From the NCBI GenBank assembly GCA_946615905.1, contig CAMOIE010000006.1, positions 1 through 64,000 of the forward strand: a stretch of DNA of 64,000 nucleotides, in the 5' to 3' direction. Under the pieces are notes generated by a model. It was not told the origin of the DNA, made no database searches, and saw only the letters and a program-made list of their open reading frames with translations. Shown in pieces: positions 1-64,000 of this stretch. How positions within the stretch are numbered: position 1 is the first letter of the stretch; each line of letters starts with the position of its first letter. The position numbers were made by a program, and so were the translations under genes. Source of the DNA: an uncultured Treponema sp. GTDB lineage: Bacteria > Spirochaetota > Spirochaetia > Treponematales > Treponemataceae.

Positions 1-1077
1 ACCTGTTGAGTCAATCTTGAAGTTGTCAAGGTAGCCCAATGTGTAGCCGTCCTGGTAGAAAGCCTTTGTTGAAGACTTTGAGGCAGACTGGGTGATTGTG
101 TCGCGCATGGAGCCGATTGTTCCAAGGTTGATGTTCATGGTCTGGCGGGCGGGAGTTCCGTCCTCGTTGGGATTGGCGTCAGGAACATTGTATGAAGCCT
201 GGAGGATAATCTCACCATCCGGGTTTGAGTTGTTGTTGGCTGAGTCAGTCACAGAGCGGAGAGTTCCCATGTTGTCGAATGAGACATAGAAGAAGTTCTC
301 CTCGCCGTCAGTGGTTCCGAGTCCGATTCTTGTCTGACGCTCGTCAGCGGCCTCCGGGTCAATCTGAACTTCTGCTCTCCAGCGGTTGGGGTTTCCCTCG
401 ACCGGAGCTTTTGTGAAGTTCACTGCCAGCTGGTGGGCATTGCCGAATGAGTCGTAGATTTTGAATTCAGTGTTCCAAGTTCCCTTTGCGATGTCCGCTT
501 CTGTCGGATTGTCGGGAATCAAGGGAGTGTTCTTGTTGAGGTTGCAGGCAAAGTTGATGTTCTGGGTAGCCTTTGCCGGGTCTTTTGAGCCGACCGGAAT
601 CGTGATGTCAGTGGGGCTTGCGGCTGTCTGGACAATCATCTCGCCGTTAAGCTCGCGGGCCATCCATCCCTGAACGCGGTAGCCGTTTGATGGATTCACA
701 AGTGTTCCCTGGTTGTCGAGAGAGAATGCACCGGCGCGGGTGTAGTAGGTCTTCTCACCGTTTTTTTCGATGAAGAAGCCGTTTCCCTGAATGGCGACAT
801 CAGTTGAGATTCCTGTTGACTGCAAGTTTCCCTGAGTGAAAACAGTGTCAATCGCTGCGACAGTCATTCCAAGTCCAACTTCCTTGGGGTTCACACCGCC
901 GACTTCCTCAGTCGGTTTTGCGGCTCCAGAAAGCTGCTGGCTGATCATGTCCTGAAAGTTCACGCGACCGCGTTTAAAACCTGTCGTGTTGACGTTGGCG
1001 ATGTTGTTGCCGATTACGTCCATTCTTGTCTGGTGATTCTGCAAACCTGAAACACCTGAATAAAGTGATCTCATCAT
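1..1077 (-). CDS. flgE: Flagellar hook protein FlgE (C-terminus beyond window)
   Basis: Subunit of the hook joining the periplasmic flagellar rod to the filament. Translating the complement gives an N-terminus starting [11 protein letters not shown], then an [12 protein letters not shown] segment typical of rod/hook proteins; 359 codons are in the window and the frame stays open to base 1. The start at 1077 has an AGAGGG Shine-Dalgarno about 8 nt upstream; the second Met at 1074 is possible. Numbered from 1077, residue 165 is Lys and residue 178 is Cys, the two positions known to form the lysinoalanine cross-link between hook subunits in Treponema denticola. It is the last visible gene of flbB-fliK-flgD-flgE. 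In other treponemes flbD and motA follow directly; here they lie about 44 kb away in this window. Confidence 0.96.
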
Positions 1078-1121
1078 ATAGCTACCCTCTTAACAATTTA
1101 CAATTTACACTGAACAATTTC

Positions 1122-1601
1122 TCAGTTGTAGACGGCCTTGATTCTGTCCATGTTGTAGAAGACTCCGTTCACCTGAACCTGCGGGTTCTCGCCACGGGTC
1201 GCCGCGTCAACGACTCCTGTTGAAACCGCCCCGTTGTCCTCAATCTGAACTGTGCGTCCCAAAACAGACTGTGCCTCACTTGAGTTCACAAGTGCCTGGA
1301 GCTTCTGGAATGACTGGTTCATGTTGCTCATCTGCTCAAGGGATGAGAACTGGGCCATCTGTGCGATGAACTCGGTGTTTTCCATCGGGCTTGTGGGATC
1401 CTGGTTTGTCATCTGAGCCATCAGGAGTTTCAAAAAGTCATCCTTTCCGAGTTCCTGGCTGGGCTTTCGGCCGTTGACGTTAAGAGTCTTGTTGTAAAAG
1501 TCAACCGCCATCTGATTTTTGGCTTTTTCCTCAGGACTCATCATCGCCAAGTCTGACAATGATTTTGTGCCCTCAACAGAATTAATTCCCGTCATGTCCA
1601 T
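1122..1601 (-). CDS. flgD: Flagellar hook capping protein FlgD
   Basis: Scaffold that caps the growing hook and is needed for FlgE polymerisation in the periplasm. The 159-residue product has the conserved FlgD core: a GKDDFLKLLMAQMTNQDP segment around residue 52, followed by an EFIAQMAQFSSLEQM segment and a short C-terminal region ending in VNGVFYNMDRIKAV. It is short for the family, whose enteric members exceed 200 residues; only a small domain follows the conserved N-terminal half. It lies 17 nt after fliK and 44 nt before flgE, in the standard hook gene order fliK-flgD-flgE, so it is probably cotranscribed. Confidence 0.95.
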   Translation of the reverse strand: MDMTGINSVEGTKSLSDLAMMSPEEKAKNQMAVDFYNKTLNVNGRKPSQELGKDDFLKLLMAQMTNQDPTSPMENTEFIAQMAQFSSLEQMSNMNQSFQKLQALVNSSEAQSVLGRTVQIEDNGAVSTGVVDAATRGENPQVQVNGVFYNMDRIKAVYN

Positions 1602-1617
1602 ATCTTCTCCATTTCTC

Positions 1618-3129
1618 CTAAGCTACGATGTCAACCGCGTAGTCGCCGCCGGAAGTCCAAGAGCCTTGAGAGGGGCTGTCCATCTGTGTGACAAACTCGC
1701 CGTAGCTCTGGCTCGCCATAAAGAATCCGTCTGAATTCTGCTGGTTATTGTTCTGTCCGTTCTGGGCAAAACTCTGGTTATTCTGACCGCCAAAGTCCAA
1801 ATTGAATGAACCGGCCTCGAATCCCTGCTGGGTGAAGGCCGCTTTCAATTCGGCAATCGAAGACTTAAAGGCTTCGTAGGCTTCCTGCGAATGAACAGTG
1901 ATTTGCCCTGTAATTACTTTATCGGAAAGTGAGAGCGCAATCTTAACATTTCCCAACTTTTCCGGGTGCAAAATCAAATTGATAGAGCCTTTGTTTCCGT
2001 CCTTCAAGACGATGTTGCCTGCACGGACGAATTCGGGGGCATTCTCAGCCACGGCATTGTTGAGCATCGCCTGGAATGTGGAGCCGTTCGCGCTTGCAGT
2101 CTGGGAATTGGCGGAAGTAATGTTCTGCTCAGCTCCATGAGCCATCTCCAAAGTCATCTGGACAGACGGTGTTCCGTCAGAATTGTAGTTCACGTTGAGA
2201 GCCTGTTTTTCCGCTGACTTTGCGGCGGCTTTTACGGCAACGTTCTTATCCTCGACATTCTGGCTTGTGCGAAAGTCATGTACAGTAAACTGGACTTTTT
2301 TGCCCTTCTCGCCCAGGTCTTTTGCGTCTTTTTTATCATTGAGGTCGTTCTTTGAGTCAAGGCGGGCGTTTTCAGCGGTGAATTTCGCATTCTTTTCCGC
2401 CGCTGCCAAAAAGTCTTTCGGGGACTCAAGGGCAAGCTCCTGGGCATCCTGCAAAAGCTGCTCTGGATTCTGGCTCATTTTAAGAAGGTCATCGAGATTC
2501 TCAGCGTTCTTCAAAAGCTCATCGAGGTCTGCCGAGGTCAAATCTTCAATATTTATGCCATGACTTGCCTCTGTCTTTGAGAGCCAGTCAATTTCTTTTG
2601 CTGTAACTTTTTCTGCCATAAATTCTCCTTCGACCTCCTTAAGATTTTTTACATTTTCATTTGACTTTTTTTGATTCTGAACCAGACGATTCAAAAGTGA
2701 AAGCTGGCGGGCGAGTGAATCAGAAAGCTCTGACTTCTCTTTTTTGTCATTTTCGGAATATTTTTTTACACTTTCTTCTTTGGAGTCAGATTTTGAGACT
2801 TTTTCGTCTTTAGAAGTTTTTTCAGCTGCTTTAGAGTCTGCAACTTCCACATTCGCGGCATTGACATCAGAATCCATTTTTTCGACTTTCTGGACTTCCT
2901 GATTTTTCTGGCCTGGATTTGCAGAAATCGGTTCTTTTTCGACTTTTTCTGATTTTTTGTTCATGCGGGCTTCTTCGAGCCTTTTATTCTGGGCTTCCGT
3001 CTCGGCACGGAGAGAATCCAAAAATGAAGTATTTTCTCCAGAAGTTTTCGGTGCTTCCTTTTGAATCTGCGGAATGAACTGTTCCAGTGACTGAGACTGG
3101 TTTGACTGATATGCCTGAAGTAACTGCAT
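1618..3129 (-). CDS. fliK: Flagellar hook-length control protein FliK
   Basis: Secreted molecular ruler that stops hook growth and switches export specificity at FlhB. Of the 503 residues, the first ~300 are highly charged and low in complexity (Lys/Glu/Ser/Asp-rich, with runs such as EKVEKEP and KDEKVSKSDSKEE), as expected for the extended ruler part. The C-terminal ~110 residues hold the conserved FliK globular domain, including LILHPEKLGNVKIALSLSD and an EAFKSSIAELKAAF helix, then a Gln/Asn-rich tail. Its place just before flgD and flgE is the normal one (this gene has also been called tap1 or flbC in spirochaetes). The low-complexity half will score poorly in searches, but the C-terminal domain makes the call. 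Confidence 0.9.
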   Translation of the reverse strand: MQLLQAYQSNQSQSLEQFIPQIQKEAPKTSGENTSFLDSLRAETEAQNKRLEEARMNKKSEKVEKEPISANPGQKNQEVQKVEKMDSDVNAANVEVADSKAAEKTSKDEKVSKSDSKEESVKKYSENDKKEKSELSDSLARQLSLLNRLVQNQKKSNENVKNLKEVEGEFMAEKVTAKEIDWLSKTEASHGINIEDLTSADLDELLKNAENLDDLLKMSQNPEQLLQDAQELALESPKDFLAAAEKNAKFTAENARLDSKNDLNDKKDAKDLGEKGKKVQFTVHDFRTSQNVEDKNVAVKAAAKSAEKQALNVNYNSDGTPSVQMTLEMAHGAEQNITSANSQTASANGSTFQAMLNNAVAENAPEFVRAGNIVLKDGNKGSINLILHPEKLGNVKIALSLSDKVITGQITVHSQEAYEAFKSSIAELKAAFTQQGFEAGSFNLDFGGQNNQSFAQNGQNNNQQNSDGFFMASQSYGEFVTQMDSPSQGSWTSGGDYAVDIVA

Positions 3130-3244
3130 CTGAGACTCCTAAAAGAATTCCGCTTTTTGCAGGATTCTTCTTTTAGATAATCGTCAGATTTTTTTGGTCA
3201 GTTAAGGATTTTTTTACTGAAAATTACGGAAAAAGGGAGGATTT

Positions 3245-3874
3245 TTAGTCCAAGGTTTCCGGCTTGTTGGCCATCTTACGCTGAATTTCTGCGGCGCGGG
3301 CTGCGTCCATATTCATCAGCCATACGGAAGACAGGGATGCAGAACCTGCGGCTGCGGCAACCTCATCTTCCTTGCGGAGAATGTCGATAACGTCCTGGTC
3401 GTCCATTTTCTCAAGCTGGGCGACAGCGGTTTTAGGAGGCATACTTGAAAGATAGGTCACGCTGGTCTCGATATTGAGCTTGCGGTCATCGTATTTTTTG
3501 ACCTCATTGTTGAAAGTCTTCTCTCTCTCTTCCTGTGACTTCTGCCTGTCCTCAAGTTCCTTAGCGACGGCCTCATTCTGATCCTCGGCGCGGGAAATGT
3601 CGCTCTCACGCTTGTCCAGCTCCTCCTTTCTCAAATCAAGGGCCTCAAGCCTTTTTGCAAGGCGGTCATCGTCCAAGTCGGCGACGAGGGGTTTTGTTTG
3701 TGTGGAAGTAATCGAAGTCTGCGGGGCAAGGCCGAAAATCTTATAGACAGGGGTAAAAAGTTTTTTGGCATTCACTACGCCCAGATAGTCAAACCACATA
3801 AGTCCACCCAATGCCATGATTATAATCAAAAAGAGAAGGACAATAGATTTTCCGATTCCGTGACTGCGTGCCAT
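3245..3874 (-). CDS. flbB: Flagellar collar protein FlbB (MotE/MgtE-N-like)
   Basis: The 209-residue product has one membrane helix near residues 12-31, then a long charged coiled coil (about 65-135, including RLEALDLRKEELDKRESD), then a C-terminal MgtE-N/MotE-like segment with MPPKTAVAQLEKMDDQDVID and DAARAAEIQRKM. This matches FlbB, the spirochaete-specific periplasmic collar protein needed for correct flagellar orientation in Borrelia. The start has a GGGAG Shine-Dalgarno about 9 nt upstream. It is the first gene of the local block flbB-fliK-flgD-flgE. Canonically fliI and fliJ come directly upstream, but here an unrelated secreted-protein gene does, so the block has its own promoter (see 3908-3936). 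Confidence 0.85.
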   Translation of the reverse strand: MARSHGIGKSIVLLFLIIIMALGGLMWFDYLGVVNAKKLFTPVYKIFGLAPQTSITSTQTKPLVADLDDDRLAKRLEALDLRKEELDKRESDISRAEDQNEAVAKELEDRQKSQEEREKTFNNEVKKYDDRKLNIETSVTYLSSMPPKTAVAQLEKMDDQDVIDILRKEDEVAAAAGSASLSSVWLMNMDAARAAEIQRKMANKPETLD

Positions 3875-3907
3875 ATTAAATCTCCCACAAAATACTTCTA
3901 TAATTTT

Positions 3908-3936
3908 ATATTATAAATAAATTTAATTCAATTCAA
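3908..3936 (-). promoter_or_regulatory. Putative sigma-70-type promoter for flbB-fliK-flgD-flgE
   Basis: On the minus strand TTGAAT (3936-3931), a 17-nt spacer and TAATAT (3913-3908) lie 34 nt before the flbB start, in AT-rich DNA between the upstream gene's stop and flbB. Further TATAAA-like hexamers follow closely, so the exact -10 is uncertain. Confidence 0.45.
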
Positions 3937-3956
3937 CGCCGATACAAAAGCCCAAG

Positions 3957-6863
3957 CTAGAAATTCATGTTAAAAAGCAAGGATCCGTCAATCCGCCTCT
4001 CATCATCTTCCCGGTTGATATGGTAATTGATTTTACCGCCCAAAGAAAAAAGATAATTTGAGGAGGCAAAAAATCCCGTATTCGGGGTCAATTGGAATTC
4101 ACAGCCGGCCGAAATTGTATCACTATAATCATCGGCAGAAATTTCTTTTACTATTGTATTTGTTTTGCGGATATCCCAAAATTTTTCACTTTCATAAGAA
4201 ATCTTGCCGGTGTATGAGGCAAATAGCACTATTCTGTTCAAATAAAATGACACAGCAGGTATTCCCCTTTGAATCTCAAAGTCGTGGAGAATTAGCTTTC
4301 CGGAGAACGAGGCACAATAGTCCTGTTCAGGAAAAATACTTGCAGAAGCTGACAGGGGGAAGGGGCCAGGCAGACAGAATCCAACTGTTGCACCGCAGTT
4401 GTAGTATTTTTTCGCCTCAACCCTAGTAATCTTAGTCTTCCTTGACTGGTTCAAAAAAGGCTTTACATAAAAACCAAAAATCTGGCTGTAGCCCGGACGG
4501 ACTGTATGTAGGGTTGAAAAAATCAAATATTCATAGGCAGAAAATGCATGCCGCCTGTCATCAGACCGTACGACTTTCCTCTTATCACTGTCGGTAGGGT
4601 CTTTTACCGTATCCTTGGCCTTTCCGTAAAAATAGGAACCTTCCGCCCCAGCCTTCAGAGAGAATACCGACCTTGAGAAAATTCCGACTGACGTTGATGC
4701 CGAATTGTATGTTTGCAAAAATCCACCGGAGTCAAAAGTCACGGAACCTGACATTGAAAGAGCGGCCATATCGTTACCGGCCGTAAATGAAGCTCCTCCT
4801 CCCCCAGCTTTTGCAAGAGGACTGTAGCCGCCTGTAACAGAAGTTCTTAGCCCGCACCAGGGATCCGAAGTCATATATGTTGCCCCTAAAAGGCCGGAAA
4901 AGGATTGCTTCAAGTCGGATGAATAGATTCCAACCTGCCCCAAGGGGATAAAGGCACCTCTAAAACAATATGAAAAGGGATTGTAAGAAAGAACGTTGAT
5001 TTTTTCCTGGCCAGATTTTTCAGTGGAAAGGTCTTGCCCCTCTTCTTCCGGCAAAGAGTCCTCTCCCTGACCGGCTGGCTGGATTAAGATTCCCTCATAA
5101 AAGTCAATTTTTTCAGCAGGAATCCAATACACTTTTGAAGTCTCATAAAAATCAGCGGCAGAAAGCAAATTAGACCCGTCAAAAAAACAGTCGCCAAATG
5201 CCCCGGAATAATCATAGCTGGCAAAGAAAATTTTCTCACCTTCAGGGGAAAATTCCAGATATGCAGGGCGCGGAAGCATTTCCAATCCAATTTGCGCCCA
5301 CGAAAAATAAAGTCTGGGATTTCCGTTTTCATTTTTTGCAGCATGGAGATTGTGCAAAATCAGGCCAAGCCCATCATTAAGACCTTCAAGCGGCTGGGCA
5401 ACCTTGAGGGAAGCAATTTTTTTTCCATCGGCAGAAAATGAGTCGATTCGCCAGTAAAGGCCATTCTTAATTATGCAGGAGAAATTCTCACCGCCGTCAC
5501 TGGCAAATGAGGGACTTATTGAAGTCACAATCTCATCATTCTCAAGAGGGAGGGATATTTTTTCCCCATCAAAGGCATTTTTTTCATTCAGGGCAAAAAT
5601 CGTAATTTCATTTTTTCCGGGGGCAAAATTATAGGCCGCCAAAAAGTATTTTCCGTCCGCACGGACGACCGCAGGAGAGCGAAGGCCGTTTCCGCCAGGA
5701 TAAATTTTTTCATCATTTTTTGTATCCCAGATGAAAATCTCTGACTTCACATTCGACCGGCTCTTGTAATATCCGACAGCAAGGAATCTTCCGTCAGAGC
5801 TTGCAGAAAGAGAGGTTATTCCAGTGGCAAACATGACTTTTTTAGCCTTTTCATAGGAGCCTATAGTCTTTTTGCAAAAGAAAATACCTTTCGAGGCAGA
5901 GTCGTAAAAATAAAAGCCCCCGTCAAAATTGGCAAGGCAGGAAACTTTTGTATTTTTGTTTTTATACGGGGCAGGGGCAAAAAATTTGTAGTCATCCTGA
6001 TTTGCAGCCAGATCCAACGTCAAAGGCATAAGAGAAGATTTAAAATCCTTCCATGCACTTGTGACAGAAATTCCGTAGGTCTTTTTAAAAACTCCTGCCA
6101 CAAAAGAAAGGGAAGTCCAAGTTCCGGCATTTTTCCAAAATTCCCCGTATTTTTCCATTCCGTAAGTCTCTTGCAGGTATCTGGCAAACATGGAGCCAAA
6201 AATATAAGAGTCACTTCCGCCGGGGGGTGTGTCCCTTGCACCGGTAACATCGCGCCATGATGGAAAACGGTTTTCCAAAATCGCCTGGTAGACAATCTGT
6301 GTTGAATATGGATCGTTAAGTCGACCGTTCAAACCGTCCGCAGACTCAAAGGAAACAGTCGCCCCCTCTGACCAAAACTGAGACAAAGAAAGCCATGCAG
6401 GATTCAGGACATCTGCAAAAACCGAAGACATACCCCGCCAAAATGCTGACTTCATGTTGAAAGTGACCGCATGAGTCAGCTCATGATAGAAAATTGACTC
6501 TATCGGCCGTTCAAACATATCGAGATTGTTTTCCGGCGGATTATCATACAAAACAATTCTGTTGTAAAAAATCGCCGTAAAATAGGCGTTCGTCATTTGA
6601 ACTTGCCTCGTCAGAGTGACAGGAAAATGTTCAAAACCGAGCTTTTCAAGAGGATAATTGAGTTTTCCAGCAATTTCATCAAGATAGCCGTCAGCAACCG
6701 CTGCGATTTTTTTTGCAGAAGCCACGCACTCTTCTGGGTAAATTATGTCAAAATGCTGGGTCCTTATTTTCTGCATTTTTCCAGCCCCGGTCAGTTCTCC
6801 AGTTTTGGAAAAAAGCGAAAATAAATTCAAGAATAAAAAAGCGAGGAATATGACTCTCTTCAA
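3957..6863 (-). CDS. Secreted metallopeptidase-like protein with propeller and barrel-like regions
   Basis: 968 residues with an N-terminal signal peptide (about 1-20). A zinc-peptidase signature HELTH lies at residues 127-131, with a WSEG segment whose Glu166 could be the third zinc ligand (gluzincin pattern). The middle (about 270-610) has repeating strand-rich segments such as ASSDGRFLAVGYY, resembling a TolB/WD-type beta-propeller. The C-terminal third alternates aromatic and small residues and ends in Phe (LLFNMNF), as outer-membrane beta-barrels do. I infer an envelope protein with its peptidase domain in the periplasm or at the surface; the substrate is unknown. The start is TTG with AGGTG about 9 nt upstream; no in-frame ATG would retain the signal peptide. 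It lies 33 nt downstream of hexokinase on the same strand. Confidence 0.6.
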   Translation of the reverse strand: MKRVIFLAFLFLNLFSLFSKTGELTGAGKMQKIRTQHFDIIYPEECVASAKKIAAVADGYLDEIAGKLNYPLEKLGFEHFPVTLTRQVQMTNAYFTAIFYNRIVLYDNPPENNLDMFERPIESIFYHELTHAVTFNMKSAFWRGMSSVFADVLNPAWLSLSQFWSEGATVSFESADGLNGRLNDPYSTQIVYQAILENRFPSWRDVTGARDTPPGGSDSYIFGSMFARYLQETYGMEKYGEFWKNAGTWTSLSFVAGVFKKTYGISVTSAWKDFKSSLMPLTLDLAANQDDYKFFAPAPYKNKNTKVSCLANFDGGFYFYDSASKGIFFCKKTIGSYEKAKKVMFATGITSLSASSDGRFLAVGYYKSRSNVKSEIFIWDTKNDEKIYPGGNGLRSPAVVRADGKYFLAAYNFAPGKNEITIFALNEKNAFDGEKISLPLENDEIVTSISPSFASDGGENFSCIIKNGLYWRIDSFSADGKKIASLKVAQPLEGLNDGLGLILHNLHAAKNENGNPRLYFSWAQIGLEMLPRPAYLEFSPEGEKIFFASYDYSGAFGDCFFDGSNLLSAADFYETSKVYWIPAEKIDFYEGILIQPAGQGEDSLPEEEGQDLSTEKSGQEKINVLSYNPFSYCFRGAFIPLGQVGIYSSDLKQSFSGLLGATYMTSDPWCGLRTSVTGGYSPLAKAGGGGASFTAGNDMAALSMSGSVTFDSGGFLQTYNSASTSVGIFSRSVFSLKAGAEGSYFYGKAKDTVKDPTDSDKRKVVRSDDRRHAFSAYEYLIFSTLHTVRPGYSQIFGFYVKPFLNQSRKTKITRVEAKKYYNCGATVGFCLPGPFPLSASASIFPEQDYCASFSGKLILHDFEIQRGIPAVSFYLNRIVLFASYTGKISYESEKFWDIRKTNTIVKEISADDYSDTISAGCEFQLTPNTGFFASSNYLFSLGGKINYHINREDDERRIDGSLLFNMNF

Positions 6864-6896
6864 TTATTTGTCACCTATTTGTCACATTGACTATTT

Positions 6897-8168
6897 TTAT
6901 TCCAGCGCGCCAACGGCAGTTCCAAGAGTGATGTCATTTTCCATTGAAATCAGCTCAAAGTGAATTCCGCGTTTTTCAGTCAGGAATTCAAGGAGAAGGC
7001 GGGAAACCATCTCTTTAAGTCCGTAGGTCTTGTGGAAAGTCGTGCCGTCACAGAGGACGCAGACAGGCTCCGATGATTTTTTCCCCTCGCCCGTCATCAA
7101 AACGCTTGTGGCTATGATTGCCGCAGCATAAGAGGCCGACCTGCTGACAGCTGCCATTGAAAGCTCGTGAATAAGCTCGACATCTTCTTTTGTGGCGGCC
7201 GCATTGGAAAGAAGGCCCTCCTTTGCCGGGAAGTGCATGAAGAGGTCAGCGTCAAAAAGCCCCAGGCTGTCAATGCCCAAGATATTCTTGCAAGTCTCCT
7301 GAGAAAAAAGCCCCTCTTCTGAAGCAGAACGCAAAATCTGCAAAATCACGCCGCCCAAATATGCCCCGGACGACGCCTTTTCAATCAAAGAAAGCCCCTG
7401 ATGCTCCCTGCCCTTGTCCAAGGCAATGTCAACGTCGGAGGATTTTATATTCGAGAATTTGCCGCACTCGCAGTCGATAATCTGCCGGTCGATTTTATAG
7501 GCAGGGTCAGTCTTTTGGATGTAGGCTGCGTTAAGACCTGTTCCCAAAATAAAGCCGACATAAGAAGAATAAGACTTTCCTCCGCTGTCAGCCGCGCCTG
7601 CCAAAAGGGCGGAAACGGTGTCGTTCATCAGAGAGATTCCATTGATTTTGCTCCAACCCAAGGACTCCAGTTTTTCCTTCAGGTTTTTGCCGATTGGAAG
7701 CCCCAGAACGGAGGAAGCCTTAATTTCCTTTGTAAAGCAGGTCGGAATTCCATCGCCTTCCTTTGTGATTTCCATCGGATATGAGAAGCAAAAGCCGATT
7801 CTGTCAGCCTTATCCTTTAGATAGGAAATATTTTCCGCAATCGTGTCGAAGAATTCCTCTTTTGAGACCTCGCACTTGATTCCCGGCATGGAAGTTTTTT
7901 TTAAGTCAGAAATCGATGGCTTTCCCTCAGCGTCAAAAGTGACAAGGCAGGAGCGGAAATTCGTTCCGCCCGCATCGATTACGATTACCTTCTGATTTTT
8001 CGGCGGATTTTTCGGGATGTCCGCCCAAGTGCGGATCATGTCGCTGTCGGATTCTTTGCCGGAAAGTCCGGCCTTCATGTCGGCCATCAAATCGCTGACA
8101 GTTTTTTCAATGTCAGGGCAATTTTCAAAATTGTGCTTTTTCAAAAAAGAAGAAATTTTTTCATTCAT
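6897..8168 (-). CDS. hxk: Hexokinase
   Basis: ATP-dependent phosphorylation of hexoses, the first step of glycolysis, in the cytoplasm. The 423-residue protein is of the eukaryotic-type hexokinase family found in treponemes, not the short bacterial glucokinase family. Visible are the phosphate-1 segment VIVIDAGGTNFRSCLV near residue 63, a sugar-binding region with GFCFSYP and an LMNDTVSALLAG segment carrying the catalytic Asp, and the adenosine-side VCVLCDGTTFHKT. No Shine-Dalgarno precedes the ATG. Instead a perfect TATAAT (minus strand 8182-8177) lies 8 nt before it with a poor -35, suggesting a very short leader. The secreted peptidase-like gene follows after 28 nt. Confidence 0.9.
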   Translation of the reverse strand: MNEKISSFLKKHNFENCPDIEKTVSDLMADMKAGLSGKESDSDMIRTWADIPKNPPKNQKVIVIDAGGTNFRSCLVTFDAEGKPSISDLKKTSMPGIKCEVSKEEFFDTIAENISYLKDKADRIGFCFSYPMEITKEGDGIPTCFTKEIKASSVLGLPIGKNLKEKLESLGWSKINGISLMNDTVSALLAGAADSGGKSYSSYVGFILGTGLNAAYIQKTDPAYKIDRQIIDCECGKFSNIKSSDVDIALDKGREHQGLSLIEKASSGAYLGGVILQILRSASEEGLFSQETCKNILGIDSLGLFDADLFMHFPAKEGLLSNAAATKEDVELIHELSMAAVSRSASYAAAIIATSVLMTGEGKKSSEPVCVLCDGTTFHKTYGLKEMVSRLLLEFLTEKRGIHFELISMENDITLGTAVGALE

Positions 8169-8309
8169 AATGAGACATTATAAAGCACAAATCAAAGTAA
8201 AGAAAGTTTCTTTTTTGCATTCTCCAACAGATTATGCACCAGAGTGAACGTCCGGTCGGAGTGGAGGAAAAAACTATCATGCGGCAAAGGGGCGAATAGT
8301 GACCCACAT

Positions 8310-8338
8310 TTGACAAATTTCCACACCAGCCTTAAACT
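8310..8338 (+). promoter_or_regulatory. Promoter TTGACA-17-TAAACT, 6 nt before ATG
   Basis: A perfect -35 TTGACA (8310-8315), a 17-nt spacer and TAAACT (8333-8338). The start codon at 8345 is only 6 nt beyond the -10, and TATCCC between them has no Shine-Dalgarno, so transcription should begin at or next to the ATG (leaderless mRNA). The rest of 8169-8309, between two divergent genes, holds no other gene I can support. Confidence 0.6.
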
Positions 8339-8344
8339 TATCCC

Positions 8345-8752
8345 ATGCCTGCACAAAATGCCCACCTTGCCCTATCATTGATTGACGAGATTGAACCCGT
8401 CCTTGACGCTGCGGAACGATCTCTTTCTTCCGCCCGCACATGGGGAATCATTGACATGTTCGGTGGAGGATTCTTCACAGACTTAATCAAGCACTCAAAA
8501 CTCCGCAATGCCCAAAATTCGATGGACGAGGCCTCCTACCTGCTCTCTCAGCTCCAGCAGACTCTCTCGCAGATACAGGTTCCGGCAGACTCAGACATGA
8601 GACTCGGGGGCTTTTTGACTTTCGCGGACTTTTTCTTTGACGGAATCTTTGTAGATGCCTATGTCTTCTCAAAAATTCTCTCAAGCCTAGACCACGTGCG
8701 CACGCTCCAAGACCGCCTAATCCGGCTCCGCGACTATCTTGAGCGGATGTAA
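8345..8752 (+). CDS. Conserved-looking small cytoplasmic protein, function unknown
   Basis: 135 residues with no signal peptide. The sequence looks alpha-helical: two amphipathic stretches (about 5-30 and 58-82, the latter rich in Leu/Gln) flank a glycine-rich IIDMFGGGFFTDLIKHSK segment near 34-52 and a hydrophobic FADFFFDGIFVDAYVFSKIL stretch near 93-112. It ends in a charged helix RTLQDRLIRLRDYLERM. I do not assign a family. It stands alone between hexokinase (divergent) and pncB (same direction, with its own promoter). The start is set by a strong promoter 6 nt upstream and no Shine-Dalgarno. A 91-residue ORF on the opposite strand is a shadow. Confidence 0.7.
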   Translation: MPAQNAHLALSLIDEIEPVLDAAERSLSSARTWGIIDMFGGGFFTDLIKHSKLRNAQNSMDEASYLLSQLQQTLSQIQVPADSDMRLGGFLTFADFFFDGIFVDAYVFSKILSSLDHVRTLQDRLIRLRDYLERM

Positions 8753-8768
8753 ATGCCTTCATAAAAAT

Positions 8769-8797
8769 TTGACTAAATTCCCTCCTAAACGTAAAAT
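8769..8797 (+). promoter_or_regulatory. Promoter of pncB, TTGACT-17-TAAAAT
   Basis: TTGACT at 8769-8774 and TAAAAT at 8792-8797 with exactly 17 nt between them. Predicted transcription starts near 8804, leaving a leader of about 79 nt before the pncB ATG. Confidence 0.6.
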
Positions 8798-8810
8798 AGA
8801 GCGATAATGT

Positions 8811-8839
8811 CGGTTTTTACCGCAGATGCTGTCGGTAAA
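8811..8839 (+). promoter_or_regulatory. Alternative hairpins in the pncB leader
   Basis: Within the predicted 79-nt leader, TTTACCG (8816-8822) can pair with CGGTAAA (8833-8839). The same ACCG can instead pair with CGGT at 8811-8814 across a four-T loop. The two pairings exclude each other, as in a small switch or attenuator. No known riboswitch class is recognised and no U-run follows, so regulation here is only a suggestion. Confidence 0.3.
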
Positions 8840-8882
8840 CGCTGGAGAAAAACATTAGGGATTTTATTTTACGGAGTCTTTT

Positions 8883-10346
8883 ATGGCTGAAAAAATTGAA
8901 AACAGCACGATAAACAGCGCGCTTTTCACCGACTTTTATGAACTGACTATGGCTCAGGGCTACTGGAAAAACGGCATGAATCAGGACGTAGTGTTCGACA
9001 TGTTCTTCCGCCGCCAGCCCTTCAACGGGGGATTTTCCGTCTACGCGGGAATCGGAACCCTCCTCAACGCAATCACTGACTTTTCATTCAGCGAGAGCGA
9101 CATTGAATATCTCAAGAGCCTAAACATGTTTGAGGACGGCTTCCTTGACTACTTGAGAACTTTCCGCTTTTCAGGCGACATGTGGGCATTCAACGAGGGA
9201 ACGATTATCTTCCCACAGGAGCCGATTGTCCGCATCCACGCAAACTTGATTGAGGCCCAGATTATCGAGGGCCTTGTATTGAATCACATAAACTTCCAGA
9301 GCCTTATCGCCACAAAGACGGCCCGCATCTGGCTTGCCTCAAAAAAAGGAGCGGTCATGGAATTCGGCCTTCGCCGCGCCCAGGGACCGGACGGTGCTAT
9401 GTCTGCCACAAGGGCGACTTACATCGGAGGAGCAGCCGGAACCGCAAACACTCTGGCAGGAAAACTCTACGGAATCCCTGTCATGGGAACTATGGCCCAC
9501 TCTTGGGTGATGGCCTTCCCCTCAGAGCTTGAGGCATTCCGCGCTTATGCCAAAATCTACCCGTCAAAGTCAGTCTTCTTGATTGACACTTATGACACGT
9601 TAAAATCTGGAATCAAAAACGCGATTATCGCGGGAAGCGAGCTTGTCGAAAAAGGCTACAACTTCGGTGTCCGCCTGGACTCAGGTGACATCTCATATCT
9701 GACTCGCGAAGTGCGCAAAGAACTCGACAAGGCAGGATTTCCCCAGGCGACAATCACAGTCTCAAACGAGCTGACCGAGGAAATCATCAGCACCCTGGTC
9801 TCAAACGACACCCCGATAAATTCCTGGGGAGTCGGAACCCACATGGTCACGGGCGGCAACGAGTCTTCTTTCACAGGAGTCTACAAGCTGGCAGCCCGCC
9901 ACGACAAGGCGACGGACACAGTGGAGCCAGTAATGAAATTCTCCTCAAGCCCGGAGAAAATGACAAACCCCGGAATCAAAAACGTCTACCGCCTCTACGA
10001 CGAGAACGGCAACGCGGCCGCTGACATAATCGCCCTTGAGGGGGAGAAAATCGAGGCCGGAAAAGAATGCCGCTACTATCACCCCATGGTCGACTACCGG
10101 CAGTTCTCATTCAAGGCGGCAAAAGTGGAGCCGCTTTTACATCAGGTCGTCAAGGATGGAAAGAGAATCGGGGAGAAAAAGAGCGAGGCGGAGACACTCC
10201 GCATAGCCCGCGAAAACATGCGCCGTCAGCTTGAATCTTTCGATGACTCATACAAGCGGATTTTGAATCCACACGTCTACAAGGTCTCCCTCTCAGAAGG
10301 ACTAAAAGACCTCAAGATGGACTTTATAAAGAAGAACGTACGATAA
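8883..10346 (+). CDS. pncB: Nicotinate phosphoribosyltransferase
   Basis: Converts nicotinate and PRPP to nicotinate mononucleotide in the Preiss-Handler/salvage route to NAD. The 487-residue length fits the family. Visible motifs are the N-terminal FTDFYELTMAQGYW, a GLRRAQGPDGA segment, MAHSWVMAF with its conserved His, FLIDTYDTLKSGI near the active site, and GVRLDSGDISYL. The ATG has a CGGAG Shine-Dalgarno about 7 nt upstream. It is monocistronic: it has its own promoter and leader upstream, and a run of four hairpins follows the stop codon before the converging lipoprotein gene. Confidence 0.95.
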   Translation: MAEKIENSTINSALFTDFYELTMAQGYWKNGMNQDVVFDMFFRRQPFNGGFSVYAGIGTLLNAITDFSFSESDIEYLKSLNMFEDGFLDYLRTFRFSGDMWAFNEGTIIFPQEPIVRIHANLIEAQIIEGLVLNHINFQSLIATKTARIWLASKKGAVMEFGLRRAQGPDGAMSATRATYIGGAAGTANTLAGKLYGIPVMGTMAHSWVMAFPSELEAFRAYAKIYPSKSVFLIDTYDTLKSGIKNAIIAGSELVEKGYNFGVRLDSGDISYLTREVRKELDKAGFPQATITVSNELTEEIISTLVSNDTPINSWGVGTHMVTGGNESSFTGVYKLAARHDKATDTVEPVMKFSSSPEKMTNPGIKNVYRLYDENGNAAADIIALEGEKIEAGKECRYYHPMVDYRQFSFKAAKVEPLLHQVVKDGKRIGEKKSEAETLRIARENMRRQLESFDDSYKRILNPHVYKVSLSEGLKDLKMDFIKKNVR

Positions 10347-10452
10347 AAAAGTCTTCAGGACTTTTTTATCTGACAGAAAACGGTCAGGCCGTTTTCTGTC
10401 TTTGCAAATGCACGATAAAAAAGTCTCCAGGACTTTTTTATCTGACAGAAAA
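10341..10452 (+). repeat. Duplicated 40-bp hairpin unit downstream of pncB
   Basis: A 40-bp segment at 10341-10380 recurs at 10413-10452 with one difference. Each copy contains a 12-bp perfect stem (arms 10342-10353/10359-10370 and 10414-10425/10431-10442) with a 5-nt loop. Between them sits another 12-bp perfect hairpin (10372-10383/10389-10400). The first copy overlaps the pncB stop codon. The stems contain U-rich arms and may act as terminators or 3'-end stabilisers. Confidence 0.75.
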
Positions 10453-10455
10453 AAG

Positions 10456-10484
10456 AATCCCGGCCGCTTGACCGGGATTTTTTG
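10456..10484. terminator. Bidirectional rho-independent terminator
   Basis: AATCCCGG (10456-10463) pairs with CCGGGATT (10472-10479), followed by a T-run on the plus strand. The complementary strand has a T-rich tail on the other side. It lies between the ends of pncB (plus) and the SHOCT lipoprotein gene (minus) and would serve both. Confidence 0.8.
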
Positions 10485-10504
10485 TTTTAAATCGAATTGT
10501 TAAT

Positions 10505-11524
10505 CTATAGACCAAGGACCTTTGCTTTTTTAGCCTTGTATTCGTCTTCTGTAATCAGCCCCTTGTCAAAAAGGGACTTCAATTCTTTTAGTTCATTTTC
10601 AGTTTTGGAAAGGTCGTCAGAGGAAGGAGTTTTTTCACTTTCTGCCTCAATTGCGGAATCAGCTTTCTCGACAACTTTTTCTTCAACCTTCTCGGAAGAC
10701 TCACCATTCGGCTCGGCTGTTCCAGCATTAGGACGGGGCTTTACAGGCAAGGAGATAGCGTCCACTTCATCACTGTCAAGATCCTCAATAACGCCGTTAC
10801 CGACATACTCCATGATGAAAAGTTTGATAGAGTTATCAATCAGTTCTTTGAAGGATTCAACGAACTCCGCCTTGTCATATTTTCTGCCCCTCATAATGAC
10901 CAAATCATCAGACAAAACTGTAAATTCTTTGTTGACAATCTCCTTGCCCCTTTCATCAATGAATTTGATTTTCAGAGTGACCATTCCCTGAACCTTTCCA
11001 TTGCGGTTGTTTCCAGAATAAAGGGTCTTGTGGCAGTCGATATTTGCGATAATCAGGGATTTAGCCCCGATTTCTCTCATGATGTTCCTTGCAGTTTTTG
11101 CAGAAAGTCCGCCTAGTTTAGTGTAGCCGGTCGCCGCAACCGATGTATCAAGGAAAGCAAGGGGACTGCGGCTATAAGCCTGATAGGTCGAACTTTTAAG
11201 AACTTTATCCTTGGCGATAACCTTTACACCACCGATTTCTTCCAGCATACTTCTGAGACTTTCATCCGTGTAGTCAGCACGGTCAACTCCAGTCGTGACT
11301 TCCGGATTGTTAGAATCGATCAGTTTGTTCACCATAGTTGTAAGAAGCCCATCGGACATATCTTCATCAGAATCTTTGTCCGAATACCAAGTTATGGCGG
11401 AATTACCCATTACAGACAGAATTCCAATCGGAGAACGATTGTCAAAAGTAATCGGAGCAGACTTGCAGGAAGAAAACAAAAGGGAAAGAGATGCGCAAGC
11501 CGAGAGAATCAGAGTTTTTTTCAT
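10505..11524 (-). CDS. Lipoprotein with C-terminal SHOCT domain
   Basis: 339 residues. The N-terminus is a lipoprotein signal with a short lipobox (LLFSSC, Cys near residue 20), so the mature protein should be anchored in the envelope. Residues about 25-245 form one domain of unknown function containing a KSLIIANIDC segment and a GMVTLKIKFIDERGKEIV strand pair. An acidic, Glu/Ser-rich linker (about 255-310) leads to a final SHOCT-type helix pair, LKELKSLFDKGLITEDEYKAKK. SHOCT domains usually mediate oligomerisation. The ATG has AAGGAAC about 7 nt upstream. It shares the bidirectional terminator with pncB. No partner is evident from its neighbours. Confidence 0.8.
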   Translation of the reverse strand: MKKTLILSACASLSLLFSSCKSAPITFDNRSPIGILSVMGNSAITWYSDKDSDEDMSDGLLTTMVNKLIDSNNPEVTTGVDRADYTDESLRSMLEEIGGVKVIAKDKVLKSSTYQAYSRSPLAFLDTSVAATGYTKLGGLSAKTARNIMREIGAKSLIIANIDCHKTLYSGNNRNGKVQGMVTLKIKFIDERGKEIVNKEFTVLSDDLVIMRGRKYDKAEFVESFKELIDNSIKLFIMEYVGNGVIEDLDSDEVDAISLPVKPRPNAGTAEPNGESSEKVEEKVVEKADSAIEAESEKTPSSDDLSKTENELKELKSLFDKGLITEDEYKAKKAKVLGL

Positions 11525-11651
11525 TATTAGTTCCTTATTTTAGAGAACACTATACCGATAAAATCGAAATTCGTCTATAATACAGTGCTGATTATCAAAC
11601 CCCCATGAAAGAGGAAAGTTACAAGCAGTCATAATTCTTGCAGTTTTATAA

Positions 11652-12443
11652 TCACAATGTACCAGAATCAGGCACAAGACTTATTTCACTTCGATGGTCA
11701 GGGTGTTCAGTCCGAATCAGGAGGGCGTATTTTCCTACCTGCCCTCGGACAATCTCAATTTTTCCAGCACATTTCTTTTTTGCAAGGCAGCGCAGCCTTG
11801 AGATGTAGGAATAAACGCTGTTTTCATGGTCTGGAGATTTGCCAAAGACAGCACTTGAAATCTCTGCCACGCTGACAAGATTAGGCTGGCACTCATACAA
11901 AAAGTCAAAAACCTTCAGCAAAGCTGGACACAGGCCAACGTGACGGCGAAACTCTTCAACCAAATGAAAATTTGATTTTATTTCCTTCCTGTAGGGTTGG
12001 CGGATTGATAGTTTTTCAATTGCGGCAGGTGGCTGCAAGAGCGAAATATAAGGATGAACGTCAGGACGCTCAATTATCTGGTCAAGCAAAGTCAAGACCG
12101 GCATCAAATATGTAAAAGAATGCCTGTGGCCAAAGCGAATCTTGTTCTGCCTCAGCCAGTATGAAACCCGCTTCTCACCCGGCTCTGGATATGGGTCATT
12201 ATAAAATATCACGGGGATTTTTCTTTCCTGTGCGGAAAAGGTATCAAAAAATTCATACATAGTGTGTTCAAAGCTTCTAAAATCCATAACGATAAAATCA
12301 GCTTTGAAAAAATCATTGTCTATGCCTGAAAAAATTTCCGCAGGCCGACTGTGAACTGCGCAAACATAGTCGCCCTTTGGCAAAAAAGAAGCCATCAAAA
12401 AGCATACGTCTGGCTCCTTTGTAACAAATAAGATGTTCATCAC
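11652..12443 (-). CDS. Receiver-like (probably non-canonical) DNA-binding regulator
   Basis: 263 residues in two parts. The N-terminal ~120 resemble a response-regulator receiver: strand ILFVTKEPDV, then FIVMDFRSF with Asp54 at the phospho-acceptor position. The usual acidic pair is only Glu10/Asp12 and the conserved Lys after strand 5 is not apparent (PVIFYNDPYPEP), so phosphorylation is doubtful. The C-terminal ~100 (LCPALLKVFDFLYEC, VSVAEISSAVFG, YSYISRLRCLAKK) look like an OmpR-type winged helix. No histidine kinase is adjacent. It is divergent from the ankyrin lipoprotein gene, a possible target. The start is GTG at 12443 or ATG at 12440; GAGG lies 9 or 12 nt upstream respectively. Confidence 0.65.
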   Translation of the reverse strand: MMNILFVTKEPDVCFLMASFLPKGDYVCAVHSRPAEIFSGIDNDFFKADFIVMDFRSFEHTMYEFFDTFSAQERKIPVIFYNDPYPEPGEKRVSYWLRQNKIRFGHRHSFTYLMPVLTLLDQIIERPDVHPYISLLQPPAAIEKLSIRQPYRKEIKSNFHLVEEFRRHVGLCPALLKVFDFLYECQPNLVSVAEISSAVFGKSPDHENSVYSYISRLRCLAKKKCAGKIEIVRGQVGKYALLIRTEHPDHRSEISLVPDSGTL

Positions 12444-12531
12444 TTTTTTAATCCTCAGAATAAAATCTATAACAAGACTTTATTAGTATCGTTAAAATTT
12501 GACCTTCACCGCCAATTTTTATTGGTTTTAA

Positions 12532-12555
12532 GATTATTTTTTAAAATAAATAATC
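12532..12555. repeat. AT-rich inverted repeat between divergent genes
   Basis: GATTATTT (12532-12539) and AAATAATC (12548-12555) form an 8-bp dyad separated by 8 nt. It lies midway in the 243-bp divergent region between the receiver-like regulator and the ankyrin lipoprotein gene, a plausible operator position. Nothing else in this region can be named. Confidence 0.35.
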
Positions 12556-12686
12556 AGGGCTTAGAGATTTTAGACTTTTTCACCACTATGAATTGGCCGC
12601 AAGCACAAATAAATCTAAGTGAAAACAAAAGTCATTCCGATTATAAAAGGGTAAATCTTTAAAAAATCAGGGTACGGGAGATACTT

Positions 12687-15476
12687 ATGAAAAAAAATAT
12701 CGTTTACAAAGCCGCGGCAATTTCTTTTGTCCTGGCTCTCGCTTCCTGCGCTTCTACTTCTACAAAAAAAGAAACCCTTCAAAGTCTGATTATGCAGGGA
12801 CGATACGAAGACGCAAAGGAAATGCTGAAAGTCCAAACTGACATCAATGAACGAGATGCAGACGGAAACACAGCCCTCCATGTCGCAGCACGTCTGAACG
12901 AGGCGGACATGACATCTTTTTTGATTATCAAGGGGGCCGACACAGAAATAAAGAACAACAAGGGTGACACAGCCCTTCACGTTGCAATAAAGAACAACGC
13001 CTTGGATTCAGCAAAAGTTTTGGCAATCGTCCATGGTGATATTTTTGCAAAAGATGCAAACGAAGACACGGCCCTTGAACTCGCACTCGCAAAAGGCTGG
13101 TACGATGCGATGATTACAAAGCAGACCGGAGAGATCCGGGACGTAAACGGCCAGTCAATCGTCCATTACTTTGTAAGAACCCGCAACGAAAGGGCAATCG
13201 ACTGCTGCATAAAACAGGAGCTTGATCTTTCAGTAAAAGACAGCAGCGGAATCAGCCCTCTTGCACTCGCCTTCCAGTCAGCACAGAACCCAGTGGCTAT
13301 CAGAATTGCAGCCAAACTGATTAAGGCAGGGGCAGAGACAGTCGGCGGCGACTATGAATATTTTGAGGAGGCTGTAAAAACCCGCAATGTCATGCTCCGT
13401 TTCAGCGATGGGCAGACTCCGCTCCATTTGGCGACAATTCAGGGACATTCGGGAATCGTGACCTATATTTTAAACGAAAAATCGTCGGTCCGACTGACAG
13501 ACATTCTCCAGGCCCAGGACATTTCGGGTGCAAGTCCCCTTCATGAGGCAGTCCGCTACGGACACGTTGAAACGGCAAAAGTCCTTCTTGACGCAGGGGC
13601 AAAAGTTGATGCCCTTGATTCAATCGGAAAATCTCCCTTTCTTTTGATTATTCCGGCAGACTCACAGTACAAAATGTACGAAACCCTGATGGAATACAAT
13701 GCGAACGTAGCACAAAAAGACATGTACGGAGACACTGTCCTCCATGTTGCAACTCTTTCCCGCACAAAGGCGGAAGTATTGAGCCTGCTCGTAAACAGGG
13801 GGGCACCGGTAAATGAGCGCAACAAGCAGGGGATCACGCCTCTTTCACTGGCAATTGAAAAAGGGTATCCTGAAATCGCCCAGTTTTTTGCGGAAAACGG
13901 GGCAGACATCCATGCGGCAGACCAGGACGGAGCATCTCCCCTCACAAAAGCCCTGGACTCCCCCTCGATTGACATGTTAAAGACCATTGTCACCCCCAAA
14001 AACATACTCTTGAAGGACTCAGCTGGAAACACAGCCCTCCACATCGCAATCATGCGGGACTCCCCATATGAATACATAAAATATCTCGTTGATTCCGGCG
14101 CAGACGTAAATGCCCGAAATTCAAACGGAGACTCAGTTCTTTATCTCGCAGTAACTAAAAATCGCAGAGACGCAGGAGACCTCCTTCTTTCAAAAGATGC
14201 GGACATCTTCGCCACAAACACACAGAATTATTCTCCCTTGAGAGCCGCCCTTACTGAAGGAGGAGAACTTCAGGACTGGATTATCACAAGCAAAACTCTG
14301 AACGCAAGGGACGGTTCCGGCAATACGCCGCTTCATTATGCCGCAGAATGGAAACTTGATGATGCAATCACGGGGCTCGCTCAAAAGGGAGCGAATGTAA
14401 ACGCCGTCAATGCAAACGGAGAGTCAGCCCTCTTCTCAGCAGTCAAGGCGGATTCACCCTCGACAATCGGGGCACTGGTAGAAAGCGGAATCACAACTGA
14501 CTTCAGGTCAAATTTGACCCGCGACCATTTGGGAAACACACCCCTCCACTGCGCAGTAAGATGGAACGCCTTGCAGGCTGCTCAGACCCTAATCGGAATG
14601 GGAATAGACGTAAACGCCCAAAATCTTTCAGGAAAGACAGCCCTCAGCGACACATGCAGGTCAGACAAAAGAGAAATGGCGATTCTTTTGATTCAAAACG
14701 GGGCAAACGTAAATTCAACAGACGCTACAGGCCGGTCAATTTTGATTGACGCAATTCAGGCAAACAACGCCCCCATGGTCTCCCTCCTGCTTGCAAACGG
14801 GGCAAATCCACAAATTCAGCAAATGTCAGGACGCAACGCCTACCACGAGGCCGCAATTTACGGCAAAGTTGACATAATTAACATGGTTCGCAAGGCAGGA
14901 GGCGCCCCTCTCTCAAGAGATGCAAAAGGTGACTCCCCCTTCTCTCTTGTTTTAGACTCAAGCGAAGAAATCATAAAGGCTGTTTTGGGAAGCGACACTA
15001 ACATCGTTGACTCAGACGGAAACACTCCGGTTCATATTGCGGTTTCAAAGAAAGTACCTTCAAAAAAACTCAAAATGATTTTGAACATGGGCTATCCGGT
15101 CAGCCAGAGGAACGGCAAGGGACTTACCCCTCTTGCAGAGGCCGTAAACAAAAATGCAAAAGGACTTGCCTTCATCCTTCTTGAACGCGGGGCAGACCCC
15201 TTCATAGCAACAACTGACGGGGATTCAGCACTTTCCAACGCATTCAAAAACGGAAACATAGAAATTCTCGATGAAATTGTAAAATACAACGCAAACAAAA
15301 CGGACATGCAGGGAGACACAATCCTCCACTATGCGGCCCGTCTTGCGACCGAACCGACGATTCAGCACCTATTGAACTTGAATCTCGACAGAAAAGTGAA
15401 AAATCTTTCAGGTGAGACACCGGCTCAGATGGCTTCCCGTTGGGAGCGTCCGGCTGCAGCAGAATTATTGATGTAA
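12687..15476 (+). CDS. Ankyrin-repeat lipoprotein
   Basis: 929 residues. The N-terminus is a lipoprotein signal with lipobox LASC, so the protein is exported and lipid-anchored. From about residue 28 to the end it is ankyrin repeats of about 33 residues, recognisable by recurrent GNTALHVA, GNTPLHYA and GADVNARN segments; more than twenty repeats can be counted roughly. Such solenoids are protein-binding scaffolds; nothing indicates the ligand. The ATG has a GGGAG Shine-Dalgarno about 8 nt upstream. It ends 1 nt from the stop of the converging trpR-like gene, leaving no room for a separate terminator. Size and repetition make it prone to repeat-number variation. Confidence 0.9.
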   Translation: MKKNIVYKAAAISFVLALASCASTSTKKETLQSLIMQGRYEDAKEMLKVQTDINERDADGNTALHVAARLNEADMTSFLIIKGADTEIKNNKGDTALHVAIKNNALDSAKVLAIVHGDIFAKDANEDTALELALAKGWYDAMITKQTGEIRDVNGQSIVHYFVRTRNERAIDCCIKQELDLSVKDSSGISPLALAFQSAQNPVAIRIAAKLIKAGAETVGGDYEYFEEAVKTRNVMLRFSDGQTPLHLATIQGHSGIVTYILNEKSSVRLTDILQAQDISGASPLHEAVRYGHVETAKVLLDAGAKVDALDSIGKSPFLLIIPADSQYKMYETLMEYNANVAQKDMYGDTVLHVATLSRTKAEVLSLLVNRGAPVNERNKQGITPLSLAIEKGYPEIAQFFAENGADIHAADQDGASPLTKALDSPSIDMLKTIVTPKNILLKDSAGNTALHIAIMRDSPYEYIKYLVDSGADVNARNSNGDSVLYLAVTKNRRDAGDLLLSKDADIFATNTQNYSPLRAALTEGGELQDWIITSKTLNARDGSGNTPLHYAAEWKLDDAITGLAQKGANVNAVNANGESALFSAVKADSPSTIGALVESGITTDFRSNLTRDHLGNTPLHCAVRWNALQAAQTLIGMGIDVNAQNLSGKTALSDTCRSDKREMAILLIQNGANVNSTDATGRSILIDAIQANNAPMVSLLLANGANPQIQQMSGRNAYHEAAIYGKVDIINMVRKAGGAPLSRDAKGDSPFSLVLDSSEEIIKAVLGSDTNIVDSDGNTPVHIAVSKKVPSKKLKMILNMGYPVSQRNGKGLTPLAEAVNKNAKGLAFILLERGADPFIATTDGDSALSNAFKNGNIEILDEIVKYNANKTDMQGDTILHYAARLATEPTIQHLLNLNLDRKVKNLSGETPAQMASRWERPAAAELLM

Positions 15477-15477
15477 G

Positions 15478-15801
15478 TCAGTCTTTACCGGATTTTTTAA
15501 CGTAATCCAACAATCGGCGGAATGCGGAATCGGGTTTCTTAAGCTCACGGCTACCCCGTGTAATCTTGCACAGACTCATTCCGTATTTTGCCGCAATTTC
15601 CCGCTGGGTCGTCCCCTTGTCCAACTCGCGGACTAAAAACCATCTTGTAGCAAAATCGCGGAGTTCTGCCGGAGTAAATAGGCAGACAAAAAAATCATAT
15701 ATAAAATCAGGATCATTACTTTCAGAAAGGAGTTCGCAGATTTCCTTTACCATGGAGTTCAAAAGAGGTTCCAACTCAGGATTAGGCTTTGTTTGATTCA
15801 T
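15478..15801 (-). CDS. TrpR/YerC-family transcriptional repressor
   Basis: 107 residues from the chosen start. The C-terminal half matches the Trp-repressor family: LRDFATRWFLVRELDKG is the first helix pair, and TQREIAAKYGMSLCKITRGS is the helix-turn-helix, with the family's ITRGS sequence. A longer reading from 15840 adds 13 residues, but ATG at 15801 is preferred because AGGGG precedes it and a promoter (15808-15836) ends 6 nt upstream. In other bacteria members respond to tryptophan or are of unknown signal (YerC/YecD). No tryptophan genes are nearby, so ligand and targets are open. It is convergent with the ankyrin gene. Confidence 0.85.
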   Translation of the reverse strand: MNQTKPNPELEPLLNSMVKEICELLSESNDPDFIYDFFVCLFTPAELRDFATRWFLVRELDKGTTQREIAAKYGMSLCKITRGSRELKKPDSAFRRLLDYVKKSGKD

Positions 15802-15807
15802 GCCCCT

Positions 15808-15836
15808 ATAATAACACAGGGGACAAAAATTTACAA
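15808..15836 (-). promoter_or_regulatory. Promoter of trpR-like gene, 6 nt before ATG
   Basis: TTGTAA (15836-15831), a 17-nt spacer and TATTAT (15813-15808) on the minus strand. Only AGGGGC separates the -10 from the ATG at 15801, so either the start is leaderless or AGGGG is partly lost from the transcript. Confidence 0.5.
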
Positions 15837-15882
15837 ACAAGCCTATCCATTTATATTTTCAATACCGGCACAAGGAATTCTA

Positions 15883-17964
15883 TCACACGGTAAATAAATC
15901 AATCTGGTCGCCAATCTGGTCGATTGACGAGTGCATCTGGCGGGTGATTTCGCCCAAGGCGGCTCCAGTCTCGTTGATTTTTCTAGCTCCGACTGACATT
16001 TCCTGCATTGAATTCTTCATCACGCCGGTAGCGTCCTGCAAATGTCGGACCTCATCAAGAATCGCCTTGTTGCCCTCTGACATTTCCTTTGAGGCAGTGC
16101 GAACCTCAATCGTAGAATCGTTCATCGAGTGGAGGGCCTCCGAAATCTGCTGGGAGCCTTGGGTCTGCTCTTGCATAGCGGCCTTAATCTGGCGTACAAG
16201 CTCGTCCGTCTCGCGGATTTTGCCAGTCACGGTAGAAAAAGCCTCGCTTGACTTTGATGAAGCCTCAACGACAGAAGCGATCGACTCTGTGATATTAGAG
16301 AGCTGCTCTCCGATAGTCCTAGACTGCAACGTTGAAGTCTCGGAAAGTTTTCTAATCTCAGCCGCAACAACAGCAAAGCCCTTTCCCGCATCCCCCGCGT
16401 GGGCAGCCTCAATCGCGGCGTTCATGGCTAGAAGGTTTGTCTGCTCGGCGATAGATGAGATGGCAAGGTTAGCGTCCTTGAGGGTCTCGGACTGATTTTT
16501 AATCTGGTCAATTTTGTCGTTCACGTTCAGCTGCAACTCAGAGCCTTGGTGGGCGCTCGCTGTAAGGCTCTCAAAAGAAGAGGCCATTTTGTCCATGGAG
16601 TTGTTCACAGAATTGATGTTTCCGATCATCTCCTCAACGGCAGCGGAAGCCTGGGTCACCCCGGCCGACTGGTTTTCAATCATATGCTCAAGTGATTCAA
16701 TATTAGAGGCTATTTCGTTCACCGCGCCAGCAGTCTGATGGACAGAAGTAGACTGGTTGTCAATCTGCTTGCGCACCGACTCGATGTTCGCGATGATTTC
16801 GGTGATTGAAGCGGCAGTGTCCTCAGCGGAAGCCGCCAAAAGCTCGTCAGCAGACTCAAGCTCGTTCTTTGACTTTTTAACGTCACCGACGATAGTATGC
16901 AATTTTTCAGTGAATTTATTGAAGCCGTTGACCACATCCCCGATTTCATCTTTCGTGGTCTGCTCGATTCTCTTTGTAAGGTCGGCGTTTCCGGTCGCAA
17001 TCTCGCTGATATTGTTTTTGACAAGGGCAAGAGGAGCCAAAAAGCGGGAAATCACAATCATGCTCAAAAGAGAGCTTACGATAAGAGTCGCCAGGACAAC
17101 GATAAGAACAGTGTGCTGAATCGTACTCAGGCCGCCAAAGTAAAAGCTATAGGGAGCCGCACAGAAGACAGCCCAGTCAGTGCCCTCAACCGCCATATAG
17201 GCAGAAGTCATCTTCTTTTTTGTCTGAGGATCAACAAAGGAACTGCCACCGGTTCGTCCGGTCTTGACCTCTGCAAGAACTTTCCCCAAAGAAGAGTTTT
17301 GGTCAATATCAGAAATTTTGGCACCGTTCCTGTTGGTCACGTCGCTCAAAGTCCTTCCGTCAGTCCGGTCGATGACAGAGGGATGATAGCCCTCACCAAC
17401 ATCAATTCTCCTCGTGATGTTTCCAAGCATGTTGCCTTTTATCACAGAGACTATGACACCAACCACACGGCTAGAAGAGCCTAGGGCGTAAACCGGAACA
17501 GAATAGAACATCAAAAACTGCTTTCCAGTATCAGAATAGCTGGGGTCAGAAAGAAATTTATTGCCCCGTATCGCCGCCAGGAAATAGCTGGAAGAGGAAA
17601 AATCATGAAGCTCGCCAGAGGCAAGCACTGACATTCCGTTAGCATCGTAATAGGCGATGTTCTCATATTTCTCTGAATTTCCGCGCACAACCTCAGCAAG
17701 CTGGGCACATTTTTGCCGCAAGTCAAATTCATCAGTGCGCAAGATTGGCAATCTAGCCAGACTCTCAAGCATACTGAACTCCGCCTGATTCGTGGCCTTT
17801 ATCTGATTCGCCACATTCTGAGCGACCCCCGTCAATGTCGTGTGAACGGAGTTTGAAAGGTTCGAGGCCGCAACCCCGTAAACAATAGCTCCCAAAGCAC
17901 AAGAAGCAAGAACGACGACGCCAAACATCATGGCGAGAACTTTTACCTTCAAACTAGCACGCAT
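15883..17964 (-). CDS. Methyl-accepting chemotaxis protein
   Basis: Transmembrane chemoreceptor feeding CheA/CheW. It has 693 residues from ATG 17964, chosen because GGAGG lies 6 nt upstream; the longer reading begins at a TTG that overlaps that ribosome site. The layout is: membrane helix about 10-30; a periplasmic Cache-type sensing region about 35-275 (YYDANGMSVLASGELHDF, YSDTGKQFLMFYSVPVY); a second membrane helix about 280-305; HAMP about 305-360; then a long methylation/signalling coiled coil. The conserved hairpin tip reads EQTNLLAMNAAIEAAHAGDAG and continues GKGFAVVAAEIRKL. The ligand cannot be read from sequence. It is separated from neighbours by over 80 nt on both sides. Confidence 0.95.
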   Translation of the reverse strand: MRASLKVKVLAMMFGVVVLASCALGAIVYGVAASNLSNSVHTTLTGVAQNVANQIKATNQAEFSMLESLARLPILRTDEFDLRQKCAQLAEVVRGNSEKYENIAYYDANGMSVLASGELHDFSSSSYFLAAIRGNKFLSDPSYSDTGKQFLMFYSVPVYALGSSSRVVGVIVSVIKGNMLGNITRRIDVGEGYHPSVIDRTDGRTLSDVTNRNGAKISDIDQNSSLGKVLAEVKTGRTGGSSFVDPQTKKKMTSAYMAVEGTDWAVFCAAPYSFYFGGLSTIQHTVLIVVLATLIVSSLLSMIVISRFLAPLALVKNNISEIATGNADLTKRIEQTTKDEIGDVVNGFNKFTEKLHTIVGDVKKSKNELESADELLAASAEDTAASITEIIANIESVRKQIDNQSTSVHQTAGAVNEIASNIESLEHMIENQSAGVTQASAAVEEMIGNINSVNNSMDKMASSFESLTASAHQGSELQLNVNDKIDQIKNQSETLKDANLAISSIAEQTNLLAMNAAIEAAHAGDAGKGFAVVAAEIRKLSETSTLQSRTIGEQLSNITESIASVVEASSKSSEAFSTVTGKIRETDELVRQIKAAMQEQTQGSQQISEALHSMNDSTIEVRTASKEMSEGNKAILDEVRHLQDATGVMKNSMQEMSVGARKINETGAALGEITRQMHSSIDQIGDQIDLFTV

Positions 17965-18086
17965 ACAGTCCTCCAAAAACAGGATTTCTTTATAACACAG
18001 TAGTTTGAAAATAAACTTTCGCCGTCCGCTTCTCCTACATATAGAACAAAAAATTAATCTTTTTGCAATTATCAGACATTTTCGGG

Positions 18087-18398
18087 CTAACAGCCTTTCT
18101 TTCCAGCCTTGTGGTCTTCTATAGAACAGGCCGCATCTTTTGAATATTCGACAAGCCCCGCGTCCTCAGGCTTCAACGAAACCCGCCCGTCCTCAAAGAC
18201 AAAGCATGGAATTCCGATATCGCCGATTTCCTTTGAATGGTCAAAAGCAGGATTGTGGTCGCGCAGGTCCATAAACTCGTGCATGTAGCGGACATGACTT
18301 CCGATGTCAATGTACTGGTATTTGTCCTCTTTTCCCTCTATCTGCGGTTGTAAAAAATCGCAGTATGGGCAAGTGTGCAGTCCGTAAATCTTAATCAT
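18087..18398 (-). CDS. Glutaredoxin-like protein
   Basis: 103 residues with a thioredoxin-fold start, MIKIYGLHTCPYC; the redox pair CPYC is at residues 10-13 as in classical glutaredoxins. A cis-Pro segment GIPCFVFEDG follows near residue 82. The C-terminus carries two further Cys (AACSIEDHKAGKKGC). It probably reduces disulfides in the cytoplasm; whether it uses glutathione or thioredoxin reductase is unknown. The ATG has GGAGG about 7 nt upstream. It lies 24 nt downstream of the acyl-ACP thioesterase gene on the same strand, so the two are probably cotranscribed. Confidence 0.8.
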   Translation of the reverse strand: MIKIYGLHTCPYCDFLQPQIEGKEDKYQYIDIGSHVRYMHEFMDLRDHNPAFDHSKEIGDIGIPCFVFEDGRVSLKPEDAGLVEYSKDAACSIEDHKAGKKGC

Positions 18399-18422
18399 CG
18401 TCTTCCTCCAAAAATGATTCGA

Positions 18423-19187
18423 CTAAAAGTTTCCGTCCCATGACGGGGCTGTGTCAGAGAATTTCAGCAGAGCCTTGACAACAGCCTCCCCTTCCGAGCA
18501 AATCTGAAAGGCAATTGTGTTTTCTCCCAAATCTTTCTTATAAATTCTCAAAAGAGAGCCGGCCGAAGACTCCTTGGCAAAAAGAATGTCCAAGTCAGTC
18601 ACGCTTTTCTCAGTGAAGAATTCCTGAGGGAAAGTGTTCATAAGATATTTCAGATAGCGGGTGTTGTTCGTGTGGCGGGTAAAATCCATGTCGCAGGCGT
18701 AGACTTTCTCCTCGTAAACAAAGTCATCCTCGCAAAAGTCCGTCTTAAGCTTCTCAAATGGGGCTTCCACGAGCGAAGGCTCCGCCTCCAAGTCAGTTGG
18801 AAAAGTCAAAGTCCCGATCGGGCGGATTTTCCTCTCAGCAAAGTCAATCGCGCACATCTCAGTTTTCGCCGCAAAAAGGATTTTTCCACCTTCGCCGCGC
18901 AGGGCAGTCTCCAAAGTCAGGCGGATGGGGCTTTTTGCCGAGACAAAAGTCCTCGCCTCAGTCCTAGTGTTCCAAAAAGGCAGATCCTCAATATGAAATT
19001 TCGTCCGAGTATAAATCCAGGCCGCATTGTTTTCCTTGCGCAAAATCCGGTTGTCACTCCCGACCGAGCCGAAAAATTCAGTGATCATGTCCTGATTCAA
19101 GTCCAGACATTCCACCAGTCCAAGCCGTCCGGACATGTCAATCATCGAATAAGAAGTGTCAAATTTTTTACAATATTCGTATTTCAT
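18423..19187 (-). CDS. Acyl-ACP thioesterase
   Basis: Hydrolyses acyl-acyl carrier protein to free fatty acid, ending chain elongation. The 254-residue double-hotdog protein fits the plant FatA/bacterial family. Visible are WIYTRTKFHIEDLPFWNTRTEARTF in the first hotdog, with the family's long strand pattern, and DFTRHTNNTRYLKYLMN in the second, where the Asn/His pair after DMDFTRHTNN is the usual catalytic region. It is preceded not by a Shine-Dalgarno but by a promoter ending 6 nt from the ATG. It heads a small operon with the glutaredoxin gene. Confidence 0.85.
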   Translation of the reverse strand: MKYEYCKKFDTSYSMIDMSGRLGLVECLDLNQDMITEFFGSVGSDNRILRKENNAAWIYTRTKFHIEDLPFWNTRTEARTFVSAKSPIRLTLETALRGEGGKILFAAKTEMCAIDFAERKIRPIGTLTFPTDLEAEPSLVEAPFEKLKTDFCEDDFVYEEKVYACDMDFTRHTNNTRYLKYLMNTFPQEFFTEKSVTDLDILFAKESSAGSLLRIYKKDLGENTIAFQICSEGEAVVKALLKFSDTAPSWDGNF

Positions 19188-19193
19188 GCCTAA

Positions 19194-19222
19194 AATTTAT
19201 CACATCGGCATTTTCTGGGCAA
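19194..19222 (-). promoter_or_regulatory. Promoter of acyl-ACP thioesterase gene, 6 nt before ATG
   Basis: TTGCCC (19222-19217), a 17-nt spacer and TAAATT (19199-19194) on the minus strand. The intervening TTAGGC before the ATG at 19187 is not a convincing Shine-Dalgarno. Predicted leaderless transcript. Confidence 0.5.
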
Positions 19223-19430
19223 GTTTTTTCGGGCGCAAGTCCCTCTGCAAGCGGCCTTCCGCTGTTCGGTCTCCCTCATTCGTCCGCTCACGCTCCCGAA
19301 CTGACGCAGCTCCAGTCCGTGCGCAACTACCGCCTCACGGCGGAGAGTCTTTAATCCCAGAGACTTGTCCGCATAGCGGGGGATTTAAAAAGTCTACCAG
19401 CCACAAATGCTTTCACTTTAAAAGAAAAAA
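19223..19430. other. Non-coding GC-rich segment with small hairpins
   Basis: No gene is supported here: the one long reading frame (19156-19581) has no ribosome site, starts inside the thioesterase gene and is rich in Arg/Ser/Pro. Base composition is more GC-rich than flanking intergenic DNA. Two short perfect hairpins are visible: AGCGG/CCGCT (19250-19254/19259-19263) and CCGCC/GGCGG (19330-19334/19339-19343). It may be a degenerate dispersed repeat or a structured RNA; a genome self-comparison would tell. Confidence 0.4.
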
Positions 19431-19597
19431 GCCGCACACGATGTGCGGCTCATGCAAGACGGTAATTGCATCTCAATTACCGCAGCGTAAACTTTTGACA
19501 GGATGGCTATGTAAAAAAATGCCGGCCATGGAGGGCCGGCTCATACAAGACGGCAATTGCATCGCAATTGCCGCAGCATAAACTTTTGCAAGGATGC
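19431..19597 (-). repeat. Two tandem double-hairpin units downstream of atpK
   Basis: Unit 1 (19431-19506) and unit 2 (19521-19597) share the order hairpin A - spacer - hairpin B - TAAACTTTT. Hairpin A differs in sequence but keeps pairing: 8-bp stem 19431-19438/19442-19449 versus 7-bp stem 19521-19527/19534-19540. Hairpin B is CGGTAATTG/CAATTACCG (19460-19468/19474-19482) versus CGGCAATTGC/GCAATTGCCG (19551-19560/19564-19573), a compensatory T-A to C-G change. Folding is therefore conserved. They lie after the V-ATPase operon and probably shape its 3' end. Confidence 0.7.
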
Positions 19598-19609
19598 AAA
19601 AGTTTATGC
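19576..19609 (-). terminator. Hairpin overlapping atpK stop codon
   Basis: GCATAAACTTTTGCA (19576-19590) is perfectly complementary to TGCAAAAGTTTATGC (19595-19609), a 15-bp stem with a 4-nt loop. It includes the atpK stop codon (19606-19604). No long U-run follows, so it may stabilise the 3' end rather than terminate by itself. Confidence 0.5.
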
Positions 19610-20038
19610 GATCATTCCGAATACCATGCTGAACAAAGCGATAGTTTCGCAAAGACCGACTACCATGATGTAGTTTGTAAAGCCTTTTCCTGTCTCAGCG
19701 AGGGCGTCAGAACCAGCGGCACCAGCTTTTCCCTGTGAAACAGCAGACATGCACATTGAAAGACCACAAGCAAGTCCCAAGCCCAGATAGAAGAGCTGAG
19801 TCATTGTGTCAGCACCGACAGCGGCGGCTTTCAAAGTGTTCATAAGAAGGAAGCCGTAAATTGTCTGTGTCAAAGGAGCACCGGCGAAAACGACCAGAAG
19901 GAAGGGAGCGGCTTTGTTCGCCTGATAGCAGCGTTTCCAAGCTCCGATTGCAGACTGACCTGCGATTCCGATTCCGATTGCGCTTCCCATAGCAGCAATA
20001 CCCATAACAAGACCTGCGCCTAACATACCCCAATTCAT
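19604..20038 (-). CDS. atpK: V-type ATPase rotor subunit K (proteolipid)
   Basis: Membrane rotor ring subunit that carries the transported ion. It has 144 residues and four membrane helices (duplicated two-helix hairpin). ATG 20038 is chosen because AGGAG lies about 7 nt upstream; an in-frame longer reading to 20101 has no such site. The ion site reads T57-Q58-x-x-Y61 in helix 2, Q102 in helix 3 and E131 in helix 4 (LCETIALF). These match Thr64, Gln65, Tyr68, Gln110 and Glu139 of the Na+-binding NtpK of Enterococcus hirae with near-constant offset. I therefore infer Na+ rather than H+ coupling. It is the last gene of the operon, 172 nt after atpI. Confidence 0.93.
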   Translation of the reverse strand: MNWGMLGAGLVMGIAAMGSAIGIGIAGQSAIGAWKRCYQANKAAPFLLVVFAGAPLTQTIYGFLLMNTLKAAAVGADTMTQLFYLGLGLACGLSMCMSAVSQGKAGAAGSDALAETGKGFTNYIMVVGLCETIALFSMVFGMIA

Positions 20039-20210
20039 ACAATTCTCCTTGAACGGCATAGCCGTCATTAATTCATATTTTAAGCCCGTTCCAAAGAACA
20101 CTACCTATGGAACAAGCATGTTTAATTTTTCAAGTCCAAGCCGAAATTTTTCTCCCGCCCCGGACATTTTTCACAATGCACAATTTTCATCGCGCATCGT
20201 GAATTATTAA

Positions 20211-22142
20211 TTACTCACTGAACGGCCGGAATTTGCTTCCGCTCCAGTTCATTCCCAAGTGCTGGCTGAATTCCAATGTGTTCAAGCGAACGCCGTGAAC
20301 GATTACTGAAAGCAAGTTCAGCATCATGTTCAAGCCGTGTCCGAACAAAAGCAGAATCACGCCGAAAATCATAATCGTAAGCTTTCCGAACATCGGTCCC
20401 GCCATCTGGTTGACCGTACCGCTGATTGCGGCTCCAGCCAGGGCGACAGCCCACAAGCGGATGTAAGAAACGATATCCGAGAATACGTTTACAATTCCCA
20501 AGAAAACGCTGATGATATTCTTCAGGCTTTCAAGGATTGACTTGCCGACGCTTCCGTTGTAGTTAGCGAAGATGAAGTTCAGCATAAATCCGAATGCAAG
20601 CAAGCCGATTGCACATGTCGGGAAGTAGTGCGGTGCCATCCAGCCGAACATATTCACGTTCTCACCAGTGTCCACCAGCGGGAAGATGTAATACTTTCCG
20701 TCCGCGACAACCATGCTCAATACGACATAGAATGTTCCCCAAAGCTGCAAGAGTGAACCGAAGTCACCGATACACTTCAAGGACTTTCTGTCGGCAATCG
20801 TGCATTTGATGTGGGCGATGCTCAACTGAATCAAGGCAAGGACGAAGCAGAAAATCTGCTGGTTCTTGTCCGCCAAGGCTTTTCCGACCTTTGCAGCTGA
20901 GACAGGGGCGAATGAAAGTCCGACCAGCTCCTTAGGAAGCATTTCAGTCGGCATTCCGAACCATGAGCAAGTCATGATACCCCAAATCGCAGTACAACAG
21001 CCTAGTACTGTCACCAGTACAGGAAGAGCCTTCTTACCCTTCTTTGACTTTGCGAGAAGCCCAAGGCCAAGGAGTGCAATCAAAGCACCGTAGCCCGCAT
21101 CCGCAAAAATCATTCCGAAGAATATGCAGAAGAACAAAAGAAACCAGCCGGAAATATCGAACTCGTGATAGCCAGGAGTTACATCCAAGAAGTCCATCAA
21201 CGGATAGATGATTTCCGTCACCTTGTTGTTCTTGAGTTTCGTTGGTACGAATTCCTCATCGTCAGGATCCTTTGACGCGATTGCCCAGCCGTTTTTCTTT
21301 GCGGCTCCCTGCAATTTCGCCAAGTCTTCTGCCGGAATAAAGCCTGTAATCCAAGCCAGCGGAACTTTCGGAGCAGCTTCCCCTTCCTCAAGGTTGGCGG
21401 ACTCCCGTCCCATTCCGCTTGCAAAGTTCTCAAGCTCTATCTCCTTGTTGTAGACAGGCAGAGCTTTTTTAAGGGCATCGATATAGACCGCATTAAAAGC
21501 AATCTCGCCCTCAATCTTCGCGATTTCCGCCTTGTTCTCAGCCACGGATTTTTTAAGTTCCGCAGTTGAGCAGCGGGGCAAAAGCACCTGAAAGGCTTCC
21601 GGCGGCAAATCCGCAGGTCGCTCAGAGGCTTTTTCCTTGTCCTCGCTCAAAAGAAGGAATCTGGTCTTGCTCTTGTCCGCATTCACAAGCAGAGTTTTTG
21701 TCTCTTTTCCGATATTCCTGTATTTATTGGAAGGAATCTCGTAAAGAGAGAGGTAAATACCTTTCTCCGCAAGTTCTGCGATTTTCTCAGGCTCCACTTC
21801 TCCCCAGCCAGTCAGACGGTCAAGCTCATTTGCATCGGCAGTCGAACGGTCCTGGCAGGTCTTTTTCCTGTCCTCAAGAGCGACAACTTTTTCCGCAAGT
21901 TCCGCAGCCTTGGCAGTCTCCAAAGCCTTCTGGTTCTTGAGGGATTTTTTGTCAGCCGCTTCCGTAAGGAAAGAAAGTGCCTTGAGAATCTTGTTGTTCT
22001 TGTCCTTTAAAGCCTGCAATTCCTCGCTGGAGCCGTGAACTTCTTCAAGCTGCACGACACCAAGTTTCCGCAAGGATTTCAAGGCTTCTTTGCGCTCGTT
22101 TTCCAAAAGTACGAGCGAAACTTTCTTCATGGGAACTATCAT
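20211..22142 (-). CDS. atpI: V-type ATPase subunit I (stator a-subunit)
   Basis: Membrane stator subunit holding the ion half-channels against the K ring. It has 643 residues: a cytoplasmic N-terminal half (about 1-320) rich in helices, including a coiled coil around 60-110, and a membrane half of about seven helices. The conserved arginine that faces the rotor glutamate is in VSYIRLWAVALAGA near residue 560. A GHGLNMMLN segment near the end is also typical. It begins 2 nt after atpD stops, so translation is probably coupled. The start MIVPMKKVS could also be the second Met, four residues later. Confidence 0.93.
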   Translation of the reverse strand: MIVPMKKVSLVLLENERKEALKSLRKLGVVQLEEVHGSSEELQALKDKNNKILKALSFLTEAADKKSLKNQKALETAKAAELAEKVVALEDRKKTCQDRSTADANELDRLTGWGEVEPEKIAELAEKGIYLSLYEIPSNKYRNIGKETKTLLVNADKSKTRFLLLSEDKEKASERPADLPPEAFQVLLPRCSTAELKKSVAENKAEIAKIEGEIAFNAVYIDALKKALPVYNKEIELENFASGMGRESANLEEGEAAPKVPLAWITGFIPAEDLAKLQGAAKKNGWAIASKDPDDEEFVPTKLKNNKVTEIIYPLMDFLDVTPGYHEFDISGWFLLFFCIFFGMIFADAGYGALIALLGLGLLAKSKKGKKALPVLVTVLGCCTAIWGIMTCSWFGMPTEMLPKELVGLSFAPVSAAKVGKALADKNQQIFCFVLALIQLSIAHIKCTIADRKSLKCIGDFGSLLQLWGTFYVVLSMVVADGKYYIFPLVDTGENVNMFGWMAPHYFPTCAIGLLAFGFMLNFIFANYNGSVGKSILESLKNIISVFLGIVNVFSDIVSYIRLWAVALAGAAISGTVNQMAGPMFGKLTIMIFGVILLLFGHGLNMMLNLLSVIVHGVRLNTLEFSQHLGMNWSGSKFRPFSE

Positions 22143-22144
22143 AA

Positions 22145-22783
22145 CTAAGCCCCCTTCTTTTCTGCTTTAAGGGCTTCTGCGGCCGCGTTGCGCTGCTCGA
22201 TTTTCTTTTTGGAAATCTTTGAGCGGACAACCGCACTGACCTGCTGGTCACCCAGATAAACAGAAATCTTTTTAATGTTGGTCTTTGCCTCAGGAATCTT
22301 AACCTTCTCAAAAAGGTTTACGCGCTGTGTTGTAGTGCGCAATTCCTTTGAAAGCAGCCGCACCTGCTCGTCAAGGACAGATGCCTCCAAATCAAGGGAA
22401 AGAGCTTTTTCCATCCGGTCTGCGGCAAGGTCAATCCAAAGCGGGGTTGAGTACAAGTCGTAGTCTCCCCTGCCGAATTCTGCCCCCTCGTAAACCGGAA
22501 TCGTAACGCCGGCGATGTTTCCAATCCCCTTTTTGATATTGCGGACTGTCACCATGCCGGGTTTGAAAGCGTCTTCCTCACCGAACACCGCAATCCAGAC
22601 CTGAAATTCTTTTTCAAGCTGTTTGCGCTGTTCGCGGACGGCCTTTGCCTTAGCGTCAATTATTCTGATTTCAGACTGCAGCTGCTGTTTTTTGAGCGTG
22701 AGCGTAGGAAGATAACGCTGGTACATTTTCAGCGCGTCTTTCTGTGCCTTCTGCTCATTTTTTGTCAGCTTAATCTTTGCCAT
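22145..22783 (-). CDS. atpD: V-type ATPase subunit D (central shaft)
   Basis: Central stalk coiled coil that turns inside the A3B3 head. The 212-residue product has the family's N-terminal helix (KIKLTKNEQKAQKDAL, with LKMYQRYLPTLTLKKQQL next) and a matching C-terminal helix (TTQRVNLFEKVKIPEAKTNIKKI), with a variable middle including GIGNIAGVTIPVY. It starts 3 nt after atpB and is followed by atpI. No subunit F gene, which normally pairs with D, is present in this operon. Confidence 0.92.
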   Translation of the reverse strand: MAKIKLTKNEQKAQKDALKMYQRYLPTLTLKKQQLQSEIRIIDAKAKAVREQRKQLEKEFQVWIAVFGEEDAFKPGMVTVRNIKKGIGNIAGVTIPVYEGAEFGRGDYDLYSTPLWIDLAADRMEKALSLDLEASVLDEQVRLLSKELRTTTQRVNLFEKVKIPEAKTNIKKISVYLGDQQVSAVVRSKISKKKIEQRNAAAEALKAEKKGA

Positions 22784-22786
22784 GCA

Positions 22787-24085
22787 TTAGTCCTTATTCG
22801 GCCAGAATTCGTTCAAGAGTTCTGTCTTGATACCAGTCTCATCTTTGTTGAAGCAGTCGGCAAGGATTTTCCAACCCAAGTCGAGCGCGCCTTCCAACGA
22901 AATGTTGACGGAAAGATCCATCATTCCCTTCTCAAACATCTCGCCGTATTTAAGGAGTTTTTCGTCCCATTTAGACATCATGAAGCCCATGGACTTCTTT
23001 TCGAGTGTGTCTTTATAAGATGAGTAGAGGCGGATCATAGCGTCCATGAGGGCGCGGTGGTCTTTTCTGGTCTTGCCGTTGACGTTCTGCTTCAAGCGGG
23101 AAAGGGAGCCGAACGGCTCGATTCTTCCGCCCTTGAGGTAGTACTGTCCCTCGGTGATATATCCGGTGTTGTCCGGAACCGGGTGGGTAACGTCATCGCC
23201 AGGCATTGTTGTGACAGCAAGAACTGTGACAGAACCTGAGTCCTTGAAGTCAACGGCCTTCTCATAGCGGGCAGCCAACTGAGAGTACAAGTCTCCAGGA
23301 TAACCGCGGTTTGAAGGAACCTGCTCCTGCGTGATAGCGATTTCCTTCATTGAGTCGGCATAGTTCGTCATGTCGGTAAGAAGAACGAGAACGTCCTTTC
23401 CCTGCAAGGCAAACTGCTCGGCGACAGCAAGAGACATATCAGGAATCTTGATACATTCTACAGTCGGGTCAGCAGCCGTGTGGATGAACATGACGGTCTT
23501 GCTAAGAGAGCCGCCCTCCTCCAAAGTCTTTTTGAAGTAGAGGAAGTCGTCATATTTCAAGCCCATGCCGCCGAGAACGATTACGTCAGCCTCAGCCTGC
23601 ATAGCGATGCGGGCAAGCAACTGGTTGTAAGGTTCACCGGAAATTGAGAAAATCGGCAGTTTCTGTGAGACGACCAATGTGTTGAACATGTCAATCATCG
23701 GAATATTGGTGCGCATCATGCGGTTTGCAAGAATACGCTTTGACGGGTTGACAGAAGGTCCACCAATCGGCTTCAAATTCTCAGAAAGTGTCGGTCCGTT
23801 GTCTCTCGGCTCTCCAGAACCGTTGAAGATGCGTCCGAGCAAGTCGTCAGAGAATGAAACCTGCATCTCGTGTCCGAGGAAGCGGATTTGGTCACCGGTA
23901 GAAACACCGCGGCCGCCAGCGAAAACCTGAAGGGAAACCATGTCGCCGTCAATTTTGTTGACCTCGGCGAGAGATTTTCCAAAGCGGGTTGTAATTTCGG
24001 CGAGTTCGTTGTATTTAACGCCCTCCGCGCGGACCGTGATTACTGAACCGGTAATAGATTCAATTTTAGAATATACTTTGTTCAT
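22787..24085 (-). CDS. atpB: V-type ATPase subunit B
   Basis: Non-catalytic nucleotide-binding subunit of the A3B3 head. The 432-residue length suits the archaeal/bacterial V-type B family. Visible are [15 protein letters not shown] in the beta-barrel/P-loop junction region, [23 protein letters not shown], where a degenerate P-loop follows, and [17 protein letters not shown] in the nucleotide domain. There is no intact Walker A, as expected for subunit B. It lies 2 nt after atpA. Confidence 0.95.
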
Positions 24086-24087
24086 GA

Positions 24088-25857
24088 TTACTCACCGTCC
24101 TTCAAAAGTTTTTCAGCTTCTGCTGTCAGCTTGCCTGATTTCTCGGCGTAGAGTGAATCGATTTCGCCCTCAATCTTCTTGAATTCTGCGGAATTGAATT
24201 CTGTGTAGTTCCAGTCGATGAACTTCTGGCGCAGACCGTTGAAGTAGGTGCGGGCCTCGTCCTTCTCTGAAACCTTGAAGTCAGATCCGAGAATCTTCAT
24301 GAGTTTCGCCAAATCATACTGCTGACGCTCAACAGTGGCGTTTGCATCGATTTCATCAAATGAGTTCTGCTGGAAGTAAACCGCGTCAAGCATCTCTTCC
24401 TTCAGATAAGTCACGTAGTCTTCGAGAGAAGTTCCTTCCTCACCGACGACCTTCATCATCTGGCCGATTTCAACACCGCGCAGAAGAATCGTGCGGCAGT
24501 AGCTTACCCAGTCATCGCGGATAACGCCGTGGTATTTTGACCATGAGATAAGCGGGTCAATAGCCGGATATTTACGTGCGTCAGAGCGTTCGCGGGAAAG
24601 TCCGTGGAATGCGCCGACAACCTTCAAAGTCGCCTGTGTAACAGGCTCCTCAAAGTTACCGCCGGCCGGAGAAACCGTACCACCGATTGTGACAGAGCCT
24701 TTGGAGCCGTCTGACAGGCGAACCTGACCGGCGCGCTCGTAGAATGCTGAAATATAAGACTCCAAGTAGGCAGGGAATGCTTCCTCGCCAGGGATTTCCT
24801 CCAAGCGTCCTGACATTTCGCGCAAGGCCTGTGCCCAGCGGGAAGTTGAGTCAGCAAGAAGAAGAACGTTCAAGCCCATCTGGCGGTAGTATTCAGCAAG
24901 TGTAACAGACGTGTAGACGGAGGCTTCGCGGGAAGCGACCGGCATTGAAGAAGTGTTACAGATGATGATTGTGCGCTCCATCAAAGACTTTCCGGTTTTC
25001 GGGTCTTTAAGCTCAGGGAATTCGGTCAAAGTCTCAACGACCTCACCAGCGCGCTCACCACAAGCTGCGATGATTACGATGTCAACGTCAGCGTATTTTG
25101 ATGTAGTGTGCTGCAAAACTGTCTTTCCGGCACCAAAGGGGCCAGGGATACAGTATGTTCCTCCCTTTGCGACCGGGAAGAAGGTGTCAATCAAGCGGAC
25201 TTTTGTGACCATTGTCTCTGTCGGAGCAAGACGCTCAGCGTAGCAGTCAACGGCGCGTTTTACAGGCCATTTGAATGACATGGTAAGATTGTGGTCTTTG
25301 CCCTTCTCGTCAGTCACTACAGCGATAGTTTCCTTAATCGTGTAGTCACCGGCGGGAGCCAGAGATTTAACAGTGTATGTTCCGAGGAAATCAAAGGGAA
25401 CGAAGATTTTGTGGGTGAAAGGTCCTTCCGGGACTGTACCGACATACTCGCCGCGGCGGACTGTATCTCCGACTTTGGCTGTAGGTGTCCAAGACCATTT
25501 TTTCTCGACATCGAGAGGATTTACGTAAATACCTCTCTCAAGGAACCAGCCGGCTTTTTCTGCAAGCAATGGAAGGGGGTTCTGCAAACCGTCATAAACC
25601 TGTCCGAGAAGTCCCGGTCCAAGTTCTGCGGAAAGCAAGTCGCCTGTGAATTCGACTTCATCTCCCATCTTGATTCCTTTTGTCATTTCATAAACCTGCA
25701 TCTGTGCAGTGTTTCCGCGGATACGGATTACTTCACTCTTCAGGCTTGTTCCTTCAACTTTTACGTAGCCGACTTCGTTCATGGAAACGTTTCCGTCAAA
25801 TTCGACCGAAACCATGTTTCCGTTAATGCCGACTACCTTTCCTTTTGTATCCGTCAT
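24088..25857 (-). CDS. atpA: V-type ATPase catalytic subunit A
   Basis: Catalytic ATP-hydrolysing subunit. The 589-residue protein has the N-terminal barrel, the bulge domain characteristic of V-type A subunits (about 120-210) and a Walker A of V-type form, [12 protein letters not shown], near residue 235. CGERAGEV follows, then Walker B-type [17 protein letters not shown]. Its start overlaps the stop of the DUF2764 gene by 4 nt (ATGA), so translation is probably coupled. Direction of operation (ATP-driven pump or synthase) cannot be read from sequence. Confidence 0.96.
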
Positions 25858-26408
25858 CTATTTTCTCCTGAATCTTCATTGAGAATCTTGTCGTAGATTT
25901 TATGGTAGGAAGCCATTCCTGTCTCAGCGTTGAATTTCTTCATGCGGGCGGCCAGCTTCAACTTAAGTCCGTACAAAAATACGGAGTCAGTCGCAAAGCC
26001 GTTCATCGGACGAAGATTGTCCAGCACTTGAAGCCTGTACTGATCCAAATACTGCTCGGCGGCAAGCGGGCTGTCCATTCCGCAGGCTGTCCTTGCAACC
26101 TGAACAACGTCCCCGCCAGGATTCAAAGCGGAAGAATCCAACTTTTTCTTCAAGCGGAGTGCGCGGATTTGAGCCAGCGCATAGCGGAGTTCCCGCTCCT
26201 TCTGGTACCAGGAATCCACAAGGGCAGAACCTGTTGATTTTGCTTCCTTTGGAGGCTCCAGAGAGAGAGTCTGCAAGGTTTCAAGCTCTTCCTTTTCCAG
26301 AAAACGGGAGCAGAGTTCAGTAAATGCTTCTTCAGTTATCGGCAGCGGGGCACGGTCATCACTCACGTTAAAGGCCGGCAGCTGCGGGACTAAATAGTAC
26401 TGATTCAC
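25854..26408 (-). CDS. DUF2764 protein of V-type ATPase operon
   Basis: 184 residues, no signal peptide or membrane helix. It begins MNQYYLVPQLPAF and is mostly helical (ELCSRFLEKEELETLQTL, LVDSWYQKERELRYALAQIRALR, LAARMKKFNAETGM). DUF2764 genes occur between atpE and atpA in spirochaete-type V-ATPase operons. This operon has no recognisable subunit C, F or G, so this protein may replace C (the connector between stator and rotor). That is inference from position, size and helical content. It overlaps both neighbours by 4 nt (ATGA), indicating tightly matched synthesis. Confidence 0.75.
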   Translation of the reverse strand: MNQYYLVPQLPAFNVSDDRAPLPITEEAFTELCSRFLEKEELETLQTLSLEPPKEAKSTGSALVDSWYQKERELRYALAQIRALRLKKKLDSSALNPGGDVVQVARTACGMDSPLAAEQYLDQYRLQVLDNLRPMNGFATDSVFLYGLKLKLAARMKKFNAETGMASYHKIYDKILNEDSGENR

Positions 26409-27019
26409 TCTTTAGCCGCCTCTTTCATAATCGCAGCAGTCTTCGGATTTAAATACGCAGAGAACATGCCTGCGACGGCCTCAGCAGAGAAGTCGTAGAA
26501 TGCGGCTCCATCCTTGACTCCGATACGGAATCCATCGGAAATAGAGTCATCGGCTTTGAGCGTGAGTCCTTTGGAGATTTCGGCTTTGAGAGCACCCTTG
26601 AGACCTGATTCAAGTTCCTTGAGCTGTTTTTCGTTCAATAGGACTGAAACATCGGCAACCTCTGTGTTTTTACACCATTCCTTGATAACTTCAGGAATAA
26701 GTTTTTCCATCATTCCCTTGTCATAGGCTTTGGCTGTTTCATCGCTTACAATGGCGGAAAGTTCTTTTGTAAGGCTTTCGCGGAAAGCGAGCAGAAGGTT
26801 GCGGCCGGCCTGACGAATCGCGTCCTCACCTGCCTTTTCCTGTCTGGCTGTCTCGTCTTTTGCTGCTTTGATGATTTTGTCCGCTTCTTCCTTAGCGTTA
26901 GCTACAATCTTCGCGGCTTCTTTTTCTGCGGCGGAAATTTTTTCTGAAGCGGAGTTTTCAGCAGCGGCGATACCATCTTTCTTGATTTTGTCAATCAATT
27001 CCTGTAATTGGACGTCCAT
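26405..27019 (-). CDS. atpE: V-type ATPase subunit E (peripheral stalk)
   Basis: Peripheral stalk subunit. The 204 residues consist of an N-terminal long Ala/Glu/Lys helix (about 10-75, including EKISAAEKEAAKIVANAKEEA) and a C-terminal globular part with VSVLLNEKQLKELESGLKGAL and an AFYDFSAEAVAGMFSAYL end. ATG 27019 has GAGGGG about 7 nt upstream. It is the first gene of the V-ATPase operon; a TATAAA at 27118-27113 (minus strand) in the AT-rich upstream gap is a possible -10. No partner subunit G/H gene is evident. Confidence 0.88.
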   Translation of the reverse strand: MDVQLQELIDKIKKDGIAAAENSASEKISAAEKEAAKIVANAKEEADKIIKAAKDETARQEKAGEDAIRQAGRNLLLAFRESLTKELSAIVSDETAKAYDKGMMEKLIPEVIKEWCKNTEVADVSVLLNEKQLKELESGLKGALKAEISKGLTLKADDSISDGFRIGVKDGAAFYDFSAEAVAGMFSAYLNPKTAAIMKEAAKE

Positions 27020-27172
27020 GCAAACCCCTCGGTATAAAAATTAAAGTCTGTGTGGCAAGAAATTTTACCACAGTCAGTTTGGTTTCAGATAAAACTAAAC
27101 ATCAGACATAATTTTATAACGCTAAAAGTCAAAAAGCAAGGAATAAAAATTTAGATAATAAAATGTTAATTA

Positions 27173-27889
27173 TCACAGTCCCATGTCTAGAATCATCTGA
27201 ACTTCGGCGACAGACCGGCCAAGCTCGGCGGCAATGCGCTCAACAGACTTTCCATCTTCGGAAAGTTCACGGACTTGTGAGGGAAAATCTTTTTTAGGCA
27301 CGACTGGGTCGTCAGCAAATGAAACACTCGGAGCAATCACAGGGACTGTAGCATAGGAAGCTCCGTTTTCCTCAACCGTAAACTGGGTTCCGGCAGGACT
27401 TGTAATTACAGGCTCCTCAGAATCTTGCTTTGAAGAAAGGTTAATCGAGTCGTCAAAAAGGGAGCCGATTGAAGTCTTTGAAAAATCCTGCACTGAGTCA
27501 GAACGTCCGGTTCTCCTGTAACGGTCGGCAGCACGACTTGCCTGATTTCCTTTTGAAGAGGTAGGATTTTGATTTTTTGATTTCGCGGAAATCTCAGAGA
27601 TTTTCTTTTGATAGGCAACGGCTTCTGTCTGACTCTTGATTTCAATCTTTAACACAGCAAGATGCCGGTCGGCTTCAGCTGTAGCGGCACGGAGCTGGCG
27701 GAGGCTGTCGTTAATCAGAGAAAGATCCCTTTCGGTATTCCGGTTCATATCAGAAACCATGAGGTTCATTTCCTCTTTGGCAGACGCAATTATATCGTCT
27801 GTGGAAAAATATTTTTTGAAGCGGGAAAGCATTATAATCCACAAAAAAATATTTGCGGCAGTTAAAAACAAAGCCAGTGCTAAATACAT
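27173..27889 (-). CDS. Membrane-anchored coiled-coil protein with C-terminal HTH-like segment
   Basis: 238 residues. One membrane helix at about 2-22, a coiled coil at about 40-95 (NTERDLSLINDSLRQLRAATAEADR), a low-complexity middle rich in Ser/Asn, and a C-terminal ~35-residue segment SQVRELSEDGKSVERIAAELG that reads on as RSVAEVQMILDMGL. That end resembles the helix-turn-helix found at the C-terminus of DUF6115-type proteins encoded beside flagellar genes in several phyla. It is the last gene of the flagellar-direction block after the FapA-like gene. AAGGAA precedes the ATG. Function unknown. Confidence 0.65.
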   Translation of the reverse strand: MYLALALFLTAANIFLWIIMLSRFKKYFSTDDIIASAKEEMNLMVSDMNRNTERDLSLINDSLRQLRAATAEADRHLAVLKIEIKSQTEAVAYQKKISEISAKSKNQNPTSSKGNQASRAADRYRRTGRSDSVQDFSKTSIGSLFDDSINLSSKQDSEEPVITSPAGTQFTVEENGASYATVPVIAPSVSFADDPVVPKKDFPSQVRELSEDGKSVERIAAELGRSVAEVQMILDMGL

Positions 27890-27942
27890 TTTTATTCCTT
27901 AATAAATCGAATTCTTAATTATGCTCGTCCCCGAAATGGAGG

Positions 27943-28278
27943 CTAGCGGACGATATCGATGTGGTTGCCAAGATACGGCTCAAGATAAGGATTCTTTGCA
28001 GGCTTCTGCCCTTCTTCCCCTTCCTGATTATCTTTTTTTTTGCCGCTGCCCCAGGCCCCGGAAGACGAATTTCTTCCATCCTTTTTGATGTCCATGGTCT
28101 GGGCCTCATTGTCAGCGGCTTTTTGAACCTGGCTGTTTTTTTCGAGAGACTGCTTGGCCGACTGCACATGAACAGCAGACTGTCCTGCGGCGATGGAATT
28201 CTGACTCGCCGCAACATTCTGAGCGAGGTTGTTCATCTGAGAATACATCGTCTGCAAATCAATCGGCTGAATACCCAT
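27943..28278 (-). CDS. Small hydrophilic protein, function unknown
   Basis: 111 residues, no membrane helix. The N-terminal 60 residues form a likely helix rich in Gln/Asn/Ala (LQTMYSQMNNLAQNVAASQN), followed by a Lys/Asp/Gly-rich disordered stretch and a short conserved-looking end, NPYLEPYLGNHIDIVR. It overlaps the end of the FapA-like gene by 20 nt, so it is translated from within that message. I do not recognise a family; position suggests a motility-linked accessory protein. Confidence 0.6.
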   Translation of the reverse strand: MGIQPIDLQTMYSQMNNLAQNVAASQNSIAAGQSAVHVQSAKQSLEKNSQVQKAADNEAQTMDIKKDGRNSSSGAWGSGKKKDNQEGEEGQKPAKNPYLEPYLGNHIDIVR

Positions 28279-30235
28279 CAGGCCCCTTCACGTCATCCAT
28301 TGACGGCTGCTCGTACTTTCCGCGGCGGACAAAGCCGTTTTCATAGAAGAATGTAACACCCTTCACATCATTGCGAACTTCATCCTTCTCATCGCGCACA
28401 TAGATTTTGACACCAGTGTAAACCATACCGGCCGCATAAACCTTGCCAATATTTTTCAACTCACGCAGGCGTCCCTGAATCTTTTCGATTTCCGCATTGA
28501 ATCCGTCGTTTTCGTCCAGAATCTCGTTTTTGCGCGCTGTAAGTTTTTGCAAGGTCTCTTCCTTTTCTTTCGGAAGGGTACGGCGAATCTTTTTCTGGTT
28601 CTCCAAAGTCGAAAGGTTCAACTCCAAATCATCGAGTTCCTTGACGTTCTTTTCCTGCAACTCAAGAAGTTCAGTAAGGCGTTTTTTGGCACGGGGGTCA
28701 ACGCCGACCTCAATTACAGTTTCCGTACCGCCTCCATTGGAGCCGATGTTCTTGGCTGCGACAAATTCCGTGGCAAACAGATGTCCGCCGGTAATCTGGG
28801 CGCGCTTTCCGTTCAAAATAATCTTCTTTTGGGCGGAAACGTCAGAGTTCATGATTGAGTCAGTTACGATGACATTCTGCTCGACCTCAACCTTGGTATT
28901 CTGAATGAATTTAGCCCAAAGGGAACCGCCGCATTTAATCTCACCTTCGTCACGGCCCATAACGCCCTGGCTGACGATGATATCACCCTCTGACTGAAGG
29001 TGACACTTGCCGACAGCACCGGAAATCTCGATATTTCCGTTTGCCTTGATGTCAAATCCGTCCTCAACGGAACCTTTAACAATAACAGTTCCAAGGAAGG
29101 TGATGTTACCGGTCTTGATATTAACGCCATCGACTTCCATAATCGGTTCAACGGAAACCTTTCCGGCATTAAAGAGCACCTGACCATCCATATCAGCGAT
29201 AATCGTACGACCATCAGAGTCGACAGAGACATTCTTTCCGATTGGAAGAGGAATATCCTTGCCGTTTTTAGCCTCAAGATACTTTCCGAAAAGGGTCTTT
29301 CCAGCCTTTCCCCGCTCAGCCAACATTTTCTGGGCAAGCGGCTGACCTTTGACAACGTTTTGAATAAGGTTGAGTTCCTTAAAGTCAATCTGACCGTTGG
29401 CAGCCTCTTTCGCACGAATTTTAGACCGATCTGTTTCAAAATTATATGCGATATAGGCATCCTTTCCATCGACAGGGGCATTTCCCTCCGCGACTACGAC
29501 AGGGGCATTGAACATAGGTCTGTCAACAAGGGCCATGATTTTTTCATCTGAGATTCCGGCAACGACCCCCTGTGTCCTCAGGGCTTGCTTAATCATTTCA
29601 GGGCTTACATCAGAACCACCGAGAGAAGGAGGGTTGATTGTACAGGTAGCCTGCATCTCGTCCTTTGAGACATCGACAACAAAAATCGCATCCGCCGCCG
29701 GCTGGTGGGTATAGGAGCCGACATCCTCGTACTCACCGTCAGTTCCAGATTGGGCAAGCTCCCTGACCTGTTCCTCGTCAAATTCTTTTGTATCAGGACG
29801 CTTGAGGTCGTTGATGATTTCATCGGCTGTAACTGGTTTGCCAGTTCCGACAGGAAGAACGACCTTGAGGGCGATATTGTTTCCAAAATGGCGGATAAAA
29901 TACATTCCGTCCATATCGACAGGCTTGGACTCTTCGATTTCTCCCTCTTGAACGACCTGCCCAGCAACGCCTTTTTTGATTTTCTTCTGAACGGTTTCAG
30001 GATTCTGGTAAACTTTAATAGTCCACGGCTTTTTGCCCATTCCTAAAAAGCCCTCGAATCCCCTCTCAACAACTTCGTATTCAAGGTTCTCAACTTTCGT
30101 TTCCAACTGAACAGCAGCATCGGCAAGGGCTTCTTCAAGGGTATCAGCATGAACTTCAACTGAATGGAGTTCATTTTCCGCATCGAGAAGAGCCTTCATG
30201 TCTTTGCGCATTATTTCAAGTGTAACGACAGCCAT
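28259..30235 (-). CDS. FapA/DUF342 family protein with Jag-N-like domain
   Basis: 658 residues. An N-terminal Jag-N-like domain (about 20-75, SVEVHADTLEEALADAAVQL and GFEGFLGMGKKPWTIKVY) precedes a large DUF342 (FapA) region. This contains a right-handed beta-helix (NGNIEISGAVGKCHLQSEGD, VIVTDSIMNSD) and then a coiled coil (about 535-600). In Vibrio vulnificus FapA affects flagellar assembly and chemotaxis-linked localisation; elsewhere DUF342 proteins are of unknown role. It lies directly after fliA (start immediately follows the stop), a conserved association in spirochaetes, so a role in motility or cell polarity is likely but unproven. Confidence 0.8.
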   Translation of the reverse strand: MAVVTLEIMRKDMKALLDAENELHSVEVHADTLEEALADAAVQLETKVENLEYEVVERGFEGFLGMGKKPWTIKVYQNPETVQKKIKKGVAGQVVQEGEIEESKPVDMDGMYFIRHFGNNIALKVVLPVGTGKPVTADEIINDLKRPDTKEFDEEQVRELAQSGTDGEYEDVGSYTHQPAADAIFVVDVSKDEMQATCTINPPSLGGSDVSPEMIKQALRTQGVVAGISDEKIMALVDRPMFNAPVVVAEGNAPVDGKDAYIAYNFETDRSKIRAKEAANGQIDFKELNLIQNVVKGQPLAQKMLAERGKAGKTLFGKYLEAKNGKDIPLPIGKNVSVDSDGRTIIADMDGQVLFNAGKVSVEPIMEVDGVNIKTGNITFLGTVIVKGSVEDGFDIKANGNIEISGAVGKCHLQSEGDIIVSQGVMGRDEGEIKCGGSLWAKFIQNTKVEVEQNVIVTDSIMNSDVSAQKKIILNGKRAQITGGHLFATEFVAAKNIGSNGGGTETVIEVGVDPRAKKRLTELLELQEKNVKELDDLELNLSTLENQKKIRRTLPKEKEETLQKLTARKNEILDENDGFNAEIEKIQGRLRELKNIGKVYAAGMVYTGVKIYVRDEKDEVRNDVKGVTFFYENGFVRRGKYEQPSMDDVKGPDGYSAD

Positions 30236-31033
30236 TTATATGATTCCTTTTCTGAAATTCGTAAGTTTTGCCCTCAGCCGCAAATTAGCCTTTGTATGCA
30301 GCTGACTGATTCTGGACTCACTGACATCGAGAACCTGTCCGATTTCCTTGAATGTCAAATCCTCATGATAGTACAAGACTATGACCATTTTTTCTTTTTC
30401 AGGAAGCTCGTTGATTGCATCGATAATAACCTTTCGGATTTCCTCACGCTCAATCTGAACGTCAGGATTAAGGCTTGTCGGAGCCTCGATAGAGTCCCCG
30501 ATTGAAAGATTGTCGGAATCATCACCGGAATACCAAACATCGTTCAAGGAAAGCACGGAAGTTCCAGAGACCTTCATAATAGTCTGCTGGTACTCGTCCT
30601 CAGAGATATTCATTTCCTTTGCAATCTCAGAGTCTGTGGCAGGCCGACCCAACTTTGACTCAAGACCAGAAATAGTGTCCTCAATCTCGCGTGACTTCTG
30701 GCGGACAGAACGAGGAACCCAGTCAAGCTGGCGCATCTCGTCAAAAATCGCCCCTCGGATTCTTGTTACGGCGTAAGTCTTGAATTTAACCCCCTTGTCA
30801 GGGTCATATTTTGCGATTGCGTCAAGAAGACCGAACTGGCCAAACCCAACCAAATCATCATACTCAATTGACGGGGGAAGTCCCGCATTCACTTTGCCGG
30901 CAACGTATTTTACGAGAGGAATATACTGACGAATCAGACGGTCGCGGAGAGCGGCTGACCGAGTTTTTTTAAATTCTCTCCAGAGTTTGTCTTCTTCTTC
31001 TGTATTTACTATCTGCGGTTTTTCGACATCCAT
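30236..31033 (-). CDS. fliA: RNA polymerase sigma-28 factor FliA/WhiG
   Basis: Alternative sigma factor directing late flagellar and chemotaxis genes. Of the 265 residues, region 2 includes LIRQYIPLVKYVAGKV, DDLVGFGQFGLLDAIAKYDP and KFKTYAVTRIRGAIFDEMR; region 4 ends with DLTFKEIGQVLDVSESRISQ. SD AAGGG lies about 7 nt upstream. It sits near the end of the flbD-to-fliA gene run. The operon's first promoter (44873-44899) and an internal one before fliL (43030-43056) look like sigma-28 sites, which would give positive feedback on its own synthesis. Confidence 0.95.
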   Translation of the reverse strand: MDVEKPQIVNTEEEDKLWREFKKTRSAALRDRLIRQYIPLVKYVAGKVNAGLPPSIEYDDLVGFGQFGLLDAIAKYDPDKGVKFKTYAVTRIRGAIFDEMRQLDWVPRSVRQKSREIEDTISGLESKLGRPATDSEIAKEMNISEDEYQQTIMKVSGTSVLSLNDVWYSGDDSDNLSIGDSIEAPTSLNPDVQIEREEIRKVIIDAINELPEKEKMVIVLYYHEDLTFKEIGQVLDVSESRISQLHTKANLRLRAKLTNFRKGII

Positions 31034-31046
31034 GTATCAACCCTTT

Positions 31047-31931
31047 TTATTGTTTTTCGTGTTGTAAAATCGTCTGAATCGCCATTGCCATTACGGCAGC
31101 ATCCTTGTTTTCAGCAGACTTGCCGTCTGGAAAAGTCGCCGACGATGATGATGAACCTTGGGAGGCAAAATCCGAGTCACTTATGACGGAACCTTCTCCA
31201 GAGGCGGCAACTCCATCGCCCAACGCCCCGATGTCAGGAAGCTCGTCGATTTCAGGATTTGACTGAGGCGGCGGGGCTTCATGCTTTTCCGCAGCATCAG
31301 AGTGTTTTGCAGCCTGCGCAAGATCGACCGGCTTGAATTCTCCCTGCTCGGGAGAAGGCTTATTTTCATGAACAGCAGACTCATTTTTAGCTTCCTCTGC
31401 CTTCGGAGGAACTTTTTCATGATTCTGTCCGGCCGAAACCTCAGTAAGAGGTGCAGCGGTAAAGGCAGGGCCGGCATCAGGAGCGGAAGCCTGGACTGAA
31501 GCAGCCACGGTATCTTCTGCTGAAGACTCAGGTTCCTTCGGCGCCGGAGCCTTCTCTTTTTTAGCAGAATCGGACGACAATTCAGCAGCTCCAAGTCCTG
31601 GACGATTATTTGATACAGAAAAGCGGGGACTGCCAGCATCATCAGGAAGCCCCTCATCGTCAACCGTGATGTCCACCAAACTGCCCCCCCTAGAAAGAGA
31701 GGGAGCCTTAGCCTCCGCAAGGGGAGCATCGATTTCACCTGAAGCTGTCGGAACAAAAAGAAATTTATAGAATAAGAAGGAAACACCGACAGACAGGACG
31801 GCAAAAACCGCGGCGAAAATCAGGGCTCGGATAAAGACTGTCAGCAAATGGTTTCCGGCAAAAACGCCGATTAAGAAAGACAGAATGAACCCGGCGATAG
31901 CAGCGGTGCACACATTTTTCGGGTTTATCAT
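31047..31931 (-). CDS. Membrane protein with disordered acidic tail, function unknown
   Basis: 294 residues. Two membrane helices lie near the N-terminus (about 9-28 and 33-60). The remaining ~230 residues are a hydrophilic, probably disordered tail rich in Ala, Glu, Ser and Pro (EKAPAPKEPESSAED, PPPQSNPEIDELPDIGALGDG), with a short hydrophobic end AVMAMAIQTILQHE. The gene sits between flhG and fliA, so a motility role is likely from context only. The ATG has a strong GGGAGG site, and a candidate promoter (31952-31980) lies just upstream. Confidence 0.65.
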   Translation of the reverse strand: MINPKNVCTAAIAGFILSFLIGVFAGNHLLTVFIRALIFAAVFAVLSVGVSFLFYKFLFVPTASGEIDAPLAEAKAPSLSRGGSLVDITVDDEGLPDDAGSPRFSVSNNRPGLGAAELSSDSAKKEKAPAPKEPESSAEDTVAASVQASAPDAGPAFTAAPLTEVSAGQNHEKVPPKAEEAKNESAVHENKPSPEQGEFKPVDLAQAAKHSDAAEKHEAPPPQSNPEIDELPDIGALGDGVAASGEGSVISDSDFASQGSSSSSATFPDGKSAENKDAAVMAMAIQTILQHEKQ

Positions 31932-31951
31932 TCCATATTCCTCCCTTAATC

Positions 31952-31980
31952 AGATTACGGCAAAAAGACCATTAGGTCAA
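31952..31980 (-). promoter_or_regulatory. Putative promoter before membrane protein-fliA, with dyad
   Basis: TTGACC (31980-31975), a 17-nt spacer and TAATCT (31957-31952) on the minus strand, inside the 107-bp gap after flhG. A dyad GACC-TAAT-GGTC (31978-31967) overlaps the -35 and could be an operator. The predicted start point would fall close to the Shine-Dalgarno of the next gene, which weakens the call. Confidence 0.35.
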
Positions 31981-32038
31981 GTTTTTTTTAACATTGAAAT
32001 AACAGAGCGTTAGAAATTCGCCCTGAAATTTCTAAAAT

Positions 32039-32875
32039 TTACTTTCTCTTCAAGAATTTCTTGAGGAAGTTTGCGACTCCCTCAGAATTCGCAGTTCCCG
32101 TCTTTTCAATTCTGTCGACAATGTGGTTTACACACTGGGCTGGTTTTGAGGTCGGGTTCACGATTATAAAGGGCTTCTGGCGGATTACCGAGGCTTGGAC
32201 AACTGGGTCATCGTAGACAAAGCCAAGGTACTCGACTTTATAGTTCAAGAACTGACCGATGATGTTGATTATATGCTCGGAAATGCGCTTGCCCTCAGCG
32301 GCTGAGTGGACGCGGTTGACCAAAAGCTTGATGTTCACGTTGCGGTCCTGAAGCTCCGTCGTCACAACCTTGATGATTCCGTAAGCGTCAGTGATTGCGG
32401 TCGGTTCCGGTGTCGTCACGACATAGGCCTCGTCAGCGGCAGCGACAAACTGCAAGACGTTGGCGGCAATTCCGGCTCCGGTGTCTATGATAATGATGTC
32501 GGCGTTTCCAAGCTCCGCGAACTGGCGGGCGAAATAATTCAACTCGTCAACTGAAAGCGAGGCGATTTTTGAAAATCCGTTGGCACCGGCGATGAATTTG
32601 ATTCCGAATTCTGTGTCCAGAATGATTTCCTGCATAGTCTTCTGCTTGTTGATTACGTGCATCAAATTGTACTGGGGAACAACATTCAGAAGGACGTTCA
32701 CGTTCGCCATTCCCAGGTCACCGTCAATCAAAATGACTTTCTTTCCATGCTGGGCGTAGGCAATGGCCATGTTGACCGCCAGATTTGTCTTTCCGACACC
32801 GCCCTTTCCGCTTGTAATTGCGATAATCTTCGTCTTGTGTACGAGTGATTTGAGTTCTCTTGCCTGGTCTTCCAT
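32039..32875 (-). CDS. flhG: Flagellar number regulator FlhG (MinD-like ATPase)
   Basis: MinD/ParA-type ATPase (also FleN/YlxH) that, with FlhF, controls flagellar number and placement at the cell pole. 278 residues. The deviant Walker A KGGVGKTNLAVN starts near residue 24 after IIAITSG, with IDGDLGMANVNVLL as the A' motif and IIIDTGAGI for Walker B. The short N-terminus before the Walker motif contains an ELKSLVHK segment like the FlhF-activating helix of FlhG proteins. It starts 5 nt after flhF ends. Confidence 0.93.
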   Translation of the reverse strand: MEDQARELKSLVHKTKIIAITSGKGGVGKTNLAVNMAIAYAQHGKKVILIDGDLGMANVNVLLNVVPQYNLMHVINKQKTMQEIILDTEFGIKFIAGANGFSKIASLSVDELNYFARQFAELGNADIIIIDTGAGIAANVLQFVAAADEAYVVTTPEPTAITDAYGIIKVVTTELQDRNVNIKLLVNRVHSAAEGKRISEHIINIIGQFLNYKVEYLGFVYDDPVVQASVIRQKPFIIVNPTSKPAQCVNHIVDRIEKTGTANSEGVANFLKKFLKRK

Positions 32876-32880
32876 ATCTA

Positions 32881-34119
32881 TTATTCCTCCGGGAACGTGT
32901 CTTCAATGTGCAGTCGGTCAATGGTGAAGTCGTTGAGCCGCGTCAAAAATTTTACGACGGAAGCACGCTCAAAATGTCTTGAGGCAACCTGACCGTCAGT
33001 TATAAATGAAATCTTCTTGCCTTTTTCACTCAGCACGGACAAGACGTTTCCGTAGGCGGTCGTCTCGTCGCACTTTGTGATGATTACAGAATTAAAGTTG
33101 AAAAGCTCGTAGTTGCGGATAATCGACTCGATGTCATGGGCCTTTTTCGAGGCATCCACGGCAAGGTAAACGTCCGGGTGCAAGTCCGGGATGTCGAGCA
33201 AGTCGCGCATACGGCCGATATTCTCGTGGTCGTTGGGGCTGAATCCTGACGTATCGATTAAAAGGGCGTCCAAGGAATCCTTGTTCTCCTCGAAGACCTC
33301 GCGGACTCCCTTGGCTGTCTCGGCGGCATCAACAGGAACTCCAAGAGCCTCACCGTAATTTCTCAACTGGGCCTCAGCGCCGACGCGCATACGGTCAATC
33401 GTAAGCATTCGGATGTCAGGCCGGGGCTGTTTTTTGTCCTGGGCACGCAGAATCATCGAGGCGGCGATTTTTGCGACAGTCGTGGTTTTTCCGACTCCGG
33501 TCGGCCCGACGATTACGATTACGTGCGGCAGTTTATGGGGAAGGGCTTTTGCAATCTGGATCGAAGAGCCAATCATGTCCACAACGTGACGCTCGATTTT
33601 GTCAAAATCCTCAAGATCATCAAGGGAGAATTCCTCGCGGATTCTAGTAGTGATGTTCTTGATGTAAGAAAGAGTGAATTCGTTTGCGGCGAGAAGCTCC
33701 TCGATTTTCGCGATTGTCGGATGCTTTTCAACGGCATTTGCGGCAACGGAAATCTGGTCCATTTTCGCACCGAGAGTCGCCTGAAGCTCCTCGATTTTTT
33801 TATTCAAGGCAAGCATCTGCATCGTTGAGGCCATATCCAAGCCCTGTTTTTTGAGCAGCTCTTCCCGGCTTTTCTGAAAAGAATTCTGTGTAGAAACGGG
33901 AACAATCGGACTTTCTGTCTCGATTTTGGGACGCTCAACCGTGTAATGGGCTTTCACATAGGGCTTCTTCCAGAATCCCAAAAAGCCGTTCGTAAATTCA
34001 GTTCCGTAATTTACGATTCTGTAGGTGTTGCTGTACCTGTCAAAAAGCTTGCGCTTGACATCATCCAGGGAATCCCCGGTTTCTGTCAGAACTGCTGAAT
34101 TCAATTCCTCACCGCTCAT
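32881..34119 (-). CDS. flhF: Flagellar biosynthesis GTPase FlhF
   Basis: SRP-family GTPase that recruits flagellar basal-body components to the pole. 412 residues. The N-terminal B domain is basic and poorly conserved; the N/G domains hold P-loop VGPTGVGKTTTVAKI near residue 205, TIDRMRVGAEAQLRNYGE, DTSGFSPND in the DxxG position and an ITKCDET nucleotide-specificity segment. It overlaps the end of flhA by 11 nt and is followed by flhG, the normal order. Confidence 0.94.
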   Translation of the reverse strand: MSGEELNSAVLTETGDSLDDVKRKLFDRYSNTYRIVNYGTEFTNGFLGFWKKPYVKAHYTVERPKIETESPIVPVSTQNSFQKSREELLKKQGLDMASTMQMLALNKKIEELQATLGAKMDQISVAANAVEKHPTIAKIEELLAANEFTLSYIKNITTRIREEFSLDDLEDFDKIERHVVDMIGSSIQIAKALPHKLPHVIVIVGPTGVGKTTTVAKIAASMILRAQDKKQPRPDIRMLTIDRMRVGAEAQLRNYGEALGVPVDAAETAKGVREVFEENKDSLDALLIDTSGFSPNDHENIGRMRDLLDIPDLHPDVYLAVDASKKAHDIESIIRNYELFNFNSVIITKCDETTAYGNVLSVLSEKGKKISFITDGQVASRHFERASVVKFLTRLNDFTIDRLHIEDTFPEE

Positions 34120-36259
34120 CTATTTCTCCAAGAATTTCCAAATTGATGCTGTGTCCGGCGGCCATCACCTCGCCGATTGAAAGGACAACAGTTCCCGGCA
34201 TCTCGCGGTCTATTGAAGAATGGACGAGATAGCGGACTTCCGGCGCGCAGAGAATAATCGGCAGGAAGTTTTTCTCTTTCGCCGCCGTGATTGCAGAAGA
34301 AACGGAAGAAATCCACTTTCTTCCTTCTTGTGCGTCAAAAGCGACAAATGGCGCGCCGCCGTCATTGGGAACAACCTCATGCTGCAGGATTTTCTCCGAC
34401 CAGCTTTGAGAGAGCTGCAAGACGGAAAGTTTTTTCGTCTGGTCGACATACTGGCTGCAAATCGAAAGGCCAAGAGCCTCGCGGACTTTCTCTGTAAGCA
34501 TGTAAGTGTTGTGGGGAACAAGGGAGCCGTAATTCGCAAGGGTCTCCAAAATCGTAACGATGTCGCGGATTGAAACCTGCTCCTGCAAAAGGCCACGCAA
34601 AACCTTTTCGATTTCGCCGTAAGTGTATTTGTATGTCGTGAGAACTTCGTCCACAACGACAGGACTTGTCTCCTTGATTTTGTTGAGAATCTTTGAGACT
34701 TCCTCACGGCCGAGAATGTCGGCGGCATGCTGGCGGATAATCTCCGTAAGATGGGTCGCGATGATTGTCGGCGGGTCAACGACAGCATATCCTGCCCTCT
34801 CCGCCTCAGCGCGTTTTTCCTCAGGAACCCAGATTGCCGGAACACCAAAGGCCGGGTCACGTGTTTTCTCACCCTTGATTTCCTCGCTGATAGCCCCTGT
34901 GTCCATACACATGTAGTAGCCGAGCTTGATCGTAGCCCTGCCAGCCTCAATTCCTCGGATTTTAAATACGTATTCCTCAGGCTCCAAAGTCATGTTGTCG
35001 ATGATTCGGATTGCCGGAACGACAAGTCCCAGATCAAGCGCAGACTCGTGACGGATTCTCGTGATTCGCTCCAAAAGCTCCGCGCCTTTTTCCTGATCGA
35101 CCAAGGGAAGCAGACCGATTCCAAGCTCCAGTGAAAGGGCTTCGAGTGGAGCCACAGGAGACATATCCGCAGGAGAAGAGCCGGTCTGTTTTTTTGAGCG
35201 GGCTTTCTGTTCTTCCTGGACTTTTTTCTCAAAGGAGGCTTTCTCAGACTTGATTCTAAGATAGCCGAAGTACATGAATGCGGCTCCGACCAAAATCAAG
35301 AGGACTGACGGGAAGCCCGGGATAAGAGCCATGAGGGCAAGGGCCGCGCCTGTGATGATGTAGACATAGCCGCTTCTTGTGAACTGCTCCTTGAGCTGGG
35401 TTCCCAAAGTCTGTTCGGAAGAGTTTCCGGTGACAATCAAACCGGTGGCGAAAGAAACCAAAAGAGATGGCAACTGGCTCAAAAGTCCGTCACCGATTGT
35501 GAGTCTTGAGTAAGTGTTCAAAGCCTCGCCAAAAGCAAGGGTAGCACCGTGGTCATTTTTCAAGACCATGCCGGAGATAATTCCCGCAACAAGGTCAACA
35601 ACGGTGATGAAAATTCCGGCCTTGACGTTTCCGCTCACGAACTTTGAGGCACCGTCCATGCTTGAGTAGAAGTCAATGTCACGCTGAATGGCGGCCTTGC
35701 GTCTTTTGGCCTCCTCATCGTTGATGGAGCCGGACTGCAACTCAGAGTCAACCGCGAACATCTTCTGGCTCATGGAGTCCAATGAGAAGCGGGCTGCGAC
35801 CTCAGAGACGCGGGTGGCACCCTTCGTGATGACAATCGCCTGGATTATAATCAAAATGATAAAGATGACCATTCCGATTACAAGACCACGGCTTGTCGGA
35901 TTCGTGACCGTATCGCCGGTAACGATTGATGAGAAAGCCTTGAGCATATTGCCCGGAAAGTTCTGGTAGGAATAGCTCGACGCACGGCTGATGATAAGTC
36001 TTGTTGAGCAGACGTTCAGGGCAAGCCCGTACAAAGTCTGATAGAGCAGAACACGCGGGAACGAAGAAAAATCAGAGGCTTTGGGCGTATACAAAACTAC
36101 AAGAAGGATGATAATCGCAAGGGCGATGTTGAAAATCATCAGGAGGTCAAGAAGGACACCAGGAACGGGAATCAAGAGCATGAGAACCACGACAATTGAA
36201 GCCGCGGCAATCGCATGATTTTCAATATTTTTAAAGATGTCAGTAAAACGATTAGCCAT
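34109..36259 (-). CDS. flhA: Flagellar export gate protein FlhA
   Basis: Largest protein of the flagellar type III export gate, acting in proton-motive-force-driven substrate export. It has 716 residues from ATG 36259, which has GAGGGTGGGA directly upstream; a GTG two codons earlier overlaps that site. The N-terminal half has about eight membrane helices, beginning VVLMLLIPVPGVLLDLLMI. The FHIPEP cytoplasmic loop contains ARFSLDSMSQKMFAVDSEL. The C-terminal half is the cytosolic chaperone-binding domain (PTIIATHLTEIIRQHAADIL). Gene order flhB-flhA-flhF-flhG is canonical. Confidence 0.95.
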   Translation of the reverse strand: MANRFTDIFKNIENHAIAAASIVVVLMLLIPVPGVLLDLLMIFNIALAIIILLVVLYTPKASDFSSFPRVLLYQTLYGLALNVCSTRLIISRASSYSYQNFPGNMLKAFSSIVTGDTVTNPTSRGLVIGMVIFIILIIIQAIVITKGATRVSEVAARFSLDSMSQKMFAVDSELQSGSINDEEAKRRKAAIQRDIDFYSSMDGASKFVSGNVKAGIFITVVDLVAGIISGMVLKNDHGATLAFGEALNTYSRLTIGDGLLSQLPSLLVSFATGLIVTGNSSEQTLGTQLKEQFTRSGYVYIITGAALALMALIPGFPSVLLILVGAAFMYFGYLRIKSEKASFEKKVQEEQKARSKKQTGSSPADMSPVAPLEALSLELGIGLLPLVDQEKGAELLERITRIRHESALDLGLVVPAIRIIDNMTLEPEEYVFKIRGIEAGRATIKLGYYMCMDTGAISEEIKGEKTRDPAFGVPAIWVPEEKRAEAERAGYAVVDPPTIIATHLTEIIRQHAADILGREEVSKILNKIKETSPVVVDEVLTTYKYTYGEIEKVLRGLLQEQVSIRDIVTILETLANYGSLVPHNTYMLTEKVREALGLSICSQYVDQTKKLSVLQLSQSWSEKILQHEVVPNDGGAPFVAFDAQEGRKWISSVSSAITAAKEKNFLPIILCAPEVRYLVHSSIDREMPGTVVLSIGEVMAAGHSINLEILGEIDER

Positions 36260-36274
36260 TCCCACCCTCGGCCG

Positions 36275-37369
36275 TTACTTTTTTTTATCGAGTAAATTAA
36301 ACTGTGCGTAAATCACCGCAATCGCAGAGAAATACTCATTAGGAATTATATCACCAATTTTAGTTTGTGAATAGAGTCCGCGCGCCAAAGGACGATTTTC
36401 CACCATCGGAATTCCGTCCTCGCGGGCATATCTTTTGATAATCTGGGCCTCGTTGTCCTGCCCCTTGGCCATGACCTTGGGGCCTGGGTCTTTAGAGTCA
36501 TATTTCAAGGCGACCGCAAAGTGGGTCGGGTTGGTGATGACAACATCAGACTCAGCGACTGCTTTCGGAATATTGCGGCGTAGCATCTCGCGTCTGGCCT
36601 GCTCAAGACGGTTTTTGACCTCTGGGTCCCCCTCCATTTCCTTGTATTCCTGTTTGACTTCCTGTTTGGTCATCTTCATGGATTCCAAAAACTGGTGCTT
36701 TTGCACAAAATAGTCGGGAATTGAAATCGCAAGCAACATGACAGCCCCTGCAATAAGAATCTGCGCCCCAGTCCAGGCAATCCGTCCAACAGCGGACATT
36801 ACGTTTGAAGTTCCGAGCATTTTTAAAATCACCGGGACGTTCGCGGAAATTATCAGGTAGGCTGCGATTCCGATAAAGGTGACTTTGGCAATAGACTTGA
36901 AGACATTGAAGCCCCCCTCGAATGAAAAGAGGGTCCTGCGTAAATACTGGCCGATATTCGGGGCGATTTTTGAAAACTGTGGGGTTATCGTTTTCGTCGT
37001 AAACAGAAATCCTCGATTTTGGATTATGTTTCCAACAACTCCTGCAATGATTCCAAAGAGGGCAAGAGGACCTGTCATCCTCAGAATATTCAAAAGAAAA
37101 TAAGTGTAAAATTCCTTTTGGGTCACGTCTGCGTCAGTGCAGTGCTTAAAATAGTAGACATAAATTTGAGCACACCAACGCAAAAAATAGGGGGCTGCAA
37201 TCACAAGGGCGACAACGGTAAAAATTAGAACAAGAGCACCGTTAAGCTCCTGACTTTTTGCTACGCGCCCCTCCTCTCGGGCTTTTCGTAATTTATACTC
37301 TGAAGGTTCCTCTGTTCGTCCTTCGTCTTCAGCCGCAAACCACTGGAGGTCAATCTCGTCAAAAGTCAC
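36275..37369 (-). CDS. flhB: Flagellar export switch protein FlhB
   Basis: Export-gate subunit that changes substrate class from hook to filament after self-cleavage. 364 residues: four membrane helices (about 45-215) and a C-terminal cytoplasmic domain. The autocleavage motif NPTH is at residues 280-283 (VVITNPTHFAVAL), intact. The N-terminus carries the EGRTEEPSEYKLRKAREEGR segment typical of the family. The start overlaps the fliR stop by 4 nt. Confidence 0.96.
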   Translation of the reverse strand: MTFDEIDLQWFAAEDEGRTEEPSEYKLRKAREEGRVAKSQELNGALVLIFTVVALVIAAPYFLRWCAQIYVYYFKHCTDADVTQKEFYTYFLLNILRMTGPLALFGIIAGVVGNIIQNRGFLFTTKTITPQFSKIAPNIGQYLRRTLFSFEGGFNVFKSIAKVTFIGIAAYLIISANVPVILKMLGTSNVMSAVGRIAWTGAQILIAGAVMLLAISIPDYFVQKHQFLESMKMTKQEVKQEYKEMEGDPEVKNRLEQARREMLRRNIPKAVAESDVVITNPTHFAVALKYDSKDPGPKVMAKGQDNEAQIIKRYAREDGIPMVENRPLARGLYSQTKIGDIIPNEYFSAIAVIYAQFNLLDKKK

Positions 37370-38193
37370 AGAATACCTCCTTTTGGATTTTGAATGATAA
37401 ATTTGGCAAAAAGCTCTTCAATTAAAGCAAATCCGCCCTCAAATGAAGTCACAAAGAATTTTGCAAGTGGCTCCATCAAAAAGAAAATGATTCCAAAGGA
37501 AACGCAGATCATAATCGGGAAGCCCTCGGAAAGAAGATTCATCTGCGGGGCGGCCTTTGACAAGATTCCCATGGAGACAGATATCAAGGCCAAAACGCCG
37601 ATAATCGGCAGGGCAATTACAAAAGCATCGGCAAAAAGCTTTGTCAGACCGGAAAGCAAAAATGTCAGAAGTTCAGAACGGGCGGCGGCTATAGTCAAAG
37701 TGAAGGCATTCAGCGATGAAAATGAATTTACAAGTGCCTCTGAAAAAAGCCTCATCATCCAGCCTGACTGCATAAAAATCAGCATAGCGAACATATTGAA
37801 AAACTGGCCCATCAGAGGATTCTCAACTTGACTCAAAGAATCGTAGACTTCAGAGGCAGAAAATCCCATCTGGAAGGCAAAAAACTGACCCGCCGTTGAA
37901 AAGGCCGCGAAAATAATCGAAATGTAAAATCCCATGATAATTCCGATTACGGCCTCCCCCGCAAGACAGATTATGTAAGGAATTGAAAAGGAGCCGTCCA
38001 AGCTGACGACAGACCCATAAACGGAAAGGTCGACGTTGGGAAAAAGAAGAAAGGCCATGTAGCCTGCCAAGGCGACTTTTGCGGCACGGGAAACATTGCG
38101 CATTGAAAAAAGAGGAAGTGTAAGCAAAAGCGTAAAAGATCTGGCCGCCAAAATCAAAAAAAGCGGAGCCTGACTTATGATTCTGTCAATCAT
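37366..38193 (-). CDS. fliR: Flagellar export protein FliR
   Basis: Integral membrane component of the export gate, forming the FliPQR channel. The 275-residue protein is hydrophobic with several membrane helices; AGEAVIGIIMGFYISIIFAA and AGQFFAFQMGFSAS around residues 95-130 are the most conserved FliR parts. It follows fliQ by 25 nt and overlaps flhB by 4 nt, the standard P-Q-R-B order. Confidence 0.95.
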   Translation of the reverse strand: MIDRIISQAPLFLILAARSFTLLLTLPLFSMRNVSRAAKVALAGYMAFLLFPNVDLSVYGSVVSLDGSFSIPYIICLAGEAVIGIIMGFYISIIFAAFSTAGQFFAFQMGFSASEVYDSLSQVENPLMGQFFNMFAMLIFMQSGWMMRLFSEALVNSFSSLNAFTLTIAAARSELLTFLLSGLTKLFADAFVIALPIIGVLALISVSMGILSKAAPQMNLLSEGFPIMICVSFGIIFFLMEPLAKFFVTSFEGGFALIEELFAKFIIQNPKGGIL

Positions 38194-38218
38194 TTTCCCA
38201 CCCAGTCAAAATTAAAAA

Positions 38219-38488
38219 TCAGCGGGCAAGGGAAGGAATCATATTGAAGAGGGCCGAGGCATAGCCTGTCATGCGGAGGAACATCCAACCGCCTAGAAGG
38301 GCAATCATTCCCAGAATCACGAGCATTTTGGGCAAAAATGTAAGGGTCTGCTCCTGAATTGAGGTGGTCGCTTGAAAAATCGCAATTACAAGACCGACCG
38401 CAATTGCGGCGATCAGGGGCGGTGCACACTGAATAAAGACCTCAAGAACGGCTCGTCGAACAAGACTGACAACCTGCGTAATATCCAT
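38219..38488 (-). CDS. fliQ: Flagellar export protein FliQ
   Basis: Small membrane subunit of the FliPQR export channel. The 89-residue length matches the family exactly. Two membrane helices (about 18-40 and 55-75) flank the conserved FQATTSIQEQTLTFLPK turn. It starts 22 nt after fliP, in canonical order. Confidence 0.95.
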   Translation of the reverse strand: MDITQVVSLVRRAVLEVFIQCAPPLIAAIAVGLVIAIFQATTSIQEQTLTFLPKMLVILGMIALLGGWMFLRMTGYASALFNMIPSLAR

Positions 38489-38510
38489 AAAATCCTCCCG
38501 TTATTTTTTT

Positions 38511-39374
38511 TTACATGAACTGGGCGACAGAATTAAAGAGATTCGTCGTCAGCAAGCCCCAACCGTCCACAAGAACGAAAAGCAGCAATTTAAATGGCAT
38601 TGAAATCTGAACCGGTGGCAGCATCATCATACCCATGGACATCAAGATTGAAGCGACAACCATGTCGACCACGATAAATGGAATGTACAAGATGACACCG
38701 ATTTTAAATGCGACCGTAAGCTCGTGCAGGATATAGGCCGGAATTATGACGTACATCGGCAGGTCGCGGTAAGTCTCAGGCTGTTTTTCAAGCTTGGCCA
38801 TGCGGGCAATAGCTCCAATAGCCTTTTGGTCCCGCATCTGGCTGAGCATAAAGACTTTAATCGGCTCCTCTGCCTTTACAAACGCCTCCTCCATAGTCAG
38901 CTCCCCGTTTGAAAGGGGCTTGAAAGAATCATTGTAGACCCGCGTAAAAACCGGCCACATGATAAAAAGGGTCATGAAAAGGGCGATTCCGTTCAAAACC
39001 GCCGTCGGAGGAACCTGCTGCAAGGAAAGGGCGCGCTTTATAAAGTCAAGGACGATTGAAAAGCGCAGAAAGCAGGTCGTGAGAATCAAAATTGACGGGG
39101 CAAGGGTCAGAATCGTAAGTAACAGCAAAATCTGCACTGAGAATGCCATCTGCTGGCCGGTGCGGGGCTGTGTTATGTTTATGTCGATATTCGGAAAAGG
39201 AGAATTTCTCACGTCGCCAGACATCTCGGTGCGACCATTCGTGGAGCCTTGGGCAAAACCAGAATTCTGCCGTGACTGTGAGAAAGTCGGAAGCAGGCAG
39301 AAAATAGAAAGGAAGGCAAAAAGGACGATTTTAGGAAGCCTTTTGTGAAAAAACAAAGTGATTTCTTTTCTCAT
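38511..39374 (-). CDS. fliP: Flagellar export protein FliP
   Basis: Core subunit of the FliPQR export channel. 287 residues with an N-terminal signal peptide (about 10-32, as usual for FliP), a 50-residue periplasmic stretch, then four membrane helices. Conserved segments: ILTTCFLRFSIVLDFIKRAL, ALFMTLFIMWPVF, and near the C-terminus MGMMMLPPVQISMPFKLLLFVLVDGW, given here in two parts because MGMMMLPP starts it. It overlaps the end of fliO by 4 nt. Confidence 0.95.
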   Translation of the reverse strand: MRKEITLFFHKRLPKIVLFAFLSIFCLLPTFSQSRQNSGFAQGSTNGRTEMSGDVRNSPFPNIDINITQPRTGQQMAFSVQILLLLTILTLAPSILILTTCFLRFSIVLDFIKRALSLQQVPPTAVLNGIALFMTLFIMWPVFTRVYNDSFKPLSNGELTMEEAFVKAEEPIKVFMLSQMRDQKAIGAIARMAKLEKQPETYRDLPMYVIIPAYILHELTVAFKIGVILYIPFIVVDMVVASILMSMGMMMLPPVQISMPFKLLLFVLVDGWGLLTTNLFNSVAQFM

Positions 39375-40057
39375 AGCTGACTTCCTTCCGTATCTGATGA
39401 AGAGTCTTTAGAAAGGTCACGGTCAAACTGCTCGCGCTGGCGGCGCAAAAGAGAGGAGACGGAGCTTCCTGAAAAAGCGGTTCCTCCCTCCCCCTCAGTT
39501 CTGGGGCCGCCCGGCATGAATATGTCGAGAATATCAGCGAATGAGCGGGGTTTTTTGACGTTTGAATTTTTGTCAGCGTAGAGGTTCATCAACTGAATCA
39601 GCTCCTTGTCGGTCACCTCGCCGATTTGAGAGATTGAGGAGTCGGTCACTCCTAGAATATAGGCCTTGTCCAAAAGAGTGACAATGTAAATCGATTTTCC
39701 CGGAGAAAGAGTTATGTGAGAGACGTTCCGCAAAAAAGGGTCGGCCTTGTTCTGAGCCTCAACGTTTCCCTTGAAAAAGCGGAATATAACGTAAACAGCC
39801 CCGGCGACAATTGCCAGAGCCAGAATCATGCGAAATAATATCCAGAATGAAGAAGGTTGTTTTTGCTGCGGATTTTCACCCGTGGCAGTAGAAAAATCAA
39901 TCGGCTTGTCGAGCAGCGATTCAGCCGGACTTGCTGCATTCGTCACTTCAGTTTCCGCCGAAGGAGTCCCGCCAGAAGAAGACTGGGCTGAAAGCGGCAG
40001 TCCCGCAGAAAGCAGAAAAGCCGCCAGCAGCGTCAAAAATAATTTTTTTACGTTCAT
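39371..40057 (-). CDS. fliO: Flagellar export-gate assembly protein FliO/FliZ
   Basis: 228 residues: signal peptide (about 5-24), a periplasmic Ser/Thr/Ala-rich stretch, one membrane helix (about 73-92, FRMILALAIVAGAVYVIFRF) and a cytoplasmic domain with the typical FliO pattern NVSHITLSPGKSIYIVTLLDKAYILG. In T. pallidum the equivalent gene is called fliZ. FliO assists assembly of the FliP ring. Its place just before fliP supports the call although FliO sequences diverge strongly. After it comes a disordered charged tail. Confidence 0.85.
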   Translation of the reverse strand: MNVKKLFLTLLAAFLLSAGLPLSAQSSSGGTPSAETEVTNAASPAESLLDKPIDFSTATGENPQQKQPSSFWILFRMILALAIVAGAVYVIFRFFKGNVEAQNKADPFLRNVSHITLSPGKSIYIVTLLDKAYILGVTDSSISQIGEVTDKELIQLMNLYADKNSNVKKPRSFADILDIFMPGGPRTEGEGGTAFSGSSVSSLLRRQREQFDRDLSKDSSSDTEGSQL

Positions 40058-40104
40058 TTTCCCACCCGTTTTTTAATGCACAGTAAAATCTCTATAATGA
40101 AAAA

Positions 40105-40142
40105 ATGAAAAATCAAAGCTATCCCCCTGCCCGATTTTTCAT
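40105..40142. repeat. Inverted repeat between fliY and fliO
   Basis: ATGAAAAATC (40105-40114) and GATTTTTCAT (40133-40142) are perfect complements (10 bp) with an 18-nt loop, in the 115-bp gap between fliY and fliO. It could be a weak hairpin that reduces expression of genes after fliY, or an operator. No U-run typical of a terminator follows on the minus strand. Confidence 0.4.
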
Positions 40143-40172
40143 TTTCAACCCGACTGTCTAACTGTCGTATTT

Positions 40173-41342
40173 TTAAGAAAGCTCTGAGACCCGCTCCATC
40201 GGAGAAAGAATCTCGGTTACGCGGACACCGAAGTTTTCATCGATGACTACGACCTCACCCTTGGCAATCGGCTTGTGGTTGACAAGAATATCAACCGGTT
40301 CACCGGCGAGCTTGTCCAACTCGATGATTGTACCCTCGCCCATTCCAAGGATTTCCTTGATCTGCTTTTTGGTGCGGCCAAGCTCTACGGTCATCTCCAT
40401 GAAAACGTCCATGATAAGACCGATGTTGCCCTGCTCCTGGATTCCGGTATTCCCGGCAAGATTCGGATACTGGACGGGCTGAACGTTCGGAGTGTTCATT
40501 CCCATCATCGGGCTCATACCGCCCATAGGCATTCCCATTCCGCCCATTGGCATACCACCGCCCATAGCCATTCCACCCATAGCACCCATGCCACCCATGG
40601 CCATCTGGGGCTGCTGCATTTGCATCTGAGGCTGAGCCGCACCACCGAGAGAAGCCATGTCAGCGGCACTGAGTGCCCCGCCCATGCTCTCAGCGGCAGG
40701 AGCAGAACCTCCGCCAAGCGCGGAAGCCATTCCGTTTGCGACAGACTCAGAGACTGCCTCCCAAATTGTGTAGGCATCGCCTCCGAGATTTACTGGGTAT
40801 GTAAAAAGTGCGAAAGAGCCTTGCGGGATGCGAACCATAGCCTTAGGCACATGAACGGCCTCCGGCGGATTGGTGGCAAGTCCGGGCAGTTTTCCGCCCT
40901 CAGAGAGTTTCTGGATTTCAGAGCCAGAATGATTTGAAATCACCTCGCCGATTACGGAAAGAGCCATGTCGTCAAGCTCTGCGTTTTCTTCTTTATTGAT
41001 AAGACCGGTCAGTTTCTGGCTGAATTCCGGTGCCAAAAGAAAGAGGTGGTCTCCGTTCAAACCTGCGTTATAGTCAGCCATGACAGCGACAACCATTTCT
41101 GGAAGTTTAGCCAAAAGCTGGTCGCGGTTTGCAACTTCAACAACAGGCTTTCCGAATGAGAATTCGCTGCCGGTCATCGTGTTCAGTTTTGAACAAACCT
41201 CATCCTTTATGCCGTCCGCAAATTTTTCGAGGGTTGCCGTGTCGATTGACGAAGAACTTCCTCCGGCAGGGGCCATACCGCCCATGTCAACTCCGGACAA
41301 CAATGCATCAATTTCGTCCTGTGAAATAGCTCCATCACTCAT
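40173..41342 (-). CDS. fliY: Flagellar C-ring switch protein FliY (FliN family)
   Basis: C-ring component taking part in the rotational switch. It has 389 residues from ATG 41342 (AAGGAG upstream; the longer reading to 41375 lies inside fliM). The N-terminal AISQDEIDALLSG resembles the FliM CheY-binding motif. A middle CheC-like domain follows (about 40-215, ENAELDDMALSVIGEVISNH). Next is an unusual Met/Gly linker (about 235-290) with GGM-type repeats. The C-terminal SpoA (FliN) domain runs about 310-385 (VELGRTKKQIKEIL, AGEPVDILVNHKPIAKGEV). The start overlaps the end of fliM by 8 nt. Confidence 0.93.
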   Translation of the reverse strand: MSDGAISQDEIDALLSGVDMGGMAPAGGSSSSIDTATLEKFADGIKDEVCSKLNTMTGSEFSFGKPVVEVANRDQLLAKLPEMVVAVMADYNAGLNGDHLFLLAPEFSQKLTGLINKEENAELDDMALSVIGEVISNHSGSEIQKLSEGGKLPGLATNPPEAVHVPKAMVRIPQGSFALFTYPVNLGGDAYTIWEAVSESVANGMASALGGGSAPAAESMGGALSAADMASLGGAAQPQMQMQQPQMAMGGMGAMGGMAMGGGMPMGGMGMPMGGMSPMMGMNTPNVQPVQYPNLAGNTGIQEQGNIGLIMDVFMEMTVELGRTKKQIKEILGMGEGTIIELDKLAGEPVDILVNHKPIAKGEVVVIDENFGVRVTEILSPMERVSELS

Positions 41343-42369
41343 ACGATTCTTCTCCTTCTGCGGATAACTCTTCAAACTCGTCAGTTTCAGTATCGTCTAT
41401 TTTTCCGATAACCTGAACCGCCATCTTTTTACCGACAACGCCAGGCTGACAGTAAAATTTCTTTTTTGTGCCTACACTCAATGTAAGCGGGTCTCCCACC
41501 TTCACCGTTGAAAGACGTACCACATCCCCCGTACGGAGGGAAAGAACATCGCGGATTGGCAGGTTTATAGTTCCGATTTCGGCGGTTACGTCCATCGAAA
41601 CATCTGAAAGTTTTTCTTTTAATGTACCCATGTACTGGGTCGTTGAACTTCTTCTGACCGAAGAGAACCAGAACTGTGAAGACAGCTTTGAGATAATCGG
41701 CTCAATAGTCAGATAAGGAATACAGAAGTTCATCATTCCTTCCTCATCACCGACCTTTGTCTCAAGGGTGACAAGGACAACCATTTCGGAAGGAGGAACA
41801 ATCTGGGCGAACTGCGGGTTAGTCTCAATCTGGCCGAGTCGCGGGCGGAGGTCAATAACCTGAGTCCAAGCCTCGCGCATGTTGGCAAGAATACGGACGA
41901 TGATTCCTTCCATTACAGACTGCTCGATATCGGTTAAATCACGGGAAACCTTCGCCCCCTGACCTGTACCACCGAACAAGCGGTCAATCATACTGAATGT
42001 AATCGCCGGGTCAATCTCAAGGACTGCGTTTCCCTTCAAAGGATCCATGTTGATTACGGCCAAAGTTGTCGGCGTCGGAATTGAGCGGATAAACTCCTCG
42101 TAAGTCAACTGGTCAACGGAAGCTACATGAACGTGGACAAGCGAGCGCAACTGGGCAGAGAGAGAAGTCGTTGTAAGACGTGCAAATGTCTCATGCATGA
42201 TTGAAACCGTACGGATTTGTTCCTTTGAGAATTTGTCCGGACGTTTAAAATCATAAATCTTGATTTTGCGTGTATCACTGACCGGCTTAAAGTCATCTGC
42301 GTTCGATTCACCCGAACTGATGGCTTGGAGCAATTGGTCAATCTCATCTTGTGACAGAACTTCGTTCAT
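41335..42369 (-). CDS. fliM: Flagellar motor switch protein FliM
   Basis: C-ring protein that binds phosphorylated CheY and sets rotation direction. 344 residues: N-terminal CheY-binding motif LSQDEIDQLLQAI at about 5-17; middle domain with HETFARLTTTSLSAQLRS and DRLFGGTGQG; C-terminal SpoA domain (about 250-320, INLPIRDVLSLRTGDVVRL). The ATG has AAAAGGTGGG about 9 nt upstream. fliL precedes it by 63 nt and fliY overlaps its end. Confidence 0.96.
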   Translation of the reverse strand: MNEVLSQDEIDQLLQAISSGESNADDFKPVSDTRKIKIYDFKRPDKFSKEQIRTVSIMHETFARLTTTSLSAQLRSLVHVHVASVDQLTYEEFIRSIPTPTTLAVINMDPLKGNAVLEIDPAITFSMIDRLFGGTGQGAKVSRDLTDIEQSVMEGIIVRILANMREAWTQVIDLRPRLGQIETNPQFAQIVPPSEMVVLVTLETKVGDEEGMMNFCIPYLTIEPIISKLSSQFWFSSVRRSSTTQYMGTLKEKLSDVSMDVTAEIGTINLPIRDVLSLRTGDVVRLSTVKVGDPLTLSVGTKKKFYCQPGVVGKKMAVQVIGKIDDTETDEFEELSAEGEESYE

Positions 42370-42432
42370 GTCTTACCCACCTTTTAATACCCGAAACGCT
42401 AGATTAAAAATCAAAAAAAGATTTTTAACTGC

Positions 42433-42987
42433 TTACTGCTGAACAACGTCAAGCTGCATAAAACGTACAGCCTTGATTTTTGAAGAACTCAGGATTGAAT
42501 CGTTGATATAATTTCTTATCTCAAGCTGCAAAGACTCTTCCTGATCCGGCTTCAATTCTTCAACTGTCTTACCTGTAAAACATCGGCGTAAATAGTCTTT
42601 AAGTTCAATGTTTCTTTGTGTAATTTCCGTTGAACAAGCCTTGTCTTCATGCTTGTAGCCAAGAACAACCTCAACGACAACAGAAGCAGGATTTGCCTCG
42701 TTGGTTTTTGTGCGGATTGTTCCCAATGACGTGTACCAGTCAAGGATTTCGCGGTTTGTATTCACGTCTTCCGTGACAGGAACTGCTGCGACCTGAGTCT
42801 GGTTTTTAGTCACCAGCTTTACAACAAAGAAAGAAACTGTTCCTATTAGAATAATCGCGCCAAGGGCAATGGCAACCCATTTCAAAAGAACAGGCAAAAG
42901 ACCGCCGACACCCTTTCCTTTTGAGGGAGAAGAAGAACCACCGTCTCCGCCTGCGTCATCAAGGCCCATATCATCTGTATCTGCCAT
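42433..42987 (-). CDS. fliL: Flagellar basal-body-associated protein FliL
   Basis: Single-pass membrane protein that sits around the stator and affects torque and stator recruitment. 184 residues: a Gly/Asp/Ser-rich cytoplasmic N-terminus, a membrane helix at about 33-57 (LLKWVAIALGAIILIGTVSF), and a periplasmic stomatin-like FliL domain containing VVEVVLGYKHEDKACSTEI and ending VRFMQLDVVQQ. GGAG lies about 9 nt upstream. A sigma-28-like promoter lies in the gap before it (43030-43056). Confidence 0.92.
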   Translation of the reverse strand: MADTDDMGLDDAGGDGGSSSPSKGKGVGGLLPVLLKWVAIALGAIILIGTVSFFVVKLVTKNQTQVAAVPVTEDVNTNREILDWYTSLGTIRTKTNEANPASVVVEVVLGYKHEDKACSTEITQRNIELKDYLRRCFTGKTVEELKPDQEESLQLEIRNYINDSILSSSKIKAVRFMQLDVVQQ

Positions 42988-43029
42988 AAAATGCTCCTTT
43001 TTTCTGAAATTTAATGCTCTCTTTTTAAA

Positions 43030-43056
43030 TAATCGGCATTTTTTACAATAACATTA
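43030..43056 (-). promoter_or_regulatory. Sigma-28-like promoter before fliL
   Basis: On the minus strand TAAT (43056-43053), a 15-nt spacer and GCCGATTA (43037-43030), against the sigma-28 consensus TAAA-N15-GCCGATAA: 3 of 4 and 7 of 8 matches. The -35 overlaps the motB stop codon and the -10 is 42 nt before the fliL ATG. It would allow extra FliA-driven expression of fliL and everything downstream. Confidence 0.6.
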
Positions 43057-43794
43057 AAAATGTCCTTCATCAAGAATTATTATGTCAACCCGGCGGTTGT
43101 AGGCCTTGCCCTCCTCCGTGTCATTCGAGAACATGGGGCGGGTATCGGCATAACCTGCGACAGAGAATTTCTTTTCGTCAACACCAAATTCAGCAAGATA
43201 ATGGAGGACATTCACAGACCTGGCTGCGGAAAGCTCCCAGTTAGATGGGAATCTCTCGTTTGAAACGGGAGTGTTGTCTGTATGCCCCTCAATTCTGAAT
43301 CTGCGGTTGGCAATTTCCGGTTCCTCGAAAAACTGGGAAAGTTTCAGGAGAATCTCCCTGTAAGCGTCAACGTCAATCTCGGCAGAACCTTCCGCAAAGA
43401 AAGAATCAGAGGCCAGTGTAATTACAAGCCCCCTCTCATCAGAAGTAACCGTAATTTTATTTGATTTAATCTCCGGCGCAAAAAGTGAGACCGCCTTCTT
43501 TTTTGCCAAGCTCAAAGACTTTCCCTTTTCAACGGCGGGAAGAGCCATGATCGAGTTTCCCAAGTCGGCCAAGCGTCCCATAGTCAGGGATTGACCGCCA
43601 GTCGGAACCGGCTGCTCAATTGAGTCGGTGGGAATAGAAAGCGATGACTGAATCTGGGAGACCGCCGTGGTATCGACTTCAGAAGGGTCGTACAACATGA
43701 CGAAGAAGCAGAGCATCAGCGTAATCATGTCGCCGTATGTTCCCTGCCAGGCGGTTGACGGTTTTCCAGGCTCTTTCTTTTCTTTTTTAGCCAT
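43054..43794 (-). CDS. motB: Flagellar stator protein MotB
   Basis: Stator subunit anchoring MotA to peptidoglycan and carrying the ion-conducting Asp. 246 residues: cytoplasmic Lys-rich start, one membrane helix (about 20-38, GDMITLMLCFFVMLY) with the critical Asp22, a plug/linker region, and an OmpA-like peptidoglycan-binding domain (about 110-243) with IEGHTDNTPVSNERFPSNWE and AARSVNVLHYL. The helix lacks obvious Na+-type features, but ion choice cannot be settled by eye. It starts 3 nt after motA. Confidence 0.95.
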   Translation of the reverse strand: MAKKEKKEPGKPSTAWQGTYGDMITLMLCFFVMLYDPSEVDTTAVSQIQSSLSIPTDSIEQPVPTGGQSLTMGRLADLGNSIMALPAVEKGKSLSLAKKKAVSLFAPEIKSNKITVTSDERGLVITLASDSFFAEGSAEIDVDAYREILLKLSQFFEEPEIANRRFRIEGHTDNTPVSNERFPSNWELSAARSVNVLHYLAEFGVDEKKFSVAGYADTRPMFSNDTEEGKAYNRRVDIIILDEGHF

Positions 43795-43797
43795 TTA

Positions 43798-44580
43798 CTA
43801 GTCCTTCAAAACATCAGCTTCAATGACTTTGCGCGTCTTAGGATCAAGATACGTAAGAAGTTTCATTGCAAGGATACGGGGGTTGTCACCGGCCTGAATT
43901 GAGAGAACTCCCTCCAAAACCATTTCCTTTGAGGCCATCTCAGATGAGTTCTGTGCCAAAAGCTTCTGTGCGAAAGGACCGATAAGCCAGTTGGCAAGCA
44001 TAGAACCGTACAGAGTAGTAATCAAAGCAACAGCCATGTTTGGACCCAAGGAGCTCTTATCCTCCAAGTTGTTCAACATACCAATCAAACCGATAACGGT
44101 ACCCATCATTCCGAAACCAGGACCGAAACCAGCCCACTGGTTGATAACGTTAACCCATGACATGTGACGGCCTTCTGTCTGGCTCATCTCATTTTCCATA
44201 ATCGCGCGGATAACGTTTCCGTCAGTACCATCGACTACCATGCGGAGGCCTTCCTTCATAAAGGGGTCTTCCAAGTCGTCCAAACCTTCTTCCAAAGCAA
44301 GGATACCTTCGCGGCGGGCCTTTTCCGAAAGGGCTACAAGATTCTGAATCATGGTCTTTTCACCCCAGTCCCAAGTCTTGAAGGCACGCCCCATGATTCC
44401 GAAAATACCGATTGCCTGCTTGAGAGGGGCAACGATGAACATAGTCGCGTAAGAACCACCGATAGTAACGAAAATAGACGGAATATCGATAATACCGCCC
44501 ATCGTACCACCAGATGTAACAACACCGAGTACGATAACCGCCGCACCGCCGACAATACCGATTATTGAAGCTATATCCAT
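43798..44580 (-). CDS. motA: Flagellar stator protein MotA
   Basis: Ion-conducting stator ring protein that pushes on FliG. 260 residues, four membrane helices (about 4-22, 32-50, 145-167, 180-200) and a large cytoplasmic loop between helices 2 and 3. The conserved GFGPGFGMMGTVIGLIGMLN and the following proline-bearing helix with TLYGSMLANWLIGPFAQKL are clear. It follows flbD by 31 nt and leads directly to motB. Confidence 0.96.
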   Translation of the reverse strand: MDIASIIGIVGGAAVIVLGVVTSGGTMGGIIDIPSIFVTIGGSYATMFIVAPLKQAIGIFGIMGRAFKTWDWGEKTMIQNLVALSEKARREGILALEEGLDDLEDPFMKEGLRMVVDGTDGNVIRAIMENEMSQTEGRHMSWVNVINQWAGFGPGFGMMGTVIGLIGMLNNLEDKSSLGPNMAVALITTLYGSMLANWLIGPFAQKLLAQNSSEMASKEMVLEGVLSIQAGDNPRILAMKLLTYLDPKTRKVIEADVLKD

Positions 44581-44611
44581 GAAAGAATCTCCTTTTATAT
44601 CCTTTGCTTTT

Positions 44612-44821
44612 CTATAATTCCTGTTTTGTTATGCCGATTTGCCTGCGGTAAGCCACGATTCTATCGATTAGCTCCTGAGGCTTGTCAGTCACAATAATTT
44701 TTCTGCCGGAAAGCAGCTGAATCGTTACATCCGGATTCTCTTCGATTGTTTCAATCATGTGAGGATTTAGATAATACTTTTTACCGTTCAATTTTGTAAC
44801 TTCTATCATGCTATTTTCCAT
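44612..44821 (-). CDS. flbD: FlbD family flagellar protein
   Basis: 69 residues (65 if translation starts at the Met at 44809). The core MIEVTKLNGKKYYLNPHMIE and TIEENPDVTIQLLSGRKIIV is the FlbD domain, a small protein found just before motA in spirochaetes and many Firmicutes; its molecular role is not established. Neither start has a strong Shine-Dalgarno; AAGGCG lies upstream of 44821. It is the first gene of the large flagellar operon and follows the sigma-28-like promoter at 44873-44899. In other treponemes flgE precedes flbD directly, which is not so here. Confidence 0.88.
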   Translation of the reverse strand: MENSMIEVTKLNGKKYYLNPHMIETIEENPDVTIQLLSGRKIIVTDKPQELIDRIVAYRRQIGITKQEL

Positions 44822-44872
44822 AGTATTCGCCTTGTCGTCAAGTAAAAACGGCAGTACGCTACTACTCTCATT

Positions 44873-44899
44873 ATATCGGCAATTTTCTTCCCGCGATTA
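44873..44899 (-). promoter_or_regulatory. Sigma-28-like promoter of the flbD-motA...fliA operon
   Basis: On the minus strand TAAT (44899-44896), exactly 15 nt, then GCCGATAT (44880-44873), compared with TAAA-N15-GCCGATAA: 3/4 and 7/8 matches. A TATAAT overlaps (44875-44870) but has no fitting -35, so sigma-28 is the better reading. It lies 52 nt before flbD in the divergent region with the response regulator gene. FliA is encoded downstream in the same gene run. Confidence 0.65.
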
Positions 44900-44930
44900 A
44901 GAATTCATCATCAAGAATTTTCAATTTTTA

Positions 44931-44959
44931 TTGCTGTCTGTTAACTTTTGTGTTATTCT
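44931..44959 (+). promoter_or_regulatory. Promoter of the two-component system genes
   Basis: TTGCTG (44931-44936), 17 nt, TATTCT (44954-44959). The predicted start near 44966 leaves a leader of about 22 nt that contains AAAGGGG before the ATG at 44988. Confidence 0.5.
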
Positions 44960-44987
44960 GAATAAAAGTACAAAGGGGTGGTTTTAT

Positions 44988-45683
44988 ATGAACGCAAAGA
45001 TTCTTGTTATTGAAGATGTTCCAGAAATGTCACAGCTCGTTTCTCTCTATTTACAGAAAGACGGAATGACAGTAACAACGGCAAGTTCTGGAGAAGAGGC
45101 TCTTGAAATTGTCGAAAAAGATTTGCCGGACTTGATTATACTCGACTTGAATTTGCCGGGAATCTCAGGATTCGACTTTTTGAAACGTTTCCGAAAGGAA
45201 TACAAGACTACGATTCCGGTAATCATTGTTTCAGCCCGCGATGCAGACGAAGACATAATCAACGGTCTCGACATCGGTGCTGATGAATTCGTCACGAAAC
45301 CCTTCTCACCGAAAGTCCTTGTCGCCCGCGTAAACTCAAACTTGCGCCGTCAGGCAGAGACAACGGCCGCCGCAGAAGCGACATACAAATTCGGTCCCTT
45401 CACAGTCCTGCTGAACTCATGCGTATTGAAGCGTGGACCTGAAAAAATCCCGCTCTCAACAAAAGAATATGAAGTCCTTGAATACCTTCTCACTCACGAG
45501 GGCGAGACGCTAAGCCCCGAAAAAATCTACTCAGATGTCTGGAAAGCCCAGTACGGAGATGTCACTGCCGTTGCGGTATACGTCCAGCGTCTGCGCAAGA
45601 AGATTGAGGAGAATCCAGCTGAGCCAAAACACATTCTCACAGTATTCGGACAGGGCTACCGCTTTGAAAAAGGCTCTGAGTAA
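44988..45683 (+). CDS. OmpR-family response regulator
   Basis: DNA-binding output half of a two-component pair. It has 231 residues from ATG 44988 (AAAGGGG about 9 nt upstream; the longer reading to 44931 covers the promoter). The receiver domain has the acidic pair Glu9/Asp10, phospho-acceptor Asp53 (IILDLNLPGISGFD) and a TKPFSPK switch lysine near residue 105. The OmpR-type winged helix (about 130-230) ends YGDVTAVAVYVQRLRKKIEE and FGQGYRF. Its stop overlaps the kinase start (TAATG). Targets are not evident; it is divergent from the flagellar operon. Confidence 0.95.
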   Translation: MNAKILVIEDVPEMSQLVSLYLQKDGMTVTTASSGEEALEIVEKDLPDLIILDLNLPGISGFDFLKRFRKEYKTTIPVIIVSARDADEDIINGLDIGADEFVTKPFSPKVLVARVNSNLRRQAETTAAAEATYKFGPFTVLLNSCVLKRGPEKIPLSTKEYEVLEYLLTHEGETLSPEKIYSDVWKAQYGDVTAVAVYVQRLRKKIEENPAEPKHILTVFGQGYRFEKGSE

Positions 45684-47074
45684 TGAAGATTAGGGAGCAG
45701 CTCCGTCTTTTTATAATCGCAGTGGTCAGCGCCCCAGTGCTGACGGTTTTATTTATTTTTCTCTTCAGACACATCAACTCCCCGGACAGGATGGTCATAC
45801 AGGGCTACAAGCAGTTCGACAAGCTTTCAGACCTGCCAGTCACAGAGCAGGACATCTCGATTTTGCGCGAGGCTCTAAAGGCCTTTCCGCCGGAAGTTGA
45901 ATTCATGGTTACGGCAAACCACAAGGAAATAGTCTTCACTAACATGGAAGAATTCAAAAAACGCCGGACCATCGATGACCCTTCCCTCTTTTATTACATG
46001 CGGGAAACCAGCCAAAGATATTTTTACCAGCTTGTCACCCCGCCGATTGAAAATCAGGAGGTAGACCTCCTTCTGATAACCCGTGTAGACCGGGAGCACG
46101 AGGGACGAAGTAAGGACGCTGACCATTTTTCTGACCTTCTGCTGATTTTTCTCGTCCTCTTTGAGTCTGTTTCACTGGCATTTATTTTCACTATCTCACA
46201 CACGATTTCATCGTCAATCACGGTCATTGAGAACCGCACGGAAAGCATCGCCCGCGGAGACCTTGACGAACCTGTCGAGCGCCGCATAAATCCCAGGGCT
46301 TCAAACGAAATCACAAGTCTGATCGGGAACGTTGAAAAAATGCGCATTGCCCTAAAAGATACATCCGAAAAAAAGACCGCCTTTATCATGGGAATCAGCC
46401 ACGACCTGCGCACCCCTGTCGCCGTAATCAAGGGATATATCGAGGCCATGCAGGACGGCATAATCACTCCTGGCGATGAGATGGACAAGTCACTTGAAAT
46501 AGTCAGGCAAAAAACGGAATCTCTTGAGACGATGATTAACACCCTGATTAACTTCGTAAAGCTGGACACGACTGACTGGCGGCAGCAACTCAAAAAGCAA
46601 AAAATAGAGCCTGTCATTCAGGATTTCATAAAGTCCTCAATTGCAACCGGCGGAGTCTTCAAGAGAAACATCACCGGCTCCGTCTCGATGGACAAGGATT
46701 TGGAGCTTCCCTTTGACAGTCTTCTATTTCAGAGGGCATTGCAGAATCTTTTCCAGAACGCCATGCGCTACACTGAGGACGGAGCGGACATCGACATTTC
46801 GGCAGTTCAGTCAAAAGACGAGCTGATGATAAAAGTCGAAGACTCTGGAATCGGAATCGAAAAAAAGGACTTGCAGCACATTTTCGAGATGTTCTACCGT
46901 GGAACAAACTCAAGGCGTGAAAGCGGCATGGGAATAGGACTGTCTGTGGTAAAAAACATCATCAACACCCACGGCTGGAAAATCAACGTGAACTCACAAA
47001 AGGGAGTAGGAACGGCCTTCATCATAACAATTCCTCTAAGAAGGCATTCATCATCAATAGCCCCCGAAGGTTAA
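45683..47074 (+). CDS. Sensor histidine kinase
   Basis: Membrane sensor partner of the preceding regulator. 463 residues: membrane helices at about 8-28 and 150-175 with a periplasmic sensing region between them; HAMP about 176-230; H-box with His240 in ISHDLRTPVAVIKGYIEA; N-box FQNAMRYTEDGADI; G-boxes EDSGIGIEKKDLQ and GMGIGLSVVKNII. All catalytic motifs look intact. Its last 53 nt overlap the end of the convergent hemW gene. Confidence 0.95.
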   Translation: MKIREQLRLFIIAVVSAPVLTVLFIFLFRHINSPDRMVIQGYKQFDKLSDLPVTEQDISILREALKAFPPEVEFMVTANHKEIVFTNMEEFKKRRTIDDPSLFYYMRETSQRYFYQLVTPPIENQEVDLLLITRVDREHEGRSKDADHFSDLLLIFLVLFESVSLAFIFTISHTISSSITVIENRTESIARGDLDEPVERRINPRASNEITSLIGNVEKMRIALKDTSEKKTAFIMGISHDLRTPVAVIKGYIEAMQDGIITPGDEMDKSLEIVRQKTESLETMINTLINFVKLDTTDWRQQLKKQKIEPVIQDFIKSSIATGGVFKRNITGSVSMDKDLELPFDSLLFQRALQNLFQNAMRYTEDGADIDISAVQSKDELMIKVEDSGIGIEKKDLQHIFEMFYRGTNSRRESGMGIGLSVVKNIINTHGWKINVNSQKGVGTAFIITIPLRRHSSSIAPEG

Positions 47075-48287
47075 GGGCGTAAATCTTTCTCCCATTTTTG
47101 CTGGTCACGTGGGCAAGTCGTCGGCTTTTCCACCTGCTGAAAGCCCCGTCTTTTGTGTCTGCCCCTATCCGCTTTTCGAGGGATCTTCCAAAACGACTAT
47201 AAAATTTTTCAGAGTCAATTCCCTCAAGCATACGGAAGCCCGTCATAAGATATTCAAATTCCTGGGTCTCAGAATCAAGCACTTCAGTGGCGGCGGGAAG
47301 ATTTTTCTCGATTTCGCAGAGATTTCTCTCGTCATCCGGCAAGGCAGAATGAGAAAGCCAAAAGTCAGAGTATTCTTTTATATTCCGTCCGTTTGTCCGC
47401 CTAAAGCCTAAGTCAGCCCCGCCCGCCTCAAGCTTCTCCCCGTAAACCGTTCCTGTCGCCCCGGCGCCTACCCCTATGTAATTCTCAAGCTTCCAGTAAG
47501 AAGAATTGTGGACGCTCTCAAATCCAGGTCGCGCAAAATTTGAGACCTCGTACTGAAAAAAGCCTTTTTTTTGAAGGATATTCCTGCCCAAAATCCAGCG
47601 GCGGTCGGCACGGTCGGGATTCCAGCGGACTTTTCCACCCTCAATCAATTTTGCAAGCGGGGTATTCTCCTCAATCGTCAGCGTATACAATGAAACGTGG
47701 TCAACCGGATAAAGGTCGAGCAGGTCAAACTGGCTTTTAAAAGATTTTTCTGTCTGGGAAGGAAGCCCCGCAATAAAATCAACAGAAAGCCTGCCCTTCC
47801 ATTCTGCCTTCAAGAGGTCAAGAGCCTTTGTTATGTCGGATTTTCTCGCCCGCCTGTAGACTGCCTCAAGGGCTGAGTCGTCAAAAGCCTGGATGCCGAG
47901 GGAAAAGCGGGTCACGCCGGATGATTTCGCCGTATCAACAAAGTCTTTCCGCACGGACTCCGGGTTCATCTCAACGGTGACTTCTTCCGGGGGATTTTGG
48001 CTTGAAGTCGGGACAAGGGCTTTTACTCCGTCCAAAAGATTTTTCAGCTGGCTTGCGCCAAGAAGACTCGGAGTTCCACCGCCCACGTAAATTGTCTTCC
48101 AGGAGGAAACCCTGTATTTTTTCACATAAAAGGCGACTTCGCTCAAGACTGCGGAAATATATGAATCTCCCACAGGATTTTCACGTCCACCTTGCGGAAG
48201 ACTGAAAAAATCGCAGTAGGCGCATTTTGACGCGCAAAAGGGAATGTGAATGTAAAGTCCAGGTCTCTTACAGGAAATCAGCGGCAA
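47022..48287 (-). CDS. hemW: HemW-like radical SAM protein (coproporphyrinogen III oxidase-like)
   Basis: 421 residues. The radical-SAM cluster motif is C18-x3-C22-x2-C25 (PFCASKCAYCDFF), preceded by GLYIHIPF, and GGGTPSLL follows as the SAM-binding glycine motif; VTVEMNPESV and LSVDFIAGLPSQTEKSF are typical of HemN/HemW. HemW is a heme chaperone rather than a coproporphyrinogen oxidase, and treponemes do not usually make heme, so the biological role is uncertain. The start appears to be TTG at 48287, without a clear Shine-Dalgarno and only 3 nt after the lepB stop; coupling from lepB is likely. Its 3' end overlaps the kinase gene on the other strand by 53 nt. Confidence 0.8.
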   Translation of the reverse strand: MPLISCKRPGLYIHIPFCASKCAYCDFFSLPQGGRENPVGDSYISAVLSEVAFYVKKYRVSSWKTIYVGGGTPSLLGASQLKNLLDGVKALVPTSSQNPPEEVTVEMNPESVRKDFVDTAKSSGVTRFSLGIQAFDDSALEAVYRRARKSDITKALDLLKAEWKGRLSVDFIAGLPSQTEKSFKSQFDLLDLYPVDHVSLYTLTIEENTPLAKLIEGGKVRWNPDRADRRWILGRNILQKKGFFQYEVSNFARPGFESVHNSSYWKLENYIGVGAGATGTVYGEKLEAGGADLGFRRTNGRNIKEYSDFWLSHSALPDDERNLCEIEKNLPAATEVLDSETQEFEYLMTGFRMLEGIDSEKFYSRFGRSLEKRIGADTKDGAFSRWKSRRLAHVTSKNGRKIYALNLRGLLMMNAFLEELL

Positions 48288-48290
48288 TTT

Positions 48291-48989
48291 TTAGAAAAGG
48301 CGGATTTTATTGAAGGGGAAATACAAGACGAGGGCTTTTCCGCAGAGCTGGCTTTTTGTGACAGGGCCCCAGAGCCTTGAGTCAAGGGCTTCCATGCGGT
48401 TGTCGGCAAGGACAAAATATTCCCCGGCGGCAAGAGTGATTTCCTCAGTGTCGCCCTTCGCGCCAAGCTCCCGGTCAAGGGAAGAGTCAACCGACTCAAT
48501 CGTGACATCGTATTTTTTTTCAGTCAGCTCAAACTCAGTCAAAAACTGCTTTTGTCCGGCGGCTTTAATATAGAGGACAGAGTCGTTGAGGTAAACCGTG
48601 TCCCCGGGAAGACCGACCACGCGGCGCAAAAACGGCAGCTGCCCCTTGTAGTTCTCATTTTTAAATGGGAGCCACTGCTGGCCTGTCAAAAAAAGGCTCA
48701 CAGAATTCGCGACTTTAAGCGGAAGGATTGTTTTCTCCGGCTTGCCTGTGCGAACAAGCATCACGTCCCCACGGCGGGGACTTTTCAGCAGAGGGGTTAT
48801 AAACTCAAGAGAAGAAGCGGGAATATCAGGTGCCATCGAGTCAGAGATGGAGCGAATCGGATAGACTAAAAGATTCAAAATAAAGGTAATTACAGCAAAA
48901 CAGATTAAAATAGTCGCGACAACAAGAAAGATTTTTCCATAAAGTTCCCTCTTCATCTGATAGGAAACCGCATAAATATTTTTTGCCAT
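48291..48989 (-). CDS. lepB: Signal peptidase I homologue with Arg at the catalytic Lys position
   Basis: 232 residues. One membrane helix (about 19-44) is followed by the nucleophile motif S-D-S51-M (box B), a proline-rich RRGDVMLVR strand and box D, where FLRRVVGLPGD stands in place of the usual K-R-x-V-G-x-x-G-D. The position of the general-base lysine is thus Arg122. Box E reads ADNRMEALDSRLWG; the Ser usual before Asp-Ser-Arg is Ala. The fold is clearly S26 signal peptidase, but activity by the normal Ser-Lys dyad is doubtful. A promoter ending 6 nt before the ATG shares its -35 with smpB. hemW follows. Confidence 0.85.
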   Translation of the reverse strand: MAKNIYAVSYQMKRELYGKIFLVVATILICFAVITFILNLLVYPIRSISDSMAPDIPASSLEFITPLLKSPRRGDVMLVRTGKPEKTILPLKVANSVSLFLTGQQWLPFKNENYKGQLPFLRRVVGLPGDTVYLNDSVLYIKAAGQKQFLTEFELTEKKYDVTIESVDSSLDRELGAKGDTEEITLAAGEYFVLADNRMEALDSRLWGPVTKSQLCGKALVLYFPFNKIRLF

Positions 48990-48995
48990 AAAGTA

Positions 48996-49025
48996 AAAAT
49001 ATCACAAAAAAAGTCTGTCTTGCAA
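48996..49025 (-). promoter_or_regulatory. Promoter of lepB-hemW, 6 nt before ATG
   Basis: Minus strand TTGCAA (49025-49020), 18-nt spacer, TATTTT (49001-48996), then TACTTT and the lepB ATG at 48989. The -35 is the self-complementary TTGCAA also used by the divergent smpB promoter. No Shine-Dalgarno is present. Confidence 0.5.
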
Positions 49026-49048
49026 GGTCGAATGATAAATCTTATAAT
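49020..49048 (+). promoter_or_regulatory. Promoter of smpB, 7 nt before ATG
   Basis: TTGCAA (49020-49025), 17-nt spacer, perfect TATAAT (49043-49048), then 7 nt to the ATG at 49056. The -35 coincides with that of the divergent lepB promoter, so the two cannot be occupied at once. Confidence 0.6.
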
Positions 49049-49055
49049 TGAAAGC

Positions 49056-49517
49056 ATGGCAGAAAATGTAAAAATCATCGCGCAGAATAAAAAAGCCCGT
49101 TTCAATTATTTTGTCGAAGACTCTTATGAATGCGGAATTGTCCTAGAGGGGACAGAAGTCAAATCCGTAAAAGCGGGAAATCTCTCATTCAACGATTCTT
49201 TTGCCGAAATTATAAATGGGGAGGTATGGGTTTCCAACCTGCAGATTGCCGAATACAAGTATTCCTCGGTTTTCAACCACAATCCTCTCCGCAAAAAAAA
49301 GCTTCTCCTTCACAAGGAAGAAATCAAAAGAATGGCGCGCAAGGTCGAAGAGAAAGGCTACACGCTGATTCCGCTGGATTTCTATCTAAAGGAAGGAAGA
49401 GTCAAGGTAAAGCTCGGCGTATGCAAGGGCAAAAAACTTTTCGACAAGCGCGAGACTATCAAGCAGCGCGACATAGCTAGGGATGTATCCCGCGAGTTCA
49501 AAAACGGTTTTAAATAA
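49056..49517 (+). CDS. smpB: SsrA-binding protein SmpB
   Basis: Binds tmRNA and delivers it to stalled ribosomes (trans-translation). It has 153 residues from ATG 49056, usual for the family. Conserved segments are NKKARFNYFVEDSYECGIVL, GTEVKSVKAGNLSFNDSF, and the Lys-rich KVKLGVCKGKKLFDKRETIK that leads into the C-terminal tail RDIARDVSRE. An ATG at 49032 would add 8 residues, but the promoter's TATAAT lies between the two, so transcription should begin after it. No Shine-Dalgarno precedes 49056. The tmRNA gene itself is not in the window. Confidence 0.95.
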   Translation: MAENVKIIAQNKKARFNYFVEDSYECGIVLEGTEVKSVKAGNLSFNDSFAEIINGEVWVSNLQIAEYKYSSVFNHNPLRKKKLLLHKEEIKRMARKVEEKGYTLIPLDFYLKEGRVKVKLGVCKGKKLFDKRETIKQRDIARDVSREFKNGFK

Positions 49518-49551
49518 AAAACACTTTGGAACGGGGGCATTTTAAGGGAAA

Positions 49552-50430
49552 ATGGGCAGACGGATTTTTTCGCTGGCACTTCTAATTTTTTTCTCACTTT
49601 CAGCAGCCAACGCCGCATGGGCTGTTCCCCTCCATATTGACTACTACGGAGTCGTCTCAACTTCTGCTGACGAAAACATGCTCAAAATGGCCCAAGATAT
49701 CTTCTTTACCCAGCTAAAATCCATCGAAGGAATCTCCGTTGACGACAAAAGACAGAATGCGGCAACCGCATTAAAATCTCCACCGGACACTTCAAAAACC
49801 CAAGGCGACCACATAGCATTTTTTGCAGAAATAATGGAGTCAGCCTCGTCTGCGGCAGGCCTTTGGGAATGCACCTTCCACGCTGACCAGAATTCCCTTG
49901 GAAAAAACTTTGTCAGCGCAGCTTCATACGAGTCTTACTACAAGATTTTGGTCGGTGCAAAGTCAGCGATTGAGGAAGTCCTTGAAAATTACAGGGGCAA
50001 CTCAATGTTTGTCCAGGAGGCAGCAACAGAAGGAGCCTCCCACTCAAACGTAAAAATTGACAGCGACACACTCGTTGGAACATGGGAAGGAGAGCCTGAC
50101 ACCGACAAGATAATCATAATGAGAAGTGGAAAAGGCTTTATTGTCTTTAAGAACGGAGCTACAATGGTGGTATCTGTTTCCGTAAAAGAGCAAAAAGGCA
50201 AGGCTTATATAGAAATTCTCCAACAGGGAAAGGCAAACGCCTCATTCTACCCAGCCCTTGACCGTCAGGCAGCCTTGGCAAACGCACCGACAGCAAAACC
50301 AATCACATGGAAGATGAACGAATCAGCAGACGGGGTTTTGACAGGAACAAAGGAAACTCTGGTGCCCTCCCTTGATTCCGCGACTGGAGCGGAGGAAGGC
50401 ACGGTCAAAGTCACCTGGACAAGGAAATAA
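49552..50430 (+). CDS. Secreted protein with C-terminal LVGTWEG domain, function unknown
   Basis: 292 residues with a clear signal peptide (MGRRIFSLALLIFFSLSAANA, cleaved after about residue 21-25; no lipobox Cys). The N-terminal part (about 28-165) is helical/mixed, with ENMLKMAQDIFFTQLKSI. The C-terminal part (about 175-292) begins DTLVGTWEGEPDTDKII and has repeated strands (GKGFIVFKNGATMVVSVSV), a pattern seen in small lipocalin-like periplasmic domains. I do not assign a function. AAGGGA lies close to the ATG. It follows smpB by 34 nt in the same direction and may be cotranscribed. Confidence 0.65.
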   Translation: MGRRIFSLALLIFFSLSAANAAWAVPLHIDYYGVVSTSADENMLKMAQDIFFTQLKSIEGISVDDKRQNAATALKSPPDTSKTQGDHIAFFAEIMESASSAAGLWECTFHADQNSLGKNFVSAASYESYYKILVGAKSAIEEVLENYRGNSMFVQEAATEGASHSNVKIDSDTLVGTWEGEPDTDKIIIMRSGKGFIVFKNGATMVVSVSVKEQKGKAYIEILQQGKANASFYPALDRQAALANAPTAKPITWKMNESADGVLTGTKETLVPSLDSATGAEEGTVKVTWTRK

Positions 50431-50454
50431 GGAAAAATAGTTTTCAAATCTGAC

Positions 50455-50552
50455 GTGCCAGCGATGTGAAGCCCGAAGTAGTTGCGTAGCAACTATGAGC
50501 CGAAGGAGGCGAAGGCGGAACGTAGCGGGCCTGCCAAGTGGCAGGCTGGCAC
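50455..50552. repeat. Folded intergenic element (closing stem plus internal hairpins)
   Basis: Outer arms GTGCCAGC (50455-50462) and GCTGGCAC (50545-50552) are complementary. Inside are TAGTTGC/GCAACTA (50479-50485/50489-50495, loop GTA) and GCCTGCC/GGCAGGC (50529-50535/50540-50546). The last stem shares two bases with the outer stem. CCGAAG-like hexamers recur three times. It lies between convergent genes and is more GC-rich than nearby intergenic DNA. It looks like a dispersed structured repeat or structured 3' element, not a simple terminator. Confidence 0.55.
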
Positions 50553-50567
50553 CCAAAAAAAGAAATT

Positions 50568-51152
50568 TTAGGACAGTTTTACAGCACCCTGCCGGATCAG
50601 CTTCACAGACCCGTCCTCCTCGATTGAGACGATTGTCGACGGTACCGAGGATTTTTTGTCACCGTCATCCACAATCAGGGCGACATCCTTTCCAAAAACA
50701 GATTTTATCTCTGAGACAGAAGAAAGAACCGGACTTCCAGACTTGTTCACGCTGGTTGAATAAATCGGAGCGCCGCAACGGGCAATCAAATCGCGAAGCC
50801 ACTGGTCGTCCGGGCAGCGGAAGGCTGTCGTGGCGAAATTTCCGTCTTTCTCAAAAGTATGCACAATGATAGTCAGCGGTCCCGGCCACTTGGCCCAAAG
50901 CTCGTCTGGAATCACGTCGCGGGTGTATTTTTTCACGTCGTCAGGCTTTGAGATGAGCTGAATCAAATGCTTGCCCTCGTCGGCTTCTTTTATCCTGTTA
51001 ATCTGGCGGTCAGTGTGGTAGGAATAATGGCGGCCGTCAACGATTCCAGAAAATCCGTAAACAGTGTCAGTCGGAAGGACAACGACTTTTCCCCGGCGGA
51101 TATAATCAGCGGCGATTAAAATTGACTCGGAATCAGACTTGCGGCAAATCAT
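50568..51152 (-). CDS. Sua5/YrdC/TsaC-family threonylcarbamoyl-AMP synthase
   Basis: Probably makes threonylcarbamoyl-AMP for the t6A modification of ANN-decoding tRNAs. It has 194 residues from ATG 51152, chosen because GGAG lies 10 nt upstream; a longer reading adds 7 residues. YrdC-fold motifs visible are GKVVVLPTDTVYGFSG and the KxR-type stretch RIKEADEGKHLIQLI (usually K-R), then WPGPLTIIVHTFEKDG, FRCPDDQWLRDLIARCG and YSTSVNKSGSPV. The family's ligand-binding Lys/Arg pair is slightly altered, so a relative of unknown specificity is possible. It overlaps the upstream FtsB-like gene by 20 nt. Confidence 0.82.
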   Translation of the reverse strand: MICRKSDSESILIAADYIRRGKVVVLPTDTVYGFSGIVDGRHYSYHTDRQINRIKEADEGKHLIQLISKPDDVKKYTRDVIPDELWAKWPGPLTIIVHTFEKDGNFATTAFRCPDDQWLRDLIARCGAPIYSTSVNKSGSPVLSSVSEIKSVFGKDVALIVDDGDKKSSVPSTIVSIEEDGSVKLIRQGAVKLS

Positions 51153-51681
51153 AAACAGGCACTCCATGAACAAAAGATTCAGATGTGAAAGAAGGTCTTC
51201 TCCTGAATGAAATCTCCCCGGAAGACAAATCTTTCATAAGCAAAAAGAGATAGACTACAAGTGAAAGCAAAATGGCTGAGGCCTTGCAGAACCACTCAGG
51301 AACGAAGTCAATCTTTCCGGCCTTGAGGGGGGTTCCGGCGTTGTAAAGGAATTCATCCTCGGAAGCCAGTCCGTTGAGTTTCACGAGTTTTTCACCAGGC
51401 TCCACAAAGCCCAGTTTTCTTGCGAAAGCGGCGATAACGTCCCCGTCATGCTCAAGGGCGGTCCGCTCAAGGTCGAGGCTGTTGTAAATTCCCTGGATTT
51501 GCTCAGTCCGGGTGCTTAGTAAACGTTTTTGTTCTTTCATTTGCCTGAGCGCCCAAAGTCCGTCTTTTCCGAGGCTCACGGAAACAAGCGCATAAAGGCA
51601 GGTTCCAGCAAGAAGGGCAGGCAAAAATCTATATCTTTTCACTATGTTTAATTCTTCGGCATAAAAGTTCAAAATATTCAT
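51133..51681 (-). CDS. FtsB/DivIC-like septum formation initiator protein
   Basis: 182 residues. A membrane helix at about 18-36, then a coiled coil (about 42-75, LRQMKEQKRLLSTRTEQIQG), then DVIAAFARKLGFVEPGEKLVKL. That order (helix, coil, then A-R-x-L-G-F/Y-x-x-P-G-E) is characteristic of FtsB/DivIC divisome proteins. Unusually for the family there is a C-terminal extension with a second membrane helix (about 133-151) and a basic tail. An ATG at 51681 lacks a good ribosome site; GTG at 51642 is an alternative. The tsaC-like gene overlaps its end. Confidence 0.75.
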   Translation of the reverse strand: MNILNFYAEELNIVKRYRFLPALLAGTCLYALVSVSLGKDGLWALRQMKEQKRLLSTRTEQIQGIYNSLDLERTALEHDGDVIAAFARKLGFVEPGEKLVKLNGLASEDEFLYNAGTPLKAGKIDFVPEWFCKASAILLSLVVYLFLLMKDLSSGEISFRRRPSFTSESFVHGVPVYDLPQV

Positions 51682-51763
51682 AGGATTCTAAAGCAAAACT
51701 TTTTTAAGGTCTTTTAAAAATAATGGACTTTTAAGAACTTACAGTTTATAATAATTTTAACTG

Positions 51764-51789
51764 TAGAAATTCGAAAATTCTGCCGATAT
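51764..51789 (+). promoter_or_regulatory. Sigma-28-like promoter before the acidic protein/DUF115 operon
   Basis: TAGA (51764-51767), 14 nt, GCCGATAT (51782-51789), compared with TAAA-N15-GCCGATAA: 3/4 and 7/8 matches with a spacer one base short. The -10 is identical to that of the flbD operon. It lies 54 nt before the ATG at 51844. The surrounding 162-bp divergent region is AT-rich and also holds TATAAT-like hexamers, so a sigma-70 start cannot be excluded. Confidence 0.5.
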
Positions 51790-51843
51790 TTCTAAGGTAT
51801 AAAAAGAAAACTTTAAAATTACTTCTAATTAAGGGGAAGATAT

Positions 51844-54468
51844 ATGAGTGACAGCGACAACACAAACGGACTTGACAGCTACGGCGTTTGGGTCAAAAAG
51901 CCTCCGCGCACAGTTGATTCTTCAGACGCGAATTCTGCGGAAGGAACTGACGAGCCCCTCAACATAGCGGCCGATCTTCCTGACTTCTCATCACTAGACG
52001 AGCCGACAGCTGACACAACACTTGCGGCTGACGATATTTCCAACGGACTTGAAAGTTCCGCTGATTCTACAGTCGCAGAGACAGACAGTTTCGGCGATTC
52101 TGCGGACGAATCAGGAGACGGAGAGATTTCCCTTGACGAATTCATCACGGACGGAGTTTTTGAGACCGGTCCTGACGAAGATAAAATCCGCGAAAAAGAG
52201 GCGGAAAAAGCAGCCCAGCAGGAGGAAAGCCCCTCTGACTCTTCCGCCGAGGACGAAAATATTTCATTTGACGAGCCTGCGGGAACTTCCGACTCCGGTG
52301 AGGAGACTCTTGCAGAAAGTTCATCTGACGACTTCTCATTAGATTTGTCAGATTCAAGCTCCGATGATTTTTCTGTCACAGCCTCAGACCCGACCGTTGC
52401 AGAGCCGGCAGAATCTTCCGCTGACGATGACTCTTTTGACATAGACCTTTCATTCGATGACTCTGGAGAAGGAGAAAATCCTGACGCAGAGCCAGAATCA
52501 TTCACGGCCTCATCAGGCACGAAAGATTCTTCTGCCACAGATGCGATTGCCGCTGACATTGAGGGAAGCGAGTCTGTTGATTTGAGTGAATTCGGCTTTG
52601 GAGATGACTCATCAGATTCTGAAAGCCAGAGTGAGGATGCGACAGTCGCAGAGTCAACAGAAAGCCCCGCAGACACAACAGCCGCCGAGGGAGAATCATT
52701 CGAGGACATGTTCAACACCGATTCCTCAGAATCTTCCGTCGAATCAATCACAGAAAATACAGAAGCAGAAAGCCCGATTGAGGGAACGGAAGAAGTCCAA
52801 CTCGATGACTTCACCACTGATTCTGTTGACGCAACAGAAGACGTAGATCTTTCCGCAGAGCCGGCAGAGTCAGCTGGCGTACAAGCAGAGGAAAATTCCG
52901 CAGAAGACGCAGAAAAGGACTCTTCATTCGTATCTTCAGGAGATGACGACTTTGACTTGGACGCAATTTTGAACGATGTCAAAGACGAGGACGGAAATCA
53001 GGTAAGCATCGGAGATGGAGAGGCTGCAGAAAACGTCTCTGCTCCCGAAGAGACTGTCACAAGTAACACAGAAGAAAATCTGTCAGAAGAGAGTGTAGAA
53101 GAGGAGTCTTTTGAACTTCCTGAAACCTCAATTGACGACACAATTTCAGAAGGCTCCACCGCGGAAAGCCTTGCAGAGCAGACCGAAGCTGGTGTTATAG
53201 AAGAGACAAGGGAGCCAGAAATCTCAGCAGAAGAGCCTGGCGTTTCCGAGCAGGAAAGCCTTGCGGAAGCCCCAGCGGAAGAGTCTTCAGTCTTCACTGA
53301 CGCAATTGACGACACAATCGCAGCAAGCGAGGCGGAGCCGGAAGTCACTTTGGATGAGCCTGCAGAAACAGTTTCAGAAGAGGCACCAGTTTCAATTCCA
53401 GAAGAACCTGAAGTGGCAGAAACAAGCGAAGAAATTCAGGAGACATTTGAAGAGTCTGCCCCTGCCACGACTACTTCTCCTTCTCCGGCAGCAGACCAAA
53501 CTTCACCGATTTTGAGCCAGATTGTCTCAGAGCTTTCCTCTTTGAAGGATGAAATTGCAGGTCTCAAGCAGGACTTTGCAAATCTCAAAAATTCAGACTT
53601 CTCAGGAAAGGCAGTCGAGTCGACAGCAGACTTTGAGGCGGACAGCCCAGTCTCAACTGAGGACGAGACAGAGATTCCCCAGGAAGAAGAAAAGTCCTCC
53701 GGCGGTTTCTTTGACGACAATGACGGAGACGACACAATCTCTCTTTCAAGCGATGAACTTGAGAATATTTTGAACAACGCTGACTTTACTGAAGAAGAAG
53801 GCGAAACCCACGGCGATGAAGAGGACTTGGGAATCACAGCTCCGACAGCCGAAGGAATCTCTGTTGAAGAGCCGGTCGAATCTTCTGACTCTACGGCAGA
53901 AGAGGCTCCGATTCCTGATGATGAGTTTGTCACAGAAGAATCTCCAATTCCTGCAAATGAATTTACAGAAGAAGGGGCAAGTCAGGACAGTGACCTCAGC
54001 ATGAATTTCGACAACGAAAAACTAGAGGAACCCGCCCTTGACGGAATCAGCTTCGACTCAGACGACCAAGGACAGATTTCTTCTGACTTGAATGAAGAAA
54101 TCGAAGAACCCAAAGTCGACAATATTCTGGTAGAATCTTCAACAACAGACTTGATGGACTCTGGGGAGGATACATCCGCTCTTCCGACCCAGACTGAAGA
54201 GCCTACAATTGAAGAAAGCCTCTCGGACGACAAGCTCGACTACCTTTCAAACGATCCTGGTGCGACACTTTCTATGGAAGCCGCAGCTGCGGAGTCAAAT
54301 ATTCCAGAAGGTTCTATTCCCAAGGACTTGAAAGCCGAGGTCAAGTCAGTTCTTTCTTACATGGATCAGCTGCTTGAAAATCTGCCGGAAGAAAAAATCG
54401 CTGAATTCGCTCGCTCTGAACAGTTTGAGACCTACAAAAAATTGTTCAAGGAGCTGGGACTGGCATAA
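51844..54468 (+). CDS. Giant acidic, largely disordered protein with FliM-like motifs
   Basis: 874 residues, cytoplasmic by sequence. Most of it is Glu/Asp/Ser/Thr/Ala-rich and surely disordered. Ordered islands: a coiled coil at about 556-585 (LSQIVSELSSLKDEIAGLKQ), and a conserved-looking C-terminal helical domain at about 820-874 (KAEVKSVLSYMDQLLENLPE, FETYKKLFKELGLA). Two short hydrophobic motifs stand out in the acidic sea: FDLDAILNDV (370-379) and LSSDELENILNNA (634-646). The latter resembles the CheY-binding motif of FliM (LSQDEIDQLL) and FliY in this window. AAGGGGAAG precedes the ATG. It heads a five-gene coupled operon with a sigma-28-like promoter. I infer a hub or scaffold; function is not known. 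Confidence 0.8.
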   Translation: MSDSDNTNGLDSYGVWVKKPPRTVDSSDANSAEGTDEPLNIAADLPDFSSLDEPTADTTLAADDISNGLESSADSTVAETDSFGDSADESGDGEISLDEFITDGVFETGPDEDKIREKEAEKAAQQEESPSDSSAEDENISFDEPAGTSDSGEETLAESSSDDFSLDLSDSSSDDFSVTASDPTVAEPAESSADDDSFDIDLSFDDSGEGENPDAEPESFTASSGTKDSSATDAIAADIEGSESVDLSEFGFGDDSSDSESQSEDATVAESTESPADTTAAEGESFEDMFNTDSSESSVESITENTEAESPIEGTEEVQLDDFTTDSVDATEDVDLSAEPAESAGVQAEENSAEDAEKDSSFVSSGDDDFDLDAILNDVKDEDGNQVSIGDGEAAENVSAPEETVTSNTEENLSEESVEEESFELPETSIDDTISEGSTAESLAEQTEAGVIEETREPEISAEEPGVSEQESLAEAPAEESSVFTDAIDDTIAASEAEPEVTLDEPAETVSEEAPVSIPEEPEVAETSEEIQETFEESAPATTTSPSPAADQTSPILSQIVSELSSLKDEIAGLKQDFANLKNSDFSGKAVESTADFEADSPVSTEDETEIPQEEEKSSGGFFDDNDGDDTISLSSDELENILNNADFTEEEGETHGDEEDLGITAPTAEGISVEEPVESSDSTAEEAPIPDDEFVTEESPIPANEFTEEGASQDSDLSMNFDNEKLEEPALDGISFDSDDQGQISSDLNEEIEEPKVDNILVESSTTDLMDSGEDTSALPTQTEEPTIEESLSDDKLDYLSNDPGATLSMEAAAAESNIPEGSIPKDLKAEVKSVLSYMDQLLENLPEEKIAEFARSEQFETYKKLFKELGLA

Positions 54469-55361
54469 TGGGACTTCTGAGCCGGATACTTTCATCTGAT
54501 TTTTCAAGTGACACGCCGCAGGGAGGACTTTTATCCCGCGCCTTGCTTTATGAGCGGCAGCCCCTCAATTTTTACGAGTGGGCTGACTCATACGGCTTCT
54601 CAAAGTGCGGAATTTTAAGCCCTGTCGCTTCCAGCTACGTGCTGACACACGCATTGGGAGTCGACGCCCTTTCTGTCGCCCTCTGTCTTTCCACCGATGA
54701 CTTTATCGGAGGCATCATCAACCTTGAGAAAAAGGAATGGCAGACTTTTGAGGGAGAGGGCTTGCAGCCCTTTTTCCAGCTATTCACCGATGAATTCACG
54801 ATGAATGTCACTTCCCTGCACTTTTTGCCCTTTGACTGCGATGGGAAAACTTACATCGCCCTCGTGGTTGACTCTGACGGAAAGCCTTCCGTTCTTCCAG
54901 AGGCCGGGAACGATGCGTTTTACCTGCTCAAAAAAGTAATCAGGACACCCTACCCCGTCTTCAACGAGGAAGCGGCTACAGCAGCCTGTGAAAAAGGCAT
55001 TGAGCAAGGAACCGGCTACCTTTATTTGCTTTCGTTCAAACTTGCAATCGACACGATTACAGGAATGCTTTCCCTTTCCAACGAGGAAATCAAGGACAAA
55101 AGCTACAAGGCGATTATGGACGAGTGCTTCAACAAGGCTCAAAAACTTTTCCAGTCGCCCAATTCCTGCGCGCGCGGTGAAAACTGCGAGATAAAGACTT
55201 TGATTTACGCCAAGGACGAAATCGACGAGACACTTTTGCAGTCACATATCAAAAAGGAATTCTCTGAGATTTTCGGCTCTTTTGCAGATAAAATCGTTCT
55301 CTTGATTGCCGGAACCTGTCCAAACGTAAAAGGCGCCGTAAAATTCCTCACCTGGGGTTAA
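54468..55361 (+). CDS. Conserved-context protein, function unknown
   Basis: 297 residues, no signal peptide or membrane helix. It begins MGLLSRILSSDFSSD, then appears as a mixed alpha/beta protein with strands around CGILSPVASSYVL, SVALCLSTDDFIGGIINL and TYIALVVDSDGKPS, a KKVIRTPYPVFNEE segment and a second half-domain (about 175-297) with LYLLSFKLAIDTI and KIVLLIAGTCPNVKG. No catalytic motif is recognised. It overlaps the stop of the acidic protein by 1 nt (TAATG) and is followed 1 nt later by the first DUF115 gene, so the products are probably made in fixed proportion. Confidence 0.7.
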   Translation: MGLLSRILSSDFSSDTPQGGLLSRALLYERQPLNFYEWADSYGFSKCGILSPVASSYVLTHALGVDALSVALCLSTDDFIGGIINLEKKEWQTFEGEGLQPFFQLFTDEFTMNVTSLHFLPFDCDGKTYIALVVDSDGKPSVLPEAGNDAFYLLKKVIRTPYPVFNEEAATAACEKGIEQGTGYLYLLSFKLAIDTITGMLSLSNEEIKDKSYKAIMDECFNKAQKLFQSPNSCARGENCEIKTLIYAKDEIDETLLQSHIKKEFSEIFGSFADKIVLLIAGTCPNVKGAVKFLTWG

Positions 55362-55362
55362 A

Positions 55363-56841
55363 ATGCATTCCGTCGAATTTTTACAGGCGGTGAACGGGGA
55401 AGAAACATCTTCCGTCGACGGAAAATTCCTCCACTCAAAATACAATCCGCTCAGAGAGGCGCAGACATTTGTCTCATCAATACAATGCACTTATAAGCCT
55501 TCCTCAATTTTGATTTTGGAGCCGGGGCTTTCATACTGCGGACGATTCTTGAAGGAACGCTTCCCGGATGCAAAACTTTACGCCCTCCACTACACGAAAG
55601 ACTTTCTCAAAAATGACTCAGTTTGGGACAGAGTTTTTTTTCCAGACTCAGACATTTTCTTTTCACTCGGCGAAGAAGAACTCTGCTCCTGCCTGACTCT
55701 ATCATGGCCGCCCTCTGACAAGATTTTTACCGAGGAAAGTTCCATCGTCTGGAAAAATGTAAAGGAAGCTGTCCTAAAAGCCCGTGACGTTTTGTACACC
55801 CGCTCGTATTTTTCAAAACGCTGGCTGAAAAATTCGATAATCTTCGCCGCAAGGATAAAAAATCCCCTTGTAATAAAAAAAAGGGGAAAATGCGACATCA
55901 TAATCGCGGCCTCAGGTCCTTCGCTAAAAAGCTCGATTCCTTTTATAAAGAAATTCCGAGAAAGTTTTTTTTTAATCTCCCTGTCATCAGCCTTGATGCC
56001 GCTTGTAAAAAACGGAATCATGCCGGATTTGGTCTTGTCTTCTGACGGCGGCTACTGGGCAAAAAGGCACTTGGACTTTGCGGGATTAAATCTTTCAGAG
56101 CCTACAGGCTTGAAATTCGCCCTCTGCTGCGAGGGAGCTTTTCCAGCAAGGATTCTCGAAAAAAATCAGGTTCTTCCGCTAGCCTATCCAGACAGTCTGG
56201 GGCGTAATTTTTTGGAGGCGGCCGGAATAAAAGATTTTGAGGCGCAAAGGAACGGGACTGTCAGCGGAACAGCGGCGATTTTCGCCCTGAATCTTACGGA
56301 AGGAAACGTATATTTTTGCGGACTTGACCAGGCTGCTACGAAAGGCTTTCAGCACTGTCAACCGAACGCTCTCGAAGAGCTGAACTGCGCAAAGGATTTC
56401 AGGCTTTCGACAAAGGAAAGCAGGACAAGCTCCTCAAGATTCAATTCTGACGGCTCCCTCAAAATCTACCGGGAATGGTTCTCAAGCCAAGGGGGCGATT
56501 TTTCAACGAGGGTAAAACGCCTTTCCGACAATTACGACTTCGCCTTTGGCCTAGGAAAAATTCAAGACGTTAACTGGCAGTATTTTGAGCAGAAACAGTG
56601 TCGGGGAGACTTTCCGTTAATTGAAAAGGCTGAAATAGATGGCAAGGCCGCCCGGCGGAATGAGAAAATCAAGGAATGCCTTGACTCACTTTGTGAGAGT
56701 CAGGCCGTCCAAAAGGAACTTTTCCCGCTTGAGAAAATTTTATACGGGCGTAGTCTGGACGAATATAAAAAGGCGAAGATTTTAAATGAAATCAGCAAAA
56801 AAACAAGGGATTTTCTAAGACAGGCCAAAAGGATTTTTTAA
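55363..56841 (+). CDS. DUF115/Maf-like protein, copy 1 (possible flagellin glycosylation factor)
   Basis: 492 residues. An N-terminal FLHSKYNPLREAQTF segment and a central Rossmann-like motif CDIIIAASGPSLKSSI (GPSL, near residue 182) are characteristic of the DUF115/6-hydroxymethylpterin pyrophosphokinase MptE-like domain found in Maf motility accessory factors. Further family parts are PDLVLSSDGGYWAKRHLDF and NVYFCGLDQAATKG. In Campylobacter, Clostridium and others Maf proteins transfer nonulosonic acids to flagellin. Treponemal flagellins are also O-glycosylated. A glycosyltransferase role is therefore plausible but not shown. The next gene is a paralogue; they overlap by 1 nt (TAATG). Confidence 0.8.
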   Translation: MHSVEFLQAVNGEETSSVDGKFLHSKYNPLREAQTFVSSIQCTYKPSSILILEPGLSYCGRFLKERFPDAKLYALHYTKDFLKNDSVWDRVFFPDSDIFFSLGEEELCSCLTLSWPPSDKIFTEESSIVWKNVKEAVLKARDVLYTRSYFSKRWLKNSIIFAARIKNPLVIKKRGKCDIIIAASGPSLKSSIPFIKKFRESFFLISLSSALMPLVKNGIMPDLVLSSDGGYWAKRHLDFAGLNLSEPTGLKFALCCEGAFPARILEKNQVLPLAYPDSLGRNFLEAAGIKDFEAQRNGTVSGTAAIFALNLTEGNVYFCGLDQAATKGFQHCQPNALEELNCAKDFRLSTKESRTSSSRFNSDGSLKIYREWFSSQGGDFSTRVKRLSDNYDFAFGLGKIQDVNWQYFEQKQCRGDFPLIEKAEIDGKAARRNEKIKECLDSLCESQAVQKELFPLEKILYGRSLDEYKKAKILNEISKKTRDFLRQAKRIF

Positions 56842-58394
56842 TGTCAGAAAGCAAATACACTGGAATAATTCAGGCGAAAAACGCCTCTTTGATTCCGCAG
56901 GCAAACGGGAAAAACCTGCATTCCTCATACAATCCAGACCGGGAAGGCGAAACTTTCGCATCAAACGCGCCGGAAGGCAGTTTTTTCGTAATCGGGGGAA
57001 TTTGCGGAGCCTTTCATATCGAAGCCCTGCTGAAAAGATTCCCGGAGTCAAAAATTATCGCCGCAGAAGAAAATCAGGAATCAATTGACTTTTTGCTAAG
57101 ACTTGAGAATGTAAAAAAACTTTCAGCAGACCCGAGGGTGACTTTCACAGAGGCAAAAAATCTTGCCAGAGTCATAGCAGAGACCTATCTTCCGCACATA
57201 GACGGGAATCTCGCATATCTGCCCCTCCGCTCATGGGAGGAGAATTTTCCGCTTGGTTCCGCGCTCGCAAAGGCGGCTGTAGATTCCGCCTTGAAAATGG
57301 TCGGAGCGGATTTTTCTGTTCAAAGCCACTTCGGAAAAATCTGGCAGAAAAATTTCTTCTCAAACCTGCATTTCCTGAAAAAATCAGCGGAAAAAAATCC
57401 CAAAGACTTGAAAATCTCTTTTGACCAAAATGACATAGAAAAAACAGCAGCAATCATAGCGGCAGGGCCGAGTCTGGATTGGTCATACAAAAAAATCGCG
57501 GAAAAACGCGGTGAATATTTCGTAATCGCCACGGACACGGCCTACCAGGCCCTTGCAAAACGGGGAATCACGGCGGACGCCTGTATCTCAATTGACGCGC
57601 AGTTCATATCCCGCGAGCATTTTTTCAGTCTGGGGGCAAAAACACTTTTCATCTTTGACTCATGCGCAAACCCTCAGTCAGCTAGGAGGACAGTCTCCCA
57701 TCCACAGTCTAATGACTCAAAAACTTTCTTTTGCATGACAGGTCACCCCCTGCCCCGTCTGGCTTTTCAAAGCGGGAAAATCAATTTGCCTGAAATCTCC
57801 TCTGGCAGCGGAACCGTGACAATAGCGGCAGCCTCATTCGCACTCATGGCAGGTTTCACAAGGCTGGAATTTTTCGGGGCAGACTTTTCATATCTGGACG
57901 GAAAATCCTACACAAGGGGAACATACCTGGACTCAATTTACGGCCGGTCATCCTCAAGGCTGAACCCGGTAGAAAATCAGTACGACTCACTTTTATTCAG
58001 GACCGAGCTTGAAAAAATCGGGAGAAATCAGTTTACGACAAAAGTGCTGGCTTCATACAGAGCCTCGCTGGAAGAATTCTTGAGGCAAAATGGACTTGAG
58101 AAGTCAGGAGATAATATTTGGAGCTTTCCAGAGTCAGAAAAAAAAGCGGGAAACTCGACATTTGACTTAAAATTCGGCAGGAATTCAGCGCACGAACTGA
58201 AAAACTTTTTAAAAGCAGAATTGGTTGGGCTAAAAAAAGAAATTAAAGGCGGAAATTTGCAAAAAGTCAGGGGCAATCCTGCATTTTTCTCCATTCTCCC
58301 CATGTCGGCATTTTTCCAGCGGCAGGGTGCGCAAAGGGATGAAAGTTTTTACCTTGCGGCAGAGGGGACTTTAAGTTATACTGATTTATTATGA
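56841..58394 (+). CDS. DUF115/Maf-like protein, copy 2
   Basis: 517 residues, paralogous to the preceding gene. The same marks are present: NLHSSYNPDREGETFAS near residue 25, AAIIAAGPSLDWSYKKIA (GPSL near 213), DACISIDAQFISREHFF, a Ser/Gly-rich SSGSGTVTIAAASFALMAG segment and FFGADFSYLDGKSYTRGTY. Two adjacent divergent copies suggest either two acceptor substrates or a heteromeric enzyme. It overlaps the next gene by 4 nt (ATGA), continuing the unbroken translational coupling of the operon. Confidence 0.8.
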   Translation: MSESKYTGIIQAKNASLIPQANGKNLHSSYNPDREGETFASNAPEGSFFVIGGICGAFHIEALLKRFPESKIIAAEENQESIDFLLRLENVKKLSADPRVTFTEAKNLARVIAETYLPHIDGNLAYLPLRSWEENFPLGSALAKAAVDSALKMVGADFSVQSHFGKIWQKNFFSNLHFLKKSAEKNPKDLKISFDQNDIEKTAAIIAAGPSLDWSYKKIAEKRGEYFVIATDTAYQALAKRGITADACISIDAQFISREHFFSLGAKTLFIFDSCANPQSARRTVSHPQSNDSKTFFCMTGHPLPRLAFQSGKINLPEISSGSGTVTIAAASFALMAGFTRLEFFGADFSYLDGKSYTRGTYLDSIYGRSSSRLNPVENQYDSLLFRTELEKIGRNQFTTKVLASYRASLEEFLRQNGLEKSGDNIWSFPESEKKAGNSTFDLKFGRNSAHELKNFLKAELVGLKKEIKGGNLQKVRGNPAFFSILPMSAFFQRQGAQRDESFYLAAEGTLSYTDLL

Positions 58395-59782
58395 AGTCAA
58401 AAAATTTTAAATTGTTCGTTGTTTTAATTCCGGCAGTTTTCGTAGCCGCACTTATTTACCTTGCAGCAGGAGTTTACGCCGACAAAAAAGAAGGTCCTGT
58501 AAAAGCTCAGGCCCGCTTTGAGGATTTGATTTCAAAAACAGCAGTTACAGCCAGCAATTTTGAGCCGGGAACAATGCAGTTTTCAGCCCAGTTCATCCGT
58601 GACATAGGTCAGATTGACGACTTTGCGGCATTAAAATTAGTTTTGAACGGAGCAACAATCTATTCATATCCGAGAGAAGGGCTTTCTGGTCCGGCGGCAG
58701 AATTCGTATCAACTTTCAGCAAAACTTTTTCCACAAAATACGGGAACACACTCGAACTCTCAGCCTCCGTCTACATTTTAAAAACCGAGTCCATTTACAG
58801 CCATGCCAGAGTCTCATTCCTTTTGATTTTGATTGGAACAGTCGCAGCCGCTTTGATCCTTCTTTTGTCCGATGAAAAAAGTCAAAAATCAGAAGAAAAT
58901 GGAATTCTTTCTCTAAAAAAGAAAATCGCAAGCGCGGAAAAATCAGGCAGATTCAGCAAAAAAACTGCTGACGAGGATTCAATAGAATTTGTCGATGAAA
59001 ATATTGATGAAGCAAGCCAGCTTGAAAACCCAGTGGAAGAAAATGTGACTCTTCAGGAAGAGGAAGAAGCGGTTGAAAGTCCAGCTGAGAATTCCGGCGA
59101 GTTAAAAGAAGATGATTATGACGAAGAAATCGACTTGCAGTTTTCCGATGCGACAGATTATGAGGACTCCTTTGAAAAAGACGGGGAAAGTTCATTTAAC
59201 GCCCTTGATGACGACTTGACTATTGAAGAATACGAAGAGACTTCAGAAAGCCAAGCAAATGAGAATTCTCCGGAGGCAGTTGCAGATGCAGACTCGGACA
59301 CACAAGGCGAAATTTTAGAGCAGTCAAAACTCTACGAGAATCTCACTGGGGAGCTTACCAAGGCGAGCGAAAACAACGAGGACTTGTCTGTAATCGTCTT
59401 AAAAATCGAAAATCTTGATCGGGGAAACTTAGTTTCTAAAAAAATAGTTGGTCTTTTAAAAGAAAAAATCGCCACAAAAGGAAGTATTTACGCATTCAAC
59501 ACGGACAGCTACGCATTGACTCTCAATGACACCGCTTTGGACGGAGCTTTTGCCACCGCGTCAGAATTGCAGAGTCAGATTTCTGAGATTTTAAAATCTG
59601 AATCAATGGAAAATATAGTGACTCTCGGTGTTGCAGCCCGCACAAGCCGCAACTTGGATGGAAAGACACTCGTTACGGAAGCACTACAAGCTCAAAAACA
59701 TGCGGAAGAAGACCCGTCATCTGCAGTCGTGGCGTTCCGAGTCAATCCAGAAAAATACCGTCAGTACGTTCAGAACGCCTAA
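58391..59782 (+). CDS. Membrane protein with degenerate GGDEF-like domain
   Basis: 463 residues. Membrane helices at about 7-28 and 137-160 flank a periplasmic region of about 105 residues. An acidic low-complexity linker follows (about 165-305, similar in flavour to the acidic protein four genes upstream). The C-terminal ~155 residues resemble a diguanylate cyclase fold: LSVIVLKIENLD at the start, SIYAFNTDSYALTLND where the signature GGDEF is expected, and TLGVAARTSRNLDGKTLVTEALQAQ near the end. The signature is replaced by NTDSY (370-374), so c-di-GMP synthesis is unlikely; it may sense or bind. It ends 1 nt from the stop of the convergent TPR lipoprotein gene. Confidence 0.7.
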   Translation: MKSKNFKLFVVLIPAVFVAALIYLAAGVYADKKEGPVKAQARFEDLISKTAVTASNFEPGTMQFSAQFIRDIGQIDDFAALKLVLNGATIYSYPREGLSGPAAEFVSTFSKTFSTKYGNTLELSASVYILKTESIYSHARVSFLLILIGTVAAALILLLSDEKSQKSEENGILSLKKKIASAEKSGRFSKKTADEDSIEFVDENIDEASQLENPVEENVTLQEEEEAVESPAENSGELKEDDYDEEIDLQFSDATDYEDSFEKDGESSFNALDDDLTIEEYEETSESQANENSPEAVADADSDTQGEILEQSKLYENLTGELTKASENNEDLSVIVLKIENLDRGNLVSKKIVGLLKEKIATKGSIYAFNTDSYALTLNDTALDGAFATASELQSQISEILKSESMENIVTLGVAARTSRNLDGKTLVTEALQAQKHAEEDPSSAVVAFRVNPEKYRQYVQNA

Positions 59783-59783
59783 A

Positions 59784-60431
59784 TTATTTTTTCACATCAG
59801 CATTCTCAAGAACAGAATCGGGGGAATCAGATTTGCCGGTCAAATCCTCAATTTTTCCGGCATAAGCCGTAATTTTCTCGCTATCCGGGAATTTCTCTTT
59901 GAGCAAGGCTAGTTGCTTTTCCGCCTCTTCACCAAAGTCATTTTGAATCAGCATGGCGATATAATTCTCAAGCAGAGACTGATTGAATGGATATTGTGCG
60001 GTCAAAGTCTCGTAGCGGGAAATGGCATCATCAAAGTCCCCTTTCATCGCACTTATATAAGCCAGAGACTCCTTCAATTCCTCATTTTCCGGGTCCAAAG
60101 TCAAAAGTTCCTCATAGCAGGTGGCTGCATCATCCCAATTTTTTGCCAACGCATAGGAACGGGCTAATTTATAATAGGCCTGAGAATAGAGATTTTTATC
60201 AGACAAGGCCTTTTTATAGTATTCAGCAGCCTTGTCGTATTTTTTCAACTCAGTGTAGCCCTCCGCTATATTGAAATATTCAATGGCAAGATTCTTGCTG
60301 ATTACAGCGGATTCTCCGGGAACACGCAATGACGGAGCGGACGAACATGAGAAAAAAATTAAGAATAAAAAAGTGAAAATGAAAGATTTGAGGATTCTTT
60401 TTATCATTTTGAAAAATTGTTTGCTTTTCAT
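59784..60431 (-). CDS. TPR-repeat lipoprotein
   Basis: 215 residues. A lipoprotein signal (FTFLFLIFFSC, lipobox Cys near residue 29) precedes several tetratricopeptide repeats: EYFNIAEGYTELKKYDKAAEYYKKAL, QAYYKLARSYALAKNWDDAATCYEELL and LAYISAMKGDFDDAISRYETL, each quoted in part. This suggests a periplasmic protein-binding adaptor. Neither the ATG at 60431 nor the Met at 60407 has a clear ribosome site; the shorter start gives a more typical signal peptide (MIKRILKSFIF). The promoter was not found. Confidence 0.8.
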   Translation of the reverse strand: MKSKQFFKMIKRILKSFIFTFLFLIFFSCSSAPSLRVPGESAVISKNLAIEYFNIAEGYTELKKYDKAAEYYKKALSDKNLYSQAYYKLARSYALAKNWDDAATCYEELLTLDPENEELKESLAYISAMKGDFDDAISRYETLTAQYPFNQSLLENYIAMLIQNDFGEEAEKQLALLKEKFPDSEKITAYAGKIEDLTGKSDSPDSVLENADVKK

Positions 60432-60441
60432 GCAGACTTTG

Positions 60442-60463
60442 CCACGGACTTTTAAATCCGTGG
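60442..60463. terminator. Hairpin between uracil phosphoribosyltransferase and TPR lipoprotein genes
   Basis: CCACGGA (60442-60448) and TCCGTGG (60457-60463) form a 7-bp stem with an 8-nt AT-rich loop, 14 nt downstream of the uracil phosphoribosyltransferase stop codon (minus strand). No long U-run follows, so termination strength is uncertain. Confidence 0.4.
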
Positions 60464-60476
60464 ACTTTTGAAAAAC

Positions 60477-61529
60477 TTATTCTAGAACAGTATCTTCAAT
60501 TTTTGCGAACTGGTCGCTGTAAAGACCTGCGATGTTGGAACCGTAGTCTGCAATCAGGCGGATAATATTGCGGGGATTATCCTTTTTGTCACAGCCGTTC
60601 AGGCGGTCGCCTGCATCACCGAGTCCTGGCATGATGTAGGCCTTTTCGTTCAAAGTCGGGTCCAGCCAAAGAGTATAGCAAGTGCAGTTCGGAAGCGCCC
60701 TGGTTACGCGCAGAGAGCCTTTGAGGGCGGAAATCACGTTGAAGAATTTGATTGACTTGGGTTTTACGCCCTGGGCCTCAAGATATTTTACGACAGTGAC
60801 AAGGGAGCCACCGGTTGCGTTCATCGGGTCGGCAAAAACCCAGTCCTTTCCGTCAAGCTCCTCAATATTGAAGAAGGAATTTTTGAGATTCAAAACGTAT
60901 TCCATGTTGTTTTCCTGCTTTGTATCGTCGCGGTTGATTTTAAAGAGGGCGAAGGGGGTCACATATCTGTGGCTTGAATATTCCTCGATTTCCTTTGACA
61001 TGATCACGGACGGCAAAAGGGCTCCGCGGAGCATCACGCACATGACGGTATTCTCAATTTTGTGGTCGATGTCAGGAATTTTGTGGACTGCATAGTTCTG
61101 CACGGGAGAAGTCACCGGAGTTTTTACTATGATGTGGCCTTTCTCATTTGAATGCTCGTCAGTGTAGGCGAGGCGGAAAAGCATCTCGTATGCGCGCTGG
61201 ACGTAATACAAAAATTCCTGATGGCTTGTGCCCTGGTCTCGAAGTTTTGCTATTACGCGACTGGCCTCGGCGTGGCTTCCCTCTTCAGTCTCAAAAGAGA
61301 AAACTTTAATGGCAGGATTTTCCTTGCAAATCTCCTGAAGTTTGTGTCCCAACTTGTCAAAAGACTCAACGATTTTATCTTTATCAGCAGGTTCAAAAAA
61401 TTTCATCGTGTCTTCGTACATTGACTTGAGTTCCTGCAAGTCAGTCATGTCCTTTTTTGTCAGATAGCCGTCAAGATCCTCTGCTTTAAGGATGATTTTT
61501 TCAGCGTTTTTCATAAGTTCATTCTCCAT
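60477..61529 (-). CDS. upp: Uracil phosphoribosyltransferase with N-terminal extension
   Basis: Salvages uracil with PRPP to UMP. The C-terminal ~210 residues are the UPRT domain: PRPP loop [14 protein letters not shown] near residue 235 and uracil-binding [13 protein letters not shown] near 305. Both active-site motifs look intact, though the PRPP loop has Asn and Leu where Leu and Ala are common. Residues 1 to about 125 are an extra helical region not found in ordinary ~209-residue UPRTs ([40 protein letters not shown]). Its ATG overlaps the stop of the upstream lipoprotein gene by 1 nt (TAATG), so the two are coupled. Confidence 0.85.
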
Positions 61530-62413
61530 TATTTGTATATCAAAGTTAAAAGTTCATTCCAAGATAAATCTATATCCGTTATAGAAATACGACTTGCAGA
61601 GACCTGCTGGATTTTCGCAGGAATCGGGAATAGGGCTATTTTCAAAAGGGCGCAGGCGGCTTTCGTAGTCCTAGGGTCGGTCATCTCCAAGTCCAGACGG
61701 AATGCGTAGACATTCTCCTTTTTTGACGGGGTCAGAATTCCACTCAAAGACGACACCTTGACGTTCACGGACTTGCCCAAAAAGCGCTTTAAAAATTTCT
61801 GCGGGTCAGGGGCAATCATGCGAATCTCGTAATCGGTTCCGCTTGTCAAAAATTTCACGACATCATCACCGATTCCATTCTGGTAGGCCTGACCTTCAAT
61901 TCCAACATCTTTAGCCAAAAGAGAGTCAAGAGCCTTTCCATAATTTGAAATCATCGGACTGACATCATAGGAGACAAGGACGTTATAATTTGACGGCAGG
62001 GACATTTGAATTGCTGACGCTGACTGCTCATAATAAACCATCTGACTGTCAGGGTCATTTTTGATTTTCCAGCCGTTTTTTTCGTTCAAGGCAGAAGCAG
62101 CGTACTTTATCGGATAATTTCCAAGGATTGCAGCTTCAAATCCATGGTTTGGAGTTCCTGTCGCAATAGCCAGGGTCTCTGTTCTGGAAGAAATTCTTTT
62201 TGCATCCCCTGTCGATGTCCCGGCAATTTTGGCAAAAGCCTGGGTCACAAAATCTTGATTTCCTTTTACCGGAATGTAAATATACATCGCAGCATCCGAA
62301 GAAAGCATAGCCAGAGGATCTACAGCAGGAATATCTGGGGCCGATCTACAGGAAAAAAAGAGGGCACCGCAAATAAGTGCGAGGGTAAAATTTCGTAAGA
62401 TTTTTTTATTCAT
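61529..62413 (-). CDS. Lipoprotein, function unknown
   Basis: 294 residues from ATG 62413 (the longer reading to 62434 crosses a TATAAT). Lipoprotein signal with lipobox FFSC, Cys near residue 21. The mature part has [41 protein letters not shown] and [20 protein letters not shown], a mixed strand/helix pattern without a recognised family. A perfect TATAAT (minus strand 62428-62423) ends 9 nt before the ATG with a weak -35, so the leader is only a few nt. It is coupled to the uracil phosphoribosyltransferase gene; why a lipoprotein should be paired with uracil salvage is unclear. Confidence 0.75.
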
Positions 62414-62461
62414 AATCGTAAGATTATAGCACAAAAGATGATAGAATTGGTACGCTTTTAA

Positions 62462-62489
62462 TTGATTTTTATGCTGGAATTTCTATAAT
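62462..62489 (+). promoter_or_regulatory. Promoter of cation transporter gene, 6 nt before ATG
   Basis: TTGATT (62462-62467), 16-nt spacer, perfect TATAAT (62484-62489), then six T residues and the ATG at 62496. No Shine-Dalgarno. Predicted leaderless mRNA. Confidence 0.6.
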
Positions 62490-62495
62490 TTTTTT

Positions 62496-63425
62496 ATGCA
62501 CCGTTCCCGTTCATATTACATCCGCTTAGCCGGAACTATCGCCGCAATCGGAAATTTGATTCTCTGTGCCATAAAACTCCTCTTCGGCTGGAAGACAGGG
62601 AGTCTTGCCGTAATCGGCGACGGAATCGACTCCTCAACAGACGTTCTGATTGCCCTCACGGCGATTTTCGTGAGCGGGATTGTCGCCCAACCCGGTGACT
62701 CAGACCACCCCTGGGGGCACGGTCGGGCAGAGACAACAGCAACGCTGATTCTCTCCTGCGTAATTTTCTACGCGGGCTTGCAGCTGACAATCACTTCAAT
62801 TTCTTCAATAATAAAGGGAAAAATCGCAAGCGAGATTTCCTGGCTTGCGGTGGCGGCGGCCGCAATCTCAATCTGCGGGAAAGCCCTTCTCGCCCTCTCC
62901 CAGTTCGCAATCGCGAAAATCTCGGATTCTGAAATCGTCAAGGCCAACGCCGAGAACATGAAAAGCGACATAATCCTGTCAGCCGGAGTTCTCGCGGGTC
63001 TTCTTGCAAGCCACTTTTTCGCTCAGCCCCTGCTAGACCCGATTTGTGCGATTTTGGTCGGTTTTTGGGTAATAAAAAACGCTGTCAGGCTTTTCAAGGA
63101 GATAAACCTGGAGTTGATGGACGGAAACGCTGACAACTCCCTCTACAAAAAGCTTTTCGCGGCGGCATCTTCCGTTCCGGGCGTGAAAAATCCCCACCGG
63201 GCAAGAATCCGTAAAATCGCATCATGCTTTGACATAGATTTGGACATTGAGGTAGACCCGGCCATGACAGTCTACGATGCCCACGAGCTTTGCGAGCAAG
63301 TCGAGGAGGCCGTCATGGAAAAAATCGACAACGTATACGGAATCGTAGTCCACATAGAGCCGGAAGGCTCCGCCGACCACCAGAGGGAAGAGGAATACGG
63401 TCTGACACCGGATGCGGTGAAGTAA
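62496..63425 (+). CDS. Cation diffusion facilitator family metal transporter
   Basis: Inner-membrane divalent-metal/proton antiporter, 309 residues, about six membrane helices and a C-terminal ferredoxin-like cytoplasmic domain (about 210-295, ending YGIVVHIEPEG). Helix 2 has GDGIDSSTDV with Asp45 and Asp49, the same numbering as E. coli YiiP. HPWGHGRAE follows. In helix 5 the usual HxxxD is N154-x3-D158 (ENMKSDII), so one metal-site histidine is replaced by Asn, which may change selectivity away from zinc, for example to Mn or Fe. The gene is transcribed from a promoter ending 6 nt before the ATG. Confidence 0.9.
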   Translation: MHRSRSYYIRLAGTIAAIGNLILCAIKLLFGWKTGSLAVIGDGIDSSTDVLIALTAIFVSGIVAQPGDSDHPWGHGRAETTATLILSCVIFYAGLQLTITSISSIIKGKIASEISWLAVAAAAISICGKALLALSQFAIAKISDSEIVKANAENMKSDIILSAGVLAGLLASHFFAQPLLDPICAILVGFWVIKNAVRLFKEINLELMDGNADNSLYKKLFAAASSVPGVKNPHRARIRKIASCFDIDLDIEVDPAMTVYDAHELCEQVEEAVMEKIDNVYGIVVHIEPEGSADHQREEEYGLTPDAVK

Positions 63426-63431
63426 ATCGGG

Positions 63432-64000
63432 CTACTCGGACTTTTTCCAAGCATCGATGAATTCAATCATAAACTGCTGGATGTCGCTGAACCACTTTTT
63501 CTGGAAGGCGCAGGCTTCTTTTCCGATGTAGCGGAAGTGCCAGCATTCCCAGCGGAAGCCGGTCACATCCTCATAGCCCTGTGGGAATGAGAGCGACCAG
63601 CCGTAGTCGGCGGCGTGGGCGTCAAGCCACTTGCACATGCGTGTCTGGGCAAAATCATCGGTGATGGAACCAAAGTCAATCGCGACTCCCAGCTGATGCT
63701 GGCTTGTCCCTGGTCTTGCTGACTCGCGCTCAGCTTCTTTCAAGCCGTCAATGCGGACCCATTTTTCAAAAGTCTTTTTCTGGTACTCGTATGAGCGGTA
63801 GGTCGAAGAGACAAGAAGGGTGATTCCGTCTTTTTTGGCCGCGTCAGACATTTTTACAAGAGCCTCGTAGGAATCCGGCCGGAGGGAGAGGTCATTGCGG
63901 TTGATGTTGAAATGGCTGTTTTTTACCAGCTTGACCAGATCCTTCGGAACATAGTCCGAGCCGACCGAGTGTTTTTTGTCAATCAGATAGTAGAGCGAGA
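63432..64000 (-). CDS. VanY/M15B-type D-alanyl-D-alanine carboxypeptidase (5' end beyond window)
   Basis: Zinc peptidase trimming peptidoglycan stem peptides. The frame stays open to the right edge with no start in the last 149 nt, so about 189 codons of a longer gene are seen. The visible part begins SLYYLIDKKHSVGSDYVP, continues with LVSSTYRSYEYQKKTFEKWV, then the zinc/catalytic motif SQHQLGVAIDFG (SxHxxGxAxD) and ECWHFRYIG with the second zinc His. The motifs are intact, so the enzyme is probably active in the periplasm. It converges on the cation transporter gene with a 6-nt gap. Confidence 0.9.
   Translation of the reverse strand, partial: SLYYLIDKKHSVGSDYVPKDLVKLVKNSHFNINRNDLSLRPDSYEALVKMSDAAKKDGITLLVSSTYRSYEYQKKTFEKWVRIDGLKEAERESARPGTSQHQLGVAIDFGSITDDFAQTRMCKWLDAHAADYGWSLSFPQGYEDVTGFRWECWHFRYIGKEACAFQKKWFSDIQQFMIEFIDAWKKSE

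Follow-up and report, generated by a model that had tools for sequence, protein, structure and literature searches.

A flagellum-linked five-gene operon with two Maf-type paralogues keeps its gene order through the class Spirochaetia

Periplasmic flagella are a defining feature of spirochaetes, and the locus described here may indicate where the enzymes that modify the filament, and the regulators of these enzymes, are encoded. In Treponema denticola, the FlaB proteins carry a glycan of 450.2 Da on which both the assembly of the filament and motility are reported to depend (PMC9481697, citing Kurniyati et al. 2017). The five-gene locus itself appears to be undescribed. We found no description of it in the non-subscription literature searched, and no paper that we found names the operon or its DUF115 genes in the T. 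denticola glycosylation pathway. The operon lies in a window (the whole stretch of DNA that was analysed) of 64,000 nucleotides from an uncultured Treponema sp.

Layout of the operon and conservation of its gene order

All five genes lie on the forward strand and are joined, from gene 1 to gene 5, by the junctions TAATG, TAA-A-ATG (a 1-nt gap), TAATG and ATGA. The first-pass annotation had proposed these five open reading frames and four coupled junctions, and its coordinates and junctions are all exact. Its descriptions of a giant acidic protein (gene 1), of two DUF115/Maf-like paralogues (genes 3 and 4) and of a membrane protein with a dead GGDEF-like domain (gene 5) are borne out by the composition, the Pfam matches and the lost signature reported below. 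Gene 2, which it had left as unknown, has to be renamed, as AlphaFold2 modelling and fold comparison assign it a GAF and a degenerate GGDEF domain, which brings the number of dead c-di-GMP-type modules in the operon from one to two.

The order of genes 1 to 4 is the same in 38/38 Treponemataceae neighbourhoods chosen by means of gene 2, and gene 5 follows in all of these loci but two, in which it was not recovered. Because selection by gene 2 was to be avoided, a second set of 38 neighbourhoods, from distant treponemes and many other families, was chosen by gene 3 alone. Here gene 1 is found upstream in 35 loci, while in the remaining three the contig ends, and gene 4 adjoins gene 3 in 36 of the 38. 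The gene order is kept in both sets, a check that the first-pass annotation had suggested for all spirochaete genomes, and its retention through the class Spirochaetia is no chance arrangement. In many families other than Treponemataceae a gene on the opposite strand is inserted between genes 4 and 5, and the one such gene that was checked by Pfam is Memo-like (PF01875). The operon is also present in a treponeme genome of only 1.14 Mb (G020) and in two genomes that are tentatively T. denticola-like (G015 and G042). A plain protein search with gene 2 recovered 57 of the 118 family genomes, a count that understates its presence, since genomes negative for gene 2 such as G035, G073 and G078 still carry genes 1 and 3. 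A search of genome contigs with gene 2 returned nothing because the gene diverges too fast.

The divergent neighbour is an FtsL/DivIC-type gene (PF04977). A horizontally acquired island was considered and rejected, the flanks (smpB/sua5/ftsL and TPR/UPRTase) being constant across the genus.

Predicted folds and features of the five proteins

Gene 1 (51844-54468, 874 aa) encodes an acidic, disordered protein and putative scaffold that consists of 30% D+E and 3% K+R and has a predicted pI of ~4. Its ends are much better conserved than the disordered middle. The N-terminus carries a conserved YGVWVK motif, and a C-terminal domain of ~45 residues (LKxxIKSVLxYMDQLLEnLPEeKIxEFAxSexFxtYKKLFxeLGL) reaches a mean column identity of 78% in the family. 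An internal motif, TIxLSxxELxxIL, is of a type that is met again in gene 1 orthologues outside the class.

Gene 2 (54468-55361, 297 aa) was modelled by AlphaFold2 with a pLDDT of 92.6 (63 sequences), and the best Foldseek match of the model is the GAF-GGDEF cyclase Dcsbis (4zmu, E = 1.3e-4). Residues ~31-161 are predicted to adopt a GAF fold, with VIA Z-scores of 9-10.5 over about 120 residues and a Z-score of about 10 to NreA/NitrOFF, and residues 161-296 a GGDEF fold (Z = 8.2-8.4). In the model the domains follow one another in the same order as in Dcsbis, at moderate Z values. The Pfam GAF model was not detected in the window protein, and the family consensus contains no GGDEF signature.

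The second protein of this kind is encoded by gene 5 (58391-59782, 463 aa), in which two transmembrane segments, seen as hydrophobic stretches (residues ~3-31 and ~137-163), enclose an extracytoplasmic segment and are followed by an acidic linker and a degenerate GGDEF domain; the protein looks like a membrane sensor or anchor. The Pfam match to GGDEF is weak, and profile comparison retrieves GGDEF structures (5euh, 2.5e-9). The GG(D/E)EF active site is lost, with the residues ‘kedgf’ aligned to ‘ggeeF’ of 5euh, and no Arg is conserved in the family consensus where the RxxD c-di-GMP I-site would be. No ligand-binding motif was found in either of the two dead GGDEF domains.

Genes 3 (55363-56841, 492 aa) and 4 (56841-58394, 517 aa), paralogues A and B, both match PF01973, the former DUF115, with E-values of 1.2e-18 (67.9 bits) and 5.3e-25 (88.6 bits), respectively, at a gathering cut-off of 34.6. 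The AlphaFold2 model of gene 4 (pLDDT 92.9) returned the Magnetospirillum Maf (5mu5, E = 1.2e-10) as the only Foldseek match below 1e-3, and the two superimpose end to end (VIA Z = 17.7 for 443 residues, model residues 1-517). Judged by this model, all three domains of the Maf glycosyltransferase fold are present in gene 4. The Pfam model of the Maf N-terminus (PF20157) gave no match at E<=1 for either gene; the N-terminal domain of gene 4 falls inside the structural alignment to 5mu5. The profile match of gene 3 to 5mu5 (3e-8) covers the central part only. The residues D232 and Q254 (gene-4 numbering), shared by the other three paralogues, are missing from gene 3, which may on this account be non-catalytic or of different specificity. 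A phmmer match of gene 4 to VopV was dropped, as no stretch of it was significant alone and the profile did not reproduce it.

The next structural matches of gene 4 are the M. jannaschii HPPK/MptE protein (Z = 13.7) and, for the central domain, sialyltransferases (Z about 8.6). PF01973 is named for the archaeal MptE, and both this name and the first of these matches would fit an assignment of genes 3 and 4 as pterin or other nucleotide-sugar enzymes of the wider PF01973 (MptE-like) fold. We consider such an assignment very improbable, because the full-length match that takes in all three domains is to Maf, the central domain resembles sialyltransferases too, and the genes co-occur with NeuB and flagellin.

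Association with the flagellar filament

Among 297 genomes sampled from across the class, DUF115 and FliG were found together in 192, DUF115 only in 4, FliG only in 47 and neither in 54 (Fisher p = 3e-26, a value that overstates the association as the genomes are not independent). The four DUF115-only genomes are fragmented MAGs and all contain flagellin, co-occurrence with which had been put forward as a check. Among the FliG-only genomes, 36 come from one family with genomes of 0.9-1.9 Mb, probably Borreliaceae, and the other 11 have a weak FliG; flagellated Borreliaceae-like genomes do without the operon. Repeated absences add weight to the association. Four families (f6, f7, f12 and f21) lack DUF115 as well as FliG, and flagellin is absent in those members that were tested.

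The most telling absences are those of the genus g38, which lies inside family f15, and of two f13 genomes, in which FlhA is kept and both flagellin and DUF115 are absent. Nine such flagellin-less genomes keep FlhA and lack DUF115, and NeuB is absent in all eight of them that were tested, while FlhA, flagellin, DUF115 and NeuB are all present in g75, the sister genus of g38. With FlhA kept and flagellin, DUF115 and NeuB lost together, the gene set tracks the filament and not the export gate. The NeuB synthase was found in 53/53 operon-bearing genomes tested, as against 2/26 aflagellate or Borreliaceae-like ones. Flagellin and a nonulosonic acid synthase, both expected in a genome with a Maf flagellin glycosyltransferase, are present. 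The link between operon and flagellum is well supported by these distributions.

A second connection to the flagellum comes from the region upstream of gene 1, where the first-pass annotation had placed a possible sigma-28 promoter. The promoter-like site (51764-51789, forward strand) reads TAGA-N14-GCCGATAT, with CCGATAT at 51783-51789, and the 8-mer GCCGATAT is also present ahead of the flagellar genes, at 44880-44873 on the minus strand. The sigma-28-like pattern is not significant within the window alone (8 matches compared with ~3.3 in Markov shuffles, maximum 9); this count was therefore dropped as evidence, and orthologous upstream regions were used instead. There an GCCGATAA-like -10 element, the hallmark sought for the sigma-28 (FliA) regulon, stands at a conserved upstream place: CCGATA is found in 59/74 regions, compared with a mean of 2.6 in shuffles (maximum 8) and with 4/74 regions on the reverse strand, and in 36/39 regions of the Treponemataceae set. 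The conserved context of the element is T[G/A]CCGATAA. The -35 is degenerate, with weak information at -21 to -16, and the window has TAGA at a spacing of N14 as against the TAAA at N15 looked for. In T. denticola, the mapped sigma-28 promoter of flaB2 has the -10 CCGATAA and the -35 TTAA (PMC9481697), and the match of the gene 1 element to this -10 was counted in favour of a sigma-28 promoter. Of the proposed sigma-28 control, the conserved -10 thus stands, whereas the -35 remains weak, and it is from the -10 that we infer transcription of the operon by FliA.

Gene 1 also occurs outside the class. Its C-terminal domain, present once in each genome that has it across Spirochaetota, was recovered from 180/297 genomes of the class and 203/296 of the phylum, and none was detected in those f12 and Borreliaceae-like genomes that were listed. 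Outside the class, a GAF protein follows gene 1 in all five families tested by Pfam (PF13492 among the matches), and in two families fliS lies directly ahead of gene 1, which is followed by the GAF gene and then by a FapA-like gene. Gene 1 and a GAF protein exist phylum-wide without adjoining DUF115 genes. Two flagellin-less genomes (G126 and G185) have lost genes 2 to 4 and still have genes 1 and 5 next to each other. In the g38 genomes gene 1 was seen only as a stub of ~95 aa, except in G153, where the C-terminal domain is fuller. Two separable modules follow from this, one made up of the scaffold and gene 5 and the other of the GAF and Maf genes. On the evidence of the phylum-wide pairing and of the two flagellin-less genomes, the gene 1 hub predates the glycosylation genes or reaches beyond them, and the persistence of genes 1 and 5 in the absence of flagellin indicates that part of the unit has another role too.

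Such a role could be the primary one, the operon being a cell-pole or envelope scaffold with a positional or divisional core, to which the GAF and Maf genes were recruited in flagellated lineages. The phylum-wide, single-copy C-terminal domain, the retention of gene 1 followed by gene 5 in G126 and G185 and the FtsL/DivIC-type divergent neighbour are all in keeping with this. We nevertheless regard it as decidedly unlikely, since the listed f12 and Borreliaceae-like genomes, where gene 1 went undetected, must likewise have poles and divide, and since a sigma-28-type -10 precedes gene 1 and fliS is its neighbour elsewhere.

A role in the flagellum leaves the substrate of the Maf-like pair to be considered. 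Nearly all flagellated genomes tested contain four PF01973 genes (range 3-6), and the tree resolves four strongly supported DUF115 clades, which correspond to the two operon genes, each in a clade of its own, and to two solitary types, one of ~620 aa and one of ~560 aa. The ~620-aa protein, the longest of the four, alone gives a faint match to the Maf N-terminal model (PF20157) and may for this reason be the main flagellin transferase; in several families its gene lies on the same contig as fliG, about 26-30 kb away. A flagellin-locus context for the solitary DUF115 genes of the present genome was rejected, their neighbours being PBP2/LepB and a SurA-like/solute-binding cluster. In operon L148, from outside the class, one member groups beside the gene-3 clade and one within the gene-4 clade; the Maf pair probably predates the class, on the evidence of long branches whose placement is uncertain. 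The two further DUF115 paralogues outside the operon could carry out the whole of the transfer to flagellin. Glycosylation of flagellin by the operon pair, which makes up only half of the four genes fixed in each genome, is thus but one of several options, whereas the Maf type of both genes is upheld. The pair might instead be linked to the flagellum without modifying FlaB. The ~620-aa Maf would then act on FlaB, and genes 3 and 4 would modify the FlaA sheath, FlaG or the cap, or serve as a non-catalytic platform for assembly or chaperoning. The four separate clades fixed in the class, the PF20157 trace and fliG proximity of the ~620-aa type and the two residues missing from gene 3 speak for this division of labour, which we judge somewhat unlikely; against it stands the joint loss of the four DUF115 genes and of NeuB from flagellin-less and Borreliaceae-like genomes, as expected of one pathway.

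Proposed mechanism and comparison with known systems

The reading that we favour, with modest confidence, is that the five genes specify a sigma-28-driven, sensor-regulated Maf pair which sits on an acidic scaffold and modifies filament proteins. The genes would be co-transcribed as one unit from a sigma-28 (FliA) promoter and their products made late in assembly, alongside the filament proteins. Genes 3 and 4 would form a cytoplasmic Maf-type pair that transfers a nonulosonic-acid sugar onto Ser/Thr residues of FlaB-class proteins before export, with gene 4 as the likelier catalytic member and gene 3 as a partner that has diverged or that differs in specificity. Modification in the cytoplasm ahead of export is reported for the A. 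caviae Maf (PMC4065374). Gene 1 would supply a flexible acidic scaffold, and its partners would dock at the conserved ends and at the short repeated motif. Genes 2 and 5, without enzymatic activity of their own, would serve as sensors or adaptors through which the assembly is held at the inner membrane and tuned to a small molecule. The scheme builds on the gene order, the folds, the co-occurrence with flagellin and NeuB and the conserved -10 that were observed, and from there infers transcription by FliA, substrate, catalysis, docking, tethering and ligand. Of the first-pass annotation, the conserved unit, its tracking of the flagellum, its sigma-28-type -10, its two Maf-type genes and the sensor- or anchor-like membrane protein are upheld, with the qualification that the pair is only half of the four DUF115 genes; a polar location and the formation of a complex would be further predictions.

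A more far-reaching version, which we put forward tentatively and with more doubt than belief, sees the locus as a phylum-wide hub of filament modification, where the scaffold recruits a two-subunit Maf (one catalytic subunit and one pseudo-enzyme) that is gated by two dead GGDEF-fold receptors. If this were true, a small-molecule signal at the membrane would switch flagellin glycosylation and with it the assembly of the filament. To our knowledge, no Maf system with scaffold or receptor subunits has been described. Borreliaceae, which are without DUF115, NeuB and gene 1, are predicted not to make this filament modification.

The PF01973 centre, the fold of gene 4 and the co-occurrence with NeuB and flagellin are shared with the Maf proteins of Magnetospirillum (5mu5), C. 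botulinum, A. caviae and C. jejuni. The locus differs from known Maf systems in that genes 3 and 4 are two diverged, adjoining paralogues within a five-gene unit that also encodes an acidic scaffold and a pair of dead GGDEF proteins, and in that both are, outside the central domain, too distant for the Pfam model of the Maf N-terminus. Gene 2 shares the order of a GAF domain followed by a GGDEF fold with the diguanylate cyclase Dcsbis (4zmu) and with receptors composed of a GAF and a degenerate GGDEF domain, such as PelD. Gene 2 differs in being without the GGDEF signature and in adjoining Maf genes, not polysaccharide synthase genes. Flagellin glycosylation in T. denticola, finally, concerns the same family of organisms, and there the filament proteins are glycan-modified.

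Reduced operons and genomes without flagellin

In two loci from flagellin-less genomes (L129:8363-10746 and L130:136-1887), gene 1, encoding the acidic scaffold, directly adjoins gene 5, encoding the two-TM protein with a degenerate GGDEF domain, and genes 2-4 are absent. These pairs are the operon dissected by nature. A gene 1 stub of ~95 aa is found at L132:8633-8908, with equivalents in genomes of genus g38; it retains some of the C-terminal domain and, at its N terminus, a motif resembling YGVWVK.

FlhA is present in genomes G126 and G185 (family f13) and in seven g38 genomes of family f15 (e.g. G153, G128 and G171), together with a divergent FliG-like C domain. Neither flagellin nor DUF115 was found in any of these genomes, and NeuB was found in none of the eight tested. 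They possibly possess flagellar export machines without a filament, or another type III-like system.

Gene neighbourhoods

In the window, gene 1 has an FtsL/DivIC-type gene as its divergent neighbour (51133-51681, minus strand; PF04977), a pairing conserved over much of the class Spirochaetia. A homologue of TP0453, an outer-membrane-associated lipoprotein of T. pallidum, lies at 61529-62434 (minus strand; PF20740, 1.7e-28); it evolves quickly, yet stays beside the operon across the genus. The window also encodes a 929-aa protein consisting mostly of ankyrin repeats (12687-15476, plus strand).

In two families outside the class, clusters on the minus strand comprise fliS, gene 1, a GAF protein gene and a FapA-like beta-solenoid gene (L153:7409-12259 and L160:7029-12776). 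At L156, from another class, gene 1 directly follows a run of F-type ATP synthase genes identified by Pfam; L154, L155, L158 and L167 share this layout, as judged from gene lengths. A large GAF-domain protein comes after gene 1 in such ATP synthase-linked loci of other classes.

A recurrent motif in gene 1

The motif [ST]IxLSxxELxxIL(xx)A recurs in gene 1 orthologues (in the window, for example, at about 53730-53775), and presumably bears a superficial likeness to the N-terminal LSQxEIDALL helix of FliM.
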